A stretch of DNA of 64,000 nucleotides from Chloroflexota bacterium (GTDB taxonomy: Bacteria; Chloroflexota; UBA11872; VXNJ01): assembly GCA_026707405.1 (NCBI GenBank), contig JAPOWW010000021.1, positions 188,841 through 252,840 on the forward strand, read 5' to 3'. Under the pieces are notes generated by a model. It had not been told where the DNA came from. It searched no databases and saw only the letters and a program-made list of their open reading frames with translations. Below are positions 1 through 64,000 of the stretch, in pieces (positions within the stretch are counted from its first letter, which is position 1; each line of letters opens with the position of its first letter). The translations under genes were made by a program, and so were the position numbers.

Positions 1-1130
1 AAGAGAGTGCCGGTTCCACAGGCAAAATCGCCTATGCTCAGGCTTGCCACAGTCTCCGCTTCTGCCCAATCAGCTCCACCGAGAGCGGGAGCCATCGGCA
101 GAGCAAGACTGGCCAGCAACGCGGCTGCGGTCGGAGTCGTGTAGAACGTAGCCAAGAACTCACGGTCGGCAATCAACCTCTGGAAAACCGTTCCAACGAG
201 GTCATGCGACTTCGTCACGCCTCGGATATGCAACTGCTCCGCGGTAGCTGCTAGTAACTCAAGCACCCCCGACGCCGTGACAACGTCCAGGGGTTCTATG
301 ACCTGACGGGCAATGTCGAAGATAGGCCAGTAATTCACAGTGAGTATGCGACGCCATTCTTCGAGAACATCACTCGGAGTAAGACTTCCGCTAGGCGATT
401 GGCCCCTAAGCTGATTGGGGTCACGAACAGTGACCTGTCCCGATGTTCCCGAAAAGGTGTGTCCTCCCAACGCAAATTGGAATATAAGAGCGTTGGCAAC
501 GATGGTCGTTGCCATTCGACGGGTTCCCCTCTTGTTGTCGTCGATTTGATTGAGTGCGGCGGCGATGCGATTTGTTGGAGCGCTACCGCGTGGATATCGA
601 CTGTCGAGCCTGTTCGCGGCGTCAGACACACCATTCTCGAGAAGGCCCACCAGTCCCTCGACCTCAAACGCCTGCAAATTGGCTAGAAAAGTCGCAGCCG
701 CCAGCTCCCTCAGGTCACCAGAAACCCATCCCGAAACAGGGAATCTGACCGCAGCCGACTCCTTACGACCGTTCAACACGCAGAACTCCAGATCCCGAGC
801 TCGGGCCCACTCCTTCTCAAGCTCAGGTCCTGGCGCAGCTTCGCGAAATCGTAGAGGTATGCGCACGGCAATTGCCGTTTCAAGCAAATGTCCGCCATCC
901 GAAAGTACCTTGCCGAGCCGGCTCTTTGCGTCCACTTCGACTGTACGGGCGGGATGCACTTCGCTCTCAATCACCAACGGAGGGCTACCTGCCTCAGTGA
1001 CCAGTACATCCGGCTGATCCGCACTTCCACGAATCGATCCGAGCGGCTGGCTTTTCACAACCCAACCGCGCCGCATCCTGCCAAGGCACAGGCCCAAAGC
1101 GGTGTTCATATCGTGTTCAGACGTAGCCAT
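1..1130 (-). CDS. N6-adenine DNA methyltransferase of a restriction-modification or defence system (C-terminus beyond window edge)
   Basis: The minus-strand frame is open from ATG 1130 to the left edge, giving 376 residues. A GGAG Shine-Dalgarno lies 4 bases before the ATG. The last visible residues read DFACGTGTL, the S-adenosylmethionine-binding motif I of N6-adenine methylases, preceded by a helical segment with FLATFYTTPTAAALLA as in HsdM-type and large type II/IIG enzymes. The target-recognition part and the catalytic NPPF/Y motif would lie outside. Near residues 40-60 a PDVLV...LVIESEV stretch resembles a PD-(D/E)XK nuclease core but lacks the usual lysine, so a degenerate nuclease domain is only possible. 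It lies downstream of a small membrane protein on the same strand. The family is clear; the system type cannot be decided from this fragment. Confidence 0.8.
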   Translation of the reverse strand, partial: MATSEHDMNTALGLCLGRMRRGWVVKSQPLGSIRGSADQPDVLVTEAGSPPLVIESEVHPARTVEVDAKSRLGKVLSDGGHLLETAIAVRIPLRFREAAPGPELEKEWARARDLEFCVLNGRKESAAVRFPVSGWVSGDLRELAAATFLANLQAFEVEGLVGLLENGVSDAANRLDSRYPRGSAPTNRIAAALNQIDDNKRGTRRMATTIVANALIFQFALGGHTFSGTSGQVTVRDPNQLRGQSPSGSLTPSDVLEEWRRILTVNYWPIFDIARQVIEPLDVVTASGVLELLAATAEQLHIRGVTKSHDLVGTVFQRLIADREFLATFYTTPTAAALLASLALPMAPALGGADWAEAETVASLSIGDFACGTGTL

Positions 1131-1221
1131 TGAACTCCGATTCTTGCACAGGGCTGCCCGAGACTCAGCGGCTCGGCGCGCAAGGGCCGGCGTCGTCGCT
1201 ATATATGAGTAGAAAGAGAAC

Positions 1222-1461
1222 TTACCTGCTGCGGGAGCGCCGGAGAATCCACCACAGATTCCCGGCCAGAATCAGACCCGCGGCCAGCCACAGGAGCGTC
1301 CCCACTGTCGGGCTCTGTGTAAGTCCCATGCCCAGCCCCACATAAAAGACGACCACCGCCGCGATAAAAAGCAGGACGTGGGCGGATATTCGGATCACTC
1401 GGGGCACGGCAAAGACCAACTCCCACGGATGCCCGCGGAACAGTGCGGGGACGAAAGCCAT
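1222..1461 (-). CDS. Small two-helix membrane protein, unknown function
   Basis: A 79-residue protein with two hydrophobic segments (about residues 24-45 and 52-70) separated by a short polar turn and ending in an Arg/Ser-rich tail, so both termini probably face the same side of the membrane. Amino-acid composition is typical of a real membrane protein. No strong Shine-Dalgarno is visible before ATG 1461. It is divergent from ppk2 and lies 91 bases upstream of the methyltransferase gene on the same strand. I do not recognise a family. Confidence 0.55.
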   Translation of the reverse strand: MAFVPALFRGHPWELVFAVPRVIRISAHVLLFIAAVVVFYVGLGMGLTQSPTVGTLLWLAAGLILAGNLWWILRRSRSR

Positions 1462-1593
1462 CGTATCACTCGCAGGGGATGAGCCTTGAAGAGAACTGGG
1501 CGAGTTGAGCGACGTGTTCGCATCTTCTGCACACGTGGACTCGTTTGGAACAATCAGCCGAGCCGCGTTCTTTCTGTGATCGAGAGTTTGCTA

Positions 1594-1610
1594 GTACGAT
1601 AGGCGCACTA
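1594..1610 (+). promoter_or_regulatory. Possible -10 element giving a near-leaderless ppk2 transcript
   Basis: TACGAT at 1594-1599 resembles a -10 hexamer and sits only 10 bases before the ATG at 1610. No Shine-Dalgarno is present, which would fit a leaderless mRNA. No convincing -35 is seen. Confidence 0.25.
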
Positions 1611-2500
1611 TGGTGGTGGGCGAGGCAGAAGAACGACTCTTTCCGTTAGTTCCGACTGCGGGAATCCCTCGGAGCATCGTCGACAGGGTAAAAGGCGCGG
1701 GTCGACGCGAGGTCATCAGCGACAGATATCCCTACTCCACGAAAATGTCTCGGCGTGCCTATGAGCGCGAGAAGGCCAGGCTGCAGATCGAATTGCTGAA
1801 GATGCAGCGATGGGTAACCGAGACCGGACAGCGGGTCGTCATGCTCTTCGAGGGCCGGGATGCCGCTGGCAAGGGCGGGACGATCAAGCGCTTCATGGAG
1901 CACCTCAATCCGCGCGGCGCGACTCTGGTCGCCTTGTCGGTGCCTTCGGACAGGGAGCGCGGGCAATGGTACTTTCAGCGGTACGTGCAGAACCTGCCCA
2001 CGAAAGGGGAGATGGTGTTCTTCGACCGCTCCTGGTACAACCGGGCGGTGGTCGAGCCGGTGATGGGTTTCTGCACGGCGGCCGAGACGCTGCGCTTTCT
2101 TCGAGACACCGTGCTGTTCGAGGAGATGCTGATCAACGACGGTTTTCGCCTGTTCAAGTTCTGGTTCTCCGTGAGCCGGGAGGAGCAGCTCAGGCGTGTC
2201 CTGGCTCGCGCCGATGACGCGCTGAAGCAATGGAAGGTCAGCGACGTCGATCTCCGATCGCTGCCGCTCTGGAACGAATTCACCGAGGCGAAAAAGACGA
2301 TGTTCGCGGCCACCGACACGAAGGCGACGCCCTGGGTTGTCGTGAAGTCGGACGACAAGAAACGCGCCCGTCTGGCCTGCATGCGCTATGTGCTGCGCAG
2401 CCTGGAATACGATGTCGGCGTGCATCAGCGTGTACCTGAGCCCGACCCGAAACTCATCGGCGCCGCGGAGAATCTCTACGAGAAGGGCGAAATCTGGTAG
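1610..2500 (+). CDS. ppk2: Polyphosphate kinase 2 (PPK2 family)
   Basis: This 296-residue protein has the usual PPK2 length and domain. Walker A is GRDAAGKGGT at residues 82-91 and the Walker B/lid region is FFDRSWYN around 137-144, followed by R/VVEPVMGF. PPK2 enzymes transfer phosphate between polyphosphate and nucleotides in the cytoplasm; single-domain members of this size either make GTP/ATP from polyphosphate or phosphorylate nucleoside monophosphates. The subclass cannot be set by eye. The ATG at 1610 is the first in frame and no Shine-Dalgarno precedes it. It is divergent from the small membrane protein gene and stands alone. Family assignment is secure. Confidence 0.93.
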   Translation: MVVGEAEERLFPLVPTAGIPRSIVDRVKGAGRREVISDRYPYSTKMSRRAYEREKARLQIELLKMQRWVTETGQRVVMLFEGRDAAGKGGTIKRFMEHLNPRGATLVALSVPSDRERGQWYFQRYVQNLPTKGEMVFFDRSWYNRAVVEPVMGFCTAAETLRFLRDTVLFEEMLINDGFRLFKFWFSVSREEQLRRVLARADDALKQWKVSDVDLRSLPLWNEFTEAKKTMFAATDTKATPWVVVKSDDKKRARLACMRYVLRSLEYDVGVHQRVPEPDPKLIGAAENLYEKGEIW

Positions 2501-2751
2501 TGCCGGCCAGGTAAAGGTCTAGCCGGGAGCCTCACGCCGCCTGATCGATAAATCCTGGAACCCACATGACTGAGACCTGGGAACATTGTTGCCTGCGAAC
2601 CATCGAGGCTGAGGTCGTCACGCATCTATTGACACTCGCCGTATTTCGATCTTGAGATTCCAGGGCTTCGATTTCCGCGTCCTGTAGCCTGTAGAGCCAA
2701 GGGGGAGACGGCTTCCATTTGGAAGTCCAGAGCCAGGGAGAAGTTGGCGCG

Positions 2752-3171
2752 ATGCTGGTGAAAGTCAAGCGAGTGGTGGGATGGGCACTGTTCTTCTACG
2801 GCATCCTTTACGCCATGCAGGTCCTGTTCAACCGCCTGTACGCCGACGCGTTTTCGCCGCAACATGTCTACGACGTGATGAACTACTGCACGGCGGTGGG
2901 AATCGCCATCTCGATAGCGGTTGTGTCCGCGCACAAGCGGAGAGTGGGGAGCTCGGACGACTCGCCGGCGGGACGGTTTCTGGCCGCGCAGGCGGGGTTC
3001 TACATGACGATGGCGCTTGCGCTCCTGTACTTTCCGCTCTGGTTCTCGCTGCTCTTCGGGGATACCGTTACGGACGTCCAAAACGTGGGCTGGATACTGG
3101 TGTCCGCGATCAATCCGCTTGTCCTGGGCACGACCGGGTCCTTCCTATGGAAGTCGGTGCGCGGGCAGTAA
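2752..3171 (+). CDS. Integral membrane protein, unknown function
   Basis: A 139-residue protein with about four hydrophobic segments: near residues 8-26, 40-58, 77-103 and 112-130. ATG 2752 is preferred because AGGGAG lies 11 bases upstream; an in-frame TTG at 2719 with GGGGGAG before it is an alternative that adds 11 residues. A polar stretch with HKRR near residue 60 is probably a cytoplasmic loop. It is a single gene between ppk2 and the toxin-antitoxin pair, with about 250 bases free on each side. I do not recognise a family. Confidence 0.65.
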   Translation: MLVKVKRVVGWALFFYGILYAMQVLFNRLYADAFSPQHVYDVMNYCTAVGIAISIAVVSAHKRRVGSSDDSPAGRFLAAQAGFYMTMALALLYFPLWFSLLFGDTVTDVQNVGWILVSAINPLVLGTTGSFLWKSVRGQ

Positions 3172-3372
3172 CCGGCTGCATGGGGTTTCGGGAGAAAGAG
3201 AGACAGTTACATTTCTCGCGGCCGAAGTGGTCGGACGCGATGCGATGAGGATCGCGTGTTCCTTGTAGGTCCACTTCCCTGAACGTGGGCGGTCATGGTG
3301 TAGCGAGGAGCACCGAGAGTCGAAGCCCGCTAGCAGCCACACGGAGTTCCTAAAGCGATCTCTCCGTGATGT

Positions 3373-3386
3373 GGGACTAACATAGT
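3373..3386 (+). promoter_or_regulatory. Promoter-like motif shared with the NOV ATPase gene
   Basis: GGGACTAACATAGT contains TAACAT, a fair -10 hexamer, and the same 14 bases recur at 7159-7172. In both places a GCAGGTCAA string follows 37-42 bases later, just before the start codon. This suggests two related promoters or one shared regulator. Confidence 0.35.
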
Positions 3387-3422
3387 AGAGGGTGTTGAGC
3401 ACAAGACGTTCGAGGCAGGTCA

Positions 3423-3668
3423 ATGATCGAGAGCATCAAGGCTCGCTACTCCAAGGGCGTGATCGTGCCGATGGAAGCGCTGGACATCGAAGAGGGAGCC
3501 GATCTATCCATAACCATTGACATTAGGCCCCCGCTCTCGGACGAGGAGCGTTTCAATCTCACGAAATCGGCCGCGGGGAGTTGGAAGGGGAGCGGCGACC
3601 CCGGAGAGCTAAAACGCACGCTGTACGAAGCTCGACTTAGAGGTTCGAGAGTACAGCCCGACGCATAA
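3423..3668 (+). CDS. Antitoxin, DUF104/AF2212-like family
   Basis: This 81-residue protein opens with an IKARY...GVIVPMEAL...EG signature typical of the DUF104 (AF2212-like) antitoxins, small beta-rich proteins that pair with PIN toxins. The C-terminal half, rich in Gly, Arg and Leu, would be the toxin-binding part. It ends 8 bases before the PIN toxin start, so the two are almost certainly co-transcribed. Such antitoxins normally neutralise the nuclease and repress their own promoter; the motif at 3373-3386 is a candidate promoter. Family call is good; the cognate partnership follows from position. Confidence 0.8.
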   Translation: MIESIKARYSKGVIVPMEALDIEEGADLSITIDIRPPLSDEERFNLTKSAAGSWKGSGDPGELKRTLYEARLRGSRVQPDA

Positions 3669-3676
3669 CTGGCGGA

Positions 3677-4069
3677 ATGCGGTATCTGGTCGATACGGAC
3701 TGGGTAATCGACTACATGCACGGGGCTTCGGAGCTTGTAGCTTGTTTCGACCGATTTCTGCCCGAAGGGATAGGCCTGAGCATCATATCGTTGGCTGAAC
3801 TCTACGAGGGGATATACAGGTCCAGCACGCGACGGAGTGACGAGAAGAGGCTCAGCAACTTCCTCAGCTTTGTCGATGTCTTGCCCCTTGACGATGGGAT
3901 ATGCCGGATTTTCGCGGAAGAACGAAGCCGGCTTCGGGTTGCAGGACTAATGATCGCAGACTTTGACCTGCTTATAGGCTCGACGGCGATCAGCCATCAC
4001 CTTGTACTGCTCACCAATAATCGCCGACATTTCGAGCGAATAGAGGGGCTAGACATCGTCTCGGTGTGA
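3677..4069 (+). CDS. vapC: PIN-domain toxin ribonuclease (VapC-like)
   Basis: This 130-residue protein is a complete PIN domain. D6 in LVDTDWVIDY, E41 in LAELYEG and the acidic pair D95/D97 in IADFDLLIGSTA supply the Mg-binding carboxylates, and LLTNN near 112-116 gives the final strand. VapC enzymes cut tRNA or rRNA and stop translation when the antitoxin is lost. It follows the DUF104 antitoxin by 8 bases. All catalytic residues are present, so it should be active. Confidence 0.88.
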   Translation: MRYLVDTDWVIDYMHGASELVACFDRFLPEGIGLSIISLAELYEGIYRSSTRRSDEKRLSNFLSFVDVLPLDDGICRIFAEERSRLRVAGLMIADFDLLIGSTAISHHLVLLTNNRRHFERIEGLDIVSV

Positions 4070-4131
4070 GCCGGTGGTTGGCGATACGCGCTGGCCTGTG
4101 ACCCCTTGGCCAGTCCCGCGAGCGCGCTGGA

Positions 4132-4452
4132 CTAAATCGCGTCCGGCGGGTCACCGGCCGTGGAGTCTGGAATCTCGACATCGCCTTCGGTTTCAGCGCC
4201 CGGTTCGAAGATTCGATTTAGAAGCCAAACCAGCGCCGTTTCGCGATTCCGCAGGAATGGCGGATCGATCATCGTCGGATGCGCGGCTGGAAGCGGATCA
4301 TCCCGCATCGCCGCGGCGTAGAGCGGGACCGCCACGTCTACCGGCCTGACGATTGCGGACTTGAGCCGGTCCGACCATTGCACGGATAGAAACCCGCGGT
4401 AGTAGATGGGCGCGTCCACCCGCACCTGCCCGCGAATCGTGAAGTCAGCCAT
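4132..4452 (-). CDS. Hypothetical protein, 106 residues
   Basis: The protein begins MADFTIRGQVRVDAP and has a predicted beta-rich N-terminal half and an acidic, Pro-rich tail. ATG 4452 is the first start after the upstream hydrolase stop and leaves a 52-base gap, consistent with one transcript with the hydrolase. No Shine-Dalgarno is clear. I recognise no family; coding is supported mainly by composition and collinearity. Confidence 0.45.
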   Translation of the reverse strand: MADFTIRGQVRVDAPIYYRGFLSVQWSDRLKSAIVRPVDVAVPLYAAAMRDDPLPAAHPTMIDPPFLRNRETALVWLLNRIFEPGAETEGDVEIPDSTAGDPPDAI

Positions 4453-4504
4453 GAGCAGACTATAACCGTGGGAGTGGGTGGGATACGCTCGGCGCCCCCG
4501 GGGC

Positions 4505-5548
4505 CTACTGCGCGGCCCTCTCCAGCTCCCGGAGCATGACCGGCCAGGCGTCGTCGGCGTAGAAGCGGTGTCCGCCGGAGCCAACCACCAGGTGGCATCG
4601 GTCACCCGCGCCGGCCGCTTCGTAGATCGCCTTGAGGTCGGCGAAGGCGCGGCGGGTCGCGTCGATCGGGAATATATCGTCCCGTGCTCCGGCCACGGTC
4701 ACGACGGGTTTCGGCGCGAACAGGCCCATCACGTCGGCCATCTCCGCGTATTGGAGCAGCCCCGGCACGTAGTTGTCGGCGCAGTGGTAGATCGACATCA
4801 GCGAGTCGCGGAAGGTGCAGAAGTAGCACGAGGGCATCGCGTGAGTGATCCGCGGCAGCACCGCGGCTGAGAAGAGGCTGGTAGTGCCGCCGCCGGAGTT
4901 GCCCATGACCCCCACGCGGGACCAGTCGACGTCGTCTCTGGTCTCCAGGTAGTCGAGGCCGCGGTCGACGTCGAACACCCGCTCGCCTAACAGCGTGCGG
5001 CCGAGCATCAGGGCGTGCATGGTCGCGTCGTGACAGCCGTGGGTCGAGACTTTCTCCTGGTGCCGCTCGCGGCGCTCGCCGAATGAGCGCTGCTCGATGC
5101 ATAGCGCCGCGATTCCGCGCCTCATGCAGCCCAGTCCGAAGTCGCGGTCGCCCTCGACTTCAATGGGGGTGACGTTGTCGTCGCGGTCGACCGCTATCGA
5201 GTTATGCGCCCCGGTGGTGTGGCCCTGGACGCAGACGAAGAACGTGTAGGGAGGCTCCACCGAGTCGGGCAGGCAGACGTAGGCCAAAACGTCGGAGTAA
5301 GGCTCGCTCGTGAAGACGATCTTCTCGATGGCGCCGAGCGGGTGCCGCCGCTTCCACAGCGAGCGCACGTCGAGCGGGACTCTGTCGCCGCCTGGCATTC
5401 CGAGCAGCGTCCCGACTTGGCTGCGCAACCGGTCCTGCCACGCGCTCACGTCGCCGCCGTCGAAGGACATCGACGGCGTGATCGAGTCGAGCAGGTGCCG
5501 GTGATTGAGGGATGGCGAGTAGGCGAGGTCCTGTCGGGTGGTCGTCAT
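4505..5548 (-). CDS. Alpha/beta hydrolase (abhydrolase_7 / acetyl-xylan-esterase-like)
   Basis: A 347-residue cytoplasmic alpha/beta hydrolase. The nucleophile elbow is GNSGGG near residue 225, the acid is probably an Asp in GARDDIFP near 298, and the His is in GSGGHRFY near 330. The N-terminal 90 residues form a cap-like region ending before CVQGHTTG, which looks like the oxyanion-hole segment. ATG 5548 is chosen because CGGAGG sits about 10 bases before it; a longer reading to 5605 adds an Arg/Asp/Gly-rich segment that looks non-coding. Members deacetylate or hydrolyse carbohydrate esters and related compounds; the substrate cannot be inferred. Confidence 0.82.
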   Translation of the reverse strand: MTTTRQDLAYSPSLNHRHLLDSITPSMSFDGGDVSAWQDRLRSQVGTLLGMPGGDRVPLDVRSLWKRRHPLGAIEKIVFTSEPYSDVLAYVCLPDSVEPPYTFFVCVQGHTTGAHNSIAVDRDDNVTPIEVEGDRDFGLGCMRRGIAALCIEQRSFGERRERHQEKVSTHGCHDATMHALMLGRTLLGERVFDVDRGLDYLETRDDVDWSRVGVMGNSGGGTTSLFSAAVLPRITHAMPSCYFCTFRDSLMSIYHCADNYVPGLLQYAEMADVMGLFAPKPVVTVAGARDDIFPIDATRRAFADLKAIYEAAGAGDRCHLVVGSGGHRFYADDAWPVMLRELERAAQ

Positions 5549-5763
5549 AGTGCCGGGGCCTCCGGGTCGGTCTCTACATGTCTCGGCGTCGTCGCCCCTA
5601 TCCATCCGCGGGAAGATCCACCCGCGGTCCGGCAGACGCCAGGAGTGAAGCTAGCGAAAATCCAGAGGCACATCAAGGCCGGCTCGCGGGCCGTGTGGAC
5701 GGAGGATCGTCCCGGCCGGGTGGTCACGACCCCCCATCTGCGTGGAGTTCGCAGGGCGCCCGA

Positions 5764-6903
5764 TCAATAGACCCCAGGGAAGATGCGGTACTTGACCCGC
5801 GCCTTGTACTCGGCCCACTTCTCGGCGCCGTATTTCTCGGCGCAGTTGTGGTCGTCAATGATTTGACGCCAGGTGAACAGCGAGACGATGAAGACGAAGT
5901 AGGTCCAGGCCCAGGGATTGACGAAGTAGCCGAATACCAGACCAATTGAAAAGGAAAAGAACCCCTCTCCCATGTAGTCGAAGTGCCGGGCGACGCCCCA
6001 AAACCCGCTGCACAGGATCTTGCGGTCACCGGCCTGAATGTACTCAGGCTCGATAAGCCCGAGGAATTTGCGATCGGGCCAGCGCTTGAATGTGTATTTC
6101 TGCATGTTGGCGCCGCGCGAGATGGTCCAGCCGACCAGAAACAGGGCGGCAGTCCCGATGAGCCAGACATACGTCCAGACGGTCGAAAACCCGGGGTGGG
6201 GGTGCGCGGCCATGCCCCACAGCGGGAGGATGTACAGCCAGCCGTAGACGATCAGGCCGCCCCAGATCAACTTGAACCCGAGCTTCTCGTGAATCAGGTC
6301 GTAGGTGTATAGCTGAACGCGCTCGAAGATGAAGTAATCGAGCACGTAAAACGTGAAAAACGCCGCGTACAGAAAGACGCCCGGATTGAAGTTATCGCCG
6401 AAGCGTTCGTAGTTGTACGCTGCCCCTGACAGGGCGTTGAGCGTCAACATGGTCCCGCCGACGACGTATAAGTACATCTTCAGGTCGAAGCGCTCTTTGA
6501 AGAATGGCAGCTCCAGGGCACGCCCTTCCCACCACGCGACGAACCGATTCTGAATCTCGCCCGGCGGCTGGCTGAGCATCGCATAGGTTGCGAAGATGAC
6601 GCACAGGACCGTGCCGCCAGCCACCGCGTAGAGGGAGGACCGGTAGAACCAGTCACGCGGCATCCCGGTTAGCTCGAACCCCCAGACGATCACCGCGATT
6701 GCAAAGATCGGAAGACCGTTTAGCCGGTAGTTGCGGGGTTCCCCGGTCTCCGGATTGACGACGTAGCCGGTCACCCGCCTTGCAGGCAGTATGAGCTGCG
6801 CCAGGAAGAACACGACGAAGATCACGAGCGGGGTGAGAAACCCCCAAATGGCTTCGGTCCCGGAAAGCTCGAAAAGGTGTCCAATACCAAGCCATTCAAT
6901 CAT
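5764..6903 (-). CDS. ERG4/ERG24-family sterol-reductase-like membrane protein
   Basis: A 379-residue polytopic protein with nine or ten hydrophobic segments. Its C-terminus matches the ERG4/ERG24 family: a CSGFWGVARHFDYMGE segment near 308-323, a DDHNCAEKYG segment near 350, and a terminal YRIFPGVY. These are the NADPH- and sterol-contacting regions of delta-14 and delta-24(28) sterol reductases and the 7-dehydrocholesterol reductase group. ATG 6903 is preferred because GGGGAG is 7 bases upstream; ATG 6918 is the alternative. No other sterol or hopanoid gene is in the window, so the true substrate may be a different polycyclic or isoprenoid lipid. Family is confident, substrate is not. Confidence 0.82.
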   Translation of the reverse strand: MIEWLGIGHLFELSGTEAIWGFLTPLVIFVVFFLAQLILPARRVTGYVVNPETGEPRNYRLNGLPIFAIAVIVWGFELTGMPRDWFYRSSLYAVAGGTVLCVIFATYAMLSQPPGEIQNRFVAWWEGRALELPFFKERFDLKMYLYVVGGTMLTLNALSGAAYNYERFGDNFNPGVFLYAAFFTFYVLDYFIFERVQLYTYDLIHEKLGFKLIWGGLIVYGWLYILPLWGMAAHPHPGFSTVWTYVWLIGTAALFLVGWTISRGANMQKYTFKRWPDRKFLGLIEPEYIQAGDRKILCSGFWGVARHFDYMGEGFFSFSIGLVFGYFVNPWAWTYFVFIVSLFTWRQIIDDHNCAEKYGAEKWAEYKARVKYRIFPGVY

Positions 6904-7216
6904 GACCGAACTCCCCATCCGCCAGTGACGCGGACATTATGAAGATGGATGTAACAGGAGGTCAAAACAGGCCAAGCGGCACGAGGCGCGACAGAGTCAA
7001 CTCACCGCACCTCCCATTGACCGCCGCCCTTCACGAGACGGACCGCCGTCCATCCGTTCGAGTCGCCCCGTTCCCCTGCCTGACAAGGCCGGCTGTTGGA
7101 AGCTCGGGGACAGATCATCGCCGCCGGTTCTGACTGCAGTACCTGTCCTGATGTTCGCGGGACTAACATAGTGGCAGATCGTATGAACTGGCGGCGCAGG
7201 TCAACAACAAAATGCA
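6904..7216. other. Intergenic region between divergent genes
   Basis: These 313 bases separate the ERG4-like gene (minus) from the NOV ATPase gene (plus). The only notable element is the promoter-like motif at 7159-7172; I see no gene, tRNA or terminator. Confidence 0.5.
7159..7172 (+). promoter_or_regulatory. Promoter-like motif before the NOV ATPase gene
   Basis: GGGACTAACATAGT is identical to 3373-3386 upstream of the toxin-antitoxin pair. TAACAT would be the -10 hexamer. GCAGGTCAA follows at 7196-7204, shortly before GTG 7217. Confidence 0.35.
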
Positions 7217-10200
7217 GTGCCTGCGCCTTACTTATTGGAGAACTTCTCCTTACCGTTGCTCAGGAATAGGGCAGCCGAGGAGGTATTGCCAGCCATTACG
7301 GAGTACGAGTTGGTGCCGAAAGCTGATCTCAATCACACAAATCGAATAATGCGGGCAAAGGAAGCTGCCGAACTGATCTTCCACGCTCCTGATCCCGACG
7401 CAGTAGCCGATTACGAGCCCCGCAATACTGAGGAAGTCAATGCCGCGATTCGGCGTTTCGCAGAACTATTCGACGGACTTCCGGGATTGGTTACGCGCGT
7501 ACTTGATGCGGCACGTGACTCTGGAGACTTGGTGTCAAGCGATCGGCTCCAGGGTCTGGCCGAAATCGTCCAAAACGCTGACGACGCGGGGGCGTCGCAG
7601 GTAAGGCTATGTTTGAGGTCAAACGAACTCCTCGTAAGCCATGACGGCAATCCAGTTCGCCTAGAGCACGTCCTTGGATTTGCTATGCCTTGGCTCAGCA
7701 CCAAGGGAAATGAAGCCTCCACCTTCGGACGATTCGGAATCGGGCTCACTACACTGCGCTCGCTGTCGACGGTGTTCGAGGTCCACTGTCCTCCCTATCA
7801 CCTGCGGATCGGCGAACCCACACTCTCGTGCATCGAACGCCCTTCCTTGCCTGCGCCATTTCAGCAATCAAGTTGGACTACGTTGAGAGTCCCAATTGAA
7901 ACAGGGGACGTGAGCTCGGAGGAGATCGAGAAATGGCTCGACCGATGGGATGACTCTTCACTGCTGTTCCTTAGACATGTCTCACGGGTGACCCTGCTCT
8001 CGCCCAAGGGACAACTACTTCGCAATCTTGCCCTCTCCCGTCTTCCCAGCGGGCAAGTCCAGGTCGTAGGAGCATCCACGACGCCTGTCGTCTTGCACTA
8101 CCGTGCCGAGGCATCCGACGGGCGCTCCTGGGTCGTCTACGATGCAGACTTCTCTAGTCCCACTGGAGAGTCTCGAAAACGGAAGGCAACAGATAAGACC
8201 ACACCGATATCAGTGGCGTTTCCACTCCAGCCATCGAAAGTCGGCAAGATTCATGCAGGACTGCCGGTGGCAGGAACCGACTATCCGATATTTGCGAGTG
8301 CTCAATTCGACCCGCTCACGAATAGACTCGGGTTCGCTGATACAAAGTGGAACAAGGAGCTAGTTCCTCTCGTCGCTGACCTCTGGAGTGAGGCTGCGGT
8401 CGACCTCTTTTCGAAGGATCCTCGGGCTGCCTGGCATGCTATGCCGATAGTAAGGGCTAACGAACAAGACGGGCAGGAGTCGTTCGTGAAGTTGATCGAG
8501 GAGGAGATTGCCTGCCGCGCTAGGCGACGCGTATCGGCCCGGCTGTCGTTCCCCGTGTTCGGACAGGAGGACGTCAGCCTGTCCAGACTTGCCGTGGAGG
8601 TCCTGCCGCTAGAGGGCATTCTGACGGATGCCGAGATTGCACATCTCTCTGGCCTTCCAGCACGCCTGCCTTTGAAGGTGAGGGACAATACGGGAAGGTG
8701 GAGGTCAGTACTCAATGACTGGCGCTCAAGCGGAGCGGATCTACCGGCGCCTGTGAGTGTTGCGCAGGCTCTCGACCTGATAGGCAACGATAGCCGGTCT
8801 GCTCAAGCTACAATCGCGCTCGCAGCGGCGGCGCTGAATGAGGGACTCGAGGAGCGTCTGCGCGAGCTTCCGTGCGTAGTTGCTCACGACGGCCGAAGGC
8901 TCGTTCCTCCGTCTGCATCCTCCCCATTTGGCTTAGCCGCGGCGGCCACCCCGCTGGGACAGCAACTCGGCGTCGTAACACGTCTGCACCGGGCCCATCT
9001 AAGTGACGAGAAGGCCGCTGCCGCAGTCCTTGCTTGGCTAGAAGAATCTGGAGCACTCTTGAATGGCTCGGACGATCGTGCGGCAGTTTACCGACTGGCC
9101 GCTGCTGGTCGATCCGGGCAGAGACTTGAGACCTCACTCACAGACGATCAGGCACAAGCGCTCCGAGACGCCTTCGAGCTAATGGACCCTGTCGAGCGGT
9201 TGGAAGTCGGTTCCCAAGTCGGCCGAGCTGTGTCACTGGACGCCTTCACCTACGATGGAAAGCAACGCAGAACAGTGAGCGCTCACCCCGTCGATTCGTA
9301 CCTGCCGAGGAGAATCGATCGGGATTCGGAGAGCTTTGCCATTGCTGCGGAGCAAACGCCCGGTCCTAAATGGATAAGCGGGAAGTACGCAGAGGTTCTC
9401 CGATCCCCTGCCGGTCGGCAGGGGATCGGAGCCCAGAGATTCCTACGACTTCTCGGCGCCGCCACGTCACCGAGAGTCTTCCCACATCCACAGCTCGAGT
9501 GGCGATTTAGGGACTCCCGCCAAGGTCTCTCCCGGTCGCTACCGGGTGGGCCCGATGCGCGACGGCGTGAGATGGAGAAGCGTGAAGCCACCTACACCCT
9601 TCTGGACTATCACAGCCCTGACTTACAGGCGGTCACCGAAGACATAGCCAGCGAGCGTCGAAAGGGACAGAGACGAAAGCGCGCGGCGGCGCTCTTGGCA
9701 ACATTGGGCAGAGCGTGGGACCGATATCTCGTTGACTTTGCAGAAGTTGAATCGGCAGATGACTATTACCAATGGCATAGCAGGGGCCTTATGCCCGCAT
9801 TCTGGCTGTGGCAGGCGGGTGATATTGCGTGGCTTGATGATGAAAGCGGCACGCCGCGCAGGCCTGTAGAACTGCGCACCCGTACCCCTGGCAATGAAGC
9901 AATCTACGGGGATGGCTCTCCCGACTACCTCCACAGGGACCTGTATCAGCCCGTTCGGCAAGCCTTGTTGAGGGCGATCGGAGTCTCGGGCGAACCCAGC
10001 CGCTCCGAACTCGTCGACCGGCTCCGGCGCATCCGTGACGGTTCGGGTGAAGCTGAAGCCTCACTCTCGACCAGCAGCCTTCACCGTGAGGCTGCGATAG
10101 TTTACAAAGCACTTGCACATGATCTACAGACGGCGACGTCCCGATCAGCACTCAATTCCAGGCAACTGCGCGGCGCGTTTCAGCAAGGCAAAGGTCTCCT

Positions 10201-11851
10201 CCTCACAAACCTTGGGTGGCTCCCTCCAAGGGGAGTACTTGCAGGCCCGGATATTTTCCGTGACTACAGGGCATTCGCTCCGCAAGTTGCTGGGACTGCC
10301 CCCCTTTGGAAGGCGCTGAAACTCCGCGAGCCCTCGCCAGATGACTGCCTGAAGGTCATCCACAAAATCGCCCGCAAGCGCAGCAAACCCGACAGAAAAG
10401 ATGAGGGTATCTTGCTTGAGACGCTGCGGCAGCTTGCATTGCATTATAGGAACGGGATCCACGTGCAACCTCGTCGCCTCTCGCAGCTCGCACTGTGGAC
10501 AAGCCGGGGCTGGTTGCGCGAACGGCCAGTGTATGCGACGGACGATCCCATCTTGGCACAGGGGCTTCGGAATCAGCTTCCACTCTGGGAGCCAGGAGGA
10601 GAACTTCAACAGTTTCACTCACTGCTAGTCCCGCTACGTGTCGAGCGACTCCGAACAGCGGATGCCGAGGTGATCGATCCAACGCTCGCAGATGAGGATC
10701 CAGAAGCTACAGACCTCTTCCAGACGGCGCTAAGCCTGCTGCAAGAGGATCTGAATCGAAATGACCCCCATGTTGCTGGCAGTATCCGATTGCCTTGGGA
10801 AACCGTTGGCGGATTCGATGTACGCGTGCACCCCTCACTTTCGCTGCGTATACGCACGGGCTTGGACAGTTCCGGTGAAGAGTACGTCAGTGAGACTGAT
10901 GCGAAGGTGGATGACGTTCTGGGTAGTGTTTTTGTTAGTCGCTCCGAAGTTCTGCTACGCGTCGATGGCGGGGGGCGGGCGCTCGCGACGCTCTTCGAAG
11001 GGAACGCAAGGCGTCTCGCGCACGCGTGGCGCGCCGCCTGCGACCAGGCTGAAGAAGGGATCGAGGCACGTAGCGTCGAACTCGCTGCACAGCGTCGCGA
11101 GCGCGTCCGGGCGCGTACGGAGCAAGAAATCAACAGTCGTACGACCTCCTTCCGGGAACTCACCGCAGCGACTTCTACCGGCAACGGACGGTCTGCGAAG
11201 GCAGCATCGTCAGCAGGAGGAGCACGTCGTGGACAGGAGGGCAATCCGAAGGCGATTGATCTAGGCCCTCCCCGAGTGCTCGTAGACACTAGCTCGCTCG
11301 CGATCGTCGATCCACGCGGGCGAATTGAGCAGCGGAAAAACAAAGCTCTCCGCGAGAAGGGGCGTAGCGGGAAGCTGGTCGACCCTGCGCCAGTCTCGTC
11401 GCCTCCCCGCAATCGGAGCCCCATTCGTGGGTATTCAAACAAGGACAAGGAGGATGTCGGGATGGAGCTAGTCCAAAGGCTCTTAAGCAGCGACCACCAA
11501 GAAATCGTAGACCTGCGGAACCAGCGGAACGTCGGAGCAGACGCGATTGACAGCATGAAGAGGTTTTACGAACTTAAGGTCTTTGCAGGCCCCGAGCCCG
11601 ACCAAGTTTCTTTGACGAATTCTGAATGGCAGCGTGCAAAGAGCGATCATCAGTTCTTCCTCATTGTCGTTTCCGCCATTGAGGGCATTGAGGCCCGACC
11701 AAAGGTGCGTGTGTTCGTCGACCCGCTGAATCAACTGCAACGAACATACAGTGGCCCCATCAAACTGTCAGGAGTTCGGAGCACGGAAAGTCTCGTGTAT
11801 GACTTCGCACCCTCCAAAAGCAGGGACACTTCATTCGGCGGTGAGCAATAG
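7217..11851 (+). CDS. Sacsin/NOV-type GHKL ATPase with C-terminal DUF3883 nuclease-like domain
   Basis: A 1544-residue cytoplasmic protein. The N-terminal Hsp90/MutL-like ATPase has the N box EIVQNADDAGA (E116, N120, D123), G1 around D143-G144 and G2 GRFGIGL at 171-177, as in Sacsin and NO VEIN proteins. A long middle region (about 300-1290) has no domain I recognise; a low-complexity basic linker spans about 1290-1410. The C-terminal 130 residues match DUF3883 (NOV C-terminal) and carry E1417, D1442 in GADAID and E1452-x-K1454 in YELK, the order of a PD-(D/E)XK nuclease active site. GTG 7217 is the first start after an in-frame stop at 7184. It stands alone, with no chaperone partner. A defence role as an ATP-gated nuclease is inference. 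Confidence 0.85.
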   Translation: MPAPYLLENFSLPLLRNRAAEEVLPAITEYELVPKADLNHTNRIMRAKEAAELIFHAPDPDAVADYEPRNTEEVNAAIRRFAELFDGLPGLVTRVLDAARDSGDLVSSDRLQGLAEIVQNADDAGASQVRLCLRSNELLVSHDGNPVRLEHVLGFAMPWLSTKGNEASTFGRFGIGLTTLRSLSTVFEVHCPPYHLRIGEPTLSCIERPSLPAPFQQSSWTTLRVPIETGDVSSEEIEKWLDRWDDSSLLFLRHVSRVTLLSPKGQLLRNLALSRLPSGQVQVVGASTTPVVLHYRAEASDGRSWVVYDADFSSPTGESRKRKATDKTTPISVAFPLQPSKVGKIHAGLPVAGTDYPIFASAQFDPLTNRLGFADTKWNKELVPLVADLWSEAAVDLFSKDPRAAWHAMPIVRANEQDGQESFVKLIEEEIACRARRRVSARLSFPVFGQEDVSLSRLAVEVLPLEGILTDAEIAHLSGLPARLPLKVRDNTGRWRSVLNDWRSSGADLPAPVSVAQALDLIGNDSRSAQATIALAAAALNEGLEERLRELPCVVAHDGRRLVPPSASSPFGLAAAATPLGQQLGVVTRLHRAHLSDEKAAAAVLAWLEESGALLNGSDDRAAVYRLAAAGRSGQRLETSLTDDQAQALRDAFELMDPVERLEVGSQVGRAVSLDAFTYDGKQRRTVSAHPVDSYLPRRIDRDSESFAIAAEQTPGPKWISGKYAEVLRSPAGRQGIGAQRFLRLLGAATSPRVFPHPQLEWRFRDSRQGLSRSLPGGPDARRREMEKREATYTLLDYHSPDLQAVTEDIASERRKGQRRKRAAALLATLGRAWDRYLVDFAEVESADDYYQWHSRGLMPAFWLWQAGDIAWLDDESGTPRRPVELRTRTPGNEAIYGDGSPDYLHRDLYQPVRQALLRAIGVSGEPSRSELVDRLRRIRDGSGEAEASLSTSSLHREAAIVYKALAHDLQTATSRSALNSRQLRGAFQQGKGLLLTNLGWLPPRGVLAGPDIFRDYRAFAPQVAGTAPLWKALKLREPSPDDCLKVIHKIARKRSKPDRKDEGILLETLRQLALHYRNGIHVQPRRLSQLALWTSRGWLRERPVYATDDPILAQGLRNQLPLWEPGGELQQFHSLLVPLRVERLRTADAEVIDPTLADEDPEATDLFQTALSLLQEDLNRNDPHVAGSIRLPWETVGGFDVRVHPSLSLRIRTGLDSSGEEYVSETDAKVDDVLGSVFVSRSEVLLRVDGGGRALATLFEGNARRLAHAWRAACDQAEEGIEARSVELAAQRRERVRARTEQEINSRTTSFRELTAATSTGNGRSAKAASSAGGARRGQEGNPKAIDLGPPRVLVDTSSLAIVDPRGRIEQRKNKALREKGRSGKLVDPAPVSSPPRNRSPIRGYSNKDKEDVGMELVQRLLSSDHQEIVDLRNQRNVGADAIDSMKRFYELKVFAGPEPDQVSLTNSEWQRAKSDHQFFLIVVSAIEGIEARPKVRVFVDPLNQLQRTYSGPIKLSGVRSTESLVYDFAPSKSRDTSFGGEQ

Positions 11852-12051
11852 CAAAAAAGTCGCGGCAGCATCTTGCAGTGCTTAAGCCGTTCCTTCTGCT
11901 CGGGCTGACAATTTCCCACCACGGGTAGCCGCATGCGGCAACGAGCCTCGCTGGGCGGCAGACTACCAGCGTCCGGCCCGCTGGACTTCGACATAAGTTC
12001 TTGGATCGAACGTCGCGGGTGGTAGACCATTGGAGACAGGTCAAAGTTGAG

Positions 12052-12078
12052 ATGAACACCAAGAAACGAGCTAAATGA
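12052..12078 (+). CDS. Possible 8-codon upstream ORF coupled to the M16 protease start
   Basis: ATG 12052 opens MNTKKRAK followed by TGA, and that stop overlaps the protease ATG as ATGA at 12075-12078. The protease start itself has no good Shine-Dalgarno, so translation could be coupled. Eight codons can arise by chance. Confidence 0.25.
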   Translation: MNTKKRAK

Positions 12079-15000
12079 GCACAAGACTGAAATCGGCGTT
12101 AACCGTCATCTTTGTCGCGCTGATGCTGGCGGCGTTGGCGGCGTGCGACATCGGACCATCACCAACCGCGGACCAGGAGCCCACGGCGGCTGCCGCGCTG
12201 GTCGAACCCACGCCCTCTCCAAGCCCGACGCCGACCGCTACCGCAACTCCAGTAGAACCAACTCCCAGTCCGACGCCAACGGCGACTGCCGTCCCGGCGG
12301 AACCTACCGCAACCGCAACTCCAACTCCCACGACGACACCCACACCCACTCCATCACCTACACCTACGGCCACGCCGAGTCCAACACCTACGCCCACGGC
12401 TGCGCCGGAGGCGATCGATCCCGACGCTCCGCTGTCCTTCGATCCCTCGGTGATTCGCGGCACCCTCAGCAACGGCCTGTCCTACTACGTCAGGCACAAC
12501 GAGGAGCCGCGCGACCGGGCCTATCTGTCGCTGGTGGTGAAGGCCGGCTCGATTCTCGAAGAGGAGGATCAGCGCGGGCTGGCGCACTTCGTGGAGCACA
12601 TGGCGTTCAATGGAACCGAGCGCTTCGAGAAGCAGGAAATCGTCGAATACCTGGAGTCCATCGGCAGCAACTTCGGACCCGACGTGAACGCCTCGGTTGG
12701 CTTTGACTCCACCCAGTATTTCATCGAGATTCCAACCGACGATCCGGAGATTCTCGAGAAGGCGTTTCAGATTCTCAGCGACTGGGCCTTCGCCATCACG
12801 TTTGCGCCGGACGAAGTGGAGCTTGAGCGCGGAGTGATCCTCGAAGAATGGCGCTTGTTTCGTGGTTTTGGAGCGCGCTTTCAGGACAACTGGTTTCCGC
12901 TGATTTTTGGTGACTCTCGCTATAACGAGCGGGCCCCAATTGGGCTGCCCGAAGTCTTCGAAAACGCTCCCGCACAGCGCCTGGTGGACTTCTACCAACG
13001 CTGGTACCGGCCCGACCTGATGGCCGTCATCGCCGTGGGTGACTTCGACACCGAGGTGATCGAAGCCAAGGTGCGGCAATACTTCGCTCCGCCCCCGGAA
13101 GGCGAGGCCGGCCAGGCGGGCGCCGCCGTCGGAACGCCAACCGACCGGCCGCGCTATGGCGTGCCAGAGCATGACGAACCGCGCGTCAACGTGTTCAGCG
13201 ATCCCGAGGCGCCAGGCACACAGATGTTCCTGGTACGAAAGCTCCCGCCCGAGTCTGGCGACGACCTGGCGGCGCTGCGGCGCATCGTGGTGGAGCGGCT
13301 GGCGTTCATGATGCTCAACGCCCGATTTTTCGAACGCGGCCAGGTTGAAGATCCTCCGTATCTTGGGGCCAGCGGCCAGCGTGGGGGATTCATCCAGCCG
13401 GTGGACCTCGTGCAGTTCGGGGCATGGGTGGAGCAGGACGCCGTCGAGGCCGGATTTGCGGCTCTGCTCGAGGAGACGCAGCGCGCTCGACAGCACGGGT
13501 TTATCGAGAGCGAACTGGCTCGAGAAAAGACCAACCTGATGAGCGCGATCGAGCGTGTTTATAAGGAACGGGACCAGCGGGAATCGGTCAATCTGGCCCG
13601 GGAGTACTTGGACCACTTTCTGAGTGGGACGCCGGTTCCCGGCATCGAGGCTGAGTGGGAGCTGTACCAGGCGCTTCTTCCGGAGATCACGCTGGCGGAG
13701 GTCGACGCCGTGGCGGCTACCTGGAGCGAGCCGGGGAATACGGTGCTCCTGGTGATGCGGCCCGAAGGCAGCAGCGCCAAGTCGGATGACGACCTGGAGG
13801 CTGAGCTGCAGACACAGCTCGCTGCAGCCGACACGCTTGAGGTTGACCCATATCAGGACGAGGTAGCCGACGTGCCGCTGATGGCCACGATCCCTGCGGC
13901 GGGCAGCATCACCAGTGAAGAAGCGATCGAGTCAATCGACGCCATGAAATGGACGCTGTCCAACGGAATTACCGTGATCGCCAAGCAGACCGACTTCAAG
14001 AATGACGAGATCGTGTTTGGCGCCTTCAGTCCGGGCGGGCACTCGCTGGTCGACGACGTGGACTTTGTGTCCGCGCAATACGCTGCGTCTTTGATTGGGG
14101 GCAGCGGCGTCGGGCCGCACGACAACGTGGCCCTGGACAAGCTGCTCGCCGGCAAGCTGGTGTCCGTGTCGCCCTATATCAGCGAGCTATTCGAGGGCTT
14201 CAACGGACGCACGTCGCCGGAAGACATCGAAACCCTGTTTCAACTGATCCACCTGTACGCCACTGAGCCGAGGCTGGATCCGGTGGTCTACTCGAACTAC
14301 GAGACAAGCCTGCGCAGCCAGGCGGAGACGCGCGCCGACCAGCCGGACGCTGTGTTCTCCGACACGCTGAACACCGTGTATAGCCAGAACCACTTCCGCA
14401 GGCGCCCCCTTACGCTCGAACTGATTGACGAGCTCAGCATGGAGCGCGCGGAAGCGGTGTACGCCGACCGGTTTGCCGACCTGGGCGACGCGACCTTCGT
14501 ATTCGTCGGCGCCTTCGACTGGGATGAACTGCGCTCGTTGACGGCCACATATCTGGCCAGCCTGCCGGCTGCCGGGCGTGTCGAACAATGGCGGGACGTC
14601 GGGGTCGATCCACCGCCGGGGTTGGAGGAGCACGTCGTCCGCAGCGGCATCGAACCTCGCAGCAGGTCCGCGTTGCTGTTCGCCGGAGAGATGGAGTGGA
14701 GCCGCCAGGAGTCGCTGAGGCTAACCGTGGTGGCGGAAATGCTCCAGATCCGTATGCGCGAGCGACTGCGAGAGGCGCTCGGCGGCACCTACAGCGTCGG
14801 CGTGATCTCCAGAGCCAGGTCGCAGCCGGACCCTGAGTACTTGCTCTATGTCATCTTCGGCAGCGACCCCGGCCGCGTGGACGAGCTATTTGAGGCGGTA
14901 TGGGAGGAGCTGGCCTGGCTGCGCGACGGCGGTGAGCAGGACTACCTGGACACGGTTAAGGAACTGCTGCGTACGCCTCGCGAGGAACAGCTGCGAGAGA

Positions 15001-15179
15001 ACAGCTTCTGGCTCAATCAGATCGAGGCTACGGTGCAGCGGGGTGACGCGTTCACGGACATCGGTGGTTTCGAAGATCGGTTGGACGCGTTGACTCTGGA
15101 GGAAGTCTCGGCCGCGGCCCGGCGCTACCTCACCGACGACCGCTACGTGCGGGTGGTGCTGCTCCCGGAAGAGGGTTAG
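12075..15179 (+). CDS. M16-family zinc protease lipoprotein
   Basis: A 1034-residue predicted lipoprotein: a hydrophobic signal ends in the lipobox LAAC with acylated C24, then a Pro/Thr-rich linker (about 37-111) extends the enzyme from the membrane. The first M16 domain has the inverted zinc motif H171-F-V-E174-H175, with a downstream acidic ELERGVILEEWR stretch near 255 supplying the third ligand. Further M16-like domains follow, the later ones lacking the zinc motif, giving the four-domain pitrilysin/PqqL-like clamshell length. It should degrade peptides at the cell surface. It is a single gene; its start overlaps a tiny upstream ORF. Confidence 0.9.
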   Translation: MSTRLKSALTVIFVALMLAALAACDIGPSPTADQEPTAAAALVEPTPSPSPTPTATATPVEPTPSPTPTATAVPAEPTATATPTPTTTPTPTPSPTPTATPSPTPTPTAAPEAIDPDAPLSFDPSVIRGTLSNGLSYYVRHNEEPRDRAYLSLVVKAGSILEEEDQRGLAHFVEHMAFNGTERFEKQEIVEYLESIGSNFGPDVNASVGFDSTQYFIEIPTDDPEILEKAFQILSDWAFAITFAPDEVELERGVILEEWRLFRGFGARFQDNWFPLIFGDSRYNERAPIGLPEVFENAPAQRLVDFYQRWYRPDLMAVIAVGDFDTEVIEAKVRQYFAPPPEGEAGQAGAAVGTPTDRPRYGVPEHDEPRVNVFSDPEAPGTQMFLVRKLPPESGDDLAALRRIVVERLAFMMLNARFFERGQVEDPPYLGASGQRGGFIQPVDLVQFGAWVEQDAVEAGFAALLEETQRARQHGFIESELAREKTNLMSAIERVYKERDQRESVNLAREYLDHFLSGTPVPGIEAEWELYQALLPEITLAEVDAVAATWSEPGNTVLLVMRPEGSSAKSDDDLEAELQTQLAAADTLEVDPYQDEVADVPLMATIPAAGSITSEEAIESIDAMKWTLSNGITVIAKQTDFKNDEIVFGAFSPGGHSLVDDVDFVSAQYAASLIGGSGVGPHDNVALDKLLAGKLVSVSPYISELFEGFNGRTSPEDIETLFQLIHLYATEPRLDPVVYSNYETSLRSQAETRADQPDAVFSDTLNTVYSQNHFRRRPLTLELIDELSMERAEAVYADRFADLGDATFVFVGAFDWDELRSLTATYLASLPAAGRVEQWRDVGVDPPPGLEEHVVRSGIEPRSRSALLFAGEMEWSRQESLRLTVVAEMLQIRMRERLREALGGTYSVGVISRARSQPDPEYLLYVIFGSDPGRVDELFEAVWEELAWLRDGGEQDYLDTVKELLRTPREEQLRENSFWLNQIEATVQRGDAFTDIGGFEDRLDALTLEEVSAAARRYLTDDRYVRVVLLPEEG

Positions 15180-15455
15180 CCCGCGAAGATACTTCGTAAG
15201 GCCATCCGTCCGGCGCCAGTAGATATGGTGGCCGGCGAATCTAAGCCTGCGTTCGCGGGACCGACAAAGCTAGCGTCGTGGACGTGTGTTACCGGTCGTA
15301 TACACGGGGTCTTCGAATAGTCTTCGCATTCGTCGGGTAGGATGGCCGAAGCGAGTTCGATGCTCTGGTTAGATCACTTGGTGCGGTGGCAGCGCTCGTG
15401 CGACTGGCGAAGGATCATAAGCTTGCCGCGGGGTCCATTTGATAGGGGGCGCTTC
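15180..15455. other. Intergenic region
   Basis: These 276 bases between the protease and the secreted repeat protein contain no gene I can support. An in-frame extension of the next gene to an ATG at 15342 exists but reads as Arg/Trp-rich non-signal sequence. Confidence 0.4.
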
Positions 15456-16592
15456 ATGAAGCGTAGCGACGTGGAGGATTGTCGAGACTCAGAAGGTCGC
15501 TGGCCACGGATACATCTGGCCGTGGCGGTGGTGGTTGCGGCGAGTCTGCTTGTATTGAGTCCGATAGCTGCGGTGCTCGCGTTGGACTGCGCGGGTGAAG
15601 CTATCAAGGGCGGGTGTCTGTTCACCAACACGGGTAAGGATACGCCCGATCCGGACGACGGATATGCCGTTACCAACGCCGACGGCGTGCCCATGTGGGA
15701 CTTCGTGCGGGACCGCGACAGGGGAGCGATAGGCTACCCGGTCAGCCAGCGCTGGACTGACGGCCCCTTCACCCTCCAGGCCTTCCAGAAGGTGATCCTG
15801 CAATGGAATCCCGTCGACGGGCAGATGAGCTACTACAACACCCTGGACGAGTTGGCGAACTCCTACCCGGATGTCGAGTTGCCAAACGTTCCGGCGCATC
15901 AGGTTCTGGCGGCCGACTCTGGGGCGGACTTCGAGACGGTCAAGCGCAACCACCTGGCGATTCTGGACAATAATCCGAAGATAAAGGCGAGATTCCTGGC
16001 GGAACGAGACTGGTTGAACCTGTATGGGTTGCCGATCAGTTACGAGGAGCGAGAACTCGATGGGAATCCGCAGGGGTTGCAGATTCTGCGCGCCCAGCGG
16101 GCCGTGTTTGAGGTCTGGAACGTGCCGGCACCCGGAACGGCGCTGGGCGAGGTCGGTCTGCAGAACATATCCGACAAGGTCAAGCGGCTGCGCAACGTCA
16201 TCATTCCCGATCCCGCCGAGGCCCCGATCACGCCTGAGCAGGCCGAAGCCGGCTACACGCCGCACGAGGCGTACCGGCGGTCCGATGAAGAAGACTACTC
16301 AAGCGATGATGAAGACGACGGTGGACGGGGAGATGACGGCACACCGGATACGACCGACAACGATGGATTCGATACGACGGCTAACACGGACCACGACGGT
16401 ATTGATACGACGGGGGGCACCGACAACGACGGATTCGACACGACGGATAACACCGACAACGACGGATTCGACACTACGGATAACACCGACAATGACGGAT
16501 TCGATACGACGGGCAACGATGACTTCGATACGCCAGACTCGCCAGACACGCCGGATACCGATACCGATGACACTGACGATGACGACAGCTAA
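15456..16592 (+). CDS. Secreted protein with LGFP/GYP-like repeats and acidic DNDG repeat tail
   Basis: A 378-residue exported protein. ATG 15456 has AGGGGG 8 bases upstream and begins a charged n-region followed by a hydrophobic segment (about residues 19-40) with a likely cleavage after VLA. Two repeat units follow: GAIGYPVSQRW...QAFQKVILQWNP near 95-125 and LYGLPISYEE...RAQRAVFEVWN near 190-225. These resemble the LGFP-type cell-surface repeats common in Chloroflexota. The tail (about 285-378) is extremely acidic, with five 11-residue TDNDGFDTT copies; the DxDG pattern resembles calcium-binding loops of thrombospondin type-3 repeats. It is followed by a kinase-like gene 21 bases later. The function is not known; cell-wall or surface binding is inferred. 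Confidence 0.8.
   Translation: MKRSDVEDCRDSEGRWPRIHLAVAVVVAASLLVLSPIAAVLALDCAGEAIKGGCLFTNTGKDTPDPDDGYAVTNADGVPMWDFVRDRDRGAIGYPVSQRWTDGPFTLQAFQKVILQWNPVDGQMSYYNTLDELANSYPDVELPNVPAHQVLAADSGADFETVKRNHLAILDNNPKIKARFLAERDWLNLYGLPISYEERELDGNPQGLQILRAQRAVFEVWNVPAPGTALGEVGLQNISDKVKRLRNVIIPDPAEAPITPEQAEAGYTPHEAYRRSDEEDYSSDDEDDGGRGDDGTPDTTDNDGFDTTANTDHDGIDTTGGTDNDGFDTTDNTDNDGFDTTDNTDNDGFDTTGNDDFDTPDSPDTPDTDTDDTDDDDS
16353..16517 (+). repeat. Five tandem 33-bp repeats encoding an acidic DNDGFDTT motif
   Basis: Five consecutive 33-base units encode T-D-[NH]-D-G-[FI]-D-T-T-x-[NG]. Copies 3 to 5 are nearly identical in DNA, pointing to recent slippage or unequal exchange, so copy number may vary between strains. 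Confidence 0.9.
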
Positions 16593-16613
16593 GAGGAGGC
16601 AGCTTCCGAGTCG

Positions 16614-17831
16614 GTGACTACTGTGCCGCTGGTACCGCCGGTGGAGTTTCCCGGCGATCCGGGGTTGAGCGGGGCTTCCAGACTCTTCGACGGCGAGTGG
16701 GTCTGGCAAGCATATTGCAACGAGTTCGGGCGTCCGGAGTTCGACGCCCATCAAATCCGAGTTCGGCACTTCAACCACAGCCCCGGCAGAGGGGCAATCG
16801 TCAGCTATGCGCTGGAGTGGCCGCCGGACGCCTACCTTCCTCCGGAGCTATTCACCGTCAGGATTCTCCGAGCCAAGCCCGTCGAGCTTTTCCGCTATCC
16901 GGAAGACGCGCAATTGCCCGGACTGAAGAACGCGGCCCGTCCCGACACGGCGCTGAGACTTGTTAACAAACATGTGTTCGTCATTCCGGTGCGGCGCGTG
17001 AGCGTGGACGTGGTGCGTTACAGGCCGGGCAGTCGCGCTGTTCTACGCCACGGCGTCGGCAAGGTGACGTTCTACGTTCGCGTGTTGCGACCAGTCAGGG
17101 TGGCTCCGCTGCTTGCGGCCGCGGACCTAGTGGCAAGGTCGGAATTTGTGGCCCCCAGACTTGCCGGAGATTGGAAAGACGGCGGAGTGCTCTGGTTTTC
17201 GGAGATTCCAGGCAGGAATCTCCGACGCCATATTCAACGCGGCAAGCTGCCAGATCCGGCGCTCCTTCTCGATGGATTGGAAAGTCTGTGGAATATGCCC
17301 CATCGCAACGACAGCGGACGTGCTTTCGACTTGAAGGGACCGTATCGCCGGGCTAAGCGCATCTTCACTCATGCACTGCAAGGCAGCGAAGAGGGGCGCC
17401 GCAGCCTTAAAGATGCCGCTCTGAGTTTGGATCACTTTGTTGAAACCTGGCGGCCGGTATGTCACGCGCATAACGACTTCTATGACGATCAGATGCTGGC
17501 CTTGCCCGACGGCAGGCTAGCGCTGGTGGACTTCGAAGAATTGGGACCGGGCGATCCGATGCTGGACGTAGGCAACTTTCTGGCGCATCTGCGATGGACG
17601 TCGCGGTTTGGGCCTAACCGGTATGCCAGCGTGCGGGATACCTACCGGAGGTTGTTCCAAAGTGCCGCGCTGGAGCGTTTTCACTGGGATAAACATGAAC
17701 TTGCCCTGCGCGAGGCGGTCTGCCTGTTCAGGATGGGCACGAGCGCGATTCGTCATATTCGGCACGACTGGCGTAGCAGATTGCAGGCCGGACTATCTCT
17801 CGTGAATGAAATCTCGCGAGAAGCCGCGTGA
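16614..17831 (+). CDS. Aminoglycoside-phosphotransferase-like kinase (APH fold)
   Basis: A 405-residue cytoplasmic protein whose C-terminal half holds the APH-type catalytic loop HAHNDFYDDQ near residue 285 (catalytic D in the HNDF core) and the metal-binding DFEELGPGDP near 305-314, followed by LDVGNFLAHL. The N-terminal half has a kinase-like N-lobe with a VVRYRPGSRAVLR segment. Relatives phosphorylate small molecules such as aminoglycosides, choline, homoserine or sugars; the substrate is unknown. GTG 16614 has GAGGAGG 14 bases upstream; a second in-frame GTG at 16623 is also possible. It follows the secreted repeat protein by 21 bases and may be co-transcribed with it. Confidence 0.78.
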   Translation: MTTVPLVPPVEFPGDPGLSGASRLFDGEWVWQAYCNEFGRPEFDAHQIRVRHFNHSPGRGAIVSYALEWPPDAYLPPELFTVRILRAKPVELFRYPEDAQLPGLKNAARPDTALRLVNKHVFVIPVRRVSVDVVRYRPGSRAVLRHGVGKVTFYVRVLRPVRVAPLLAAADLVARSEFVAPRLAGDWKDGGVLWFSEIPGRNLRRHIQRGKLPDPALLLDGLESLWNMPHRNDSGRAFDLKGPYRRAKRIFTHALQGSEEGRRSLKDAALSLDHFVETWRPVCHAHNDFYDDQMLALPDGRLALVDFEELGPGDPMLDVGNFLAHLRWTSRFGPNRYASVRDTYRRLFQSAALERFHWDKHELALREAVCLFRMGTSAIRHIRHDWRSRLQAGLSLVNEISREAA

Positions 17832-17904
17832 CCTGCCCCGGCGCCTTGAGGATGTGATAGGCGGTATCGTCGAGTGTTCCGCATGAAGTACACTGTGCAA
17901 GAGT

Positions 17905-17957
17905 GACCGCGCCAGCGGCGGGACGGCTGTTAACGTTCGGACGCCGCCAGCGCGGTC
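17905..17957. repeat. Structured hairpin repeat, copy 1
   Basis: Arms 17905-17920 (GACCGCGCCAGCGGCG) and 17942-17957 pair at 14 of 16 positions around a 21-base loop. AAGAGT precedes and CGCCGTC follows the stem, as in copy 2, 113 bases downstream. Confidence 0.75.
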
Positions 17958-18017
17958 GCCGTCGTCTTAGGCGCAATCGCGAAGCGGGGTAGAAAGCCTG
18001 CTACACTCAGTAAGAGT

Positions 18018-18074
18018 GACCGTGCCAGCGGCGGGCAGTGGCCTAGGCTGTCCCGTATCGCCGCCAGCACGGTC
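18018..18074. repeat. Structured hairpin repeat, copy 2
   Basis: Arms 18018-18033 (GACCGTGCCAGCGGCG) and 18059-18074 pair like copy 1 around a 25-base loop of unrelated sequence. One C:G pair of copy 1 is T:A here, a compensatory double change that keeps the stem, so the structure rather than the sequence appears to be kept. Confidence 0.75.
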
Positions 18075-18255
18075 GCCGTCATTCTAGGGCCTCACCGGCC
18101 CCACCAGAATCGCCAGCGCTGAGGCGCCTGCAGAGCTGTAACTTGTGTAGACGGAGTTGGTCGCCGGCCTTTGCCGATGGGTCGAAACCATAGAGAAGGG
18201 ACCACCGTGTACGGGGCCAGACTGACTCCCTTCACAAACCAGAGAGGGTAACCAG

Positions 18256-18966
18256 ATGGTCGATGACGGACTTCCGGAACACCTTGTTCCAAGCGGAGCA
18301 ACCCTGGTGTTTGATGAGGATACGATTCCCGACGCTCTGCGGCGAAAGCACGCGCTGGCGGCCGACCGCTGGGGAGTTCTGCACGTCCTCGAAGGAAGCC
18401 TGAGATTCGTCGATCTCGAATCGTGCGACGAACGACTTGTGTCGGCGCCGGATCGCTTAACTATCAACCCCGAGGTGCCGCATCGCGTGGAAGTCGACGG
18501 CAGCGTGCGCTGCCGGATCGACTTCTTTCGCGACTTCGATGCGACATCCTCGATGCGCACGCCTGGAGCATTTGCCGATGCTGACGTGCAGCTCAGCTTT
18601 CAGCGGTGTGATGCAAACGGCGGTTTTGCCGAAGTCTTCTATAGGACGTTCTTGAGCGCCTCTCCGGAGATCCCGCCGTACTTTGCGGCCACAGACTTCG
18701 ACCGGCAGCGAAGGGTGCTGCGGGACTCTGTGCACTTGATGGTAACGAGAGACGTTGCCGAGCCAGAGATGCGACAGGCTATGGAGCGACTTGGCAGGGC
18801 GCACGGCCGCGGAGGGCGGAACATACTCCCCAAACTCTATGAACTCTGGCTGGATAGCGTTTGCCAGACGGTAGAGCTGCTCGACCCGGAGTGGAATGAC
18901 AATCTCGAACGAAAGTGGAGGGTGCGCCTGCGGCCCGGAATCCAGATGATCATGGCACGCTACTGA
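18256..18966 (+). CDS. DUF1971 (TehB/YeaR-like) domain fused to a single-domain globin
   Basis: A 236-residue protein with two parts. Residues 1-95 match DUF1971, the cupin-like fold of E. coli YeaR and the TehB N-terminus, including an INPEVPHRVEV stretch (H76) and RIDFF at 87-91. Residues 112-236 read as a globin: FYRTFLSASPEIPPYF at 128-143 covers the A-to-CD helices with Phe at CD1, and LGRAHGRGG has the likely proximal His183. ATG 18256 has GAGGG 7 bases upstream. YeaR expression in E. coli responds to nitrate and nitric oxide, and globins bind NO and O2, so a role in NO or oxygen sensing or detoxification is inferred. The two hairpins lie just upstream. Confidence 0.75.
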   Translation: MVDDGLPEHLVPSGATLVFDEDTIPDALRRKHALAADRWGVLHVLEGSLRFVDLESCDERLVSAPDRLTINPEVPHRVEVDGSVRCRIDFFRDFDATSSMRTPGAFADADVQLSFQRCDANGGFAEVFYRTFLSASPEIPPYFAATDFDRQRRVLRDSVHLMVTRDVAEPEMRQAMERLGRAHGRGGRNILPKLYELWLDSVCQTVELLDPEWNDNLERKWRVRLRPGIQMIMARY

Positions 18967-19270
18967 CCGGTACGACCTTGCAAGTCGAGGATCTTGAATC
19001 GGCCAGATGCGTCGAAAACGTCCACGTTCCCCGAACCCCAATCCACAGTCTCAGGGCGTTCACAGGTTCGGTCAGCACCTCGCGGACATGATCGGGATTT
19101 GCCGGCATCCTGCGCTTGGGTGCTTTATACCACTGATGAATTGGGCGTCGGATCGCTCCCGCGGGGAGAGCTGAGAAACCGGCGAAGCATTCCGGTCCAT
19201 TGTCAAGGTCAGGATTGCGGTAGGACCGGTATCGGCCAGCTGAATGTATAAGGACTCGACGTCTGAGCTT
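18967..19270. other. Intergenic region, no gene seen
   Basis: These 304 bases separate the globin fusion from the nhaA stop. A short minus-strand stretch ending near 18966 reads as plausible protein but is preceded by stops and has no start; it may be decayed coding sequence. Confidence 0.4.
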
Positions 19271-20689
19271 CTAAGCTTCGCCCTTGCTGGTATTCAATGC
19301 CGGTTGACTGCGGCGAGCGACCTCCACCCCTTCCGCCCCCGGGTCGGAGGTCGGGGCACTTGCGACGCGAAGGACCAGGTAGCCTATCGCGCCCGCCAGA
19401 ATGGAAGCCCCGAAAATGCCGACCTTCGCCTGGTCCACGAGCAGCGGATCGGTAAACGCAATGCTGGAGACGAAGATCGAAACCGTAAATCCAATACCGG
19501 CCAGAAAGCCCGCTCCCAGCACATGCCGCCACGAGACGGCAGACGGTAAGTGGCAGATGCCCAGGCGAACGGCGCCCCATGTCATGCCAAAGATGCCCAG
19601 GGCCTTGCCCGCGAGCAGTCCTGCCGCAACGCCGATGGTCACGGGGCTGGTAACTGCCTCAGTCAACATGTTCGAAGTCAAGACGATTCCGGCATTGGCA
19701 AGCGCGAAGAGCGGCAGGATGACGTAGCTGACCCAGGGATGAACGATTCCCTCAAGGCGTTCCATCGGCCCTTCGGTGCCGCGACTTACGCTCTCGATAC
19801 GCTCTATCAGGAGCCGCGCCTGCTCGTCGTCGTTGCTCGCCAGCGCCAGCCTGTAGTCCCGCAGTAAGTCGTTGACGACGCCGGCGTAGTCCTTGCGATG
19901 AAGACGCGGCTCCGAGGGAATAATGGTCGCCACGAGAACTCCAGCAAGGGTTGCGTGAATGCCTGACTCCAGGAAGAAGTACCACATTCCGATGGACATG
20001 ATGAGGTAAACGCCGAGGGAGCGGAATCCGAATCGCACACTTGCCGCGATAACCGCAAATGAAGCGATACCCAGGCCGAGATTCACCCAGTCAATTGTTT
20101 CGGTATAGAAGATGGCGATTATTGCGATGGCTCCCACGTCGTCCACCACCGCCAGTCCCAGCAGGAAGACTCTCAATTCGGCGGGAAGTCTGCGCCCCAA
20201 CAGTCCAAGCACTCCGAGCGCGAATGCAATGTCGGTCGCGACCGGGATACCCCAACCGACCAGCCCTTCGCCGGACCGGTTGAAGAGTAGATAGACAACG
20301 GCCGGAAATGCCATGCCGCCGATCGCGGCCACGACGGGAAGGCCGGCCTTCCTGACTGTCGACAGTTCACCGTGCAGCAGCTCTCGCTTGATCTCGAGTC
20401 CAACGAGGAAGAAGAAGACGGCCATAAGACCGTCGTTTATCAGATGCCGAAGGTCCTCCGAGATGGCGAAGATATGGATATCGAACGCGATGTTGATGTG
20501 CCAAAAGCTGAAGTAGGACTCCGACCACGGGGAGTTGGCCCAGACGAGTGCGGCAGCGGCGGCCAGCAGCAGGATGATCGCACCGATTTCCTCGGTGTGA
20601 ATGAAGGTCTGTATTGGTGCGCGCAGCGCGCGGACTAGCCTGGGAGGTTCCCTGAGAACGTCCGGGGCTTGTTGAGATCTATCCTTCAG
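19271..20689 (-). CDS. nhaA: Na+/H+ antiporter NhaA
   Basis: This is an NhaA antiporter of the inner membrane, exchanging Na+ for H+. The DLRHLINDGLMAVFFFLVGLE region, the TDIAFALGVL helix and VVDDVGA with the paired Asp of the ion site are all present, as is HPWVSYVILPLFALANAG. The first ATG (20425) falls inside the conserved fold, because clear NhaA N-terminal sequence (IGAIILLLAAAAALVWANSPW) is in frame upstream. Between the in-frame stop near 20730 and ATG 20425 there is no ATG, GTG or TTG. The best candidate is CTG 20689 with GAGG 9 bases before it, giving 472 residues. A sequencing change at the true start is the alternative. The loop before HPW is longer than in E. coli. Confidence 0.88.
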   Translation of the reverse strand: MKDRSQQAPDVLREPPRLVRALRAPIQTFIHTEEIGAIILLLAAAAALVWANSPWSESYFSFWHINIAFDIHIFAISEDLRHLINDGLMAVFFFLVGLEIKRELLHGELSTVRKAGLPVVAAIGGMAFPAVVYLLFNRSGEGLVGWGIPVATDIAFALGVLGLLGRRLPAELRVFLLGLAVVDDVGAIAIIAIFYTETIDWVNLGLGIASFAVIAASVRFGFRSLGVYLIMSIGMWYFFLESGIHATLAGVLVATIIPSEPRLHRKDYAGVVNDLLRDYRLALASNDDEQARLLIERIESVSRGTEGPMERLEGIVHPWVSYVILPLFALANAGIVLTSNMLTEAVTSPVTIGVAAGLLAGKALGIFGMTWGAVRLGICHLPSAVSWRHVLGAGFLAGIGFTVSIFVSSIAFTDPLLVDQAKVGIFGASILAGAIGYLVLRVASAPTSDPGAEGVEVARRSQPALNTSKGEA

Positions 20690-20800
20690 CGACGATGCCT
20701 CGAGTACGAAGGTTGGGGAAAAGGGCTACGGGTTGAGCCTGAATCAATTGAATGTAGCACGGCAACACCAGGCCCCTCCTCGATAGAAGAACTGCCCGTT

Positions 20801-20914
20801 ACAGGCGGTCTCGCCGCTTGCCACGTCGTTGGCCGGAATCCGGTCGAGTACTACGCGGTGTTCTTCGAGAACCCGTCAGGCAACCTCCGCGAGGTTGTTC
20901 ACTGGGTCCTGTAG
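20801..20914 (+). pseudogene. Remnant of a VOC (glyoxalase/bleomycin resistance) family gene
   Basis: The 37 codons before TAG 20914 read GRNPVEYYAVFFENPSGN followed by LREVVHW, the C-terminal strand pattern of VOC-family proteins with the metal-ligand Glu. No N-terminal part is present upstream, where the nhaA promoter region lies, so this is the tail of a deleted gene. Confidence 0.5.
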
Positions 20915-20935
20915 CCGGGGGCCAGAGAGGGCGCC

Positions 20936-21010
20936 TTACGTGAGATCTTCGAGGGTCCGCAGGGCGTTTTGGACGTGGCTGGTCATTCGCAGCTCGTCAC
21001 GCAGCTTGCC
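20936..21010 (-). pseudogene. Duplicated 3' end of the peroxiredoxin gene
   Basis: Bases 20935-20998 match 22226-22289 with 3 mismatches and encode the same C-terminus, [18 protein letters not shown] then stop. Upstream the similarity fades into an in-frame GKLRDE stretch and then the hydrolase stop. The fragment has no start and directly abuts the alpha/beta hydrolase gene, so that gene is bracketed by direct repeats of the peroxiredoxin tail. Confidence 0.75.
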
Positions 21011-21036
21011 GTTAAAGCTCTCCACGTTTCGGACAC

Positions 21037-22017
21037 TTATCCCGGACCAGTTTTCGGGGGGCAGGTAATTCCCAACTGCTTCAGAAACCTCCGCAAGGCC
21101 ACCGCACACTCCTGCGGTTTTTCGAGTTGCAGGAAATGTGTAGTTTCGGGAACGAACTCATGGTCGATGTTCGCCTCTCCGTAGTCGAACGACGGGGAAT
21201 CCGGTTTCTGTGAGGTGGGGTCTGACGATACGATTTTGACTGGACACTTCAGGCCGCCAAAGTCGACTGACACCGCATACTTCGAGGCATGATCCCAGAT
21301 TTGCGCCTCGAACTCGGAGGGACAGCGAAGCTCGAAACCTTGGCCGCTCTCCGACTCCTTGAGGGTCGTTCTCGCCACGAGTTCGAAGACTCCCGGAACG
21401 GACCGGTGGAAATAGGGCAAATAGGAATGAAGTTCCGCTAGGTCTTTCCTGGATCGGAACCACTGTGTCCTCCGCCTGAGCATGTCGGCTGTGCTCCTGG
21501 CCCGCGACTCGAACTCCTTGTACCTGGAGCCGGTGTTGCAGAGGGGCGGAGCGAAAAGCACCAAAGCGGAGTAGTTGTCTCCCCTCGAAGGCGTGTGAAG
21601 GCTTGCAACGGCTGAAATGGAGTGAAAAACGCCAACGGTCGGTTTCTCGCCATAGAGACTGCCAATCGCCTCAAAAATGCGGTCGTGGTCGCTTGCAAAG
21701 GTATCGACGCCGTGGTCCTTTTGGGCGCCGGTTTTGTTCCAACCGTGATTCCTCAGGTCGTGGACAAGCAAGTCGAAATCGCGGCTGAGCAGAGACCAGA
21801 ACGGATAGTAGAGGTCGATGGCGAGGCCGTTGCCGTGGCTAAGAACCAGCCTGGGGCCCTCCGGGTTCCCGTGGCGTCGCAGAATGATGACGGTGTCGTC
21901 GTCCACCTGGGCCGGGTGAACGGACAACGGCTTAGGAATCTCCCAGACGGCTGCTAAAGGTCCTCTCACGATTGTGCCTGCGTGGAATTGGTCGGCGCCA
22001 AGTGCTCCGGGATTCAC
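21037..22017 (-). CDS. Alpha/beta hydrolase
   Basis: A 326-residue alpha/beta hydrolase without a signal peptide. LVLSHGNGLAIDLYYP near 56-71 is the oxyanion-hole HGxG-type loop, DLLVHDLRNHGWN near 82-94 is strand 4, and GVFHSISAVAS near 128-138 holds the nucleophile Ser in an H-S-x-S-A elbow that lacks the usual second Gly. The C-terminal HEFVPETTHFLQLEKP supplies the catalytic His. The GTG at 22017 has no Shine-Dalgarno; GTG codons further in are alternatives. The gene sits between the peroxiredoxin gene and a duplicate of that gene's tail, as if inserted by recombination. Substrate unknown. Confidence 0.75.
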   Translation of the reverse strand: MNPGALGADQFHAGTIVRGPLAAVWEIPKPLSVHPAQVDDDTVIILRRHGNPEGPRLVLSHGNGLAIDLYYPFWSLLSRDFDLLVHDLRNHGWNKTGAQKDHGVDTFASDHDRIFEAIGSLYGEKPTVGVFHSISAVASLHTPSRGDNYSALVLFAPPLCNTGSRYKEFESRARSTADMLRRRTQWFRSRKDLAELHSYLPYFHRSVPGVFELVARTTLKESESGQGFELRCPSEFEAQIWDHASKYAVSVDFGGLKCPVKIVSSDPTSQKPDSPSFDYGEANIDHEFVPETTHFLQLEKPQECAVALRRFLKQLGITCPPKTGPG

Positions 22018-22226
22018 GGAACAGCGGACGACGACGCGAGCGACGAATCAACCACCCTAACGCTAACAGCCAGGGGCGGCCGTCTCCCGCACTTAGTTGC
22101 CATGTCGCGCAGCAACTCAAAAGAGTACGGATTTGCACTGCTGTTCGAGGCCGGCCAGAAACAGGGGCTGACCAGGTAGCGGAGTTGCGAAAGTCTGGCG
22201 AATCGCCCGTGGAGGTAAGTGGCGTC

Positions 22227-22685
22227 TTACGTGAGATCTTCGAGGGTGCGTAGGGCGTTTTGGACGTGGCTGGTCATTCGAAGCTCGTCGTGGAACGCTC
22301 CCCGGATAATCCCTTCGCCGTCGATGACGTAAGTTATCCGGGACGTGCCTAACATGCCCAGCCCGAAGCGGCGCCGAACGTCGTACAGCCGCCGTATCTT
22401 GCCCCCCTTGTCGCTCGCAAGACCGAATGGAGCGCCCGTGGCCTCGCCGAAACGCCTTAGTCTGTCGACTCCATCGGTGCTGATGCCTATGACTATGGCG
22501 TTGCCGGCAACGAATTCACCGTAGGAGTCGCAAAAGCCTCCGACCTCGGCTGTGCAGCCCCCGGTGAAAGCGCGAGGGTAAAAGAAAAGGACGACGTTCC
22601 GGCCTCGGTGGTCGGAGAGCCTGAACCGTTCGCCGGAGGCAAGCATAGCGGTGAAATCGGGAGCCTGGGAGCCTACCTCTAGCAT
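22227..22685 (-). CDS. Peroxiredoxin, Bcp/PrxQ-like
   Basis: A 152-residue thioredoxin-fold peroxidase. The peroxidatic site is [11 protein letters not shown] near residues 37-47 (PxxxTxxC). A second Cys lies 8 residues later in GGFCDSY rather than 5 as in typical Bcp/PrxQ, so the resolving mechanism may differ. The protein reduces hydroperoxides with thioredoxin-type reductants. ATG 22685 starts the canonical [11 protein letters not shown]; a GTG/ATG extension to 22721 lacks homology. The last 64 bases of the gene are duplicated at 20935-20998. Confidence 0.85.
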
Positions 22686-22782
22686 TGTGACGTTAGTTTT
22701 TCCGTGGAACGCGCATGGCAAGTTACCAACGCCGGAAGCCGGGCGTCAAAGTCGCGAGCCCGGCCCGCGAGCCTCTGGCGGA

Positions 22783-23283
22783 TTACTGGTCCGGCGGCAC
22801 CTCGATGAGCCGCCCGGTCGCACAGTCGTATATGAAGCCACGAACCCGGTCCTTCACGGGAATGAACGGACTGGCCTGGATGCGGGCGATTGACTGACGG
22901 ACATCCTGCTCAAGGTCCCCGAACGCTTCAAACGCGAACGGCGGCCGTATGCCGGTGTCAGCCTCGACCGAGTCCTTGAGCGAGTCGTCTCTGAAGGTCA
23001 ACATCCCGCAGTCGGTGTGGTGGACCAGCATGATCTCCTCGGTGCCAAGCAGGCGTTGAGAGATGACGAGCGAGCGGATCACGTCGTCGCTGATCACGCC
23101 GCCGGCGTTGCGGATTATGTGCGCGTCGCCCTCGTCGAGACCGAGAATCTTGTAGATGTCCATACGCGCATCCATGCAAGCCACGATGGCCAGACGGCGC
23201 GCCGGCGGGCCGTGTAAGCCGCCGCTATCGAATCCGTCCGCGTAGTGAATGTTGTTCTGTAGCAGGTCGTCGGTCGCCGTCAA
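22783..23283 (-). CDS. Beta-class carbonic anhydrase
   Basis: A 166-residue cytoplasmic zinc enzyme interconverting CO2 and bicarbonate. The ligands are C36 and D38-x-R40 in ACMDARMD, and H89-x2-C92 in HHTDCGM, all present. The short length and sequence resemble the mycobacterial Rv1284 group. TTG 23283 is the start: AGGGA lies about 7 bases upstream and the N-terminus MTATDDLLQNN aligns well with the family. Neighbours are the peroxiredoxin gene downstream and a 398-base gap upstream. Confidence 0.9.
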   Translation of the reverse strand: MTATDDLLQNNIHYADGFDSGGLHGPPARRLAIVACMDARMDIYKILGLDEGDAHIIRNAGGVISDDVIRSLVISQRLLGTEEIMLVHHTDCGMLTFRDDSLKDSVEADTGIRPPFAFEAFGDLEQDVRQSIARIQASPFIPVKDRVRGFIYDCATGRLIEVPPDQ

Positions 23284-23681
23284 TTGGGCTTCCCTGACCT
23301 ATTCCAAAGGCCTATGCCACTGGCGATTTTAGTCCCTTGAGCGTTGGGATTGGCCTTGCTGGCGGTATGTCCGTTGGCACTCCTCGCCGAAAGCGGAGCA
23401 GTCGCTCGCTAACGGACCTTGAGCGGAAGCTGGAAGGGTGTCCTCAGTTGTCTCTCGGACATCAATCGGCACTCCGTTCCGAATGCGTTTGTCGCCCCTG
23501 CTAACTTTGACTTGGCAAATCGCGCAGGGTACCGGGGAATATCGATTACAGTCGATATCCACGTATAAACGTCCGGGACCCTAATAGTTCGTTGGACTTG
23601 GCATTGACACGTTTCGTTTCAAGCAGACCAGGCGTGGTGAATCGCGGTGGTCGTTCCTAATTCAATAAGGAGTCAACAATC
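23284..23681. other. Intergenic region between carbonic anhydrase and mgtE
   Basis: A TTGACA hexamer at about 23604 could be the -35 of an mgtE promoter, but no good -10 lies at the right distance. AAGGAG just before GTG 23682 is the mgtE ribosome site. I looked for an M-box Mg2+ riboswitch and did not see its conserved segments. No gene is visible. Confidence 0.4.
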
Positions 23682-25097
23682 GTGACGCCAGCAGCACCGT
23701 TCGTCCCGGATGGCAGCGGCAACTTGCGCGGCGAAATGTCGCAGCCACAGGCGATTTCGCTCGACGAAGTCGCTGCAATTGCCGACGAGATTCAAGAACT
23801 GATTGACGCGGGCGAAGAGCGCTCCGCCTGGAACCTGATCCGCAAGCTGCACCCCGCCGATATGGGAAGCATCATTGCAGGACTGCCTCGCACGAGCAGA
23901 GACGCGATGATTCGCATCATGTCTCCCGAGACTGTCGCCTGGATGCTGCGACAGATGAATCCCATCCAGGCTGGACGAGTGGGGAGGCGTCTGGGCTCTC
24001 GGCTGCTTTCATCTGTACTTAGCCAGATCCAGCCGCAACAGGCGTTGGCAACTTTGCGGCGGCTGCCCGTACGGCGCGCCCGCAGGGTGACTGAATTGCT
24101 TGAACAGCCACTGGCAACCGAGGAGATTCTCGCCCATGCGCCAGGCACGGCCGGCGCCCTAATGGTCTCGCGGTTCCCAACGGTCATGCGCGATGGTCGA
24201 GTCGAGGAAGCCCGGGACAGCCTGAAGGCACTGGACAGACAAGGACCAAAGTCTACGCATGTCCTGGTGACTGACGACGGCGGCAACCTCGTCGGTCAAA
24301 TCAGCATGATTGAGCTGGCGCTGGTCGAGGACGCCACCCCCGTTTCCGCAATAGCTACCCCGGTAGTGGCGACAGTAACCAAAGACACGCCTGCGGAGGA
24401 ATGCGCTCGGCTTGAGCGACACTACAACCTCACCCAGCTATCCGTAATCGAGCGCGGACGGTTGATTGGCGTGATCCTTGCCGAGTCTCTATTGGGCGCC
24501 ACGGTCGAACACGACACCCGCCAGATGCAGCAGGTGGCGAATGTCGCCGGCGAGGGAGTGGACGCTCCCTTGTCCAGCTCGATCCGCATACGCCTGCCCT
24601 GGCTTACTCTCAATCTCGCCACCACCTTCTTGGCGGCGGCCACGGTGTCGCTCTTTGAATCGACCCTCGCGCAAGTAGTTGTGCTCGCCGCCTTCCTACC
24701 CGTCGTGGCCGGACAGGGCGGCATTGGCGGCACGCAGACGCTTACCCTCATCGTTAGGGCCATCGCCCTTGGCGAACTGGTCGGAATATCGGCGAGGCGA
24801 CTGCTGACCCGTGAAGCGGTTCTCGGTCTGGTGCATGGAGTCTGGCTGGGCGTGCTGGTCGCGGCAATTGCGATCCTGTGGAAGCAAAACGTTGGACTCG
24901 GTATCGTGTTGGGCCTCGCCATGCTCGGAAACATGCTCATTGTCGGCTCCGTCGGCGCCGGCGTCCCATTATTCCTGCGGAGGATTGGATTGGATCCTGC
25001 GGTGGCCTCGGCAGTCATCGTCACCACCGTCACTGACGTGTTCGGCTTCTTGCTTTTTCTCGGGATCGCCAGCGCCGCCATCAACTTGATCCGATAG
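23682..25097 (+). CDS. mgtE: Magnesium transporter MgtE
   Basis: This 471-residue protein has the MgtE layout: an N-domain (about 25-150) of helical HPADMG...-type repeats, two CBS domains (about 155-280) and a five-helix membrane domain (about 305-471). The signatures PVVAGQGGIGGTQTLT and IVTTVTDVFGFLLFLG, the latter with the pore Asp, are intact. MgtE is a Mg2+-gated channel of the inner membrane; N and CBS domains close it when Mg2+ is high. GTG 23682 follows AAGGAG. The next gene starts 9 bases after the stop, so the two are one transcript. Confidence 0.93.
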   Translation: MTPAAPFVPDGSGNLRGEMSQPQAISLDEVAAIADEIQELIDAGEERSAWNLIRKLHPADMGSIIAGLPRTSRDAMIRIMSPETVAWMLRQMNPIQAGRVGRRLGSRLLSSVLSQIQPQQALATLRRLPVRRARRVTELLEQPLATEEILAHAPGTAGALMVSRFPTVMRDGRVEEARDSLKALDRQGPKSTHVLVTDDGGNLVGQISMIELALVEDATPVSAIATPVVATVTKDTPAEECARLERHYNLTQLSVIERGRLIGVILAESLLGATVEHDTRQMQQVANVAGEGVDAPLSSSIRIRLPWLTLNLATTFLAAATVSLFESTLAQVVVLAAFLPVVAGQGGIGGTQTLTLIVRAIALGELVGISARRLLTREAVLGLVHGVWLGVLVAAIAILWKQNVGLGIVLGLAMLGNMLIVGSVGAGVPLFLRRIGLDPAVASAVIVTTVTDVFGFLLFLGIASAAINLIR

Positions 25098-25106
25098 GCT
25101 CATTGG

Positions 25107-27149
25107 ATGCTGGCGCTCCTTAACCCAAGCCCTACTCTGACCGAGCAAGACGTGCGCGTCAGCCTTCGGATGATGGTCTGGGAAGGTGTGGCGTCGGGCG
25201 CGATGTTCAGTCTCGCGAGCGGCGGCTTCTTGGCCGCCTACGCTTTGGCGCTTGGAGCAAACAACCTCCAGGTTGGCGTTTTGGCAGCGATTCCCTTCGT
25301 CACTCAGGTGGCCCAACTCCCGGTCATCCTTGCGGTCGAACGCTTTCGAAGGCGGAAAGCCATTGGAGTGCCTGCTTGGTATGCGGCACAGCTTATGTGG
25401 CTGCCCATAGGCGTAATACCTTTCCTTATAGACACTCCTGGGCCTGTGGCCGTGGCAGCGGTGATCGGACTGCTTGCCCTGCGTGGACTGTTCGCGCCGG
25501 TTTGGGCGACAACCTGGACGAGCTGGATGCGCGATCTCGTCCCTCGGAACATTCTGGGGAGCTATTACGGACGCCGCCTGGCGATCATCACCGGTACAGT
25601 CGCCGTCGTTAGTTTGGCCGGCAGTTTCTTTGTCCGGTGGTGGGAGGACGTATCGTCCCCGGACGACACGATATTCGCCTACTCCTTCCTCTTGATTGGC
25701 GGCTCCATTGCATTCGGGCTCGCTGGCCCTTCGCTGGCACTGCGCGCAAAAGAACCTCTGATGTCGGCGGTCCGGGAGTCGAGCCGTTCGGCAGTCGCGA
25801 TTCTAGTCGAGCCGCTGCGGGACCAGAACTTCTCCAAGCTGTTGAGATTCTTGTTCGTGTGGAGCCTGACTTCGAACCTCGCCATTCCTTTCTTCGCCAT
25901 ATATATGCTTAGGGAGCTTGAGCTATCGCTCCCCACTGTCATCGGCTTTACCGTATTGAGCCAGTTGTCGAACATCCTCTTTGTGCGAGTGTGGGGACCA
26001 ATGGCCGACCGCCTGGGCAGCAAGACCGTTCTCAGCATGGCTGCTTCTCTCTACCTGCTAGTGATCCTCGGCTGGGTATTTACGGCCTATCCCGATACTC
26101 ACGTTCTTACGCTGCCGCTGCTGGCGCTGCTTCACGTATTCGCGGGAATCGCGGGATCCGGAGTAGCGCTGACCACGCATACCCTGACCCTCAAGCTGGC
26201 TCCTGATGGGAAAGCGACGCCCTTCCTGGGGATGGCTAGCATTGGCGCAAGCATAGGCGCTGGAATCGGCCCGATTGTGGGCGGCTTGATGGCCGACTTC
26301 TTTGCCGTCAGATCGCTCCAGGTTGACCTGAGCTGGACGTCGCCAAGCGGAGTCGTGGACGTACCCGCGCTGTCTTTGACGGGTTACGACTTCCTCTTTG
26401 CAATAGCCTTTTTGCTTGGATTGCTTTCACTCAATCTACTCGCCGCTCTGCGGGAAGAGGGCGAAGCGCCCCGTGAAGTCGCACTTGGCGAACTGATGGC
26501 TCGCGCCAGTCCGGCAGCCCGGACCCTATCGTCAGTTCCAGGTCTGGGCGCCGCAGCGTCATTCTCCTACAGCCGTCTCAAGCGCGTGCCGGGAGCTGAC
26601 GTTGCTATCGGTGTTACAGCCTATCAACTGGCGGCTTCCACCCAGGCGGCCGTCCGGTCCGCGGGTCGAGGCCGCGCGCTCGCTCGAAACGTCGCAGAGG
26701 TTGTCGGCGGCGCCTTGGGGAAGTCTCTCGACGGTATGGAGGACATTCGACAGCATGGTCTTGAGGTGGCTCGCCATGCGACGCGAGGCGCCGTTCAAGT
26801 TGGAGACGACCTCGCGGACCATGTCGGAAGAGTAGCCCGCGGTGCCGTCATGGGCACGCTCCATACGTTGGCCGAAAAGAATATTCCGGCATTGGACGCT
26901 CTGCGCGGCGCAGGATACGGCACCGTTCAGGGCGTGGTCGAATCGGGACAGGACCCCGGCGAGGCCGTGGCTGAGGCCGTGGAAGCCGCTCGCCAGGCTG
27001 CGGCAGAGTTTGATGTCGATCCCAATGAAGCCGCCGCCGCTCTGGCCGCGGGCGCATTGGACGCTGCGGCGATATCCGGCGAGGAAGCGCTCATGACCGT
27101 CCGAAATGCGCTGCCTTCGAGCTTGGGAGTCTCTGAACGCGACGAGTGA
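25107..27149 (+). CDS. MFS transporter with long Ala-rich C-terminal extension
   Basis: A 680-residue protein. Residues 1-450 form about 12 membrane helices of a major facilitator, with a GPMADRLGSK loop motif between helices in the second half. The remaining 230 residues are soluble and rich in Ala, Val, Gly and Asp, with amphipathic stretches such as VEAARQAAAEFDVDPNEAAAALAAG, here quoted only from its middle DVDPNEAAAALAAG. That tail is not part of the standard MFS fold and may be a helical cytoplasmic domain. It starts 9 bases after mgtE, which suggests a linked role in metal or ion handling. Substrate unknown. Confidence 0.82.
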   Translation: MLALLNPSPTLTEQDVRVSLRMMVWEGVASGAMFSLASGGFLAAYALALGANNLQVGVLAAIPFVTQVAQLPVILAVERFRRRKAIGVPAWYAAQLMWLPIGVIPFLIDTPGPVAVAAVIGLLALRGLFAPVWATTWTSWMRDLVPRNILGSYYGRRLAIITGTVAVVSLAGSFFVRWWEDVSSPDDTIFAYSFLLIGGSIAFGLAGPSLALRAKEPLMSAVRESSRSAVAILVEPLRDQNFSKLLRFLFVWSLTSNLAIPFFAIYMLRELELSLPTVIGFTVLSQLSNILFVRVWGPMADRLGSKTVLSMAASLYLLVILGWVFTAYPDTHVLTLPLLALLHVFAGIAGSGVALTTHTLTLKLAPDGKATPFLGMASIGASIGAGIGPIVGGLMADFFAVRSLQVDLSWTSPSGVVDVPALSLTGYDFLFAIAFLLGLLSLNLLAALREEGEAPREVALGELMARASPAARTLSSVPGLGAAASFSYSRLKRVPGADVAIGVTAYQLAASTQAAVRSAGRGRALARNVAEVVGGALGKSLDGMEDIRQHGLEVARHATRGAVQVGDDLADHVGRVARGAVMGTLHTLAEKNIPALDALRGAGYGTVQGVVESGQDPGEAVAEAVEAARQAAAEFDVDPNEAAAALAAGALDAAAISGEEALMTVRNALPSSLGVSERDE

Positions 27150-27275
27150 TCGATGACTAAGCTTCACACTCTCTAGCAGTCCCCGCCCCTTGAAGGGATA
27201 TTCGCCACAACGGTCGATTGCCAGAATTGCCCTGCCGTCGAGGGTGTGCCCATGCTCTTTCGAGGGCTACTCGGT

Positions 27276-28445
27276 TTAGCCGCCGCTCAGGACCTTGTAT
27301 CCGTAGTTCTCTTTGGTCCTCTGGGCCGGGGGAAGAACCTCGACGACCACCCTTGAGAGACCGACGACCTCGCCCTGCTCGTCGAAGCTGTAGTTGTCGC
27401 CGAGGGCGCCGCTCCAGGTGATCTCGTACAGGCAATCGCGGAATCCGTCGGCTTCCTGATCGTCGCCGGTCTGCTTGAGACACTCGGCCGCGATATATAC
27501 GTCGTCGTAGGCAGAGCCCAGGTGCCAGGGCAGAGTGATGTAGTCGTAGCGCTCCCTGAAGTTGGCGAGAACTTCCTGGGCCTTCGGATTGTTGGGATCG
27601 GGAGCGGCGGTAATGGCCTTCAGACCGGTCGCGGCGTCTCCGGCTACGTCAAGCGCGGTCGTTCCCACGGTGACCGTTTCGCCATAGATCGGACCCTCGT
27701 AGCCGAGCTCCCGGGCCTGCTTGACGATGGTGCCCGCGGCGAATTCGGACTGCGGCGCTATGTGGAGCGCGTCCGGATTCGCCGCAAAGAGCTTCGTCAA
27801 CTGGGTTCTGAAGTCGGTGGTGTCGGACGCGTACTGCTCTGCGGCGATCACGTTGCCGCCGTTTTTCTCGAACTGCGCCACCGAGGTTCGCCTGACGCCC
27901 TCGGCGTAGTCGGTCTTCTCGGTGATGGTGGCCAGATTGCGGATGCCGTCCGCCCAGAGAACGTTGCCTGTGTTGATGCCCACCTCGATGTCGCTGATCT
28001 GGGTGCGGAAAATGTAGTCGCCGGCGTTGGCGATGTCGGGGTTGCTGGCCAGTCCCGAGAACAGGATCACGCCATCCGCCTCGGCGAGCGGCGCCACCCC
28101 GAGCATCGCGCCGCTGCAGGAAGTCCCAAGTATGATCTTGATTCCGTCCACGTCGGTGAGCTTGTTGTAGGCGCTGATCGCGTCCTGCGCGGTGCACTTG
28201 GAATCTTCGACGACGAATTCCAACATGCGCCCGTTGATGCCGCCGGCGGCGTTGATCTCGTCCAGGGCCATCTGCTTGGCCTGAACGGCCACCGTGCCGT
28301 AGGTCTCACCGGCGCCCGTCTGCGATTCCATAACGCCAATCCGAAACGGAGCCTTATCGCTCTCGCCGTTGCAGGCGACCGCGGTCAGCGCCAGGATCAT
28401 CGGTAGTCCCGACGTGACAATCCGTTTCCAGAACGAGAGTCCCAT
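27276..28445 (-). CDS. Branched-chain-amino-acid-type ABC substrate-binding lipoprotein
   Basis: A 389-residue periplasmic-binding-protein-fold lipoprotein (LivJ/Leu-Ile-Val family). The signal ends LTAVAC with the acylated Cys at 25, then FRIGVMESQTGAGE starts the mature fold; DEINAAGGINGR and EDSKC follow in the usual order, and SAYDDVYIAAECL near the end matches the family. AAGGGGA lies 6 bases before ATG 28445. No permease or ATPase gene is nearby, so it works with a transporter encoded elsewhere or as a sensor protein. It converges on the MFS gene. Ligand unknown; amino acids, amides and aromatic acids are all known for the family. Confidence 0.88.
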   Translation of the reverse strand: MGLSFWKRIVTSGLPMILALTAVACNGESDKAPFRIGVMESQTGAGETYGTVAVQAKQMALDEINAAGGINGRMLEFVVEDSKCTAQDAISAYNKLTDVDGIKIILGTSCSGAMLGVAPLAEADGVILFSGLASNPDIANAGDYIFRTQISDIEVGINTGNVLWADGIRNLATITEKTDYAEGVRRTSVAQFEKNGGNVIAAEQYASDTTDFRTQLTKLFAANPDALHIAPQSEFAAGTIVKQARELGYEGPIYGETVTVGTTALDVAGDAATGLKAITAAPDPNNPKAQEVLANFRERYDYITLPWHLGSAYDDVYIAAECLKQTGDDQEADGFRDCLYEITWSGALGDNYSFDEQGEVVGLSRVVVEVLPPAQRTKENYGYKVLSGG

Positions 28446-28640
28446 GAAGTTTCCCCTTAGGGTGTGACCTGCGTCGATACTCAGCGAAAACGTCGGCCTA
28501 GATGGTCAGGGAGAATGTCGGTCGGCGTTGTTTTTCATAATAGTGGTTAGCGTCAGGTAGAACGTGCGCCGTTATTCTCGCGCCGCCCGCGGACATCCCC
28601 ATGCCTCTCCCCGTGAGGGCATCCGCGGTAAGCGGACTTA

Positions 28641-30410
28641 TTACTCGTACCAGCCTGAGGCGAAGATCAGGCCGTCGTGCCGAATGGCCCAGGTGTGCTT
28701 GGTCTGCTGCTCACCGGTCTCCGGATTCAGGAAAACGTAGCTAACCCAGCGGCCCTCTTCGTCGGCGGCGAGGAGGTCGTCGCCGTAGAAGTACCCGGTA
28801 ACGTCGACGCGCAGGCTGGGATCGCGGCCCCTGATCTCGGGCCTGTAGTGGCCAATGGTGAGGCCGTCCTCGACGTTGATGATGAAGACGTACCACGGCC
28901 CATCGATGCTCTCGACCATGTTGTAGTAGTCGATGGTCGCGTCACGCCCTTCGGCGTCGTATCTACTGAGCGCGCGGGACACGAAGGCTTGCGTGTAGCC
29001 GGCGGCGTCCGACTTGTTGGGCGAGTACCAACCTGAGCCGAAGATCAGGCCGTCGCGCCGTACGGCCCAGGTGTGCTTGGTCTCGTGCTCACCGGTGGCG
29101 GGGTTCAAGAAGACGTAGTTGACCCAACGGCCCTCTTCGTCGGCGGCGAGGAGGTCGTCGCCGTAGAAGTACCCGGTGACGTCGACACGCAGGCTGGGAT
29201 CGCGGCCCCTGATCTCGGGCCTGTAGTGGCCAATGGTCAGGCCGTCCTCCACGTTGACGATGAAGACGTACCACGGCCCGTCAACGCTTTCGACCGTGTT
29301 GTAGTAGTCGATGGTGACGTCGCGTCCCACACCGGCGTAGAGGTCGATCGCGCGTTCCACGATGGCCTGGGTGTAGGCGGCGGGCTTGGCGTTGGATGGT
29401 CCGGGCTCGTACCAGCCTGATCCGAAGACGAGGCCGTCGTGGCGAACGGCCCAGGAGTGCTTCGTCTGTGTATCCCCGGACTCCGGGTTGACCCAGGTGT
29501 AATCGACCCAGGCGCCTTCCTCGGTCGCGCCCGCGACGACGTGAAGGCCGGTTGGAAACCCGTCCGGCCCGCGAACGTCCTCGGCGGGAAGTACCACGAG
29601 ATGCGGGTTCGCCGCATTGGCGATATGCATGTCGTTCTCATCGAAGACAAATACGTACCACTGCCCGTCGATGCTCTGCGGGGAGTTGTAGTAGTCGAGT
29701 ACGGCCTCTAGCCCCACGTCGTCATAGAGGCCGATAGCCCGCTGGACGACGTGCTTGGTGTACGTCGCCGGCTCGTCCCTGGACGGCCCCGGCTCGTACC
29801 AGCCGGAGCCGAAAAGGATGTCGTCTTGTACAACTACCCAGGAGTGTTTCGTCTCAGATTCGCCGGTATTCGGATTCACCCAGGTGTAGTCAACCCAGGC
29901 GCCTTCCTCGGTTGCGACCGCCGCAATCTGCTCGTTGACGGGGAAGCCGTCGGGACCCTTTATATCGTCCGTGCTGCGTCCGACCAGTACCGGAATCGCC
30001 GCGTGCGCAAGCATCGTGTCCGCGTCGGCGATGAACACATACCACTGCTCGTCGATGCTCTGCGGGGAGTTGTAGTAGTCGAGCGTGGACTGGAGGCCAT
30101 CGCTGTTGTAGCGCTGGATGGCGCGCTCGACGAATGCCTGGGTGTAGGCGGCGGGCTCGGACTTGGACGGAAGCTGGTAGGGACGGACGCCGATCCGCAA
30201 ACCGGAGTCCCGATGTTCACTCTGACATACGGCTTCGGCCTGGTCGCCGTGGACCCGCGCGTAGATCCCGACGTTCTCATGGTTGCCCCGGCCGGCTTCA
30301 ATGAGGTCGTTGAGTTCGGTACAGCTCGTCGGCCACTGTGCGAGTGCCGTGGAGACACTTATTGCAACAAGCGAGACCACCGCGACAGCGGCCAATGCCA
30401 GACGCCCCAT
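28641..30410 (-). CDS. Secreted protein of four tandem Cache-like sensor domains
   Basis: A 589-residue exported protein: signal peptide 1-24 (cut after ALA), a short Cys-containing head (to about 80), then four units of about 120 residues at 86-206, 214-335, 343-463 and 470-589. Each runs YTQAxVERAI..Y, DYYNxxxSxDxxWYVF, a central D/G-rich loop, EEGxWVxYxxxNPxTG, KHxW and GSGWYE, which resembles the small-molecule-binding single Cache fold. Normally such domains sit on membrane receptors; here there is no membrane anchor or output domain. GGAGGAG precedes ATG 30410. It lies 170 bases downstream of the one-piece kinase gene on the same strand, so it may feed ligand information to a partner. 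Domain identity is by pattern, not by search. Confidence 0.75.
   Translation of the reverse strand: MGRLALAAVAVVSLVAISVSTALAQWPTSCTELNDLIEAGRGNHENVGIYARVHGDQAEAVCQSEHRDSGLRIGVRPYQLPSKSEPAAYTQAFVERAIQRYNSDGLQSTLDYYNSPQSIDEQWYVFIADADTMLAHAAIPVLVGRSTDDIKGPDGFPVNEQIAAVATEEGAWVDYTWVNPNTGESETKHSWVVVQDDILFGSGWYEPGPSRDEPATYTKHVVQRAIGLYDDVGLEAVLDYYNSPQSIDGQWYVFVFDENDMHIANAANPHLVVLPAEDVRGPDGFPTGLHVVAGATEEGAWVDYTWVNPESGDTQTKHSWAVRHDGLVFGSGWYEPGPSNAKPAAYTQAIVERAIDLYAGVGRDVTIDYYNTVESVDGPWYVFIVNVEDGLTIGHYRPEIRGRDPSLRVDVTGYFYGDDLLAADEEGRWVNYVFLNPATGEHETKHTWAVRRDGLIFGSGWYSPNKSDAAGYTQAFVSRALSRYDAEGRDATIDYYNMVESIDGPWYVFIINVEDGLTIGHYRPEIRGRDPSLRVDVTGYFYGDDLLAADEEGRWVSYVFLNPETGEQQTKHTWAIRHDGLIFASGWYE
28753..28960 (-). 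repeat. Near-identical DNA repeat between Cache units 3 and 4
   Basis: This stretch matches 29131-29338 (offset 378 bases) almost base for base, including synonymous sites, while units 1 and 2 differ more. Recent duplication or gene conversion is indicated. Confidence 0.8.
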
Positions 30411-30580
30411 GTCGAACCTTCTCCTCCGTAGGAAGCCTTACCCGGTTATCAAAGATAGCAAGTTTGGCGCTAACTGAAGGAAGCCATTGGCGCTCTACGC
30501 TTCATCTATACGCCTTCATACGCCGCAGGGGTCCGACATCCTCGATTGACCGGTTTTTTGGGAGCAGGTCGTGTGGTCGT

Positions 30581-32968
30581 TCAGTGACCGGTATCCGGCT
30601 CCGCCCCCGGCAACTCCCCGTGCGGCATGCGGTAGCCGACGCGCGGTTGAGCGAAGATGTAGTTGGGAGCGCGCGCGTCCTCGCCCAGCTTGCGACGCAG
30701 TCTCCTCAAATGAGTTCGGAGGGTTCGAGTGTCGCGCGACTTCCCCGGACCCCAAACGCGATCCAGAAGCCGGTCGTGAGGCACGACCCGCCCTGCGTGA
30801 GCCGACAGCTCGACGAGCAGGTCATATTCGGTCGGCGTAAGTTGCACGGGCTTCCCGGCGACGGTCACAAGGCGCTCGGCGTAGTTGATGGTCAAATCGC
30901 CCAGGACGTAGGGCTTCGACGGTTCGGTCCTATGAGGCGTGTCCCGCCGTCGCAAGGCCGCTCTGATCCTTGCCACAAGCTCGGTTGGCGAGAACGGTTT
31001 GACGATATAGTCCGCGGCTCCCGCCTCGAAGGCCCTGGCGATAACGTGGTCCCGGCCATAGGCGGAAATGAATATCACGGGCACGTCGATAAGGTCGAAA
31101 ATGGCCTCCATCAGCTCGATTCCATCCGAGCTTGGCAGCATCAGGTCGAGGAGCACTAGGTGCGGCCTGTTTTGTTCGACAAATAGCAGCGCTTCCGCCG
31201 GTTCGGCGGTCACTATCGGGTGATATCCCGCATCGGAGAGTGTGTTCCGGACATATCTGAGCGTTTGCGGGTCATCGTCTACGACGAGGACTGGCTGGCC
31301 GTCGCTTGCCGCCTGCGGCGGGCGCATGGACCGGCGAGGCGACGTGGCCGGAGCCTCTTCGATCGCAGGGACCGTGAAGGTGAATCGAGCGCCCAGACCC
31401 ATCCCTTCACTCTCGGCCCAGATGCGTCCTCCGTGGGCCTCCACTATTCCCTTGCAAATCGCGAGGCCCAAGCCCGTGTCGCCGCCGTGGTCCTCGGTTT
31501 CGGCCCGATAAAACTTCCGAAACAGGTGCGGCAAGCGGTCGGCCGGTATACCCCTGCCCTCGTCGGCAACTGAGATGGCGACGTGGACGCCATCTCTAAC
31601 CGCGGCCACCCTTATTAACGACGAATCCGGCGAATTCCTGGAGGCGTTGGACAGGAGATTGCCGATGACCTGGACGATGCGCCGCCTATCGGCCATCACG
31701 AGGGGCAGATCCGGCGCAAGGTCGATTTCGAGAATGCTGCGGCCCCCTCCGCTCAGGAAGGTGTTCCGCGCCCGATCCACCAATACCGCCACGTCGACCG
31801 CTTCGGGACTGACCGGCAGCGTGCCCGTCTCGAGGCGCGCGACGTCGAGCAGGTCCCTGATCAGGTCGCGCATGTTGTCGGCCTGATCGACGATTATCCG
31901 CAGAAACTGGCGTATCTCGGCCGGATCCAGGTTAGACGGCGCGTCCAGCAGGCCGGTCGCCGAGCCTCTGATCGACGTCAGCGGCGTCCGCAGCTCGTGA
32001 CTTACCATGGCTAGGAACTCGGCGCGCAGCCGCTCCATTTCCTCGAACGGCGTCATGTCCTGAAGCGTGACCACGACGGACTCGATTTCGCCCTCCTCCG
32101 AGCGGATGGGAGTGGAGTTGATGAGGGTCGTCACGCTCCTGCCGTCCGGGACTTTCATCACGATCTCCTCGGCGCGCAACGTCTCGTCAATGCTGAGCAA
32201 CTGCGCGAGGGAGAACTCCTGGAGAGATATCTCCCGCCCGTCCTCGCGCCGGAAGGTCAGCACTTCCAGCAGCTGCTCGGGCGACTGGTCGGGCTCCCGC
32301 AGGCCGTCCACGATCCTCCTCGCCTCCTGGTTTAACGAGACGGGCGCTCCCGTCCTCGCGTCGAAAACCACGACACCCACCGGCGAGGTGTCGATCAGCG
32401 TTTCCAGGTCGGCCCTGGCCCGCTTTTCGTCCCGGTGCCTGCGTACGTTCACAACGACCAGCGCAACCTGGGACGCGAACATCTCGAGGATCTCCTCGTC
32501 TTCGCGGCTAAATTCCTGGCCTGGTTCCCTCTTGGCCAGGTGGATGTTTCCGACATCCACGCCCCGATGGCGGATGGGGGCGGTCAGGAAAGAACTCGCC
32601 GGTACGGGAATTTGCCAATCGGGCATGCCGATCGACCTGGTGAGATCGGCTAAATCCGGCACTCGCAACGGTCCTGAAATCTTGCTGAGATATTCCAGGA
32701 ACTTCGGCCCCTCGGGCATCTCCCACACCTGCTGGGACATTTCTCGGGTCATGCCGGAGACCACGAAGGCTTCGAGCACACCGGACTCGTCCATGGTGTT
32801 GATCACGGCGTAATCGGCACTGGTCAGCAACCGGGCGCTGTCCAGCACCCCCTGCAACACCGCGTCGAGGTCGAGGCTCTCATTGATGCGGCGCGAGGCT
32901 TCACACAGCTTGGACAGACGGTCCTGGAGTTCCTCTATCTTTCGATCGCGTGCATCTGGTCGTGTCAA
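30581..32968 (-). CDS. One-piece two-component protein: GAF-PAS-histidine kinase-receiver-winged helix
   Basis: A 795-residue soluble protein. Coiled coil 8-30, GAF about 30-178, PAS about 187-305, HisKA with H324 in MVSHELRTPL, HATPase about 420-535 (N441, DEGRGIP, GDTGLGL), receiver about 558-672 with D564-D566, phosphoacceptor D608 and K657, then an OmpR/PhoB winged helix about 688-783 ending GVGYRM. So one chain can sense, autophosphorylate, transfer to its own receiver and bind DNA. Lack of membrane helices means the signal is cytoplasmic. ATG 32968 diverges from the leader region with PhoB-like boxes at 33094-33140, a likely target. The Cache protein lies downstream. All phospho-relay residues are intact. 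Confidence 0.92.
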   Translation of the reverse strand: MTRPDARDRKIEELQDRLSKLCEASRRINESLDLDAVLQGVLDSARLLTSADYAVINTMDESGVLEAFVVSGMTREMSQQVWEMPEGPKFLEYLSKISGPLRVPDLADLTRSIGMPDWQIPVPASSFLTAPIRHRGVDVGNIHLAKREPGQEFSREDEEILEMFASQVALVVVNVRRHRDEKRARADLETLIDTSPVGVVVFDARTGAPVSLNQEARRIVDGLREPDQSPEQLLEVLTFRREDGREISLQEFSLAQLLSIDETLRAEEIVMKVPDGRSVTTLINSTPIRSEEGEIESVVVTLQDMTPFEEMERLRAEFLAMVSHELRTPLTSIRGSATGLLDAPSNLDPAEIRQFLRIIVDQADNMRDLIRDLLDVARLETGTLPVSPEAVDVAVLVDRARNTFLSGGGRSILEIDLAPDLPLVMADRRRIVQVIGNLLSNASRNSPDSSLIRVAAVRDGVHVAISVADEGRGIPADRLPHLFRKFYRAETEDHGGDTGLGLAICKGIVEAHGGRIWAESEGMGLGARFTFTVPAIEEAPATSPRRSMRPPQAASDGQPVLVVDDDPQTLRYVRNTLSDAGYHPIVTAEPAEALLFVEQNRPHLVLLDLMLPSSDGIELMEAIFDLIDVPVIFISAYGRDHVIARAFEAGAADYIVKPFSPTELVARIRAALRRRDTPHRTEPSKPYVLGDLTINYAERLVTVAGKPVQLTPTEYDLLVELSAHAGRVVPHDRLLDRVWGPGKSRDTRTLRTHLRRLRRKLGEDARAPNYIFAQPRVGYRMPHGELPGAEPDTGH

Positions 32969-33093
32969 CTCATCACCTCGCTTGGACGGCGGCCGCCCCT
33001 GGTCGGGGACCCTCAGGCTGCGACCCTATGCGGTATTGGAACTCGGCACGCAATAGTCCGACTCAGAGTTAATTATAGCATTTTCGCCCGAAT

Positions 33094-33158
33094 GTCACCC
33101 TAACGTCATTAAAAAAGGGGTAAATGTCACCCTGGCGTCACGTTTAGAGCAGTAAAAT
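33094..33158 (+). promoter_or_regulatory. Tandem PhoB-like boxes and -10 element, copy A
   Basis: GTCA half-sites start at 33094, 33105, 33126 and 33137: two pairs with the 11-base spacing of a Pho box, offset by 32 bases. The -10 TAAAAT at 33153-33158 follows as in PhoB-class activated promoters. The same layout recurs at 35516-35580. The adjacent kinase-regulator gene encodes an OmpR/PhoB-type DNA-binding domain, so it is the likely binder. Confidence 0.65.
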
Positions 33159-33161
33159 ATC

Positions 33162-33725
33162 GCGCTAGGGAGGTTCCAGGTTTCGACTCGCGACCGGGTC
33201 GGATGCCTGATCGAGAGATCATCACGCCGGTCGCCGTCCGAGAACTTCCAGAGCAGTGTGCGTTTAGGGCGTGGTGTGCGCCATACGGCGATCAAGCCAC
33301 CGTAGAAGGTCGGTGAGCGTGCCTCACTTGCTGGAGGATCGAGGAGAGCCGATGCGACCAAACTCTCATCCCTTCACCGCAACGCATGAGCTTGCAGGGC
33401 CATCGCGAGCGGATGCTACAAGCGCCGTTTCGAGCACTCCGCTGTATATGACCAGCGGGATTCGCCGGATGCCCGAAGAGCCACCTCTCAGGGCCGATTC
33501 GACTCTCCGGTCCTGTCTGGCGGGGAGCGGGGTGACTTGCCCCCTGGAGCCTCTACATCACTTCCAGGCCGTCACCCCGCTCAGCAGAGCGGGTATCCCC
33601 CATTGAGTGTTGACCGCATTGCAATGCACGGGGATACCCGCTCGCCTGGGCGAGACGTTGTTTTCGGTGATGTCGTGCGCCGAGATAAAGGGATGGCGTC
33701 TCGCCCACCTCGAAATCGATTGACG
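33162..33725 (+). ncRNA. Structured leader RNA, copy A
   Basis: Starting at the predicted transcription start, 33162-33208 is identical to 35584-35630. Near the 3' end come three stems: 33525-33536 with 33571-33582 (12 perfect pairs, inner stem 33543-33548/33563-33568), 33587-33600 with 33630-33643 (14 perfect pairs), and 33648-33657 with 33697-33706 (10 perfect pairs). The last stem ends 28 bases before GTG 33735, so the RNA is probably the 5' leader of the secreted-protein gene and could control its expression. A small ORF overlaps it. Confidence 0.6.
33352..33606 (+). CDS. Possible small leader protein, copy A
   Basis: An 84-codon frame starting MRPNSHPFTATHEL, with GAGGAGAG 5 bases before the ATG. 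The parallel frame in copy B (35776-36036) aligns for 60 codons without gaps and shares TSGIRRMP, PPLRADSTL and SCLAG; about ten differences are synonymous and about seventeen are not. The 3' part overlaps the first RNA stem. Coding is therefore possible but the RNA structure is a competing explanation. Confidence 0.35.
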   Translation: MRPNSHPFTATHELAGPSRADATSAVSSTPLYMTSGIRRMPEEPPLRADSTLRSCLAGSGVTCPLEPLHHFQAVTPLSRAGIPH

Positions 33726-33734
33726 GAGAGTTAA

Positions 33735-35345
33735 GTGGAGATTACCAACCGGCGGATACTGAGAATAGTCATCGTGGCCACCGGCCTGGCGGTGCTGCTC
33801 ATGATGCTCCCGAAGGCCGCGACCGCGGATCACCTTGGCCCCAATACACGTAGTTCCTACGAAGAGTTCCGCCGTGATTGCACGCGATTCTTCAATGGTG
33901 AGATCCCGCCGGATGGCAGTTACGGACCGCCGTCGGAGCCTCCGCCGTCCAGCAACATTTACATCCGTTACTACGATCCCGTAAAGAAGTGGCACTATGA
34001 ATGCCAGATGTATCACCCCGACTGGGAAGGCTGGGGTCCCCCCAACACGTTTCATTCCAACTCGGCCCCAGACGCCCCGCCCGATGATGGCGGCGGCGGT
34101 GGAGGTGGCGGTGGCGACGGCGCTAGCGGCAGCGGCGGCGGAGGTGGCGGCGGAGGCGGTGGCGGTGACGTCGGGCTCCGCCAGGTCAAGCCGCCCGATC
34201 TACAGGTCGACCTGACTGTCGAGGCAGAGCCGGTCGCGGTGGGCGGAACGGTCACCTACAACGTAAAGATCACCAACAACACCGACGGGACGATGACCGG
34301 CCTCCGGTGGCGGGACAAGACGTCCGGTGGTGGGTGGACGAATCTCGACGACCTCGAAGCTAGTAAATCCGTCACGGTGAGCGGCAGCTTCGGTCCTGTG
34401 CAGACGATGCACCTGCCGGGCATCATCCTGACCGTGGCGGCGGACAGCGACCAGACGGAGGAACGCCCGGCCAGCCGCTACGTGCAGCTCGTCCCGGCGG
34501 CTGTGCAGGGTACGCAAGGTACGCGGAGTACGCGGGCGGCGGCACCGCAGAGGACGCCGGTGGTGACAACCGCCGAACCGTCGGGACCGTTCGCGACGCC
34601 GTCGGTTCTCTCGCTGCGGGTCGAGCGGGTGACGTACACGGCCCCGGACATCCACCTCGGGCATAACATCGCCGATTACATGGTGACGCTGCCCGACGGC
34701 GAAGAGGTGGCCTGCAACTTCCTTGGTCACTACGACGCTACCGGCGGTCTGACGCGTTGGGGACATGCGATCTCCGACGTGATCGAGGAAATGCCGGGGA
34801 CGCTGACGCAGTACTACCAGAAGGGCGCGGCGGACTGCCATCCGGTGTACGCGAAGACGTGGGTTACGGAGCCGCGACTGGTGTGGGACTACATAGGCGG
34901 CGGGAAGGGCGGCGCGCCGGACCTGGGCACAGAGCCGGGCCTTGTGAGCGAGCAGCCGGGGGTCCTGCTGTGGTGGGGACACCGGATATCCGACTACGCG
35001 ATCGACGGGACGGAGGTGGGCTTCAGGGGCTACTTTGACGCGCTGGGCGGTACGCAGTCGTTCGGCTATCCGAAGACCGACGCGCGCATCGACAACCACC
35101 CGCAGGCGGTGCTGAGACTCCCGAACACGGACACGGCGGTGATCCGGCAGTACTTCCAGGCGGCGGTGCTGGAGTATCACCCGGCTGACGAGCTGCAGCC
35201 CGTGAAGACGGCGCTGCTGGGCGACCTGGTGCGGAACATGCGCTACCCGCGTGAGTCGTATCTGGCATTCGGCGCGTTCGAGACGGCGCCGAAGCGCAGT
35301 GTTGGCGAAACGTACACTCCCGAGCGGGCGGTGTTCCCGCCGTAG
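33735..35345 (+). CDS. Secreted protein with Gly-rich linker, CARDB/DUF11-like domain and LGFP-like repeats
   Basis: A 536-residue exported protein. Residues 1-32 form a signal peptide ending AATA. A Cys-containing head (C50, C92) is followed by a Gly-rich linker (about 117-146), then a beta-sandwich DLQVDLTVEAEPVAVGGTVT-type domain (about 152-245) of the CARDB/DUF11 kind. The C-terminal half has repeats with YYQKGAADCHP, FGYPKTD and YFQAAVLEYHP, as in LGFP-type surface proteins of Chloroflexota. GTG 33735 has GGAGAG 4 bases upstream. It is read from the PhoB-box promoter through the structured leader, so it is the best candidate target of the neighbouring one-piece kinase. Likely extracellular or wall-associated; function unknown. 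Confidence 0.82.
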   Translation: MEITNRRILRIVIVATGLAVLLMMLPKAATADHLGPNTRSSYEEFRRDCTRFFNGEIPPDGSYGPPSEPPPSSNIYIRYYDPVKKWHYECQMYHPDWEGWGPPNTFHSNSAPDAPPDDGGGGGGGGGDGASGSGGGGGGGGGGGDVGLRQVKPPDLQVDLTVEAEPVAVGGTVTYNVKITNNTDGTMTGLRWRDKTSGGGWTNLDDLEASKSVTVSGSFGPVQTMHLPGIILTVAADSDQTEERPASRYVQLVPAAVQGTQGTRSTRAAAPQRTPVVTTAEPSGPFATPSVLSLRVERVTYTAPDIHLGHNIADYMVTLPDGEEVACNFLGHYDATGGLTRWGHAISDVIEEMPGTLTQYYQKGAADCHPVYAKTWVTEPRLVWDYIGGGKGGAPDLGTEPGLVSEQPGVLLWWGHRISDYAIDGTEVGFRGYFDALGGTQSFGYPKTDARIDNHPQAVLRLPNTDTAVIRQYFQAAVLEYHPADELQPVKTALLGDLVRNMRYPRESYLAFGAFETAPKRSVGETYTPERAVFPP

Positions 35346-35515
35346 CCGGCGGCGGCTCAAGAGATTTGAGGAACTTGCCGGAAGCGGTCGAACGCCTTGC
35401 GATTCCTCCGGCGGCCGCACCCCGGCTGCCGGTCGTCAGGCTCCGGACCGATGCAGGGACACAAAGCGGCACACGATAGTCCTATTCAAAGTTGACTATG
35501 GTTTTTTGCCTAAAA

Positions 35516-35580
35516 GTCACCTTAACGTTATCGAATATAAGGGAAGAGTCACCATAGCGTCACTTCTAAGGCAGTACAAT
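35516..35580 (+). promoter_or_regulatory. Tandem PhoB-like boxes and -10 element, copy B
   Basis: Half-sites at 35516 (GTCA), 35527 (GTTA), 35548 and 35559 (GTCA) repeat the 11/21/11 spacing of copy A, and TACAAT at 35575-35580 is the same 27 bases after the third half-site. The sequence between half-sites has diverged, so the half-sites and -10 stand out as conserved. Confidence 0.65.
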
Positions 35581-35583
35581 ACG

Positions 35584-36010
35584 GCGCTAGGGAGGTTCCA
35601 GGTTTCGACTCGCGACCGGGTCGGATGCCTCATGGAGAGATCTTCACGCCGGTCGCTTTCCGAGAACTTCCGTAGTCATATGCGTTGAGGGTGTGGGGGT
35701 GCGCCATGCCGGGTTCCGGCCATTTCGGAAAGCCGGCGATGCGAGCTTCACATATCGGAGGATCGAGGAGAGCCGATGCGACCAGACTCTCATCCCTTGA
35801 CTGCAATGCGGGAACTCACGGGAGCATCGCGGGCGGATGCCGGAAAAGCCATTCCGACCATCCCTCTGTATGGGACCAGCGGGATCCGCCGGATGCCGGC
35901 AAGGCCACCTCTCAGGGCCGATTCGACTCTCGGGTCCTGTTTGGCGGGGGGTGGGGTGGCGCTTCCCTGGAGGCGCGTGCATCAACCTCTTCAGGCGCTG
36001 CCCCGCCCCT
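35584..36010 (+). ncRNA. Structured leader RNA, copy B
   Basis: The first 47 bases equal copy A. The terminal stem pairs 35948-35962 with 35995-36009: 15 continuous pairs allowing three G:U. Relative to copy A it has two compensatory A:U to G:C changes and three one-sided wobble changes, with no broken pair. CTTCTTC follows, then AAGGGA and TTG 36047. The second and third stems of copy A are missing. Confidence 0.6.
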
Positions 36011-36036
36011 TCTTCAACTGGATTCCGAGGAAGTAA
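35776..36036 (+). CDS. Possible small leader protein, copy B
   Basis: An 86-codon frame starting MRPDSHPLTAMREL with the same GAGGAGAG ribosome site as copy A. It shares the TSGIRRMP and PPLRADSTL stretches with copy A but a different C-terminus (WRRVHQPLQALPRPFF). It ends 10 bases before the next gene, so translational coupling is possible. Confidence 0.35.
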   Translation: MRPDSHPLTAMRELTGASRADAGKAIPTIPLYGTSGIRRMPARPPLRADSTLGSCLAGGGVALPWRRVHQPLQALPRPFFNWIPRK

Positions 36037-36046
36037 GGGATCTGAG

Positions 36047-36217
36047 TTGGACGATATCGCCGCCGGGGTCCTGCTGTACGAAATGCGGGACACATTCGGA
36101 CTTCTGCGTTCCAAGACGCACATCTCGCGCCATGAAACCCGGATCCGATATCAGAGTCTCGGTCGCGTAGAACAGCGCTTCGATCATGTCGAGGCGCGGC
36201 TGCGTCGGGAGGAGTAG
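36047..36217 (+). CDS. Small hypothetical protein, 56 residues
   Basis: TTG 36047 has AAGGGA 6 bases upstream and opens MDDIAAGVLLYEMRDTFGLL, followed by a basic/acidic helical tail ending EARLRREE. It looks like a short helical protein. It is the first gene downstream of leader copy B and 58 bases before the zinc-ribbon gene. No family recognised. Confidence 0.45.
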   Translation: MDDIAAGVLLYEMRDTFGLLRSKTHISRHETRIRYQSLGRVEQRFDHVEARLRREE

Positions 36218-36275
36218 ACCGATTTTCGAGAGCTTTAGAGACAAGCTGTTCGGCTCGCTCAAAAAAGGCCGCAAG

Positions 36276-36485
36276 ATGACCTGTCCCATATGCGGTGGGT
36301 CCAAGTGGAAGGCGATGGATGGCGAGATCAGCCCGCCGTTTAAGTCATGGGGTCCCATGGAGCGTCCGAAGGGCGTCTCACGACGAGCCAAGCCAGTTAT
36401 GCCTCTGGTACCGATGGTGTGCCGGAATTGCGCTTACACGGCGATGTTCTTGGCAGCGGAATATGAGGGAGTCGCACCTAGGTGA
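36276..36485 (+). CDS. Small zinc-ribbon protein
   Basis: A 69-residue protein with a CPICGG knuckle near the N-terminus and CRNC in a VPMVCRNCAYTAMFLA segment near residues 47-62, spaced as a four-Cys zinc ribbon of the kind found in many small bacterial proteins of unknown role. ATG 36276 is the natural start just before the first knuckle; an upstream GTG/ATG reading to 36186 adds basic residues. It probably shares the transcript of leader copy B. Confidence 0.6.
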   Translation: MTCPICGGSKWKAMDGEISPPFKSWGPMERPKGVSRRAKPVMPLVPMVCRNCAYTAMFLAAEYEGVAPR

Positions 36486-36548
36486 GCGCACTTTCAACCA
36501 CTGTTTACCCACATTCTGTTTTGGCCACCTGTCAGGGCACGACCGTGA

Positions 36549-36770
36549 CGGCCGGCCCTGTTTGGCGGGGAGCGGAGTGACTTGCCCTCTGGAGCCTCTA
36601 CATCACTTCCAGGCTGTCACCTCGCTCATCAGAGCGGGTATCCCCAATTGGGTGTTGACCGCACAGCAATGCACGGGGATACCCGCTCACCGGGGCGAGA
36701 CGTTGTTCTCGGCGATGTCATGCGCCGGAAGAAAGGGGCAGAGTCTCGCCCACCTTTGAATCGATTGGCC
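36549..36770 (+). ncRNA. Structured RNA repeat, partial copy C
   Basis: This block aligns over about 220 bases with 33506-33725 and keeps all three stems: 36570-36581 with 36616-36627 (one G:U, one mismatch), 36632-36645 with 36675-36688 (14 perfect pairs) and 36693-36701 with 36743-36751 (9 pairs). The PhoB boxes and the 5' half are absent and no gene follows on this strand, so it may be a relic or a trans-acting RNA. Confidence 0.5.
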
Positions 36771-36868
36771 TAGATGACTGGCTGGCCGGCTAGTCGTGGG
36801 GCTGAGGCTCTTCCAGAGTTGATCCTCAACCACTGAATTCGACGGATCCGGCGGGGCTCGACCGTGCC

Positions 36869-38056
36869 TTACTGGTGACGGACTCCCCTGTAGGGATGCT
36901 CGGGGTCCAGGAGATCGCCGTCGGCAAACCGGCTGGCCCGGAAAGCCCCGATCGGGTGGCGTTTGCTGTCTCCGTGCAGAACCAGCTCGGCTACCATCCG
37001 CCCCACCACCGGCGACAGCTTGAAGCCGTGTCCGCTGAAACCGACCGCCCAGTACAGCCCATCCACAGCTCCCGACTTGTCGAGAATCGGGTTGGCGTCG
37101 GGCGTTATGTCGTAGAGCGAGCCGTATCCCCCCAGCGGCGTTGCCGCGCCAAAGTCGGGAATGCGCAGCTTGGCCCGATCCCAGAATCCCATGATCGTGT
37201 CGTGGTCGGCGTTCAGGCCGAAAGCATCCGGGTTCACGATCTCGTTCAAGTCTTCCAAGGCTTGACCTCCCACCAGCGTTTTGAACCCGGAATTAACCCG
37301 CAGGTAGGCGCCGGTAATGAAGTCGATCACGATCGCGGTCAGCGACTCCAAAGACGGCGGGCGCCGCAAGTGCACCATCTGCACCCTGAGGGGCGTGATC
37401 GGAAGGGTCTCGCCCAGCGGCGCGGCAAGCTGGTTTGCCCAGGGGCCGGTCGCCACCACGACAGCGTCCGTCGAGATAGACCCGTCCTCCGTCTCCACGC
37501 CGACTACGCGTCCGCCCGCGACCCGGACGCCCGTGACCGCGCATCCGGTCACGATCTCGCCGCCTCGGCGCCTGGCCTGCTCGGCGTATGCGTAAGTCGT
37601 GGCCATTGGATCGGCATGACCGGAGGTCGGCTCGTAGGTTCCGAGAGCGACGCCGTCGGTGCATACCTGCGGGACGATCTCCGACACCTCGGCCGGAGTG
37701 ATGGTGTGGATGTTCACTCCGAGGTCCCGGTTCATTTGGACGTTGGCCCGCACCGCCGCGGCGTCCTCTTCCCCGAACAGCAGCACCCTGCCGGTCTCGA
37801 TGAACCGCGCGTCGCCCCCAACCGCGTCCGCGAAATTGTGGAAGATCTCGCTGGCCTCCATCGCCATCTTCACCAGTACCGGGTGCTGGTAGTGTTCGCG
37901 GATCATCGCGCCCGACCTCCCAGTCGCGCCGCCCGCCAGGTGCCCCTTTTCCAGCAGCAGAACCTTGCCGGCCCCCATTCGCGTCAGGTGCATCGCGATA
38001 CTGGTGCCGTTGACGCCGCCCCCGATGACGACCACATCCGCTGATCTACGGGTCAT
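36869..38056 (-). CDS. FAD-dependent amine/amino-acid oxidoreductase (DadA/sarcosine-oxidase-like)
   Basis: A 395-residue DAO-family flavoprotein. The dinucleotide-binding motif is VVVIGGGVNGTSIA near 8-21, the GRSGAMIREHY stretch near 45-57 resembles the flavin-attachment region of the sarcosine oxidase group, VVVATGPWANQL near 195-206 is the second FAD motif and GFSGHGFKLSP near 340-350 the C-terminal signature. Such enzymes oxidise glycine, sarcosine, D-amino acids or related amines. It is alone on the strand next to leader copy C; the catabolic genes further right may share its role. Substrate not predictable. Confidence 0.88.
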   Translation of the reverse strand: MTRRSADVVVIGGGVNGTSIAMHLTRMGAGKVLLLEKGHLAGGATGRSGAMIREHYQHPVLVKMAMEASEIFHNFADAVGGDARFIETGRVLLFGEEDAAAVRANVQMNRDLGVNIHTITPAEVSEIVPQVCTDGVALGTYEPTSGHADPMATTYAYAEQARRRGGEIVTGCAVTGVRVAGGRVVGVETEDGSISTDAVVVATGPWANQLAAPLGETLPITPLRVQMVHLRRPPSLESLTAIVIDFITGAYLRVNSGFKTLVGGQALEDLNEIVNPDAFGLNADHDTIMGFWDRAKLRIPDFGAATPLGGYGSLYDITPDANPILDKSGAVDGLYWAVGFSGHGFKLSPVVGRMVAELVLHGDSKRHPIGAFRASRFADGDLLDPEHPYRGVRHQ

Positions 38057-38224
38057 ATTTCAACTCCTTGGCGAAGCGCTTGATCGGATTGTATGGATCA
38101 CGCGCCCAGCCTGTATAGCAGCGGTACATCGCCACTCTCCGCGAAGCGATATGTGCCCGTGGCGCCACCGTAAGCTTGATTGCGCCCCCTTACTGTTTTA
38201 ACCTTTCGGTAAGGAGATACGCGC

Positions 38225-38467
38225 GTGATCGTCAAAATCACTTCCAAACGTCAGGTCACCTTTCCCGCAAAAGTGCTTGACGCCCTCGGCGTAAAGCCAG
38301 GCGATCAACTCGAAATCGAGAAAGGTCCGCACGGCTTCATCATCCGCCCCCGCCGCATCAACCCAACCCTGCTCGCGCCGCTGCGGGGCAAGCTGTCTCC
38401 CACCCAGACTCCCTTCGACCTCCAGGCCTTCCGCGATCAGCCCCATGACCCAGCGCTACGGGATTGA
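38225..38467 (+). CDS. vapB: AbrB/MazE-type antitoxin (VapB-like)
   Basis: An 80-residue swapped-hairpin AbrB protein: KITSKRQVTFPAKVLDALGVKPGDQLEIE is the DNA-binding core, here seen as ITSKRQVTFPAKV then GVKPGD. The Pro-rich tail would wrap the toxin. GTG 38225 has AAGGAG 10 bases upstream. Its 3' end overlaps the PIN toxin start by 23 bases. It should repress its own promoter and inhibit the toxin. Confidence 0.87.
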   Translation: MIVKITSKRQVTFPAKVLDALGVKPGDQLEIEKGPHGFIIRPRRINPTLLAPLRGKLSPTQTPFDLQAFRDQPHDPALRD

Positions 38468-38843
38468 TACCTTCATTCTCGTTCGCCTGCTAACTGGCGA
38501 GCCCGCAGCCGACTTCGACTACTGCGTGGGGAAGCTCACCGGGTTGATTCAGGATTCCGCCGCTGAAATCTTCGCCTCCAACCAGGTCATCGGGGAAGCC
38601 TACGTGGCCGTTCAGCATCACTATGGCGTGACCAAGGCCGACGCGCGCTCCGGTCTGATCGACGTTCTAAGTAGCGGGCTGGTCGCTCCTCTCAATGGAA
38701 CTATCGTGAATGAGGCACTGAAGGCTTCTGACAGTCCCGGTCTGCTCGACCGGCTGATCGCCGACGACTATCACCGCGACGGTTTGGAGACTCTGACGCT
38801 GGATCGCAGGATGTCGCGTATTCCGCAAGTCCGCCGCCTCTGA
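38445..38843 (+). CDS. vapC: PIN-domain toxin ribonuclease
   Basis: A 132-residue PIN protein: D8 in GIDTFILVRL, E46-like Glu in QVIGEAYVAVQ, the D in DDYHRDG near 108 and D121-type Asp in LTLDRRMSR supply the acidic site. It overlaps the antitoxin by 23 bases, giving translational coupling. It ends facing the next PIN toxin, which is read from the other strand. Confidence 0.82.
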   Translation: MTQRYGIDTFILVRLLTGEPAADFDYCVGKLTGLIQDSAAEIFASNQVIGEAYVAVQHHYGVTKADARSGLIDVLSSGLVAPLNGTIVNEALKASDSPGLLDRLIADDYHRDGLETLTLDRRMSRIPQVRRL

Positions 38844-38908
38844 GCTGCGGTTATAAGGCCGAACCCTTAGACCGCTTCTCCGATTTCGTTGCCGCGCTGA
38901 CGAGGATG

Positions 38909-38926
38909 TTCCCGCTTTCGCGGGAA
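38909..38926. terminator. Hairpin between two convergent toxin genes
   Basis: TTCCCGCTTTCGCGGGAA forms a perfect 7-bp stem with a 4-base loop midway between two convergent genes. A weak T/A-rich run follows, so it may act as a two-way terminator. Confidence 0.5.
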
Positions 38927-38960
38927 TTATGGTAGAGATGGGGGAAGCGGGTCGGCTCGT

Positions 38961-39359
38961 CTATCCTCCCTTGGATTCATAGATTCGCAGCTCTGTATGG
39001 CGCGCGAGGACGGCAAAATCGGCGTCGTTGTGTAGAACCGGCACGCCGGCGCGTATGGCTACGGAGGCGATCAGACAGTCGATCAGCCTGCGAACGGTCT
39101 CCCCTTGGCTTCGGCAGCGCCGGTAAAGCGCGGCGGCATCCTCATAGTCGGTCGCGCGCATCGGTATCAGCGCCGCCCGCGCCAGCAGCCGCCGGAGGCT
39201 GAGCAGATGCGAGTCATCCCGCGCCCCGGCGAACACCTCCATCCGTACAGGGTCGCAGATGGCGACCTCGCGCTCCAACAACTCGTCGACGAGATCGCAG
39301 ACCGGAGACCCGGTGTCTCGAAGGAACTCTATCCAGGCTGAAGTGTCAACCAGGATCAC
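38961..39359 (-). CDS. vapC: PIN-domain toxin ribonuclease
   Basis: A 132-residue PIN protein opening ILVDTSAWIEFL (D5), with E44-type Glu in PVRMEVFAG, D98-type Asp in RLIDCLIASVA and D116 region HNDADFAVLA. All four acidic positions are present. GTG 39359 overlaps the antitoxin stop as GTGA, so the pair is translationally coupled. Upstream extension to 39563 would read out of the antitoxin gene and is rejected. Confidence 0.87.
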   Translation of the reverse strand: MILVDTSAWIEFLRDTGSPVCDLVDELLEREVAICDPVRMEVFAGARDDSHLLSLRRLLARAALIPMRATDYEDAAALYRRCRSQGETVRRLIDCLIASVAIRAGVPVLHNDADFAVLARHTELRIYESKGG

Positions 39360-39559
39360 CGGGGGCGGCTGGAACGCATCTCGTCGAGGTCGCCTTCCCA
39401 GCCGATCCCTCGGAGCGCGCGTGCCTCGTCGACGGACAAGGGTTCGGCCGCCAGCGTCCGCAGCGCGAAGTTGATCGCCTCGCGCTTGGTCGGGAGCTGA
39501 TAACGCCGCATCACTTCGGCGCACGCCCGATCGTCGATGTCTACATTGGTGCGGGACAT
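39356..39559 (-). CDS. vapB: VapB-family antitoxin (type II, ribbon-helix-helix-like)
   Basis: A 67-residue protein MSRTNVDIDD...MRRYQLPTKREAINFALRTLA, the DNA-binding pattern of VapB/DUF2191-type antitoxins, then the toxin-binding segment ALRGIGWEGDLDEMR. ATG 39559 is used; ATG 39565 is two residues longer. GTATCCT lies just before the start, so the transcript may be leaderless. Confidence 0.85.
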   Translation of the reverse strand: MSRTNVDIDDRACAEVMRRYQLPTKREAINFALRTLAAEPLSVDEARALRGIGWEGDLDEMRSSRPR

Positions 39560-39801
39560 ACACATAGGATACACAATTGAGTGCCTTGGGTAGGGTTCGT
39601 GGTTGACCGAATTGGATTCCAGTCGGTTCCCAAGCGGCATCTGGCGGTCCTCGAGTCCGTCAAATATTCGGCCAGTATTCGCCTAACATCCAAGCAACCC
39701 GGGCCTGATTTGAGCCGTCCCATCCGGCGGACGACCGACGCGACATGTGATGGAAAATCTGGCCCGTGAGGCTTACTTGCGGGTTGCGGTCAGACTCGCA
39801 A

Positions 39802-41409
39802 TCACTCGATTTCGACCAGCGCCAGGTGCTTTTGCTCGAACGGCTCGAAGCGAGCGCCGGGCATCGTTAGCGCGTGATCGGGACTCAATCCCTCCACGAA
39901 CTCCCGGTCGTGCGAGACAGCGATGACGCTCCCCCCATAGTTCTTTAGCGAGTCGAGCAGACGCTGTTTTGACGCCTTGTCCAGGTTGCTGGTCGGCTCG
40001 TCGAGGATGAACAGGTTGCAGCCGGTCAACATCAGCTTGGCCAGCGCCAGCCGGACCTTCTCGCCGCCGGAGAGCGTTTTCGCCGGTCGAAAGGCGTGGT
40101 CGGCTGACAGCAAGAACTGGGCAAGCAAGGATCGGATCTCGGTCTCGCCGCCCTCGACGAGCGGACGGACCTGGTCGAAAGGGGTAACCTCCGCCAGCTC
40201 GTCCTCGATCTCCTGCGAGTAGTAGCCGGGCACGACGTTGTAACCAAGCTCGACGAGGCCGGAGTCGGCCTGCATCTCGCCGGAGATGATCCTGAGCAGC
40301 GTCGTCTTTCCGGCCCCGTTCACGCCGATGACCGCCAGCCGCTGCCCGCGCTCAAGCTGGAACCGAACGTCGCTCAAAACATGATTGGAGCCGTAGCTCT
40401 TGCAGACCGACTCGACCTCGATGACAACCCGGCCGCTCCGAGGCGCGGGCGGGATCTTAACCGCGATGGATTTTGGGTCCCTGGCGATCTTCGGCAAGTC
40501 GGCCTGCATTCGCGCTACGCGGCGGTCGAATACCTTCGCCCGACGGGCCATCTTCTCGGTCTTGCCGCGAAAGCTGTCGGCCTGCGACTGCAGGCGGCGG
40601 ATCTTGGCGAGCTGACGGTCGCGAGTCTTGCCTAAGGCGACCTTCTCCCTCGCGCTGGTCTCCAGGTATTTGGTGTAACTCCCTTTATATTGATGAACAG
40701 TGTGTCCGACCGGGTCGATCTCAAATACCCGCGAGATCGACTTGTCGAGCAGCCGCATGTCGTGCGACACGAGCAGCACGGCGGCGTTTAGCCGGGCCAG
40801 GTAGTCCATCAGCCAACCGACCCCGTTCTCGTCGAGGTGGTTGGTCGGCTCGTCGAGGAGCAGCAGGTCGGCGCTAGACATGAGAACCCGCGCCATCTCC
40901 AGCCGCGTCCGCTCTCCCGCCGAGAGATCGCCTACCCTGCGGTCGAGCTCCACGTAGTCCAGCCCCAGGCCGTTGAGCATCACCCCGGCGTCGGCCTCGA
41001 TCTTGTAGCCGCCCTGGTGCCGGTATCGCTCTTCGAGCGCTCCGTACTCTTCCACGGCCCGGTCGAGATCGGAGGAATCCACGTCGACGAGAGCCTTCTC
41101 GGCTGCGGCAAGCTCGCGAGCCAGACCCGCCAGCGGGCTGCCGGAAGCGGCCACGTCGCGGACCGTGGCATCGTCGCCGAACCGCCGGCCCAGCTTCGGC
41201 TCCTGGGGAAGGTAGGCCAGCTTCTTTGGACGGATTACCGAGCCTGCTTCCGGTTCGAGCCTTCCGGCGGCGATCTGCAAGAGAGTCGTCTTGCCCGATC
41301 CGTTGACGCCGGCCAGTCCCGCCTTCTCGGTCGGGCCTATCGAAAGCGACGCGCCTTCAAGGACGCGCAACGCCCCGCGGCGGATGTAAATGTCGTCAAG
41401 TTTGAGCAA
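39802..41409 (-). CDS. ABC-F family ATPase
   Basis: A 535-residue soluble protein with two ABC domains in one chain and no membrane part. Domain 1 has Walker A GVNGSGKTT near 34-42, signature LSAGERTRLEMA and Walker B LLLLDEPTNHLD; domain 2 has GVNGAGKTT, LSGGEKVRLALA and LFILDEPTSNLD. Between them is the charged helical linker (about 245-320) that reaches the ribosomal peptidyl-transferase site in ABC-F proteins. The family assists translation of difficult peptides or protects ribosomes from antibiotics; the linker cannot be classed by eye. TTG 41409 starts MLKLDDIYI without a Shine-Dalgarno. Confidence 0.92.
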   Translation of the reverse strand: MLKLDDIYIRRGALRVLEGASLSIGPTEKAGLAGVNGSGKTTLLQIAAGRLEPEAGSVIRPKKLAYLPQEPKLGRRFGDDATVRDVAASGSPLAGLARELAAAEKALVDVDSSDLDRAVEEYGALEERYRHQGGYKIEADAGVMLNGLGLDYVELDRRVGDLSAGERTRLEMARVLMSSADLLLLDEPTNHLDENGVGWLMDYLARLNAAVLLVSHDMRLLDKSISRVFEIDPVGHTVHQYKGSYTKYLETSAREKVALGKTRDRQLAKIRRLQSQADSFRGKTEKMARRAKVFDRRVARMQADLPKIARDPKSIAVKIPPAPRSGRVVIEVESVCKSYGSNHVLSDVRFQLERGQRLAVIGVNGAGKTTLLRIISGEMQADSGLVELGYNVVPGYYSQEIEDELAEVTPFDQVRPLVEGGETEIRSLLAQFLLSADHAFRPAKTLSGGEKVRLALAKLMLTGCNLFILDEPTSNLDKASKQRLLDSLKNYGGSVIAVSHDREFVEGLSPDHALTMPGARFEPFEQKHLALVEIE

Positions 41410-41464
41410 AGTGCGATCACTGTTTCGATTGGGTTCCTGGATCGAGTTTATCGATCCATCGGCA

Positions 41465-43288
41465 TCATGCGTTTCGTACGCTAAGCACCAGGCGTGAGGG
41501 ATGCTCCGGGTCGTGGAAGATCCGGTTGTGCGCCACGACCGACCGTGTATGACGGCCGAGCGGTTCGCCCGTGTTCGGGTTCACGTCGAATCGGGGAAAG
41601 TTGCTGCTCGAAACGTCAAGGCGAATCCGGTTTCCGGCGGCGAAGACATTGCCGACCGGGTACATCACGATGTCGAAGCGGTAGACCTCCCCTGGTTCCA
41701 TCAGCTCGGCCTGCTCCCGCGAGTCGCGGTAACGCGCGCGGATGATGCTGTCGGTCAGATTGAGCGCGAAGCCGTTGGGGTAGTCCTCGTTCGGGGGGTA
41801 CTCGTCGATGAGCTTTACGGTGAAGTCCGTGTCGACGGCGCTCGACGACGCCCACAGCACGGCCCGCAGCGGGCCAACGATCTCGACTGCCTGCTCAAGA
41901 GGCTCAGACCGGAAGACCAAAACGTCGTGCCGCGCGGCGAGCGGCAGACTGTCGTCGCATCCGAAGAAGCGATCATCGCCGCGCTGATCGTAGCCGCCGG
42001 CGATGAGCACCGGTTCGCCTGCGGAGAGGTTGCCGCCAATCGTGGGGACCGGGTCTTGGGGATCGAAGCTGTAGCCGCTGGGCGAGGACGTACCGGGCTC
42101 GCCCCAGTCGAGACCGCCGTCCGCCTGTAGGTACAGGTTTCGGAACGACGTATCCTCCGGCGGCCAGGCCTCGGCGGTCGTCCAGCGTCCGCCGTGATCG
42201 AGTCTGCCGTCCAGGTTCCGCCGGCCCGATCCGCCGCCCATGATGAACAGGCTCGCGGCGGGTTCGGAGTCGACCCCGGTATCCAAATCCTTCAAGAAGC
42301 GGTCGAACCAGCGGAGCCTGAAATCGTTGTAGTGCTCGAGCGAAGCGTCGAGGCCGAAGTCCACGTCTCCCGCGTAGCTGTGCTCGACCTGTAGCGAGCC
42401 GTGAGTCCAGGGTCCCATCGTCAGGTTCAGATGCGATTTCTGAATCTTCCCCTGCGCGACGAAGTTCTCGGTAGTCGCCCTGGCGTAGGAGTCGTACCAG
42501 CCGCCGAGATACAGCGTGGGTACGTCGGCGTGCTCGGCGCGGAAGTGCTCGGGGCTGTAGCCGGGCCGATGCCAGTATTCGTCGTAGTCGCCGTGGGTCA
42601 GCACGTCGAGGTGCCACTGCTCGTAGCTGGGGACCAGCCGCAAGGGCGACTCGCAGGGGCGCAATGGCGCCCTGGCCACCCACTCGCCGACGTTTGCGTA
42701 GGCGTCTTCCAGAATCGCCCGCAGTCCCTCGTCGGCCAATGCCTCCCTGCTCTGGGCGGCCATGCGGAACGCATAGACCATGAACCGCATCTCGCACGCT
42801 CCGTTGTGACGCATGGAGCAGGTGTGATAGTTGGACGCGCCTTCAAGAACGATCATGGTTTCGAGGTGGGGCGGGTTTAGACAAGCCAGCGCGCTTTGAT
42901 CGCTGCCGCAGTAGGAGCCGCCCATCGTTCCGACGCGGCCGTTGCACCAGTCCTGCACGGCGAGCCATTCGAGCGCGTCGTATCCGTCCGGGCCTTCGTC
43001 GGCGAACGCGTACCAGATCCCTTCCGACGCGTACCTTCCGCGAACGTCCTGCACGGCCACGGCGTAGCCGCGCCGGGCGAAGTACTTGCCGTTGGCGTTA
43101 TTGACGAGCGTGGACTTGTTATATGGCGTCCGTTCAAGGATCAGCGGAAACCGCCCCTCGACGCGCTCGCCGCCGCGCGCGGGTAGATAGATGTCCGTCG
43201 CCATGCGGGTCCCGTCTCGCAGGGGGACCATCACGTCGCGCTCTATCGCGACCTCGTACTGCTGCCACGAGCCTTGAGAAGCGGTCAT
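41465..43288 (-). CDS. CocE/NonD-type serine hydrolase (S15 peptidase family)
   Basis: A 607-residue protein with the X-Pro dipeptidyl-peptidase/cocaine-esterase layout. The nucleophile S125 lies in GGSYCG; the alpha/beta fold spans about 15-330, and the C-terminal jelly-roll (about 360-600) has VYRFDIVMYPVGNVFAAGNRIRL-type strands, here quoted as AAGNRIRLDVSSSNFPRFD. ATG 43288 has GGAG 9 bases upstream. No signal peptide is seen, so it acts in the cytoplasm on ester or amide bonds. It may be transcribed with the metallo-beta-lactamase-fold gene upstream (54-base gap). Confidence 0.9.
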   Translation of the reverse strand: MTASQGSWQQYEVAIERDVMVPLRDGTRMATDIYLPARGGERVEGRFPLILERTPYNKSTLVNNANGKYFARRGYAVAVQDVRGRYASEGIWYAFADEGPDGYDALEWLAVQDWCNGRVGTMGGSYCGSDQSALACLNPPHLETMIVLEGASNYHTCSMRHNGACEMRFMVYAFRMAAQSREALADEGLRAILEDAYANVGEWVARAPLRPCESPLRLVPSYEQWHLDVLTHGDYDEYWHRPGYSPEHFRAEHADVPTLYLGGWYDSYARATTENFVAQGKIQKSHLNLTMGPWTHGSLQVEHSYAGDVDFGLDASLEHYNDFRLRWFDRFLKDLDTGVDSEPAASLFIMGGGSGRRNLDGRLDHGGRWTTAEAWPPEDTSFRNLYLQADGGLDWGEPGTSSPSGYSFDPQDPVPTIGGNLSAGEPVLIAGGYDQRGDDRFFGCDDSLPLAARHDVLVFRSEPLEQAVEIVGPLRAVLWASSSAVDTDFTVKLIDEYPPNEDYPNGFALNLTDSIIRARYRDSREQAELMEPGEVYRFDIVMYPVGNVFAAGNRIRLDVSSSNFPRFDVNPNTGEPLGRHTRSVVAHNRIFHDPEHPSRLVLSVRNA

Positions 43289-43342
43289 CGAGAGGTCTCC
43301 TTCGCGCTGGTCAGCGCCGCTCGGCGCTCGTTGAATTATGTA

Positions 43343-44059
43343 TCACCGCAGCGTCTCGCCGGGTTCGAGCACATGGACCGTGAGACCGTCGATAGCGCCC
43401 GCCGCTTCGACGAACGAGTCGGCCGACTGCGTCAAGAGCGGAAACGTCCCGAAATGCATGGGGACCGCGTGCCCGACGCCGAGCATCCGGCATGCCCGCG
43501 CGGCGTGCGCGGGACCCATCGTGAAGTGATCGCCTATGGGCAGCAAGGCAAGGTCGGGTCCGTAAAGCTCGCCGATGAGAGTCATATCGCCGAACAGGCC
43601 CGTGTCGCCGGCGTGATAGATCTTGAACCCGTTTTCCATCTCGATTACGTATCCGACAGGCACGCCCGCGTATACCGGCAGGCCGTCGCCGCCGATAAGG
43701 CTCGACGTGTGCTCGGCCTTGACCATCGTCACCTTGACGCCCGCCACCTCCACCGTGCCGCCGAGATTGAATCCCGTCGTCTGCGCGGCGCCCTGGCCTT
43801 GGAGACCCGCGCACAGCTCGACCGTCCCCAGGATGGGGCATGACGAGCCATTCGCCACGCCGACCGCGTCGCCGCTGTGATCGGAGTGACCGTGCGTCAC
43901 CAGCACGGCGTCTACCCGCCCCACGTCCTTCCGGCCTTCCGGACAGGAGGGATTCTCCGTCAGCCACGGATCGATGATCAGCCGCTTGTTTCCCGGGGTT
44001 TCGATGACGAAGACGGCGTGGCCCAACCAGGTAATTGCAGTGTCTCTATCCAGTCCCAT
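43343..44059 (-). CDS. UPF0173-type metallo-beta-lactamase-fold hydrolase
   Basis: A 238-residue metallo-hydrolase with H56-G-H58-S-D60-H61, a further zinc ligand in VKAEHTSS near 117, YHAGDTGLFGDM near 150-161 and MHFGTF near 200. Length and motifs match UPF0173 (YtkL-like) proteins, which hydrolyse small esters or lactones in vitro. ATG 44059 has GGAG 11 bases upstream. It is divergent from the racemase-like gene. Confidence 0.87.
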   Translation of the reverse strand: MGLDRDTAITWLGHAVFVIETPGNKRLIIDPWLTENPSCPEGRKDVGRVDAVLVTHGHSDHSGDAVGVANGSSCPILGTVELCAGLQGQGAAQTTGFNLGGTVEVAGVKVTMVKAEHTSSLIGGDGLPVYAGVPVGYVIEMENGFKIYHAGDTGLFGDMTLIGELYGPDLALLPIGDHFTMGPAHAARACRMLGVGHAVPMHFGTFPLLTQSADSFVEAAGAIDGLTVHVLEPGETLR

Positions 44060-44198
44060 AAAGCTATGCGCTCCTTTTCAACCGGCTTTTCGCAAGATCG
44101 AAAACCCGCCCCATCCGTATAATGCGCCGACCGGCGGGAAAACTGAATCCCCGCAATTCGCCGGCGAGCGTTCAGGTCGTACTTACCGGAGGCCGCGA

Positions 44199-44921
44199 AT
44201 GTACGGAAACCAAGGCAGCATCGGTCTGCTTGTGCCCTCTGTCAACACGGTCGTGGAGCCGGAGTTCAACGCCGCCGTTCCCGAAGGATACGCCGTCCAC
44301 GCGGCCAGGATGCGCAACACCACGGCCGATCTCGAAGATGCGGTCGCGATGCTGTCGCACGTGGAGCGCGCTTCGGATGAGCTTGGCAGCGCCAACGTCG
44401 ACGTGGTCGTTTTCGCCTGTACGTCGAGCAGCTTCGTGCAGGGAACGGACGGCGAGTCGAGGCTTAGCCGCACCATCGAGCAAAGCAGCCGGACTCGCGC
44501 AGTCACCACGTCCAACGCTGTTCGCCAAGCGCTGCTATCGCTGAACGCGCGCCGGATTTCGATGGTGACCCCGTACACAGCCGACATTAACGCGCTCGAG
44601 GTCGACTTCCTCGGTGCGGCTGGAATCACGGTCGAAAGCGAAGCCGGGATGGGCGTGGTGGACGCCTATTCCATCGCGAAGGTGGACCCCGAATTCACGT
44701 ACAGGGAGGCACTGCTAACGGTCGATCCCGCGTGCGACGTGATGTTCCTGAGCTGCACCAACCTGAAGACGTTTGAAATCCTGGACGATCTGGAGCGCAA
44801 GATCGGGGTACCGGTGGTCAGCAGCAACTCCGCGAGCCTTTGGGCGGCGCTCGGTGCTCTGGAAGTCGATTATGCAATCCCCGGCTTGGGCGTTCTGCTC
44901 GGCGCTCCCGCAACGGTCTGA
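44199..44921 (+). CDS. Asp/Glu racemase-superfamily enzyme (maleate isomerase / hydantoin-racemase-like)
   Basis: A 240-residue two-domain protein with active-site Cys residues C74 in FACTSSSF and C186 in LSCTN. Both catalytic Cys are present, so a racemase or maleate cis-trans-isomerase reaction is more likely than arylmalonate decarboxylation, which uses one. ATG 44199 has GGAGG 7 bases upstream. The gene leads directly into hyuA and hyuB, as hydantoin racemases often do, suggesting a cyclic ureide or succinimide-type substrate. Confidence 0.82.
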   Translation: MYGNQGSIGLLVPSVNTVVEPEFNAAVPEGYAVHAARMRNTTADLEDAVAMLSHVERASDELGSANVDVVVFACTSSSFVQGTDGESRLSRTIEQSSRTRAVTTSNAVRQALLSLNARRISMVTPYTADINALEVDFLGAAGITVESEAGMGVVDAYSIAKVDPEFTYREALLTVDPACDVMFLSCTNLKTFEILDDLERKIGVPVVSSNSASLWAALGALEVDYAIPGLGVLLGAPATV

Positions 44922-44969
44922 ACCGACGGCGCGTCGATTGGATCCAGCCGGTCGGGCGCCGGTCGAGCC

Positions 44970-47066
44970 GTGGGACCGCCCGTGACGGCAGGCGAGATCA
45001 GGCTCGGAGTCGACGTCGGCGGCACGTTCACGGATGTGGTTCTCACCCGCGGCTCGGATCTACTGGGAGCTGCGAAGGTCCCGTCCAGCCCGACCGACTA
45101 CGCTGAAGCCATCCTCGACGGCGCGCTGCGAACGCTCGGCGACAACGATCCGGCGCTGGTCCGCGACATCGTGCACGCGACGACCGTCGCGACCAACGCG
45201 ATCCTCGAAAACCGGGGCGCCATGACGGGCCTCATTACCACTAAGGGCTTCAGGGACATTCTGGAGATCGGCCGTCTGCGCTATCCGCGTCTTTACGACC
45301 TGACGTGGGTGCGGCCTCCCCCGCTGGCACGTCGGGCGGTGCGGTTGGAAGTTGCCGAGCGCGTCGATAACCAGGGCAAGGTGATAACGCCCATCGATGG
45401 CGGGGAATGCGAACGGGCGGCCAGGCGGCTTGTCCGGGAGGGTGTCGAGTCGGTGGCGGTCTGCTTTCTCAACTCCTACGCCAACCCCGCCCACGAACGA
45501 ATGTGCGGCGAGATGCTCGAAGAGTACTTTCCCAAGGAACGAATCTCGCTCTCGGTGGACGTGTTGCCGCAGATCCGCGAATACGACCGAACGAGCACAA
45601 CAGTCATCAACGCCTACGTCAGGCCGCTCGTGGAAAGCTATCTGGCCAACCTATCGACAGAGCTCGGCGAGGCCGGTATCCAATCGCCCGTTCTCGTGAT
45701 GCAATCGCACGGAGGCATAGTCGATTCGGCGTCGGCGTCAGAGATGCCCGCGCAGATAATCGAATCCGGTCCCGCCGCGGGCGTGGTAGCTGCGGCGAAG
45801 CTGGCCGGGAACCTCGGACTCGAACGGGTGATAAGTCTGGACATGGGCGGCACGACCGCCAAGGCCGCGACCATCGAGGATTTCGAACCTCATCTCAGCG
45901 CCGAATACGAGGTCGGGTCACATATGAGCTGGGCCTCGCGGCTTAACAGGGGCGGCGGCTATCTCCTGCGCCTCCCCACCATCGACCTCGCCGAGATAGG
46001 CGCGGGCGGGGGCAGCATCGTTCGCGTCGACGCCGGGGGGAGCCTGCATGTCGGACCGCAGAGCGCGGGGGCCGATCCGGGTCCGGCGTGTTACAGCCGG
46101 GGTGGAGAGGACGCCACGCTGACCGACGCCAACGTAGTACTCGGATATCTCAACCAGGACGCGCTGGTCGGCGGCGAGCTGCCCATCGATGCGGCAAAGT
46201 CGCGGGGGGCCGTCGAGCGGCAGGTCGCAGGGCCTCTGGGCATCGGCTGCCGGGAGGCGGCGCGCGGAGCACATCTGGTCGCCAACTCGACGATGGTCCG
46301 AGCGGTGCGGTCGGTATCGACCGAGCGCGGCCGGGACGTGCGGACTTATACCCTGATCGCTTTCGGCGGCAACGGACCCGTACACGCCGCCGAGATGGCG
46401 GGATCGCTCGGCATTTCGGAAGTGGTGGTTCCGCCGTCGCCGGGATTGTTCAGCTCGATCGGACTTCTGACCACCGACCTCGAACGCCACTTTTCGCAAA
46501 CCCTAATCGGTATCGTGGGTGAGATTGACGACGGCCGGTACCGCGCCGCGCTGGAAGGCCTCGAATCGCGCGCCCGGCGGGCGTTCAAGTCCATGGGCCA
46601 CGCGTGGAACGCGGTAGAAACCAAGATCGAGCTGGATATGCGCTACGAGGGGCAGTCGTTCGAATTGACCGTTCCGGCCGGCGGAGCGACCGCAAGCGCC
46701 CTTCGCGAGGCGGCGGACGCGTTTGAGTCGGAACACGAGCGAACTTACGGACACCGCGCTCACGACAGCCGGGTTGAGCTGGTCACGCTGCGATTCGTGG
46801 GGCGCGTCAAGTCGGCGTCGGCCGGGGCGTTCACGACGCGCGCCGAACCGCCGGCTGCCCCTACTGCCCGACCTGCCTATTTCGGACGGGGCGACGACTA
46901 TGAGATGACCGAAGTCGTAACGCGGTCCTCTCTGAGAGATTCGCCGCGTCCTGGACCGCTAATCGTCGAGGAATACGACTCGACGATCATCGTTCCTCCC
47001 GGATGGTCGGCGACGTGCGACGCGTCGGGCAACGTCCGTCTGGTCAACGCCGGCGGTTCCGCGTGA
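44970..47066 (+). CDS. hyuA: ATP-dependent hydantoinase/oxoprolinase subunit A
   Basis: A 698-residue subunit with the N-terminal ATPase motif LGVDVGGTFTDVV near 12-24, SLDMGGTTAKAATIED near 288-303 and the C-terminal hydantoinase domain ending near VRLVNAGG. With HyuB it hydrolyses 5-oxoproline, N-methylhydantoin or related rings at the cost of ATP. The start may be GTG 44970 or GTG 44982; neither has a clear Shine-Dalgarno. Its stop overlaps the hyuB start as GTGA. It follows the racemase-like gene by 48 bases. Confidence 0.93.
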   Translation: MGPPVTAGEIRLGVDVGGTFTDVVLTRGSDLLGAAKVPSSPTDYAEAILDGALRTLGDNDPALVRDIVHATTVATNAILENRGAMTGLITTKGFRDILEIGRLRYPRLYDLTWVRPPPLARRAVRLEVAERVDNQGKVITPIDGGECERAARRLVREGVESVAVCFLNSYANPAHERMCGEMLEEYFPKERISLSVDVLPQIREYDRTSTTVINAYVRPLVESYLANLSTELGEAGIQSPVLVMQSHGGIVDSASASEMPAQIIESGPAAGVVAAAKLAGNLGLERVISLDMGGTTAKAATIEDFEPHLSAEYEVGSHMSWASRLNRGGGYLLRLPTIDLAEIGAGGGSIVRVDAGGSLHVGPQSAGADPGPACYSRGGEDATLTDANVVLGYLNQDALVGGELPIDAAKSRGAVERQVAGPLGIGCREAARGAHLVANSTMVRAVRSVSTERGRDVRTYTLIAFGGNGPVHAAEMAGSLGISEVVVPPSPGLFSSIGLLTTDLERHFSQTLIGIVGEIDDGRYRAALEGLESRARRAFKSMGHAWNAVETKIELDMRYEGQSFELTVPAGGATASALREAADAFESEHERTYGHRAHDSRVELVTLRFVGRVKSASAGAFTTRAEPPAAPTARPAYFGRGDDYEMTEVVTRSSLRDSPRPGPLIVEEYDSTIIVPPGWSATCDASGNVRLVNAGGSA

Positions 47067-48784
47067 CGAAGCAGCTCGATCCCATCACAATCGACCTGGT
47101 CGGCCATGCCCTGGGGTCCATCGCCGACGAGATGGCGCTCACGATCATCCGCACCGCGCATTCCAGCAATCTCACCAATTCGATGGACCTATCCAGCGCG
47201 CTGTGCGATGCCAAGGGGCGGTTGATCGTTCAGGGGCTTACGCTTCCGCTCCACTTGGGATCGGTTCCCGACTGCATGGACGCCGTGCTGAATCGGTTCG
47301 GTGACGAAATCCGGCCCGGAGACGTATACATCCTCAACGACCCCTACGATGGCGGGACCCACCTCCCCGACATATACCTCGTGCAGCCCGTTTTCCTTAA
47401 CGACCGCCTGCTCGGCTACACGGCCAGCATCGCCCACCACACTGACGTAGGCGGAAAAGTAGCCGGCGGCAACGGCTGCGACGCGACGGAGATCTACCAG
47501 GAAGGATTCCGCATTCCCCCAACGCGTCTGTTCGACGGCGGCCAACGAAACGCCTGGCTCGAACAGCTACTCTCCCGCAACGTTCGAATCCCCTACCAGG
47601 TGCTTGGCGACTTGCGGGCGCAGATCGCGGCCTGCCACGTCGGGCATGAGGGGATGCTCAGGTTAGCCGCCGAGTACGGAGTCGATGCGCTCGAAGGCTA
47701 TTTTGAAGAAATCTTGAACCGCACCGAACGCCTGGCGCGGCACGAGATCAGCCTGATGCCGGACGGCGAGTACGAGTTCACCGACTACATCGACGACGAC
47801 GGGATCGATCCGGGGCCGATCCCCATCAAGGTGCGGCTGACCATCGAGGGCGACTCGCTCACCGCCGACTTCACGGGCACCGCGCCGCAGGTGAAAGGCG
47901 GAATCAACTCGGTCATCGCGTTTACCAAGTCCACGGTATACGCGTGCGTACGCTGCGTAATGGAATCGGAGATGCCGAACAACTCCGGCTATTTCCGACC
48001 GATCAACGTAGTCGCGCCCGAAGGCACGATAGTCAATCCCAACCCCCCGGCGGCCGTGGCGGCGCGAGGGCTTACGGCGTTCCGCATCGCCGACGCCGTA
48101 TTCGGCGCGCTCGCCAAAGCGCTGCCCGACAAGGTCCCGGCCTGCGAGATGGGCGGCGATACCGGTGTGAGCATCGGGGGCTACTATCCCAACGGCGACT
48201 CGTATGTGTTTCTAGAGTTCCTGCACGGAAGCTGGGGCGGGCGTCCTTACGCCGACGGCGTGGACGGTTGCGCGAGCACGATAGTCAACTTCTCCAACAA
48301 CCCCGTGGAGATGATCGAAGCCCGTCAGCCCATTCGGCTGGAGGCGTTCGGCTACATTCCCGACTCGAGCGGTCCCGGCAAGTACCGCGGCGGCCTCGCG
48401 ATCCTTCGCGAGTACCGCTTCCTGCAAGACCGAGGCATCCTTCAACTGCGCACGGACCGTTACGACCACCTGCCCTACGGTCTCGCCGGCGGCGGGACCG
48501 GCACACCCTCCCGCAACGTGCTGGTCCGCGACGGCAGGGCGCGCAGGCTAGGCGGCAAGATCACTATCGATCTGCGGCGTAACGATCTATACCGTCACGC
48601 CGTCGCGGGAGCCGGCGGGCACGGCGATCCGATGGAGCGCGACCCCACCGCGGTGCTCGAAGACGTTATCGACGGCAAGATATCCCGGTCGCACGCGCTA
48701 AAGGCCTACGGCGTTGTCATAACCGGTGGCCGCCCTCGGATAGATCTCGAGGCAACCAACCGCGAACGCGACGGGCGGCGGTAG
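47063..48784 (+). CDS. hyuB: ATP-dependent hydantoinase/oxoprolinase subunit B
   Basis: A 573-residue subunit B, typical in length, with DPITIDLVGHALGSIADEM at the start, VYILNDPYDGGTHLPDI near 90-106, a DFTGTAPQVKGGINS segment near 272 and GGxGTPSRNVL near 495. GTG 47063 overlaps the hyuA stop by 4 bases, so the subunits are made together. The pair plus the racemase-like gene forms one operon. Whether the substrate is a hydantoin, 5-oxoproline, acetone-type or acetophenone-type compound cannot be told. Confidence 0.93.
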   Translation: MTKQLDPITIDLVGHALGSIADEMALTIIRTAHSSNLTNSMDLSSALCDAKGRLIVQGLTLPLHLGSVPDCMDAVLNRFGDEIRPGDVYILNDPYDGGTHLPDIYLVQPVFLNDRLLGYTASIAHHTDVGGKVAGGNGCDATEIYQEGFRIPPTRLFDGGQRNAWLEQLLSRNVRIPYQVLGDLRAQIAACHVGHEGMLRLAAEYGVDALEGYFEEILNRTERLARHEISLMPDGEYEFTDYIDDDGIDPGPIPIKVRLTIEGDSLTADFTGTAPQVKGGINSVIAFTKSTVYACVRCVMESEMPNNSGYFRPINVVAPEGTIVNPNPPAAVAARGLTAFRIADAVFGALAKALPDKVPACEMGGDTGVSIGGYYPNGDSYVFLEFLHGSWGGRPYADGVDGCASTIVNFSNNPVEMIEARQPIRLEAFGYIPDSSGPGKYRGGLAILREYRFLQDRGILQLRTDRYDHLPYGLAGGGTGTPSRNVLVRDGRARRLGGKITIDLRRNDLYRHAVAGAGGHGDPMERDPTAVLEDVIDGKISRSHALKAYGVVITGGRPRIDLEATNRERDGRR

Positions 48785-48870
48785 CGGTCGCGTGCGTAAC
48801 GGTTCTCAAACCGACGGACTGGAGATTGACTCGCAATATCTCGATCTGACGCAGCACGGACTGTGTTATC

Positions 48871-48889
48871 TTTTACGTAACGCGTAAAA
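48871..48889. promoter_or_regulatory. Palindromic operator before the HigBA module
   Basis: TTTTACGTAACGCGTAAAA has two perfect 7-base arms (TTTTACG/CGTAAAA) around TAACG and touches the toxin start codon. Its place and symmetry fit an operator for the HigA helix-turn-helix protein. Confidence 0.5.
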
Positions 48890-49171
48890 TTGATACGAGG
48901 ATTCAAAGACCGAAGGACCAAGCAGTTCTTTGAAGGGCTTCCAGTCCGGAGCTTCCAAGGTTTCGCTGATCAGGCGACGCGCCGATTGACGATCTTGGAC
49001 AACGCGGAGTCGTTGCGAGACTTGGCGGGATTGCGGAGCAATCGACTGGAATCCCTATCGGGGGTTCGGTCAGGCCAGTACAGCATACGGATCAACCGTC
49101 AGTGGCGTATCTGTTTCCGATGGGCAGATGCCGGACCGTACGACGTTGAGATCGTGGATTATCACAAATGA
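48890..49171 (+). CDS. higB: HigB-type toxin (RelE superfamily)
   Basis: A 93-residue RelE-fold mRNA interferase: the start MIRGFKDRRTKQFFEG, the middle LRDLAGLRSNRLESL and the end QWRICFRW...DVEIVDYHK match the plasmid-maintenance killer group. TTG 48890 fits the conserved MI(R/K)-F start; no Shine-Dalgarno is present and the operator palindrome touches the start. The toxin-first gene order is the HigBA hallmark. Confidence 0.88.
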   Translation: MIRGFKDRRTKQFFEGLPVRSFQGFADQATRRLTILDNAESLRDLAGLRSNRLESLSGVRSGQYSIRINRQWRICFRWADAGPYDVEIVDYHK

Positions 49172-49181
49172 GGGGTTTGAG

Positions 49182-49508
49182 GTGAACGCGGGCAATGGGA
49201 TGAAACCGGTGCATCCAGGCGAAATACTGGGCGAGGAGCTTGAATTGATCGGCATATCGGCCAACGCGCTCGCCAAGGCGCTAGCGGTTCCACCAAACAG
49301 GATCACGGCGATTCTGAATGGCCAGCGAGGGATTACCGCCGACACGGCATTGCGCTTGTCTCGCTACTTCGGCACGACGCCGCAGTTCTGGCTGAACCTC
49401 CAGAAAACCTACGAACTGCGAGTCGCAGAGATCAAGTCGAGTGGGATCATCGCGGAACGCGTGCAACCAAGAACGGAGGCGCCAATCACCGCCGGGATAG
49501 AGGATTGA
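49182..49508 (+). CDS. higA: HigA-type antitoxin (XRE helix-turn-helix)
   Basis: A 108-residue protein with PVHPGEILGEELELIG, the helix-turn-helix ISANALAKALAVPPNRITAI and FGTTPQFWLNLQ, all HigA/VapI signatures. GTG 49182 has AGGGG 6 bases upstream and lies 10 bases after the toxin stop; ATG 49200 is an alternative. The C-terminal 30 residues are extra and poorly conserved. Confidence 0.9.
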   Translation: MNAGNGMKPVHPGEILGEELELIGISANALAKALAVPPNRITAILNGQRGITADTALRLSRYFGTTPQFWLNLQKTYELRVAEIKSSGIIAERVQPRTEAPITAGIED

Positions 49509-49699
49509 CTCGCCGCGGAGCGCCTGGCGACCTTCAACATGAATCCCCCCCACTGATTTTCCCTAGAACAACAGGGTGGGCGCGGATGAGCATTGGCCTA
49601 TCCCTACGGCTTTAGCTCCGGTTGCCTAGTCCACTGGTACTATCTTGAGTCCATAATTGCGTTTGTCGAACGTTGGCAGGGAGGATTCGGGACGGTCGA

Positions 49700-50392
49700 G
49701 TGGACTTCTGGAGAGATTCGCCCTACCGGCTCCGCATAGCGACCAACATATTCGGTCCGCGGCTACAGTTCATAATCGCGGCCGCAATGCTCGCCACAAT
49801 CGTGGCACAGACCGGCTTTATCGCGATCTGGTCGTATCCGCTACTGGCTCCGCTGGCGCTGTGGATCGTGATAATTCTGTCGCGCCGGAGCGTGTGGGTG
49901 GTGCTGGACAGGGCTTACCAGAATGTAACGATCGAGTCGCGCCGCATTCTCGGATTTGTGACTTTCAAGCGGGCCATCAGGGAGCTTCGGGAGCTTCGAG
50001 CCGTCCCCGTGACCACGCGCTATCGCAGTGAGAGCCTTGGCGGGGAGACCACCTGGACGTTTCACCTGATGTTCGGCGACGACCGGGTAGTGCCTATCGG
50101 GTCGGTAGTTAACGATGCCCGCAAGGTGGAGTCGGCCCTGGACCAGATCCGGAATGTCGTGGGCGAGCGCGTCACGGCGGCGCGCTACGACCCCGAAAAG
50201 GTGCGCCCGCCCTCGCGCAATATCGTGCTGGAAATACTCGACAGCGACCCGATTGCGCGGACGGGCCAGATATTGTGCCTTCTGATGATCGCGCTGTCGC
50301 TCTACGCAGCGCCCACGATGGCGCTGTTTTACATAGCTCTGCTGGCGTTCGGCACCCTGGCCGACTGGCTGTCCAGGCGCAACGAGGACTAG
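49700..50392 (+). CDS. Membrane protein, unknown function
   Basis: A 230-residue protein with two helices near 22-60, a soluble beta-rich middle (about 65-160; VVLDRAYQNVTIESRR...TWTFHLMFGDD) that may be a PH-like domain, and two helices near the C-terminus (about 190-222). GTG 49700 opens MDFWRDSPYRL; TTG 49673 is an alternative. It ends 7 bases from the convergent DUF3604 gene. No family recognised. Confidence 0.6.
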   Translation: MDFWRDSPYRLRIATNIFGPRLQFIIAAAMLATIVAQTGFIAIWSYPLLAPLALWIVIILSRRSVWVVLDRAYQNVTIESRRILGFVTFKRAIRELRELRAVPVTTRYRSESLGGETTWTFHLMFGDDRVVPIGSVVNDARKVESALDQIRNVVGERVTAARYDPEKVRPPSRNIVLEILDSDPIARTGQILCLLMIALSLYAAPTMALFYIALLAFGTLADWLSRRNED

Positions 50393-50399
50393 GCTCCGC

Positions 50400-52589
50400 T
50401 CACGGCTTGTCTACGTAGATCGGACTGGTCCACGCCATCTCGCAGTCCTTTTGAACGACTCTCAGGTAGTACGCTCCTTCGACCGCCGCTGACGCCGGGA
50501 TGGTGTGTCTGACTTCGACCGAGTTAGCGTCCTGATCGGGATCGGCGCACTCGAGCTCGACCCAGCGGCCTGTTGCGCCCGCGTCGAACCGCCACGGGAC
50601 ATCCTCAAGCTCGTCCAGGGATTTCGCGAAGCTGGCTGGCCCTGCCTCGAAAATCAGGACCGCGCCTTCCCGCCCGTCGATTTCGATCTCCACTCCATCC
50701 AGATCGCCGGCGGTGCCCGACGTCCACTGTACGCTTGAACAATCCCGATGCGTTATTCGTTCTCCGGGATGGTCGAAGCCTACGCTCTCGGCCGAAACGA
50801 TACTTCCGCCTTCTATGGACAGCCCGCCGTCCCAGTCGGTCCCCCTGCGGCGGCCCCGCCCGTCGGCGCCCGTCCAGGTAACCCGGACGCGCCGCGAGGT
50901 CCCATCGCCCGACCGCGGCCTCTCCCTAAACATGGGCGTTCCGTTGCGCAGGATTTCGACCGACTGAACCGGCGCGGTGCCGTGCACGACGCCTTTGAAA
51001 GCTAGGCCGCCGTCCAGCGAAATCTCGCCGCCCATCGGCTGCCCGTTGCACTCGAACCAGATGGCGATACGGTCTCCGGTGGTGCCGTAACAGCGCCGCG
51101 ATTTGAGCGCCTCCCAGAGCGACTCGCGGGTGAGCGACTCGGCATAGATGCCGCCCAGGCCTCCCCGCGCTCCGAACGCTTCCATACCCGTTCCGGCGCT
51201 GGGACGGCTTGCGCCGGGCTTGCCCGTGTGCACGTCGCTCCCGCAGATGAAGCCGACCCTGTGTCCCCGTTGCACGGCGTCGAGTCCGAACCACTCAAAC
51301 GAGCCGTGCGAGGAGTGCACCTCGACCACAGGCTCCAGCGATGGATCGAAGTAGTCGAAGTTCGAACGCCTGCCGCCCACGTGCGGCACCAGCAGCACGT
51401 CTTGGCGCCCAGCGAAGGTCTCATACAGCCGGCTGACGGGGCAGCGGTCAGTGTCAACGTCGGACATGTCGTCGATCAGAGCGTGACTGGAGCGGTGCAG
51501 GCTGCCTTCGTCGCCGAGAAAATGGACGTTGCGGTCTCCGCCCGCGGGCGTATTGCCAGACCATTCATAACCCAGGAACGTCACGAACCGGCCCGGATCG
51601 TGGAACTCTTTCATGAGCCCGGTCAGCTCAGCCCAGAACTCGTTTGTGATCTGGAAGTCGTTGCCCTGGTGGCCGATGAAGTCGATCCGCGCCTCGTCGC
51701 GGGCAAACCTCAGGTACTCGCGCGCGGGGTTGACCCCGACGGTTTCCATCGTCTGGCCGTGCAGGTCGCCCCAGTAGAGCGTCCAGCGATGGGCGTCTTC
51801 GTGGCATCTCACGAGGTTGGACCGCGCGGCGCAAGCCGGGGTGCGGGCCTCCATCTCAACGCATAAAGCGCCCTTCTCTCGGGGAACGACCCCGTCCAGC
51901 GTGAGAACGCCTTTGCCGTCGGATGAGAACCTGGTGGCAGGAGGCAGTCCATCGACTTGCAGATTCGCCCGAATCGCAAGCTCGCCGGTGAATCCCGAAT
52001 CGGTATTTCCCCACGCGTCGGTGGCCCTGACGGCAACGGTCAGAGGCTGCCCGACGCGCGCGTCCGACGGCGCTGTAACCTCGAAACGGGTCGCCGGGCC
52101 GCCGATGACCTCGACCCACGGCTGGTCGGCGACGGGTTCGTAGCTGTTGGCTCCAAACGCGTCGACGAAGACCCTGAACTCCGAGCGAAGCTCCGAGTAC
52201 GACTGCGCGCGCAGACCGGGCGCCCCGCCGCTGCGGTCGCCATAGACGACCTCGATCCAGTCGCCCGGCTTCAGCGCGCCGTCGTGCACGTCGATCTGCA
52301 ACGTCCTTCGAAATGGGCGCTTGTGCGCATTGTGCAGAGCTTCGGGGTGCAGCACCACGTCGGCGTTTGAGCGCACCGTGGAAAACCCCGATTCCGCCGG
52401 CCTGTCGAACTGCGGCGCTTGCCAGTCCGAGACCTGCCTATGGGCTATTCGGATATGACCGCCGTCGTCTATCCCAAAAACACCCGCCGTGTAGCGCATA
52501 GTCCACGTACCCATCGACCCCGCGACGACCGGGTCTGACGGGCTCATCTCGGCAACCCCGATGTTCTCGGGGCCGAACGGATCGGTCAT
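50400..52589 (-). CDS. DUF3604 protein (PHP-like metal-dependent hydrolase)
   Basis: A 729-residue protein. The N-terminal 260 residues are beta-sandwich-like; then LYWGDLHGQT (D275, H277) begins a PHP-like metal site, continued by IGHQGNDFQ near 305, LGYEWSG near 343, HVGGRRSN near 407 and GFICGSDVHTGKPG near 455-468. These His/Asp clusters are typical of DUF3604, whose members are thought to cleave phosphate or related esters. The C-terminal 180 residues are again beta-rich. ATG 52589 begins MTDPFGPENIG. It is a stand-alone gene; substrate unknown. Confidence 0.85.
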   Translation of the reverse strand: MTDPFGPENIGVAEMSPSDPVVAGSMGTWTMRYTAGVFGIDDGGHIRIAHRQVSDWQAPQFDRPAESGFSTVRSNADVVLHPEALHNAHKRPFRRTLQIDVHDGALKPGDWIEVVYGDRSGGAPGLRAQSYSELRSEFRVFVDAFGANSYEPVADQPWVEVIGGPATRFEVTAPSDARVGQPLTVAVRATDAWGNTDSGFTGELAIRANLQVDGLPPATRFSSDGKGVLTLDGVVPREKGALCVEMEARTPACAARSNLVRCHEDAHRWTLYWGDLHGQTMETVGVNPAREYLRFARDEARIDFIGHQGNDFQITNEFWAELTGLMKEFHDPGRFVTFLGYEWSGNTPAGGDRNVHFLGDEGSLHRSSHALIDDMSDVDTDRCPVSRLYETFAGRQDVLLVPHVGGRRSNFDYFDPSLEPVVEVHSSHGSFEWFGLDAVQRGHRVGFICGSDVHTGKPGASRPSAGTGMEAFGARGGLGGIYAESLTRESLWEALKSRRCYGTTGDRIAIWFECNGQPMGGEISLDGGLAFKGVVHGTAPVQSVEILRNGTPMFRERPRSGDGTSRRVRVTWTGADGRGRRRGTDWDGGLSIEGGSIVSAESVGFDHPGERITHRDCSSVQWTSGTAGDLDGVEIEIDGREGAVLIFEAGPASFAKSLDELEDVPWRFDAGATGRWVELECADPDQDANSVEVRHTIPASAAVEGAYYLRVVQKDCEMAWTSPIYVDKP

Positions 52590-52726
52590 CGCGCGTTACC
52601 ATGCCCTTTCGTCGCCGCGTTCGCGCGGAACTTTACGAACCTCTGCGATGGGTTTAGTAGAATAAGGTTCACGTCTCAGGGATTTTCGCTCTTACCGGCG
52701 CAGCTATTAAACCACTGGAGGGAAAA

Positions 52727-53065
52727 GTGGCATCTCTAGGCTACGAAGAGCTGAGCAGCGAGCAAGCTCGGGAGCTTATGGAATCCACTCCCGACCTGGC
52801 GATTATCGACGTTCGCGACGAACACAAGTACGCGGAGGCACACGTTCCGGGGGCGGAGTTGGTCCCCCTCAACCAGATCCTCGCCGACCCCATGGCGCTT
52901 CCGGAATCCGACATCCTGTTCGTCTGTAACGTGGGGCAAATGAGCGGCGTGGCGTCGCAGATGGCGGTCGCGATGGGCCGCACCAACGTATACAACCTTG
53001 CGGAAGGAACTCAGGGCTGGATGGCCGACGGGCTTGCCGTCGAGGGCGAGCTGGCCGAAGAGTAA
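52727..53065 (+). CDS. Rhodanese-domain sulfurtransferase
   Basis: A 112-residue single rhodanese domain with LAIIDVRDEHKYAEAHVPGA near 24-43 and the active-site loop beginning at C67 (VCNVGQMSG). It can carry a persulfide. GTG 52727 has GGAGGG about 7 bases upstream. It lies 53 bases before the E1-like gene, a pairing seen in sulfur-carrier activation systems. Confidence 0.88.
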   Translation: MASLGYEELSSEQARELMESTPDLAIIDVRDEHKYAEAHVPGAELVPLNQILADPMALPESDILFVCNVGQMSGVASQMAVAMGRTNVYNLAEGTQGWMADGLAVEGELAEE

Positions 53066-53118
53066 CCGGGGCAAAGGCGGCGCAGTGAGCCGCCGGAATC
53101 AGGGATCGAGGTAATAAG

Positions 53119-53952
53119 TTGTTTACGCCAGATCAGGTTCGCAGATACAGCCGGCACATGTTGATTCCCGAAGTTGGCGCGCTGGGTCAGCGCAAGCTTC
53201 TCGACGCGAAGGTGCTGATGGTCGGAGCCGGCGGCCTTGGCTCGCCGGCGGCCTATTACCTGGCGGCCGCGGGGGTCGGAACGCTCGGCATCGTCGACCA
53301 CGATCTGGTAGACGAGAGCAACTTGCAACGCCAGATCCTGCACAACACCGCCCGCGTGGGGGTTCCCAAGGTCGAGTCGGCGATGGAGACGATCAGCGAG
53401 CTCAACCCCGATGTGAACGTGATCGCCTACGATGACGTGCTCAGCTCCATAAACGCGCTGGAGATCATCGCGGAATACGACATCGTGGTTAACGGATGCG
53501 ACAATTTCCCCACCCGCTATCTGGTGAACGACGCGTGCGTGCTGTTGCGCAAGCCGATGGTCGATGGCAGCGTCCTGAAATTCGAGGGCATGGTCAAAGT
53601 CTTCATGCCCGACTCCGGTTGCTACCGGTGCATGTACCCGTCTCCGCCTCCGCCCGAAATGGCCCCGAGCTGCGCGGAAGCGGGCGTGCTGGGCGTGGTT
53701 CCGGGAGTCATCGGATGCCTTCAGGCCAATGAGGCCATCAAGCTGATAATTGGCATCGGCGAGGCGCTCGAGGGCCGTCTGGTGACGTGGGACGCGCTGG
53801 AAATGGAGTTCATAACCTACAAGACGGCGCGGCGTCACGACTGCCCGGTCTGCGGGGACAGTCCCACCGTGACCGAACTGATCGACTACGAGGAATTCTG
53901 CGGAGTTCCGGCTCCGGTGAAGGAAGACGAGCCGCAGGCCGTTACGGTCTGA
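53119..53952 (+). CDS. ThiF/MoeB/HesA-family E1-like adenylyltransferase
   Basis: A 277-residue cytoplasmic enzyme that adenylates the C-terminus of a sulfur-carrier protein. Nucleotide-binding GAGGLGSP at 36-43, R71-type QRQILH, NGCDNFPTRY near 125-134, zinc ligands C168/C171 and the CPVC pair near 243, and a Cys at 185 equivalent to the ThiF persulfide Cys. TTG 53119 has GAGG about 8 bases upstream and starts the family-typical RYSRHMLIPEVG. With the rhodanese gene it would supply sulfur for molybdopterin, thiamine or cysteine synthesis; no carrier protein gene is in the window. Confidence 0.92.
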   Translation: MFTPDQVRRYSRHMLIPEVGALGQRKLLDAKVLMVGAGGLGSPAAYYLAAAGVGTLGIVDHDLVDESNLQRQILHNTARVGVPKVESAMETISELNPDVNVIAYDDVLSSINALEIIAEYDIVVNGCDNFPTRYLVNDACVLLRKPMVDGSVLKFEGMVKVFMPDSGCYRCMYPSPPPPEMAPSCAEAGVLGVVPGVIGCLQANEAIKLIIGIGEALEGRLVTWDALEMEFITYKTARRHDCPVCGDSPTVTELIDYEEFCGVPAPVKEDEPQAVTV

Positions 53953-54119
53953 CGTCAGCCCCGCCCACGCGCGGGGATCAGCGGCTCTTGGCTATGAGAG
54001 TCGTATACTCTGCCAGTATTGGGACAGCGCGCCGACCGGCTGTGCAGTTCCGCGGCTTGAGATAGCGCGCCCGGATCGCATCGATCGTAACGCTGGCGCG
54101 TCGAGGGGTGGCATTTCGA

Positions 54120-54434
54120 TTGAGCACCGAAAGCGGCTTCCCGGAAGACGCAATGCAGGGAAACCTCACGCGACTGGAGCGTCGGGAAGCTCTGCAAAAA
54201 CAGATCGAGGAGCTCACGCGCCGCGAGAACTACTGGGTTGACAGTCGTTCCGACTTCGAGGCGGTGGTTGTCAAAGGGCGGCGCATCAACCACCTTCTCC
54301 ACGGAATTCTGTCGGTACTAACGGTAGGCGTCTGGCTCCCGGTGTGGATTCTGCTCACCGTGTTCGGTGGTGAAAAGCGGCGGCGTTTCTACGTGACTCC
54401 TGAAGGAAAGGTGGAGGAGCGGGAGGGGAAGTAA
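54120..54434 (+). CDS. Small membrane protein, unknown function
   Basis: A 104-residue protein with a charged coiled-coil N-terminus (LERREALQKQIEELTRRE), then one or two hydrophobic segments near 65-85 (LLHGILSVLTVGVWLPVWIL) and a basic C-terminus. TTG 54120 has GAGGGG 12 bases upstream; GTG 54108 and ATG 54153 are alternatives. No family recognised. Confidence 0.55.
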   Translation: MSTESGFPEDAMQGNLTRLERREALQKQIEELTRRENYWVDSRSDFEAVVVKGRRINHLLHGILSVLTVGVWLPVWILLTVFGGEKRRRFYVTPEGKVEEREGK

Positions 54435-54645
54435 GCGACGTTCCGGTGCTGAACGTGCGCAGTTTTCGCCATTCCGGTCAAGCCGAGAATCTGAGCCGTC
54501 AGCCTCTTCTAAGCGCGGATATTAGCGCTCGCTAATCATCGTTTTTAGCATTGTCTTAATCGGCATTCGTCCCCTATCGTGACCTTAAGGCGTCACTTTT
54601 GGACGCCATTTCGGGTGCTGTTTCAGCCGGGAAAGGGGGAGGAAC

Positions 54646-55062
54646 GTGGCTACGCGAGAAGAAGTCTTGACGATGCTCGAGGAGGACCTTTCCGACGAGC
54701 TCGGATCGATCATCCAGTACATGTGGCAGCACGTTTCGGCCAAGGGTCTGGCGTCGGCGGAGGTGCGCGACCGGTTCCGCGCCGCCTCGATGGACGAGAT
54801 GCGCCACGCCGAGGAGCTGGCCGAGCGAATCGACGAGCTTGGCGGCACGCCCACTATTCGCGTGGGGGAAATCCGGTCGGGCGGCGATCTGGAGAAAATG
54901 CTCCGCGATAACGTTGTGCACGAAGAGGAAGCGGTCGAGCGCTATATCAGCCACATTCAGGCGATAGGCATGGCGGATCCGACCACGCGGCGGCTTCTGG
55001 AAGAGATCCTCGCCGACGAGGAACGTCACCTGAACGAGTGGCGCACGTTGCTGGGCGAGTAG
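54646..55062 (+). CDS. Ferritin-like di-iron protein (bacterioferritin-like)
   Basis: A 138-residue four-helix bundle with di-iron ligand pattern: E18 region in DELGSIIQYM, E51-x-x-H54 in DEMRHAEEL, E93-type Glu in HEEEAVERYISH and E127-x-x-H130 in ADEERHLNEW. It would store or oxidise iron. Short length and sequence place it with the bacterioferritin-like rather than classic ferritin group. GTG 54646 has GGGGGAGG 6 bases upstream. Confidence 0.83.
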   Translation: MATREEVLTMLEEDLSDELGSIIQYMWQHVSAKGLASAEVRDRFRAASMDEMRHAEELAERIDELGGTPTIRVGEIRSGGDLEKMLRDNVVHEEEAVERYISHIQAIGMADPTTRRLLEEILADEERHLNEWRTLLGE

Positions 55063-55181
55063 CCGTTTAGCTCAAGCTCCCCGCAAGCAACCGAAAGCCC
55101 TGGAGCCCGCAACCTGATAACGTTTTGAGTTGAAGACTCAAGCAATCGGCAGTCTTGAGAGTCAACGCTAGGGGAGGCTCG

Positions 55182-55928
55182 ATGACTAATCTCGAAGGGC
55201 GCGCGGCGCTTGTCACCGGATCGGCAACTGGAGCCGGCGCGTCTATCGCGCTCGCGCTCGCCGATGAAGGCGTCAACATATGCGTCAACTACTCACGCTC
55301 GAAGGACGAAGCCGAAGCGACGGTGGAGCAGATAAGAGGCAAGGGCGTCGAGGCTACGATATTCCAGTGCAACGTCGGCGATGACAGCCGGGTGGTCGAA
55401 ATGGTCGCCCATGCGGCGGACGCTTTTGGGCGTCTCGACATACTCGTCAACAACGCCGGAACGACTCATTTCATCCCGCATACCGATCTGGAGGCCCTCT
55501 CGGAGTCCGTATGGGACGACATTCTGCGGATCAACGTAAAGGGGGCGTATTTCGCATCCAGGGCCGCGATGCCGCACCTGCGAGAGTCGTCGGACGGCTG
55601 CATAGTCAACGTTTCGTCGATAGCCGGTCTCATGGGCACGGGCAGCTCGATAGCCTACGCTGCATCCAAGGCGGCGCTGAACTCGATGACCATGTCGCTG
55701 GCGAGGGCGTTCGCGCCGGAGGTCCGGGTCAACGCGATCGCGCCCGGCGTGATACTCACTCGCTGGGTCGAGGGCAAAACGGCGTTCATCGACGCTTACG
55801 TCGATAAGGCGCCGCTCCAGAAAGCCTCGTCGCCGGAAGACGTGGCGCACATGGCGGTCTTCCTGGCTGAGGCCCACAACGTCACCGGTCAGACGCTGGT
55901 CATCGACGGCGGTTACATGCTGGGTTAG
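55182..55928 (+). CDS. Short-chain dehydrogenase/reductase (SDR, FabG-like)
   Basis: A 248-residue classical SDR: TGSATGAG at 12-19 binds NAD(P), NNAG near 88, the Ser in NVSSIAG near 140 and Y153-x3-K157 in YAASK form the catalytic set, and VIDGGYML closes the fold. ATG 55182 has GGGGAGG 4 bases upstream. It is alone between the ferritin-like gene and the convergent DUF4389 gene. The substrate cannot be inferred. Confidence 0.92.
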   Translation: MTNLEGRAALVTGSATGAGASIALALADEGVNICVNYSRSKDEAEATVEQIRGKGVEATIFQCNVGDDSRVVEMVAHAADAFGRLDILVNNAGTTHFIPHTDLEALSESVWDDILRINVKGAYFASRAAMPHLRESSDGCIVNVSSIAGLMGTGSSIAYAASKAALNSMTMSLARAFAPEVRVNAIAPGVILTRWVEGKTAFIDAYVDKAPLQKASSPEDVAHMAVFLAEAHNVTGQTLVIDGGYMLG

Positions 55929-56014
55929 CTGGCGTTCCGCGAACGCGGGTTCGTCCCACCGGCTAGCTGACGGTCAGCCCCCAAGCGACGATCTACTGCG
56001 CGCCGAAACTTCGA

Positions 56015-56647
56015 TCAGCTATCCATTCTGAACGGCGGATAGCGGTCGACGAGTCCACTCGTATAACACTCGACTCTGTGGCTCCAGCGGTTGAACCCGA
56101 TCGTAAATGACGCCAAGCCCTCCGGGAAGCGCCCGACGAAGACTGCGGCCAACTGCGCCAGGACCACCACGACTACAAGGGCGAACGACAGCACCGTGAG
56201 AACGACAATGTGGGGGATCATCAGAAAACCAATGATGGGCACGATGCGGATCAGTGCGAGGAGGCGGCTGCTCGACTCGGGAACCATGCAGTCGGCCCTG
56301 GCCGGATGTTCGCTGTCGGACCCCGAAAACGGCGGGTAGCGGTCGGTGAGCCCCAAGTACCACGCCGTCAAGCGCCAACTCCACCTTAGAAAGCCCAAGG
56401 CGAAGTTGTGCAAGCCTCTTGGATAGCTTCCAGTGAAAAGCACGGCCCACTGCGCGATCCAGGCAACGATGGCTGCCACGAAGCCGTAGACCATGAGTAC
56501 TATTAGGTGAGGGGTGCTGAGCAACAGCTTGATGAATATGAAGAAGAGCACCGCGAGCAGCCGCGAGTTTCGCTCGGGCAGGTCAACGTCGAGATCCGCC
56601 GGATATCCGTTCGAGGACATTCCCGCTTCAGTTACCGATGTGGCCAT
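56015..56647 (-). CDS. DUF4389 membrane protein
   Basis: A 210-residue protein of two tandem DUF4389 units, each with two membrane helices and a final motif GLxRWSWRLxAWYLGLTDRYPPF. ATG 56647 has GGAGG 4 bases upstream. DUF4389 proteins are common in Chloroflexota and Actinomycetota and of unknown function. Confidence 0.85.
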   Translation of the reverse strand: MATSVTEAGMSSNGYPADLDVDLPERNSRLLAVLFFIFIKLLLSTPHLIVLMVYGFVAAIVAWIAQWAVLFTGSYPRGLHNFALGFLRWSWRLTAWYLGLTDRYPPFSGSDSEHPARADCMVPESSSRLLALIRIVPIIGFLMIPHIVVLTVLSFALVVVVVLAQLAAVFVGRFPEGLASFTIGFNRWSHRVECYTSGLVDRYPPFRMDS

Positions 56648-56720
56648 GGCGCCTCCTTGGTTCGATACCGCTGGCAGTATAAACACCATTGACTTCCTCA
56701 GCCAACTGGTGTCCGCGGGG

Positions 56721-57551
56721 CTAGTCTTCGAACTCCTCCATCACCGAATTTGAAATGCGAAAGCTGTGTCGCTCGGTGGGAAACGACCCGCCGCGGACCT
56801 CCTCGGCGTAGCCCGCGACAGCTCTTCTAAACTCCTCGGCCACATTGCCGAACCGCTTGGCGTGCCTGGGCAGGAAGTCAGGATTCCAGCCCGCGATGTC
56901 GTGAATGACCTGGACCTGGCCGTCGCAGTAAGGTCCGGCCCCGATCCCGATCGTCGGTACGCTTATGCGTTCCGTAATCGAGCCCGCCAGCCGGTGAGGT
57001 ATGGACTCCAGCACGATTGCGAACGCCCCGGCGCTTTCCAGAGCCAGCGCTCCGTTCACGACGGCCTTCGCTCCCTTTGAATCTCTTCCCTGCGCCCGGT
57101 ATCCGCCCAGCTCGTTTACGGACTGCGGGGTCAGCCCGACGTGCCCCATCACCGGAATCCCGGCGGTGGTGATAGCCTCAACCTGTGCGGCGACATCCGC
57201 TCCGCCCTCGAGCTTGACAGCCTGCACGCGGCCTTCCTGGATCATTCGCGCGGACGCGGCCAGCGCCTGCTCGGTGGACACGCGGAACGTCATGAAAGGC
57301 AGATCACCGACCAGCAGCGGGTTGGCTGCCGACCGCGCGACGGCTCGCGCGTGGTGAATCACGTCGTCGAGCGTTACGAGAGTCTCGGAGTCGAGTCCAA
57401 GGACGTTTGTTCCCACACTATCCCCCACGAGAATCATGTCGACCCCGGCTTCGTCCACGATGCGCGCCGTCGGAGCGTCGTACGCCGTGACCATGACCAA
57501 CTTCTCGCCCGATTTCTTCTTCGCCCGGATGTCCCGGGTCGTCATCCGCAT
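56721..57551 (-). CDS. panB: 3-methyl-2-oxobutanoate hydroxymethyltransferase (PanB)
   Basis: A 276-residue TIM-barrel enzyme making ketopantoate from alpha-ketoisovalerate and methylene-tetrahydrofolate, the first step of pantothenate synthesis. MVTAYDAPTARIVDEAG near 20-36, ILVGDSVGTNVLG near 42-54, MGHVGLTPQSVNELGGYRAQG near 136-156 (here cited as GHVGLTPQSVN) and IGIGAGPYCDGQV near 198-210 are the family signatures; D45- and D84-type metal ligands are present. ATG 57551 has GGGGGA 5 bases upstream. No panC or panD is nearby. Confidence 0.95.
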   Translation of the reverse strand: MRMTTRDIRAKKKSGEKLVMVTAYDAPTARIVDEAGVDMILVGDSVGTNVLGLDSETLVTLDDVIHHARAVARSAANPLLVGDLPFMTFRVSTEQALAASARMIQEGRVQAVKLEGGADVAAQVEAITTAGIPVMGHVGLTPQSVNELGGYRAQGRDSKGAKAVVNGALALESAGAFAIVLESIPHRLAGSITERISVPTIGIGAGPYCDGQVQVIHDIAGWNPDFLPRHAKRFGNVAEEFRRAVAGYAEEVRGGSFPTERHSFRISNSVMEEFED

Positions 57552-57747
57552 GGAAATCCCCCGCCTGTCACCATCGTTAAGACCAGCACTCCCAACCGAT
57601 TACGTGATTCGCCCCCGCCAGTCCGGGCATTCGGTTGCGCTTCCGTCGTATCATCGTAGACCCCGCTCATTTATTAGTCCCGGCGTCTCGCTGTGCAACT
57701 TTGCCGGAAAGTAGCAGATCGACTTACCAATTGGCATCGAAGATACA

Positions 57748-58338
57748 TTGAATCTCGGAAACCGCATCAATTTCGTAGGCTCTACCGGCTCCGGCAAGAC
57801 ATCCACCGGCAGGCGTCTCGCGAGCATCCTTGGATTTCCTTTCGTGGAAATGGATGCCCTGTTTTGGGGGCCTAACTGGACGCAATCACCCGACGACGTG
57901 CTCCGCGCCCGCGTGGCGGACGCCGTACAGGGCGACCGCTGGGTGATAGACGGCAACTACAGCAGGGTGCAGTCGATCATCTGGGACCGCGTCGACACGG
58001 TCGTGTGGATGGACTACCCGTTCCGAACGGTTCTGTGGCAGCTTTTCTGGAGAACGCTTCGCCGCGTGATATCACGAGAAGAGCTGTGGGCGGGCACAGG
58101 CAATACCGAAAGGTGGGGCAATGCGTTTGCTTCGAAAGACTCTCTATTCCTGTGGCTCCTGAATACTTACCGGCGAACGAGACGACGGTACGCCAGGGCT
58201 GACGCAAGTCCCGAGAACTCTCACATCAACTTCGTGCAGTTGACCTCGCGGAGCGAGACCAGAAAATGGCTGAGCGATCTGGAACGGGAAGCACGCCAGT
58301 CCCTTGCAGCGGCGCAAGCCGGGCACGGCCAACGATGA
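57748..58338 (+). CDS. P-loop kinase of the adenylate-kinase/topology-modulation (FlaR-like) group
   Basis: A 196-residue P-loop protein with Walker A GSTGSGKTS at 11-19, then FVEMDALFWGPNW near 32-44 and WVIDGNYSRV near 65-74. These match a group of nucleotide-kinase-like proteins annotated as topology modulation or adenylate-kinase relatives. TTG 57748 starts MNLGNRINFVG; no strong Shine-Dalgarno is seen. Substrate unknown. It is followed 26 bases later by the metallopeptidase gene. Confidence 0.78.
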   Translation: MNLGNRINFVGSTGSGKTSTGRRLASILGFPFVEMDALFWGPNWTQSPDDVLRARVADAVQGDRWVIDGNYSRVQSIIWDRVDTVVWMDYPFRTVLWQLFWRTLRRVISREELWAGTGNTERWGNAFASKDSLFLWLLNTYRRTRRRYARADASPENSHINFVQLTSRSETRKWLSDLEREARQSLAAAQAGHGQR

Positions 58339-58364
58339 AGCGCGGTTAATCGAGGGGGATCGAG

Positions 58365-59858
58365 TTGTATTATCGCCCTCTGTCGCCAGGCCTCGCCTTA
58401 CTCGCACTCGTACTAGCGATCGTCGTCACTTTCCGAGACTGCTGGTTTCCGAACAACACAGAGCCCGCAGTCGAAAAGCAAGCTGCGGTGACACAAGTGC
58501 CTGCGGCGACATTTGCGCCGACGTCTGCCGCCGTGTCCGCGCCGAGGGCCACGCGCACTCCGGCCGTAGCTCGGAAAGTCGGATCCGTCCCGACACCGAC
58601 GTCGGTGCCGGCGCCTACAGCCACGCCAGCGGCCACGGCTGCGGAGACACCAAAAGCCGTACCCACGCCGGCGGCCACGCAAGAGACCCAGGTCGACCTC
58701 GCGGCGTTGCTGGAGGAGATACGGCCGGCGGTCGCCCAGTTGCGTGGCCTGCCGCAGTGGGATGGCGAGGCGATGCTGCTCAACCGCCAGATGCTCAGGG
58801 AGCAACTGGAACAGGATTTCGCCGAGGAGTACCCACCGGAGGAGTCGGACCTCGATCAGCTTGAGTGGGAACTGCTCGGCATAATCAGTCCGGAACAGGA
58901 CATAGTCCAGCTGCAAAAAGACCTGCTGAGCGACCAGGTCATCGGGTTCTACGATCCGGAAGACGAGGCAATGTTTGTAGTCGGAGACGACAGCACGCCC
59001 GTGCCGCTCCTCGTTTGGACGCTAGCGCACGAATACGTCCACGCCCTCCAGGACCAGGAGTTCGATCTGGACGCAATCGACGAGTCCATAGGCGAGGAAA
59101 ACCACGATGCGCTGCTTGCGTTTCGGGCGCTCGTGGAAGGCGACGCGTCGATCGCAGGGGCCCGATACGCCCTCGCATCGCTCTCACCCGAAGAAATGGC
59201 CGAGTTGGCTGCGAGCGACGACTCGGCGGGGGGCGCTTTTGAGTCTGCGCCTCGTGCGCTGCGGGAGCTTCTTCTGTTTCCGTACGACACCGGCCTGCAA
59301 TACGTTTTGACGCTCATCGATCGCGGCTCCTGGAGCGTCGTCAATGAGGCCTATATCCGATTGCCCGCCTCCACCGAGCAGGTGATACATCCTGAAAAGT
59401 ATCGCGTCGGCGAAGCGCCGCTCGAAGTCGATCTGCCGGACATAACGTCGGGGCTTTCGCCTGGATGGGAGGAGGTGCGCCGAAACGTGACCGGCGAGTT
59501 CTTCACAGGCGTGCTGCTTGAGTATGGGATCGACGCGCCAACCGCCCGCCAGGCGGCGGCGGGCTGGGGTGGTGACGCCTACGTTCTCTACCGCAACGAG
59601 AGCGGCCAGGGGCTAATGACGATGAAGTTCCGCTGGGACACCAGCGACGACCTGGATGAGTTTTGGACTGCGCTCGTCGACTTTCTTGTGGGCGGGGGAC
59701 TTGGCTCAGGGACTTCCGAGGTGGGCGAAACGACTGCGCAATGGTCCGGGTCTGACCGCAGCGCCCGCGCGCTCCTTCTGGCCGATTCGGTTGTGCTGAT
59801 CGTCGGACACGATCCGCCGGCCGTTAGCATGGCCGCGGACTTGCTCTCTCGCGGCTAG
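58365..59858 (+). CDS. Anchored extracellular zinc metallopeptidase
   Basis: A 497-residue protein with an N-terminal signal-anchor (about 8-23), a Pro/Thr/Ala linker to about 108, and a metallopeptidase core with H222-E-Y-V-H226 in AHEYVHALQDQ and a likely third ligand E258 in ALVEGDA. This HExxH...EGDA arrangement is typical of a gluzincin-like group frequent in Chloroflexota and Actinomycetota. TTG 58365 has GAGGGGGA about 6 bases upstream. Its stop overlaps the convergent coaE stop by 4 bases. The target is unknown. Confidence 0.8.
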   Translation: MYYRPLSPGLALLALVLAIVVTFRDCWFPNNTEPAVEKQAAVTQVPAATFAPTSAAVSAPRATRTPAVARKVGSVPTPTSVPAPTATPAATAAETPKAVPTPAATQETQVDLAALLEEIRPAVAQLRGLPQWDGEAMLLNRQMLREQLEQDFAEEYPPEESDLDQLEWELLGIISPEQDIVQLQKDLLSDQVIGFYDPEDEAMFVVGDDSTPVPLLVWTLAHEYVHALQDQEFDLDAIDESIGEENHDALLAFRALVEGDASIAGARYALASLSPEEMAELAASDDSAGGAFESAPRALRELLLFPYDTGLQYVLTLIDRGSWSVVNEAYIRLPASTEQVIHPEKYRVGEAPLEVDLPDITSGLSPGWEEVRRNVTGEFFTGVLLEYGIDAPTARQAAAGWGGDAYVLYRNESGQGLMTMKFRWDTSDDLDEFWTALVDFLVGGGLGSGTSEVGETTAQWSGSDRSARALLLADSVVLIVGHDPPAVSMAADLLSRG

Positions 59859-60490
59859 CCCCCGTCCGGTTCGATAAACGCCCGCCAGGCGGCGAGTACC
59901 GCGTCACGGGTCCGGTCGAGACCGCCGTCGTTGTCTATCAGCACTACCGGCGCTCCCGGCCGCCGCCTCTCGAACAACCGAGCCTTCGCCGCGGCGGACG
60001 ACTGGGAGTCGACGCGTTTCGCCGCCTCGACGGATTCGAGACCTCGAGATTCCGCAAGCCGTTTCAGGCGCGCGTCCCGAGACGCGGTGACGATCCATAG
60101 CTCGTCGATCAGGCTGACTGTTTCGCTTTCCACGAGCTTTATCGCTTCGATCACTCTTGCCGGAGCGCCACTCGGTTGCCGGAGGAGCTTCCGAATCTCG
60201 GCTGCGACCGCCGGATGAACGATGGCCTCGAGGGCGGCCATGGCGTCGGGGTCGCCGAACACCATGTCGCCAAGTGCTGGGCGGTCGATCTCCCCGCGTC
60301 CGGCAACCTCTGTTCCGAACCGGTCCACTATCGCCTCAAACGTCGGGGTGCCGGCCCGATAGAGACCGTGAACGAGCCGGTCCGCGTCGATGACCGTGGC
60401 GCCCTGGCTGGCCAGGATCTCCGCGACCGTCGACTTTCCTGAAGCGATGTTGCCCGTCAGTCCAAGGACTCTCAATGACCACCCCGCCAT
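59855..60490 (-). CDS. coaE: Dephospho-CoA kinase
   Basis: A 211-residue P-loop kinase performing the last step of coenzyme A synthesis. GLTGNIASGKSTV near 10-22 is the P-loop, DADRLVHGLY near 38-47 and HPAVAAEI near 96-103 are family signatures, and LIDELWIVTA near 126-135 fits the lid region. ATG 60490 is used; TTG 60475 just inside is also plausible. With panB nearby the region holds two CoA-pathway genes, though not in one operon. Confidence 0.93.
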   Translation of the reverse strand: MAGWSLRVLGLTGNIASGKSTVAEILASQGATVIDADRLVHGLYRAGTPTFEAIVDRFGTEVAGRGEIDRPALGDMVFGDPDAMAALEAIVHPAVAAEIRKLLRQPSGAPARVIEAIKLVESETVSLIDELWIVTASRDARLKRLAESRGLESVEAAKRVDSQSSAAAKARLFERRRPGAPVVLIDNDGGLDRTRDAVLAAWRAFIEPDGG

Positions 60491-60628
60491 GTAGGAAACG
60501 GCGTATGTATCGCACGGCTACCAAAGTATTCTCTCATTAAGGACATTCATCGCAGGTGGACAGAGCGGCGTCGGATGACGCGGCGCCGATTGATCCCGCC
60601 TACCACCAATCATCTATTCGGATCGAGG

Positions 60629-61783
60629 ATGCGAGACCGGACTTTCGGAGCAGGCTCAGGTTGCGGGGGGCCAGCCCCCGACCGGTTCATGGCTCGCGCC
60701 CTGGAGCTCGCCGGCGCGAGGCTCGGATCGGTAAGCCCCAAGCCGGCCGTGGGCGCGGTGCTCGTAAAGGGCGACCGTATCGTTGCCGCCGCCGGCACCG
60801 AACCCGGCTCGGGCCGGCACGCCGAGCGGGCGGCCATCGATACGGCGGGCGGTGATGCTCGCGGGTGCGATCTCTTCGTCACGCTGGAACCATGTACCCA
60901 CTATGGGAACACGCCGCCCTGCTCCAGGCTTGTCATCGATGCCGGGATCGCGCGGGTATTCGCGGCAGTCGCGGACCCGAACCCGGAATCCGGCGACGGG
61001 TTTGGCGAGCTGGCCCAAGCCGGCATCGAGGTCGAAGTCGGTATCTCAGCCACCGAGGCGGTGGAGATCTACCAGGGGTTTTTCAAGTGGATCGAGACCC
61101 GCCGGCCGTACGTCACCGCAAAGTGGGCGATGTCGCTGGATGGCAAGATCGCCACCAGATCGGGCGACTCCAGATACATTTCCGGTGAGCAATCCCGGCA
61201 GGCGGTCCACACTATGCGCAAGGAGACCGACGCTATCCTGGTGGGCGTCGGAACGGCACTGGTCGACGATCCGCTGTTGACCTGCCGGCTCCCCTCTGTC
61301 GGAGCCGAGTTTCAGCCGTTGCGTGTCGTTCTCGACAGCTCGGCCCGGACTCCGCCAAACGCCGGAATGCTCGCGGCGTCCACGCCCGGCAAGACGTTGA
61401 TCGCCGTTTCCGAACGCGCGCCGGCTGATAGGGTCGAACATCTAAGGCATACCGGCGCGGAGGTGGCGATCCTTCCCGGTGGGAACGGGATTTCTCTGTC
61501 AGACTTGCTGGATGAGCTTGGCAGACGCGGCATCCTGAATCTGCTCGTAGAGGGAGGTGGAACGGTGCTCGGTTCGTTCTTCGACGCCGGGTTAGTGGAC
61601 CGGGTCGAGACCTTCGTGGCGCCGAAAGTCCTCGGCGGAGCGGCGGCGCCCGGACCGGTTGCGGGAGAAGGGCTGGCGAGCCTGGCCGAAGCAGGTGAGT
61701 TCCAGAGCGTCGACATTTCCCAATCCGGAACCGATTCTCATATCGCCGCCGTAATTCGCACATACGGCCCGGGCGCGGGCTAG
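60629..61783 (+). CDS. ribD: Bifunctional riboflavin deaminase/reductase RibD
   Basis: A two-domain enzyme for the second and third steps of riboflavin synthesis. The deaminase domain (about 20-165) has the zinc motif HAE in GRHAERAAID and PCTHYGNTPPC; the reductase domain (about 165-375) has YVTAKWAMSLDGKIATRSGDS-type sequence, here cited as KWAMSLDGKIA, and VDDPLLTCRL. ATG 60629 gives 384 residues, with MARALELA of the usual RibD start 20 residues in; ATG 60575 and ATG 60689 are alternatives. It opens the rib operon; I see no FMN riboswitch upstream. Confidence 0.92.
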   Translation: MRDRTFGAGSGCGGPAPDRFMARALELAGARLGSVSPKPAVGAVLVKGDRIVAAAGTEPGSGRHAERAAIDTAGGDARGCDLFVTLEPCTHYGNTPPCSRLVIDAGIARVFAAVADPNPESGDGFGELAQAGIEVEVGISATEAVEIYQGFFKWIETRRPYVTAKWAMSLDGKIATRSGDSRYISGEQSRQAVHTMRKETDAILVGVGTALVDDPLLTCRLPSVGAEFQPLRVVLDSSARTPPNAGMLAASTPGKTLIAVSERAPADRVEHLRHTGAEVAILPGGNGISLSDLLDELGRRGILNLLVEGGGTVLGSFFDAGLVDRVETFVAPKVLGGAAAPGPVAGEGLASLAEAGEFQSVDISQSGTDSHIAAVIRTYGPGAG

Positions 61784-61802
61784 TCGACCGGCGCGGCGCG
61801 AG

Positions 61803-62396
61803 ATGTTCACGGGAATAGTCGAGGAAATCGGCAGGATAGAACGGGCCGAAGTTCATCCGGAGCTTGCCCGCTTTACGGTGGCCTGTGAGAAGGCCCTCGA
61901 CGGCTCCAGCGTGGGATCGAGCATCGCCGTGAATGGAGTATGCGTCACGGCGGTGCAGATCAGCGACTCCGGTTTCACGTTCGAGGCGGTCCCCGAAACG
62001 CTGCGGCGAAGCAATCTCGGCGAGCTGGAAGTCGGCGACGGCGTCAACCTCGAACGACCGATGTCGGTCGGGTCGAGATTCGGCGGTCACATAGTCCAGG
62101 GGCACGTCGATGGTCTGGCGGAGATAACCTCTATCGAGGCCGACGGCGAATCGCGAATGTACGGGTTCGACGTGGGACCCTCAATCGCCCGGTTTCTGGT
62201 AGAGAAGGCTTACATAGCGCTCGACGGCGCAAGCCTGACAATCGCCTGGTGCGAAGGCGCGCGGTTTGGAGTAGCGTTGATTCCCCATACAATCGCCAAC
62301 GTGGTCATGGGATCGAAGGAGCCTGGGTACAAGGCGAACGTTGAAGTTGATATCGTGGCCAAGTACGTGGAAAAACTGACGGCCGATGGAAGCTAA
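61803..62396 (+). CDS. ribE: Riboflavin synthase, alpha chain
   Basis: A 197-residue protein with the two lumazine-binding barrels of riboflavin synthase: MFTGIVEEIGRI at the start, GxxIAVNGVCVT near 40, GHIVQGHVDG near 96-105 and the second repeat ending AKYVEKL. It converts two dimethylribityl-lumazine molecules to riboflavin. It starts 19 bases after ribD. Confidence 0.95.
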   Translation: MFTGIVEEIGRIERAEVHPELARFTVACEKALDGSSVGSSIAVNGVCVTAVQISDSGFTFEAVPETLRRSNLGELEVGDGVNLERPMSVGSRFGGHIVQGHVDGLAEITSIEADGESRMYGFDVGPSIARFLVEKAYIALDGASLTIAWCEGARFGVALIPHTIANVVMGSKEPGYKANVEVDIVAKYVEKLTADGS

Positions 62397-62428
62397 CCGC
62401 AAATCAGGTCCTGAGGAGTCATCAGAAC

Positions 62429-63625
62429 GTGTTTACCGACGTTGAAGAAGCGATCCGCCGGTTCGGCGAGAACGAGCCGGTGATCGTGGTCGCCGAGGGG
62501 CGCAGCCTGGAGGCGGACGTAATAGCGCCCGGCAGCCTCATGACGGGACAGGCTCTCGACCGCCTGCGCCATTTGGGGAATGGCACGATTCACGTGAGCG
62601 TTCATCATCAGCGCCTGACCGACCTGGGAATTCCGCTGATCCCGCGCGAGCCGAAGGATCCGGCCAACCCCGGCCCCTATTTCGCGTCTTCGGTAGATGC
62701 CAAGCAGGCGGGTGTCCCTCTGGAATCGTCCAGCGGCATGGCCGCGACCATTCGCGCTCTAGGGGATGAGCGGCTCGGCGCGGGGCATTTCGTTTCCCCC
62801 GGATCGGTGCAGCCCCTGGAGGCGCGGGAAGGCGGCGTGCTCAGACGGGCCGGTCACACCGAGGCCGGAGTCGATCTGGCGCGGCTCGCCGGACTGCCGC
62901 CGGTGGCGGTCTTGACCCACCTCGTCGATGACGGCGGTGACGATGCCACCATCGAGGACGTGCGCCGCGTGGCGGAACGCGAGAACCTGGCGATGATCAG
63001 GCTCGCGCAGCTGATCGCCTACCGTCGTCAGAAGGAGAAGCTCATCTTCGGCGTGGCTACTTCGCGTTTGCCGACCCGCTTCGGGGAGTTTCGGGCCGTA
63101 GCCTTTCACGACCGCACCACCAACGACGACCACGTGGCTTTGGTTATGGGAGACGTGTCCGGGAATCCGCCGCCGCTGGTGCGCGTGCACGACGAATGCG
63201 TGACGGGAGACGTTTTCGGCTCTCGTCGCTGCGACTGCGGGCCGCAGCTCGACGCCGCTCTCCGCCACGTGGCCGAGGAGAAGCGGGGGGTGATTCTCTA
63301 CATGCGCCAGGAAGGCCGGGGGATCGGTCTGGCTAACAAGCTCCGCGCCTACGCGCTGCAGGACGAGGGAATGGATACCGTCGAGGCCAACGTTCACCTC
63401 GGCTTTCAACCCGACCAGCGCGACTACGGCATCGGCGCTCAGATCCTCACAGAGCTCGGCTTGTCGAAGATGCGGCTCCTTACCAACAATCCGCGCAAGC
63501 GGGCGGAGATATCGGGCTACGGGCTGGAGATCGTCGAGCGGGTACCGCTGATAATCGAACCTGGTCTGGATAACGAACGTTACCTGGCGACCAAGGCCGC
63601 CAAGTTCGGCCACCATCTTGGCTGA
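62429..63625 (+). CDS. ribBA: RibBA-type protein: intact GTP cyclohydrolase II with degenerate DHBP-synthase half
   Basis: A 398-residue fusion. The C-terminal GTP cyclohydrolase II half is intact: GDVFGSRRCDCGPQLD with the Cys zinc site, MRQEGRGIGL and LLTNNPRKR. The N-terminal DHBP-synthase half keeps the fold and HTEA but has lost key residues: the acidic DDxDRExEGD loop is AEGRSLEAD, so the metal-binding Glu is Ser; PGHVFPL reads PGSVQPL; and the later catalytic Glu (CEL) is THL. That half is probably inactive, as in known RIBA-only plant paralogues. GTG 62429 has GAGGAG 11 bases upstream. A separate RibB should exist elsewhere in the genome. Confidence 0.9.
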   Translation: MFTDVEEAIRRFGENEPVIVVAEGRSLEADVIAPGSLMTGQALDRLRHLGNGTIHVSVHHQRLTDLGIPLIPREPKDPANPGPYFASSVDAKQAGVPLESSSGMAATIRALGDERLGAGHFVSPGSVQPLEAREGGVLRRAGHTEAGVDLARLAGLPPVAVLTHLVDDGGDDATIEDVRRVAERENLAMIRLAQLIAYRRQKEKLIFGVATSRLPTRFGEFRAVAFHDRTTNDDHVALVMGDVSGNPPPLVRVHDECVTGDVFGSRRCDCGPQLDAALRHVAEEKRGVILYMRQEGRGIGLANKLRAYALQDEGMDTVEANVHLGFQPDQRDYGIGAQILTELGLSKMRLLTNNPRKRAEISGYGLEIVERVPLIIEPGLDNERYLATKAAKFGHHLG

Positions 63626-63644
63626 ACCGGGCAGGGCTGCATAG

Positions 63645-64000
63645 ATGCCGCGGACGTTTGAGGGATCGACTGCCGATGGCAGTGGGCGCTTCGCAATCGT
63701 CGTCTCCCGCTTTAACGAGGAGTTCACTTCTCTGCTGCTTGATGGCGCGTTGCGCGCGCTCGACGAAGCCGGCGTCGACAATGAGATGACCGACGTTGTA
63801 TGGGTGCCTGGCGCGTTTGAAATCCCGGTAGTCGCGTTGCGACAGGCCAAGAGCGGCCGCTACGACGCCGTCATCTGCCTGGGCGTGGTGCTGCGAAGCG
63901 ATACCCCGCATTTCGATTACGTCGCCGGCGAGGCGTCGCGGGGGATCATGGAGGCCGGACTGCTAACTGGCGTTCCCACCATATTCGGCGTGCTCACCGT
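63645..64000 (+). CDS. ribH: 6,7-dimethyl-8-ribityllumazine synthase (C-terminus beyond window edge)
   Basis: The frame from ATG 63645 stays open to the right edge (118 residues). It shows RFAIVVSRFNEEFTSLLLDGA near 15-35, VPGAFEIP near 54-61 and the catalytic-His loop TPHFDYVAGEASRGI; the usual R-G-x-T before this is R-S-D-T. It makes the lumazine used by riboflavin synthase. It starts 19 bases after ribBA and completes the operon. Confidence 0.93.
   Translation, partial: MPRTFEGSTADGSGRFAIVVSRFNEEFTSLLLDGALRALDEAGVDNEMTDVVWVPGAFEIPVVALRQAKSGRYDAVICLGVVLRSDTPHFDYVAGEASRGIMEAGLLTGVPTIFGVLT

Follow-up and report, generated by a model that had tools for sequence, protein, structure and literature searches.

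The window, a 64,000-nucleotide stretch of a Chloroflexota contig, contains three copies (A, B and C) of a structured RNA element, as the sequence-only reading had stated, and these are the sole copies in the whole 3.13-Mb genome. Copy A points away from the gene of a hybrid regulator, all of whose domains listed below match Pfam above cut-off, including Trans_reg_C. The locus comprises the following features.

30581..32968, minus strand: hybrid regulator gene, 795 aa, GAF-PAS-HisKA-HATPase-receiver-OmpR/PhoB-type winged helix
33094..33140, plus strand: putative operator A, two direct-repeat pairs GTCA-N7-GTCA with an 11-bp period, 32 bp apart
33162..33250, plus strand: 5' domain of copy A, with stems GGAGGUUC/GAACUUCC and GCGACCGG/CCGGUCGC; putative transcript start
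33331..33357, plus strand: Shine-Dalgarno-like stretch and ATG within the leader, frame open to 33606
33480..33524, plus strand: P1/P2 of copy A, CC-A-CC-UCU-CAGGGCC...GGUCCUG-UCU-GG-C-GG
33525..33582, plus strand: hairpin 1 of copy A, with an inner stem and the apical loop CCUCUACAUCAC between arms 33525-33536 and 33571-33582; lacks a U tail
33587..33643, plus strand: hairpin 2 of copy A, 14 bp
33648..33706, plus strand: hairpin 3 of copy A, 10 bp
33735..35345, plus strand: secreted-protein gene after copy A, 536 aa, Gly-rich linker, DUF11/CARDB-like region
35516..35562, plus strand: putative operator B, same double direct-repeat layout as operator A
35584..35903, plus strand: copy B, 5' domain followed by the middle region
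35904..36015, plus strand: copy B, P1/P2 and hairpin 1 (stem 35948-36009), then a UUCUUC tail, terminator-like
36186..36485, plus strand: small zinc-ribbon ORF (CxxC...CxxC) after copy B
36524..36751, plus strand: copy C, P1/P2 and hairpins 1, 2 and 3

Copies A (from 33162) and B (from 35584) begin with 47 identical bases, in agreement with the sequence-only reading, and share blocks of 218 nt and 194 nt at 81% identity; A and C share 223 nt at 87% identity. Copy C extends further than had been described, its homology beginning at 36524, approximately 25 nt before the start first assigned to it. It possesses neither the 5' domain nor a promoter, and sits between convergent genes. Folding of the three whole copy regions beats that of shuffled sequences (z = -3.6, -2.3 and -4.3). 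A hairpin of approximately 60 nt (hairpin 1) is the sole part present in every copy, and the element, approximately 570 nt long as the leader of copy A, is modular rather than one fixed three-copy object.

The copies with the shared start had been said to lead into genes. This holds for A, which is followed by the secreted-protein gene; after B, no convincing gene comes before the zinc-ribbon ORF (36186/36276-36485), which has no significant Pfam match. The secreted-protein gene has dN of 0.08 and dS of 0.25 with its ortholog, and the N-terminal domain of its product is found in the genus's two genomes only.

The second genome of the genus, G001 (COS1_bin_21), contains four more hairpins: an ortholog of copy A, one resembling B (the B-like copy), and two that have diverged further, C282, which was recovered by model R1, and C52, which was found by promoter inspection and at whose locus a relative of the zinc-ribbon ORF is encoded (compared by eye). 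The orientation seen at copy A, away from a GAF-PAS-kinase-receiver-OmpR gene, recurs at its ortholog and at C282 and C52; the neighbour is the same regulator at the ortholog and a member of its family at the two paralogous loci. Both the B-like locus and that of C282 appear partly degenerate, and certain features retained there may therefore be relics.

A pattern scan of 84,980 genomes recovered the sister genome's two copies only. No other credible match was returned by R1 among 41 class and 301 phylum genomes, or by R2 among 39 relatives and 400 phylum genomes; one match in G083 (36 bits) was set aside as chance, lying in apparent coding sequence with many pairs broken. The regions divergent from approximately 28 other regulator paralogs held no convincing copy. 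Within the sets searched, the element is restricted to one uncultured Chloroflexota genus, with two genomes so far, and its general importance is therefore modest unless metagenomes yield more relatives.

Hairpin 1 is GC-rich, with a 12-pair stem, an inner CUGG/CCAG stem and an apical loop that is conserved in most copies: GCCUCKACAUCACUU is common to A, its ortholog, C, C282 (with one change) and C52 although their flanks have diverged, but is not conserved in B or the B-like copy. The five stem differences reported between A and B were all recovered (A-U to G-C twice, both compensatory, and three wobble changes, C-G to U-G, U-A to U-G and G-C to G-U). The accompanying claim that no change breaks the stem is limited to A and B, since copy C carries an A.C mismatch along with one G-U pair in stem 1. 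The A/B comparison alone is marginal (P ~0.05-0.07 of no broken pair in a random-placement simulation), and adding the B-like copy, with 12 changes from A and none broken, brings this to P ~0.001 in the same kind of simulation. Across the copies, 5 of the 12 pairs are altered on both sides, and 97.9% of cells are paired, compared with 88.1% in shuffles. The covariation score of 0.625 (0.363 shuffled) was reached by 0 of 500 shuffles, and by 1 of 500 when two further copies were added. Slid controls gave 45-58% paired, compared with 97-98% for the stem itself. Six wobble cells read G-U on the plus strand, which favours that strand acting as RNA.

A covariation check in related genomes had been set beforehand, and the independent copies of the second genome support the stem pairing. 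The hairpin is under selection, and the view that it is a structured RNA whose changes preserve pairing draws support from these copies, from the plus-strand wobble pairs and from strong constraint between species: P1/P2 and hairpin 1 together differ at 4 of 103 positions (4%), compared with 106 of 575 (18%) at fourfold-degenerate sites (P = 6e-5). P1/P2 is nearly invariant in five copies, with 1 change in 45 between A and its ortholog.

Covariation was demonstrated for hairpin 1 only. The 5' domain diverges by 9% between A and its ortholog, compared with 18% at fourfold-degenerate sites (P = 0.03), and its stems give no covariation evidence across copies because their pairs are nearly invariant. 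Copies A and C do share the two additional stems described for them, of 14 and 9-10 pairs. Covariation is absent from these stems, in which 23 of the 24 pairs never vary, and their arms are under-substituted between the two copies (1 of 48 bases versus 26 of 151 elsewhere, P = 0.006). Hairpin 2 is cleanly missing from the ortholog of A.

A coding explanation was rejected. The frame following the internal Shine-Dalgarno-like stretch is open in A, its ortholog and B, but its pN/pS is near 1 (1.04 for A/ortholog, 0.66 for A/B and 1.12 for ortholog/B) and it is frameshifted in the B-like copy; the adjacent secreted-protein gene, by comparison, has the constrained dN and dS given above. The codon pattern that would have spoken against RNA pairing is thus absent, and the internal frame shows no coding signal.

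The direct repeats, with their 11-bp period, lie just upstream of the putative start, as would be expected of an OmpR/PhoB-family promoter. Among 33 promoters, TCA-N8-TYA pairs, two per promoter and 31-33 bp apart, occur only at A, its ortholog, B, C282 and C52; this pattern, chosen after inspection, was found in 0 of 500 shuffles, and no double operator is present at the approximately 28 other regulator paralogs. The hybrid kinase-regulator next door is presumed, by position only, to control the promoter of copy A. At C52 the hairpin lies only tens of bases past the operator, as one would expect for an attenuator or for a very short RNA.

Hairpin 1 is followed by UUCUUC in B, UUCUUU in the B-like copy and UUUUC (TTTTC in the DNA) in C282 and C52, that is, by a U-rich tail in four copies from two lineages; A, its ortholog and C have none. 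At 4-5 U in 8, the tails are short; a terminator scan with a loop limit of 8 nt flagged none of these hairpins. Pairing of GCCACCUC with the 5' arm was considered as an antiterminator and rejected, because outside B and the B-like copy it is not strong; no conserved, mutually exclusive upstream antiterminator was detected among the copies. A protein-dependent version of attenuation is possible.

We tentatively propose, with a probability of about 45%, that the element is a regulated leader RNA under OmpR/PhoB-type promoter control, whose hairpin is a terminator or attenuator that has been weakened before the intact secreted-protein gene; the start of transcription, the action of the regulator on the operator, termination and any conditional signal are predicted features of this model. 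Copies A and B would be plus-strand leaders whose promoter answers to an OmpR/PhoB-type regulator, the best candidate for which is the divergently encoded one. RNA polymerase would halt at hairpin 1 where the U-rich tail is present (B, B-like, C282 and C52) and read through where it is absent (A and its ortholog), allowing expression of the secreted protein. Duplication of the A unit would have given rise to B and C. The element resembles transcription attenuators and terminator-containing 5' leaders in that a long leader separates a gene from its regulated promoter, and in having a GC-rich hairpin with a U-rich tail in four copies. It differs from attenuators in that the copies yielded neither a conserved antiterminator nor a leader peptide or known ligand-binding fold, and in that the copy ahead of an intact gene has no U tail.

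The main rival, which we consider somewhat unlikely, is that the copies are stand-alone trans-acting small RNAs ending at hairpin 1 (~75 nt at C52, ~400 nt at B and C282), with a loop that binds an RNA or protein partner and with A as a fusion to the downstream gene. Small RNAs under two-component control are a known kind, and share with the element a dedicated promoter with OmpR/PhoB-like direct repeats beside a kinase-regulator gene. The own regulated promoter, the terminator-like hairpin at the 3' end, the loop kept amid diverged flanks and the weak downstream frames at B, B-like and C282 agree with such RNAs, whereas A and its ortholog, lacking a terminator ahead of an intact gene, appear continuous with that gene, and the loop is not conserved in B and B-like.

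It is quite unlikely that the leader instead acts on translation or stability of the secreted-protein mRNA, for example through a hidden ribosome-binding site or a protected 5' end. The 5' stems are strong and conserved, and in the minimum-energy fold of A bases 33501-33509 are a possible partner of the Shine-Dalgarno region (33724-33732); that region differs in the ortholog, where the pairing is not conserved, and the loop differs in B, B-like and C. Similarly improbable is a new regulatory RNA class co-inherited with a one-piece sensor-kinase/response-regulator, in which the regulator would start transcription at the double direct-repeat operator and a factor or ligand at the apical loop of hairpin 1, GCCUCUACAUCACUU, would decide between stopping and continuing. 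The element looks closer to a terminator/attenuator-type leader than to a new class.

Ordinary terminator hairpins, spread by recent duplication and without a regulatory role, are a very unlikely explanation. Copies occur in one genus only, several loci are degenerate, and C lies between convergent genes, a normal site for a terminator or a hairpin cluster (PMC8355165). Serial GC-rich stems and the U-rich tails of B, B-like, C282 and C52 are likewise shared with intrinsic terminators, including such clusters (PMC8355165). However, P1/P2 and hairpin 1 are far more conserved between species than neutral sites, the inner stem and apical loop are conserved, and the element lies at the putative transcript start, not the end (except in copy C); in A and B the hairpin separates the promoter from the gene, a position at which a plain terminator would do harm. 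A DNA-level element, such as a hairpin-forming insertion or a mobile or viral repeat, is disfavoured and barely credible, in spite of the modular copies and the clean absence of hairpin 2, as the copies are not dispersed (three in the genome, no viral contig matched by pattern), the wobble pairs favour RNA, and promoter and orientation are kept by A, B and their sister-genome counterparts.

The earlier statement that no named RNA class has this form agrees with Rfam 15, which gave no match at the gathering threshold in the 64-kb window and two sister-genome contigs; permissive scans returned only weak matches to microRNA or other unrelated families, far below cut-offs. As far as we know, descriptions of structured RNAs from Chloroflexota are few. 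Chloroflexi-1 RNA (Rfam RF01698), described from Chloroflexus aggregans (PMC2864571), is likewise a structured RNA candidate of this phylum, but the window does not match its Rfam model. The combination of a one-piece sensor/regulator, a distinctive operator and a covarying hairpin forms a clean, testable link, so that the targets of the regulator and the role of the hairpin are directly testable.

The genome containing the window (3.13 Mb in 21 contigs) holds exactly three repeat copies of the hairpin-bearing leader element, all of them inside the window, and these are the three that the sequence-only reading had described; the 47 identical bases that it saw at the start of copies A and B are also present. 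The copies lie as follows (window positions, forward strand).

33162 onward: copy A, upstream of the gene for a 536-aa secreted protein
35584 onward: copy B, upstream of a zinc-ribbon open reading frame
36524 onward: copy C, without the promoter and the 5' domain, corresponding to A from 33480 onward

In the sister genome of the same genus (G001, COS1_bin_21), contig C89 carries an ortholog of A flanked by the same genes as in the window, and contig C162 carries a B-like copy. A covariance model built from these five copies, R1, found the element again in the sister genome as an additional copy on C282, and another on C52 was spotted by inspecting the promoters of regulator genes. A second model, R2, recovers both; because the two copies are among its five training sequences, their R2 scores are not independent evidence.

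Hairpin 1, a GC-rich stem of twelve pairs, is common to all copies. The pairing-preserving differences proposed for A and B hold (five pairs differ, two by compensatory change and three towards G–U, with none broken), but copy C has one A·C mismatch. The A/B comparison by itself is weak, as seven random transitions break no pair in 5–7% of trials. Across four distinct stems, 5 of the 12 pairs show two-sided change and the covariation score was reached by none of 500 shuffles; with six stems, including those on C282 and C52, it was reached by 1 of 500, and 96.7% of cells are paired, compared with 45–58% in slid controls. From A to the B-like copy, twelve substitutions in the stem break no pair (P about 0.001). 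In the four-stem set, six cells are G–U on the plus strand and one is A·C, which is G–U on the opposite strand, the cells being partly non-independent; this wobble pattern favours pairing in a plus-strand RNA rather than in DNA or in an antisense transcript. The inner stem varies compatibly (CUGGAG/UUCCAG, CUGGUU/AGCCAG and CUGGU/ACCAG), and the apical loop above it is conserved in all but two copies, B and the B-like one. No covariation was seen in hairpins 2 and 3, further 3', where the stem arms are under-substituted between A and C (P = 0.006).

Between A and its ortholog, 106 of 575 fourfold-degenerate sites (18%) differ in two flanking genes, a neutral reference against which 4 of 103 positions differ in hairpin 1 and the pairings just 5' of it, P1/P2 (P = 6e-5), and 8 of 88 in the 5' domain (P = 0.03); in the middle region, 26 of 80 positions have changed. 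A leader-internal frame following a strong Shine–Dalgarno sequence and ATG shows no coding constraint, and a coding reading was rejected. Copies A and C both have hairpin 2 (33587–33643 in A); the ortholog (locus L013, near 1343) lacks it cleanly and as a whole, the gap sitting between short CCCGCTC repeats. A nine-pair long-range match in copy A (33501–33509 with 33724–33732) would hide the Shine–Dalgarno sequence of the secreted-protein gene and is not conserved in the ortholog.

Upstream of the shared 47 bases, A and B each have two direct-repeat pairs, GTCA-N7-GTCA, with one half-site in B reading GTTA. Of the 33 promoters inspected, five carry a predicted double operator (TCA-N8-TYA twice, 31–33 bp apart), namely those of A, its ortholog, B, C282 and C52, and the remaining 28 lack it; since the pattern was picked after viewing its five loci, the absence elsewhere is the informative part. 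Locus A is divergent from a gene whose one protein product combines GAF, PAS, histidine-kinase, receiver and OmpR-type DNA-binding domains, and the hairpins on C282 and C52 are also divergent from genes of this hybrid regulator family. Copies B and C are not opposite the regulator gene but follow A on its downstream side; the contig of the B-like copy ends too early on the regulator side for its neighbour to be judged. Elsewhere in the window's own genome (L073, contig C13, about 150.2–152.0 kb), two divergent regulator genes of the same family have neither hairpin nor double operator between them.

Directly 3' of the stem, a U-rich tail is present in B (UUCUUC), the B-like copy (UUCUUU), C282 and C52 (both UUUUC); the corresponding sequence is not U-rich in A, its ortholog or C. 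On C52 the hairpin lies tens of bases beyond the operator, and this spacing, together with the U-rich tails, matches how an attenuator, or a short RNA with its own terminator, is laid out. Two points speak against a classical attenuator: the sole antiterminator pairing that could be named is not conserved, and copy A has no U-rich tail. Weighing these two points against the attenuator-like layout, we therefore tentatively regard the element as a terminator- or attenuator-type leader (probability about 0.45). A stand-alone small RNA, which that layout would also accommodate, is less likely, and control of translation or stability less likely again. Plain terminators without regulation are the least probable of these four.

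The sequence-only reading had assigned the element to no named RNA class, and an Rfam search matched no family. It is new as a sequence family, and its function is most likely of an already known kind. No credible copy was found in any other genome by an exact-pattern scan of 84,980 genomes, or by model searches over the class, relatives and up to 400 genomes of the phylum; the larger model searches used stricter filters that weak copies can escape (one missed B and the B-like copy themselves), and some of the relatives are incomplete genomes.

Judged by eye, the C52 locus (L088) also encodes partly degenerate relatives of the zinc-ribbon protein and of the secreted protein's N terminus, the latter of low similarity (24% identity to its counterpart at A); with the secreted-protein domain of A as single query sequence, a search matched A and its ortholog only. 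Regulator, operator, hairpin leader and secreted protein thus read as one unit, which was duplicated and in some places is now decaying. The C-terminal half of the 536-aa protein (34600–35340) is a repeated domain with many copies in 29 of 41 class genomes and no significant Pfam name. The small zinc-ribbon family has intact and apparently decaying copies close to the hairpin loci (window 36186–36485; L088 3164–3673 and 5559–6187). A second GC-rich hairpin (GGGGCGGGG...CCCCRCCCC) occurs at L088 2236–2296 and at the C282 locus (L049 1336–1410); on C52 it immediately precedes the secreted-protein gene, a position comparable to that of hairpin 3 in copy A. Directly 3' of the terminator-like hairpin on C282 lies a gene for a 43-aa predicted membrane protein (L049 838–969), with a weak, below-cut-off match to Flp1-like pilin (E 0.01).
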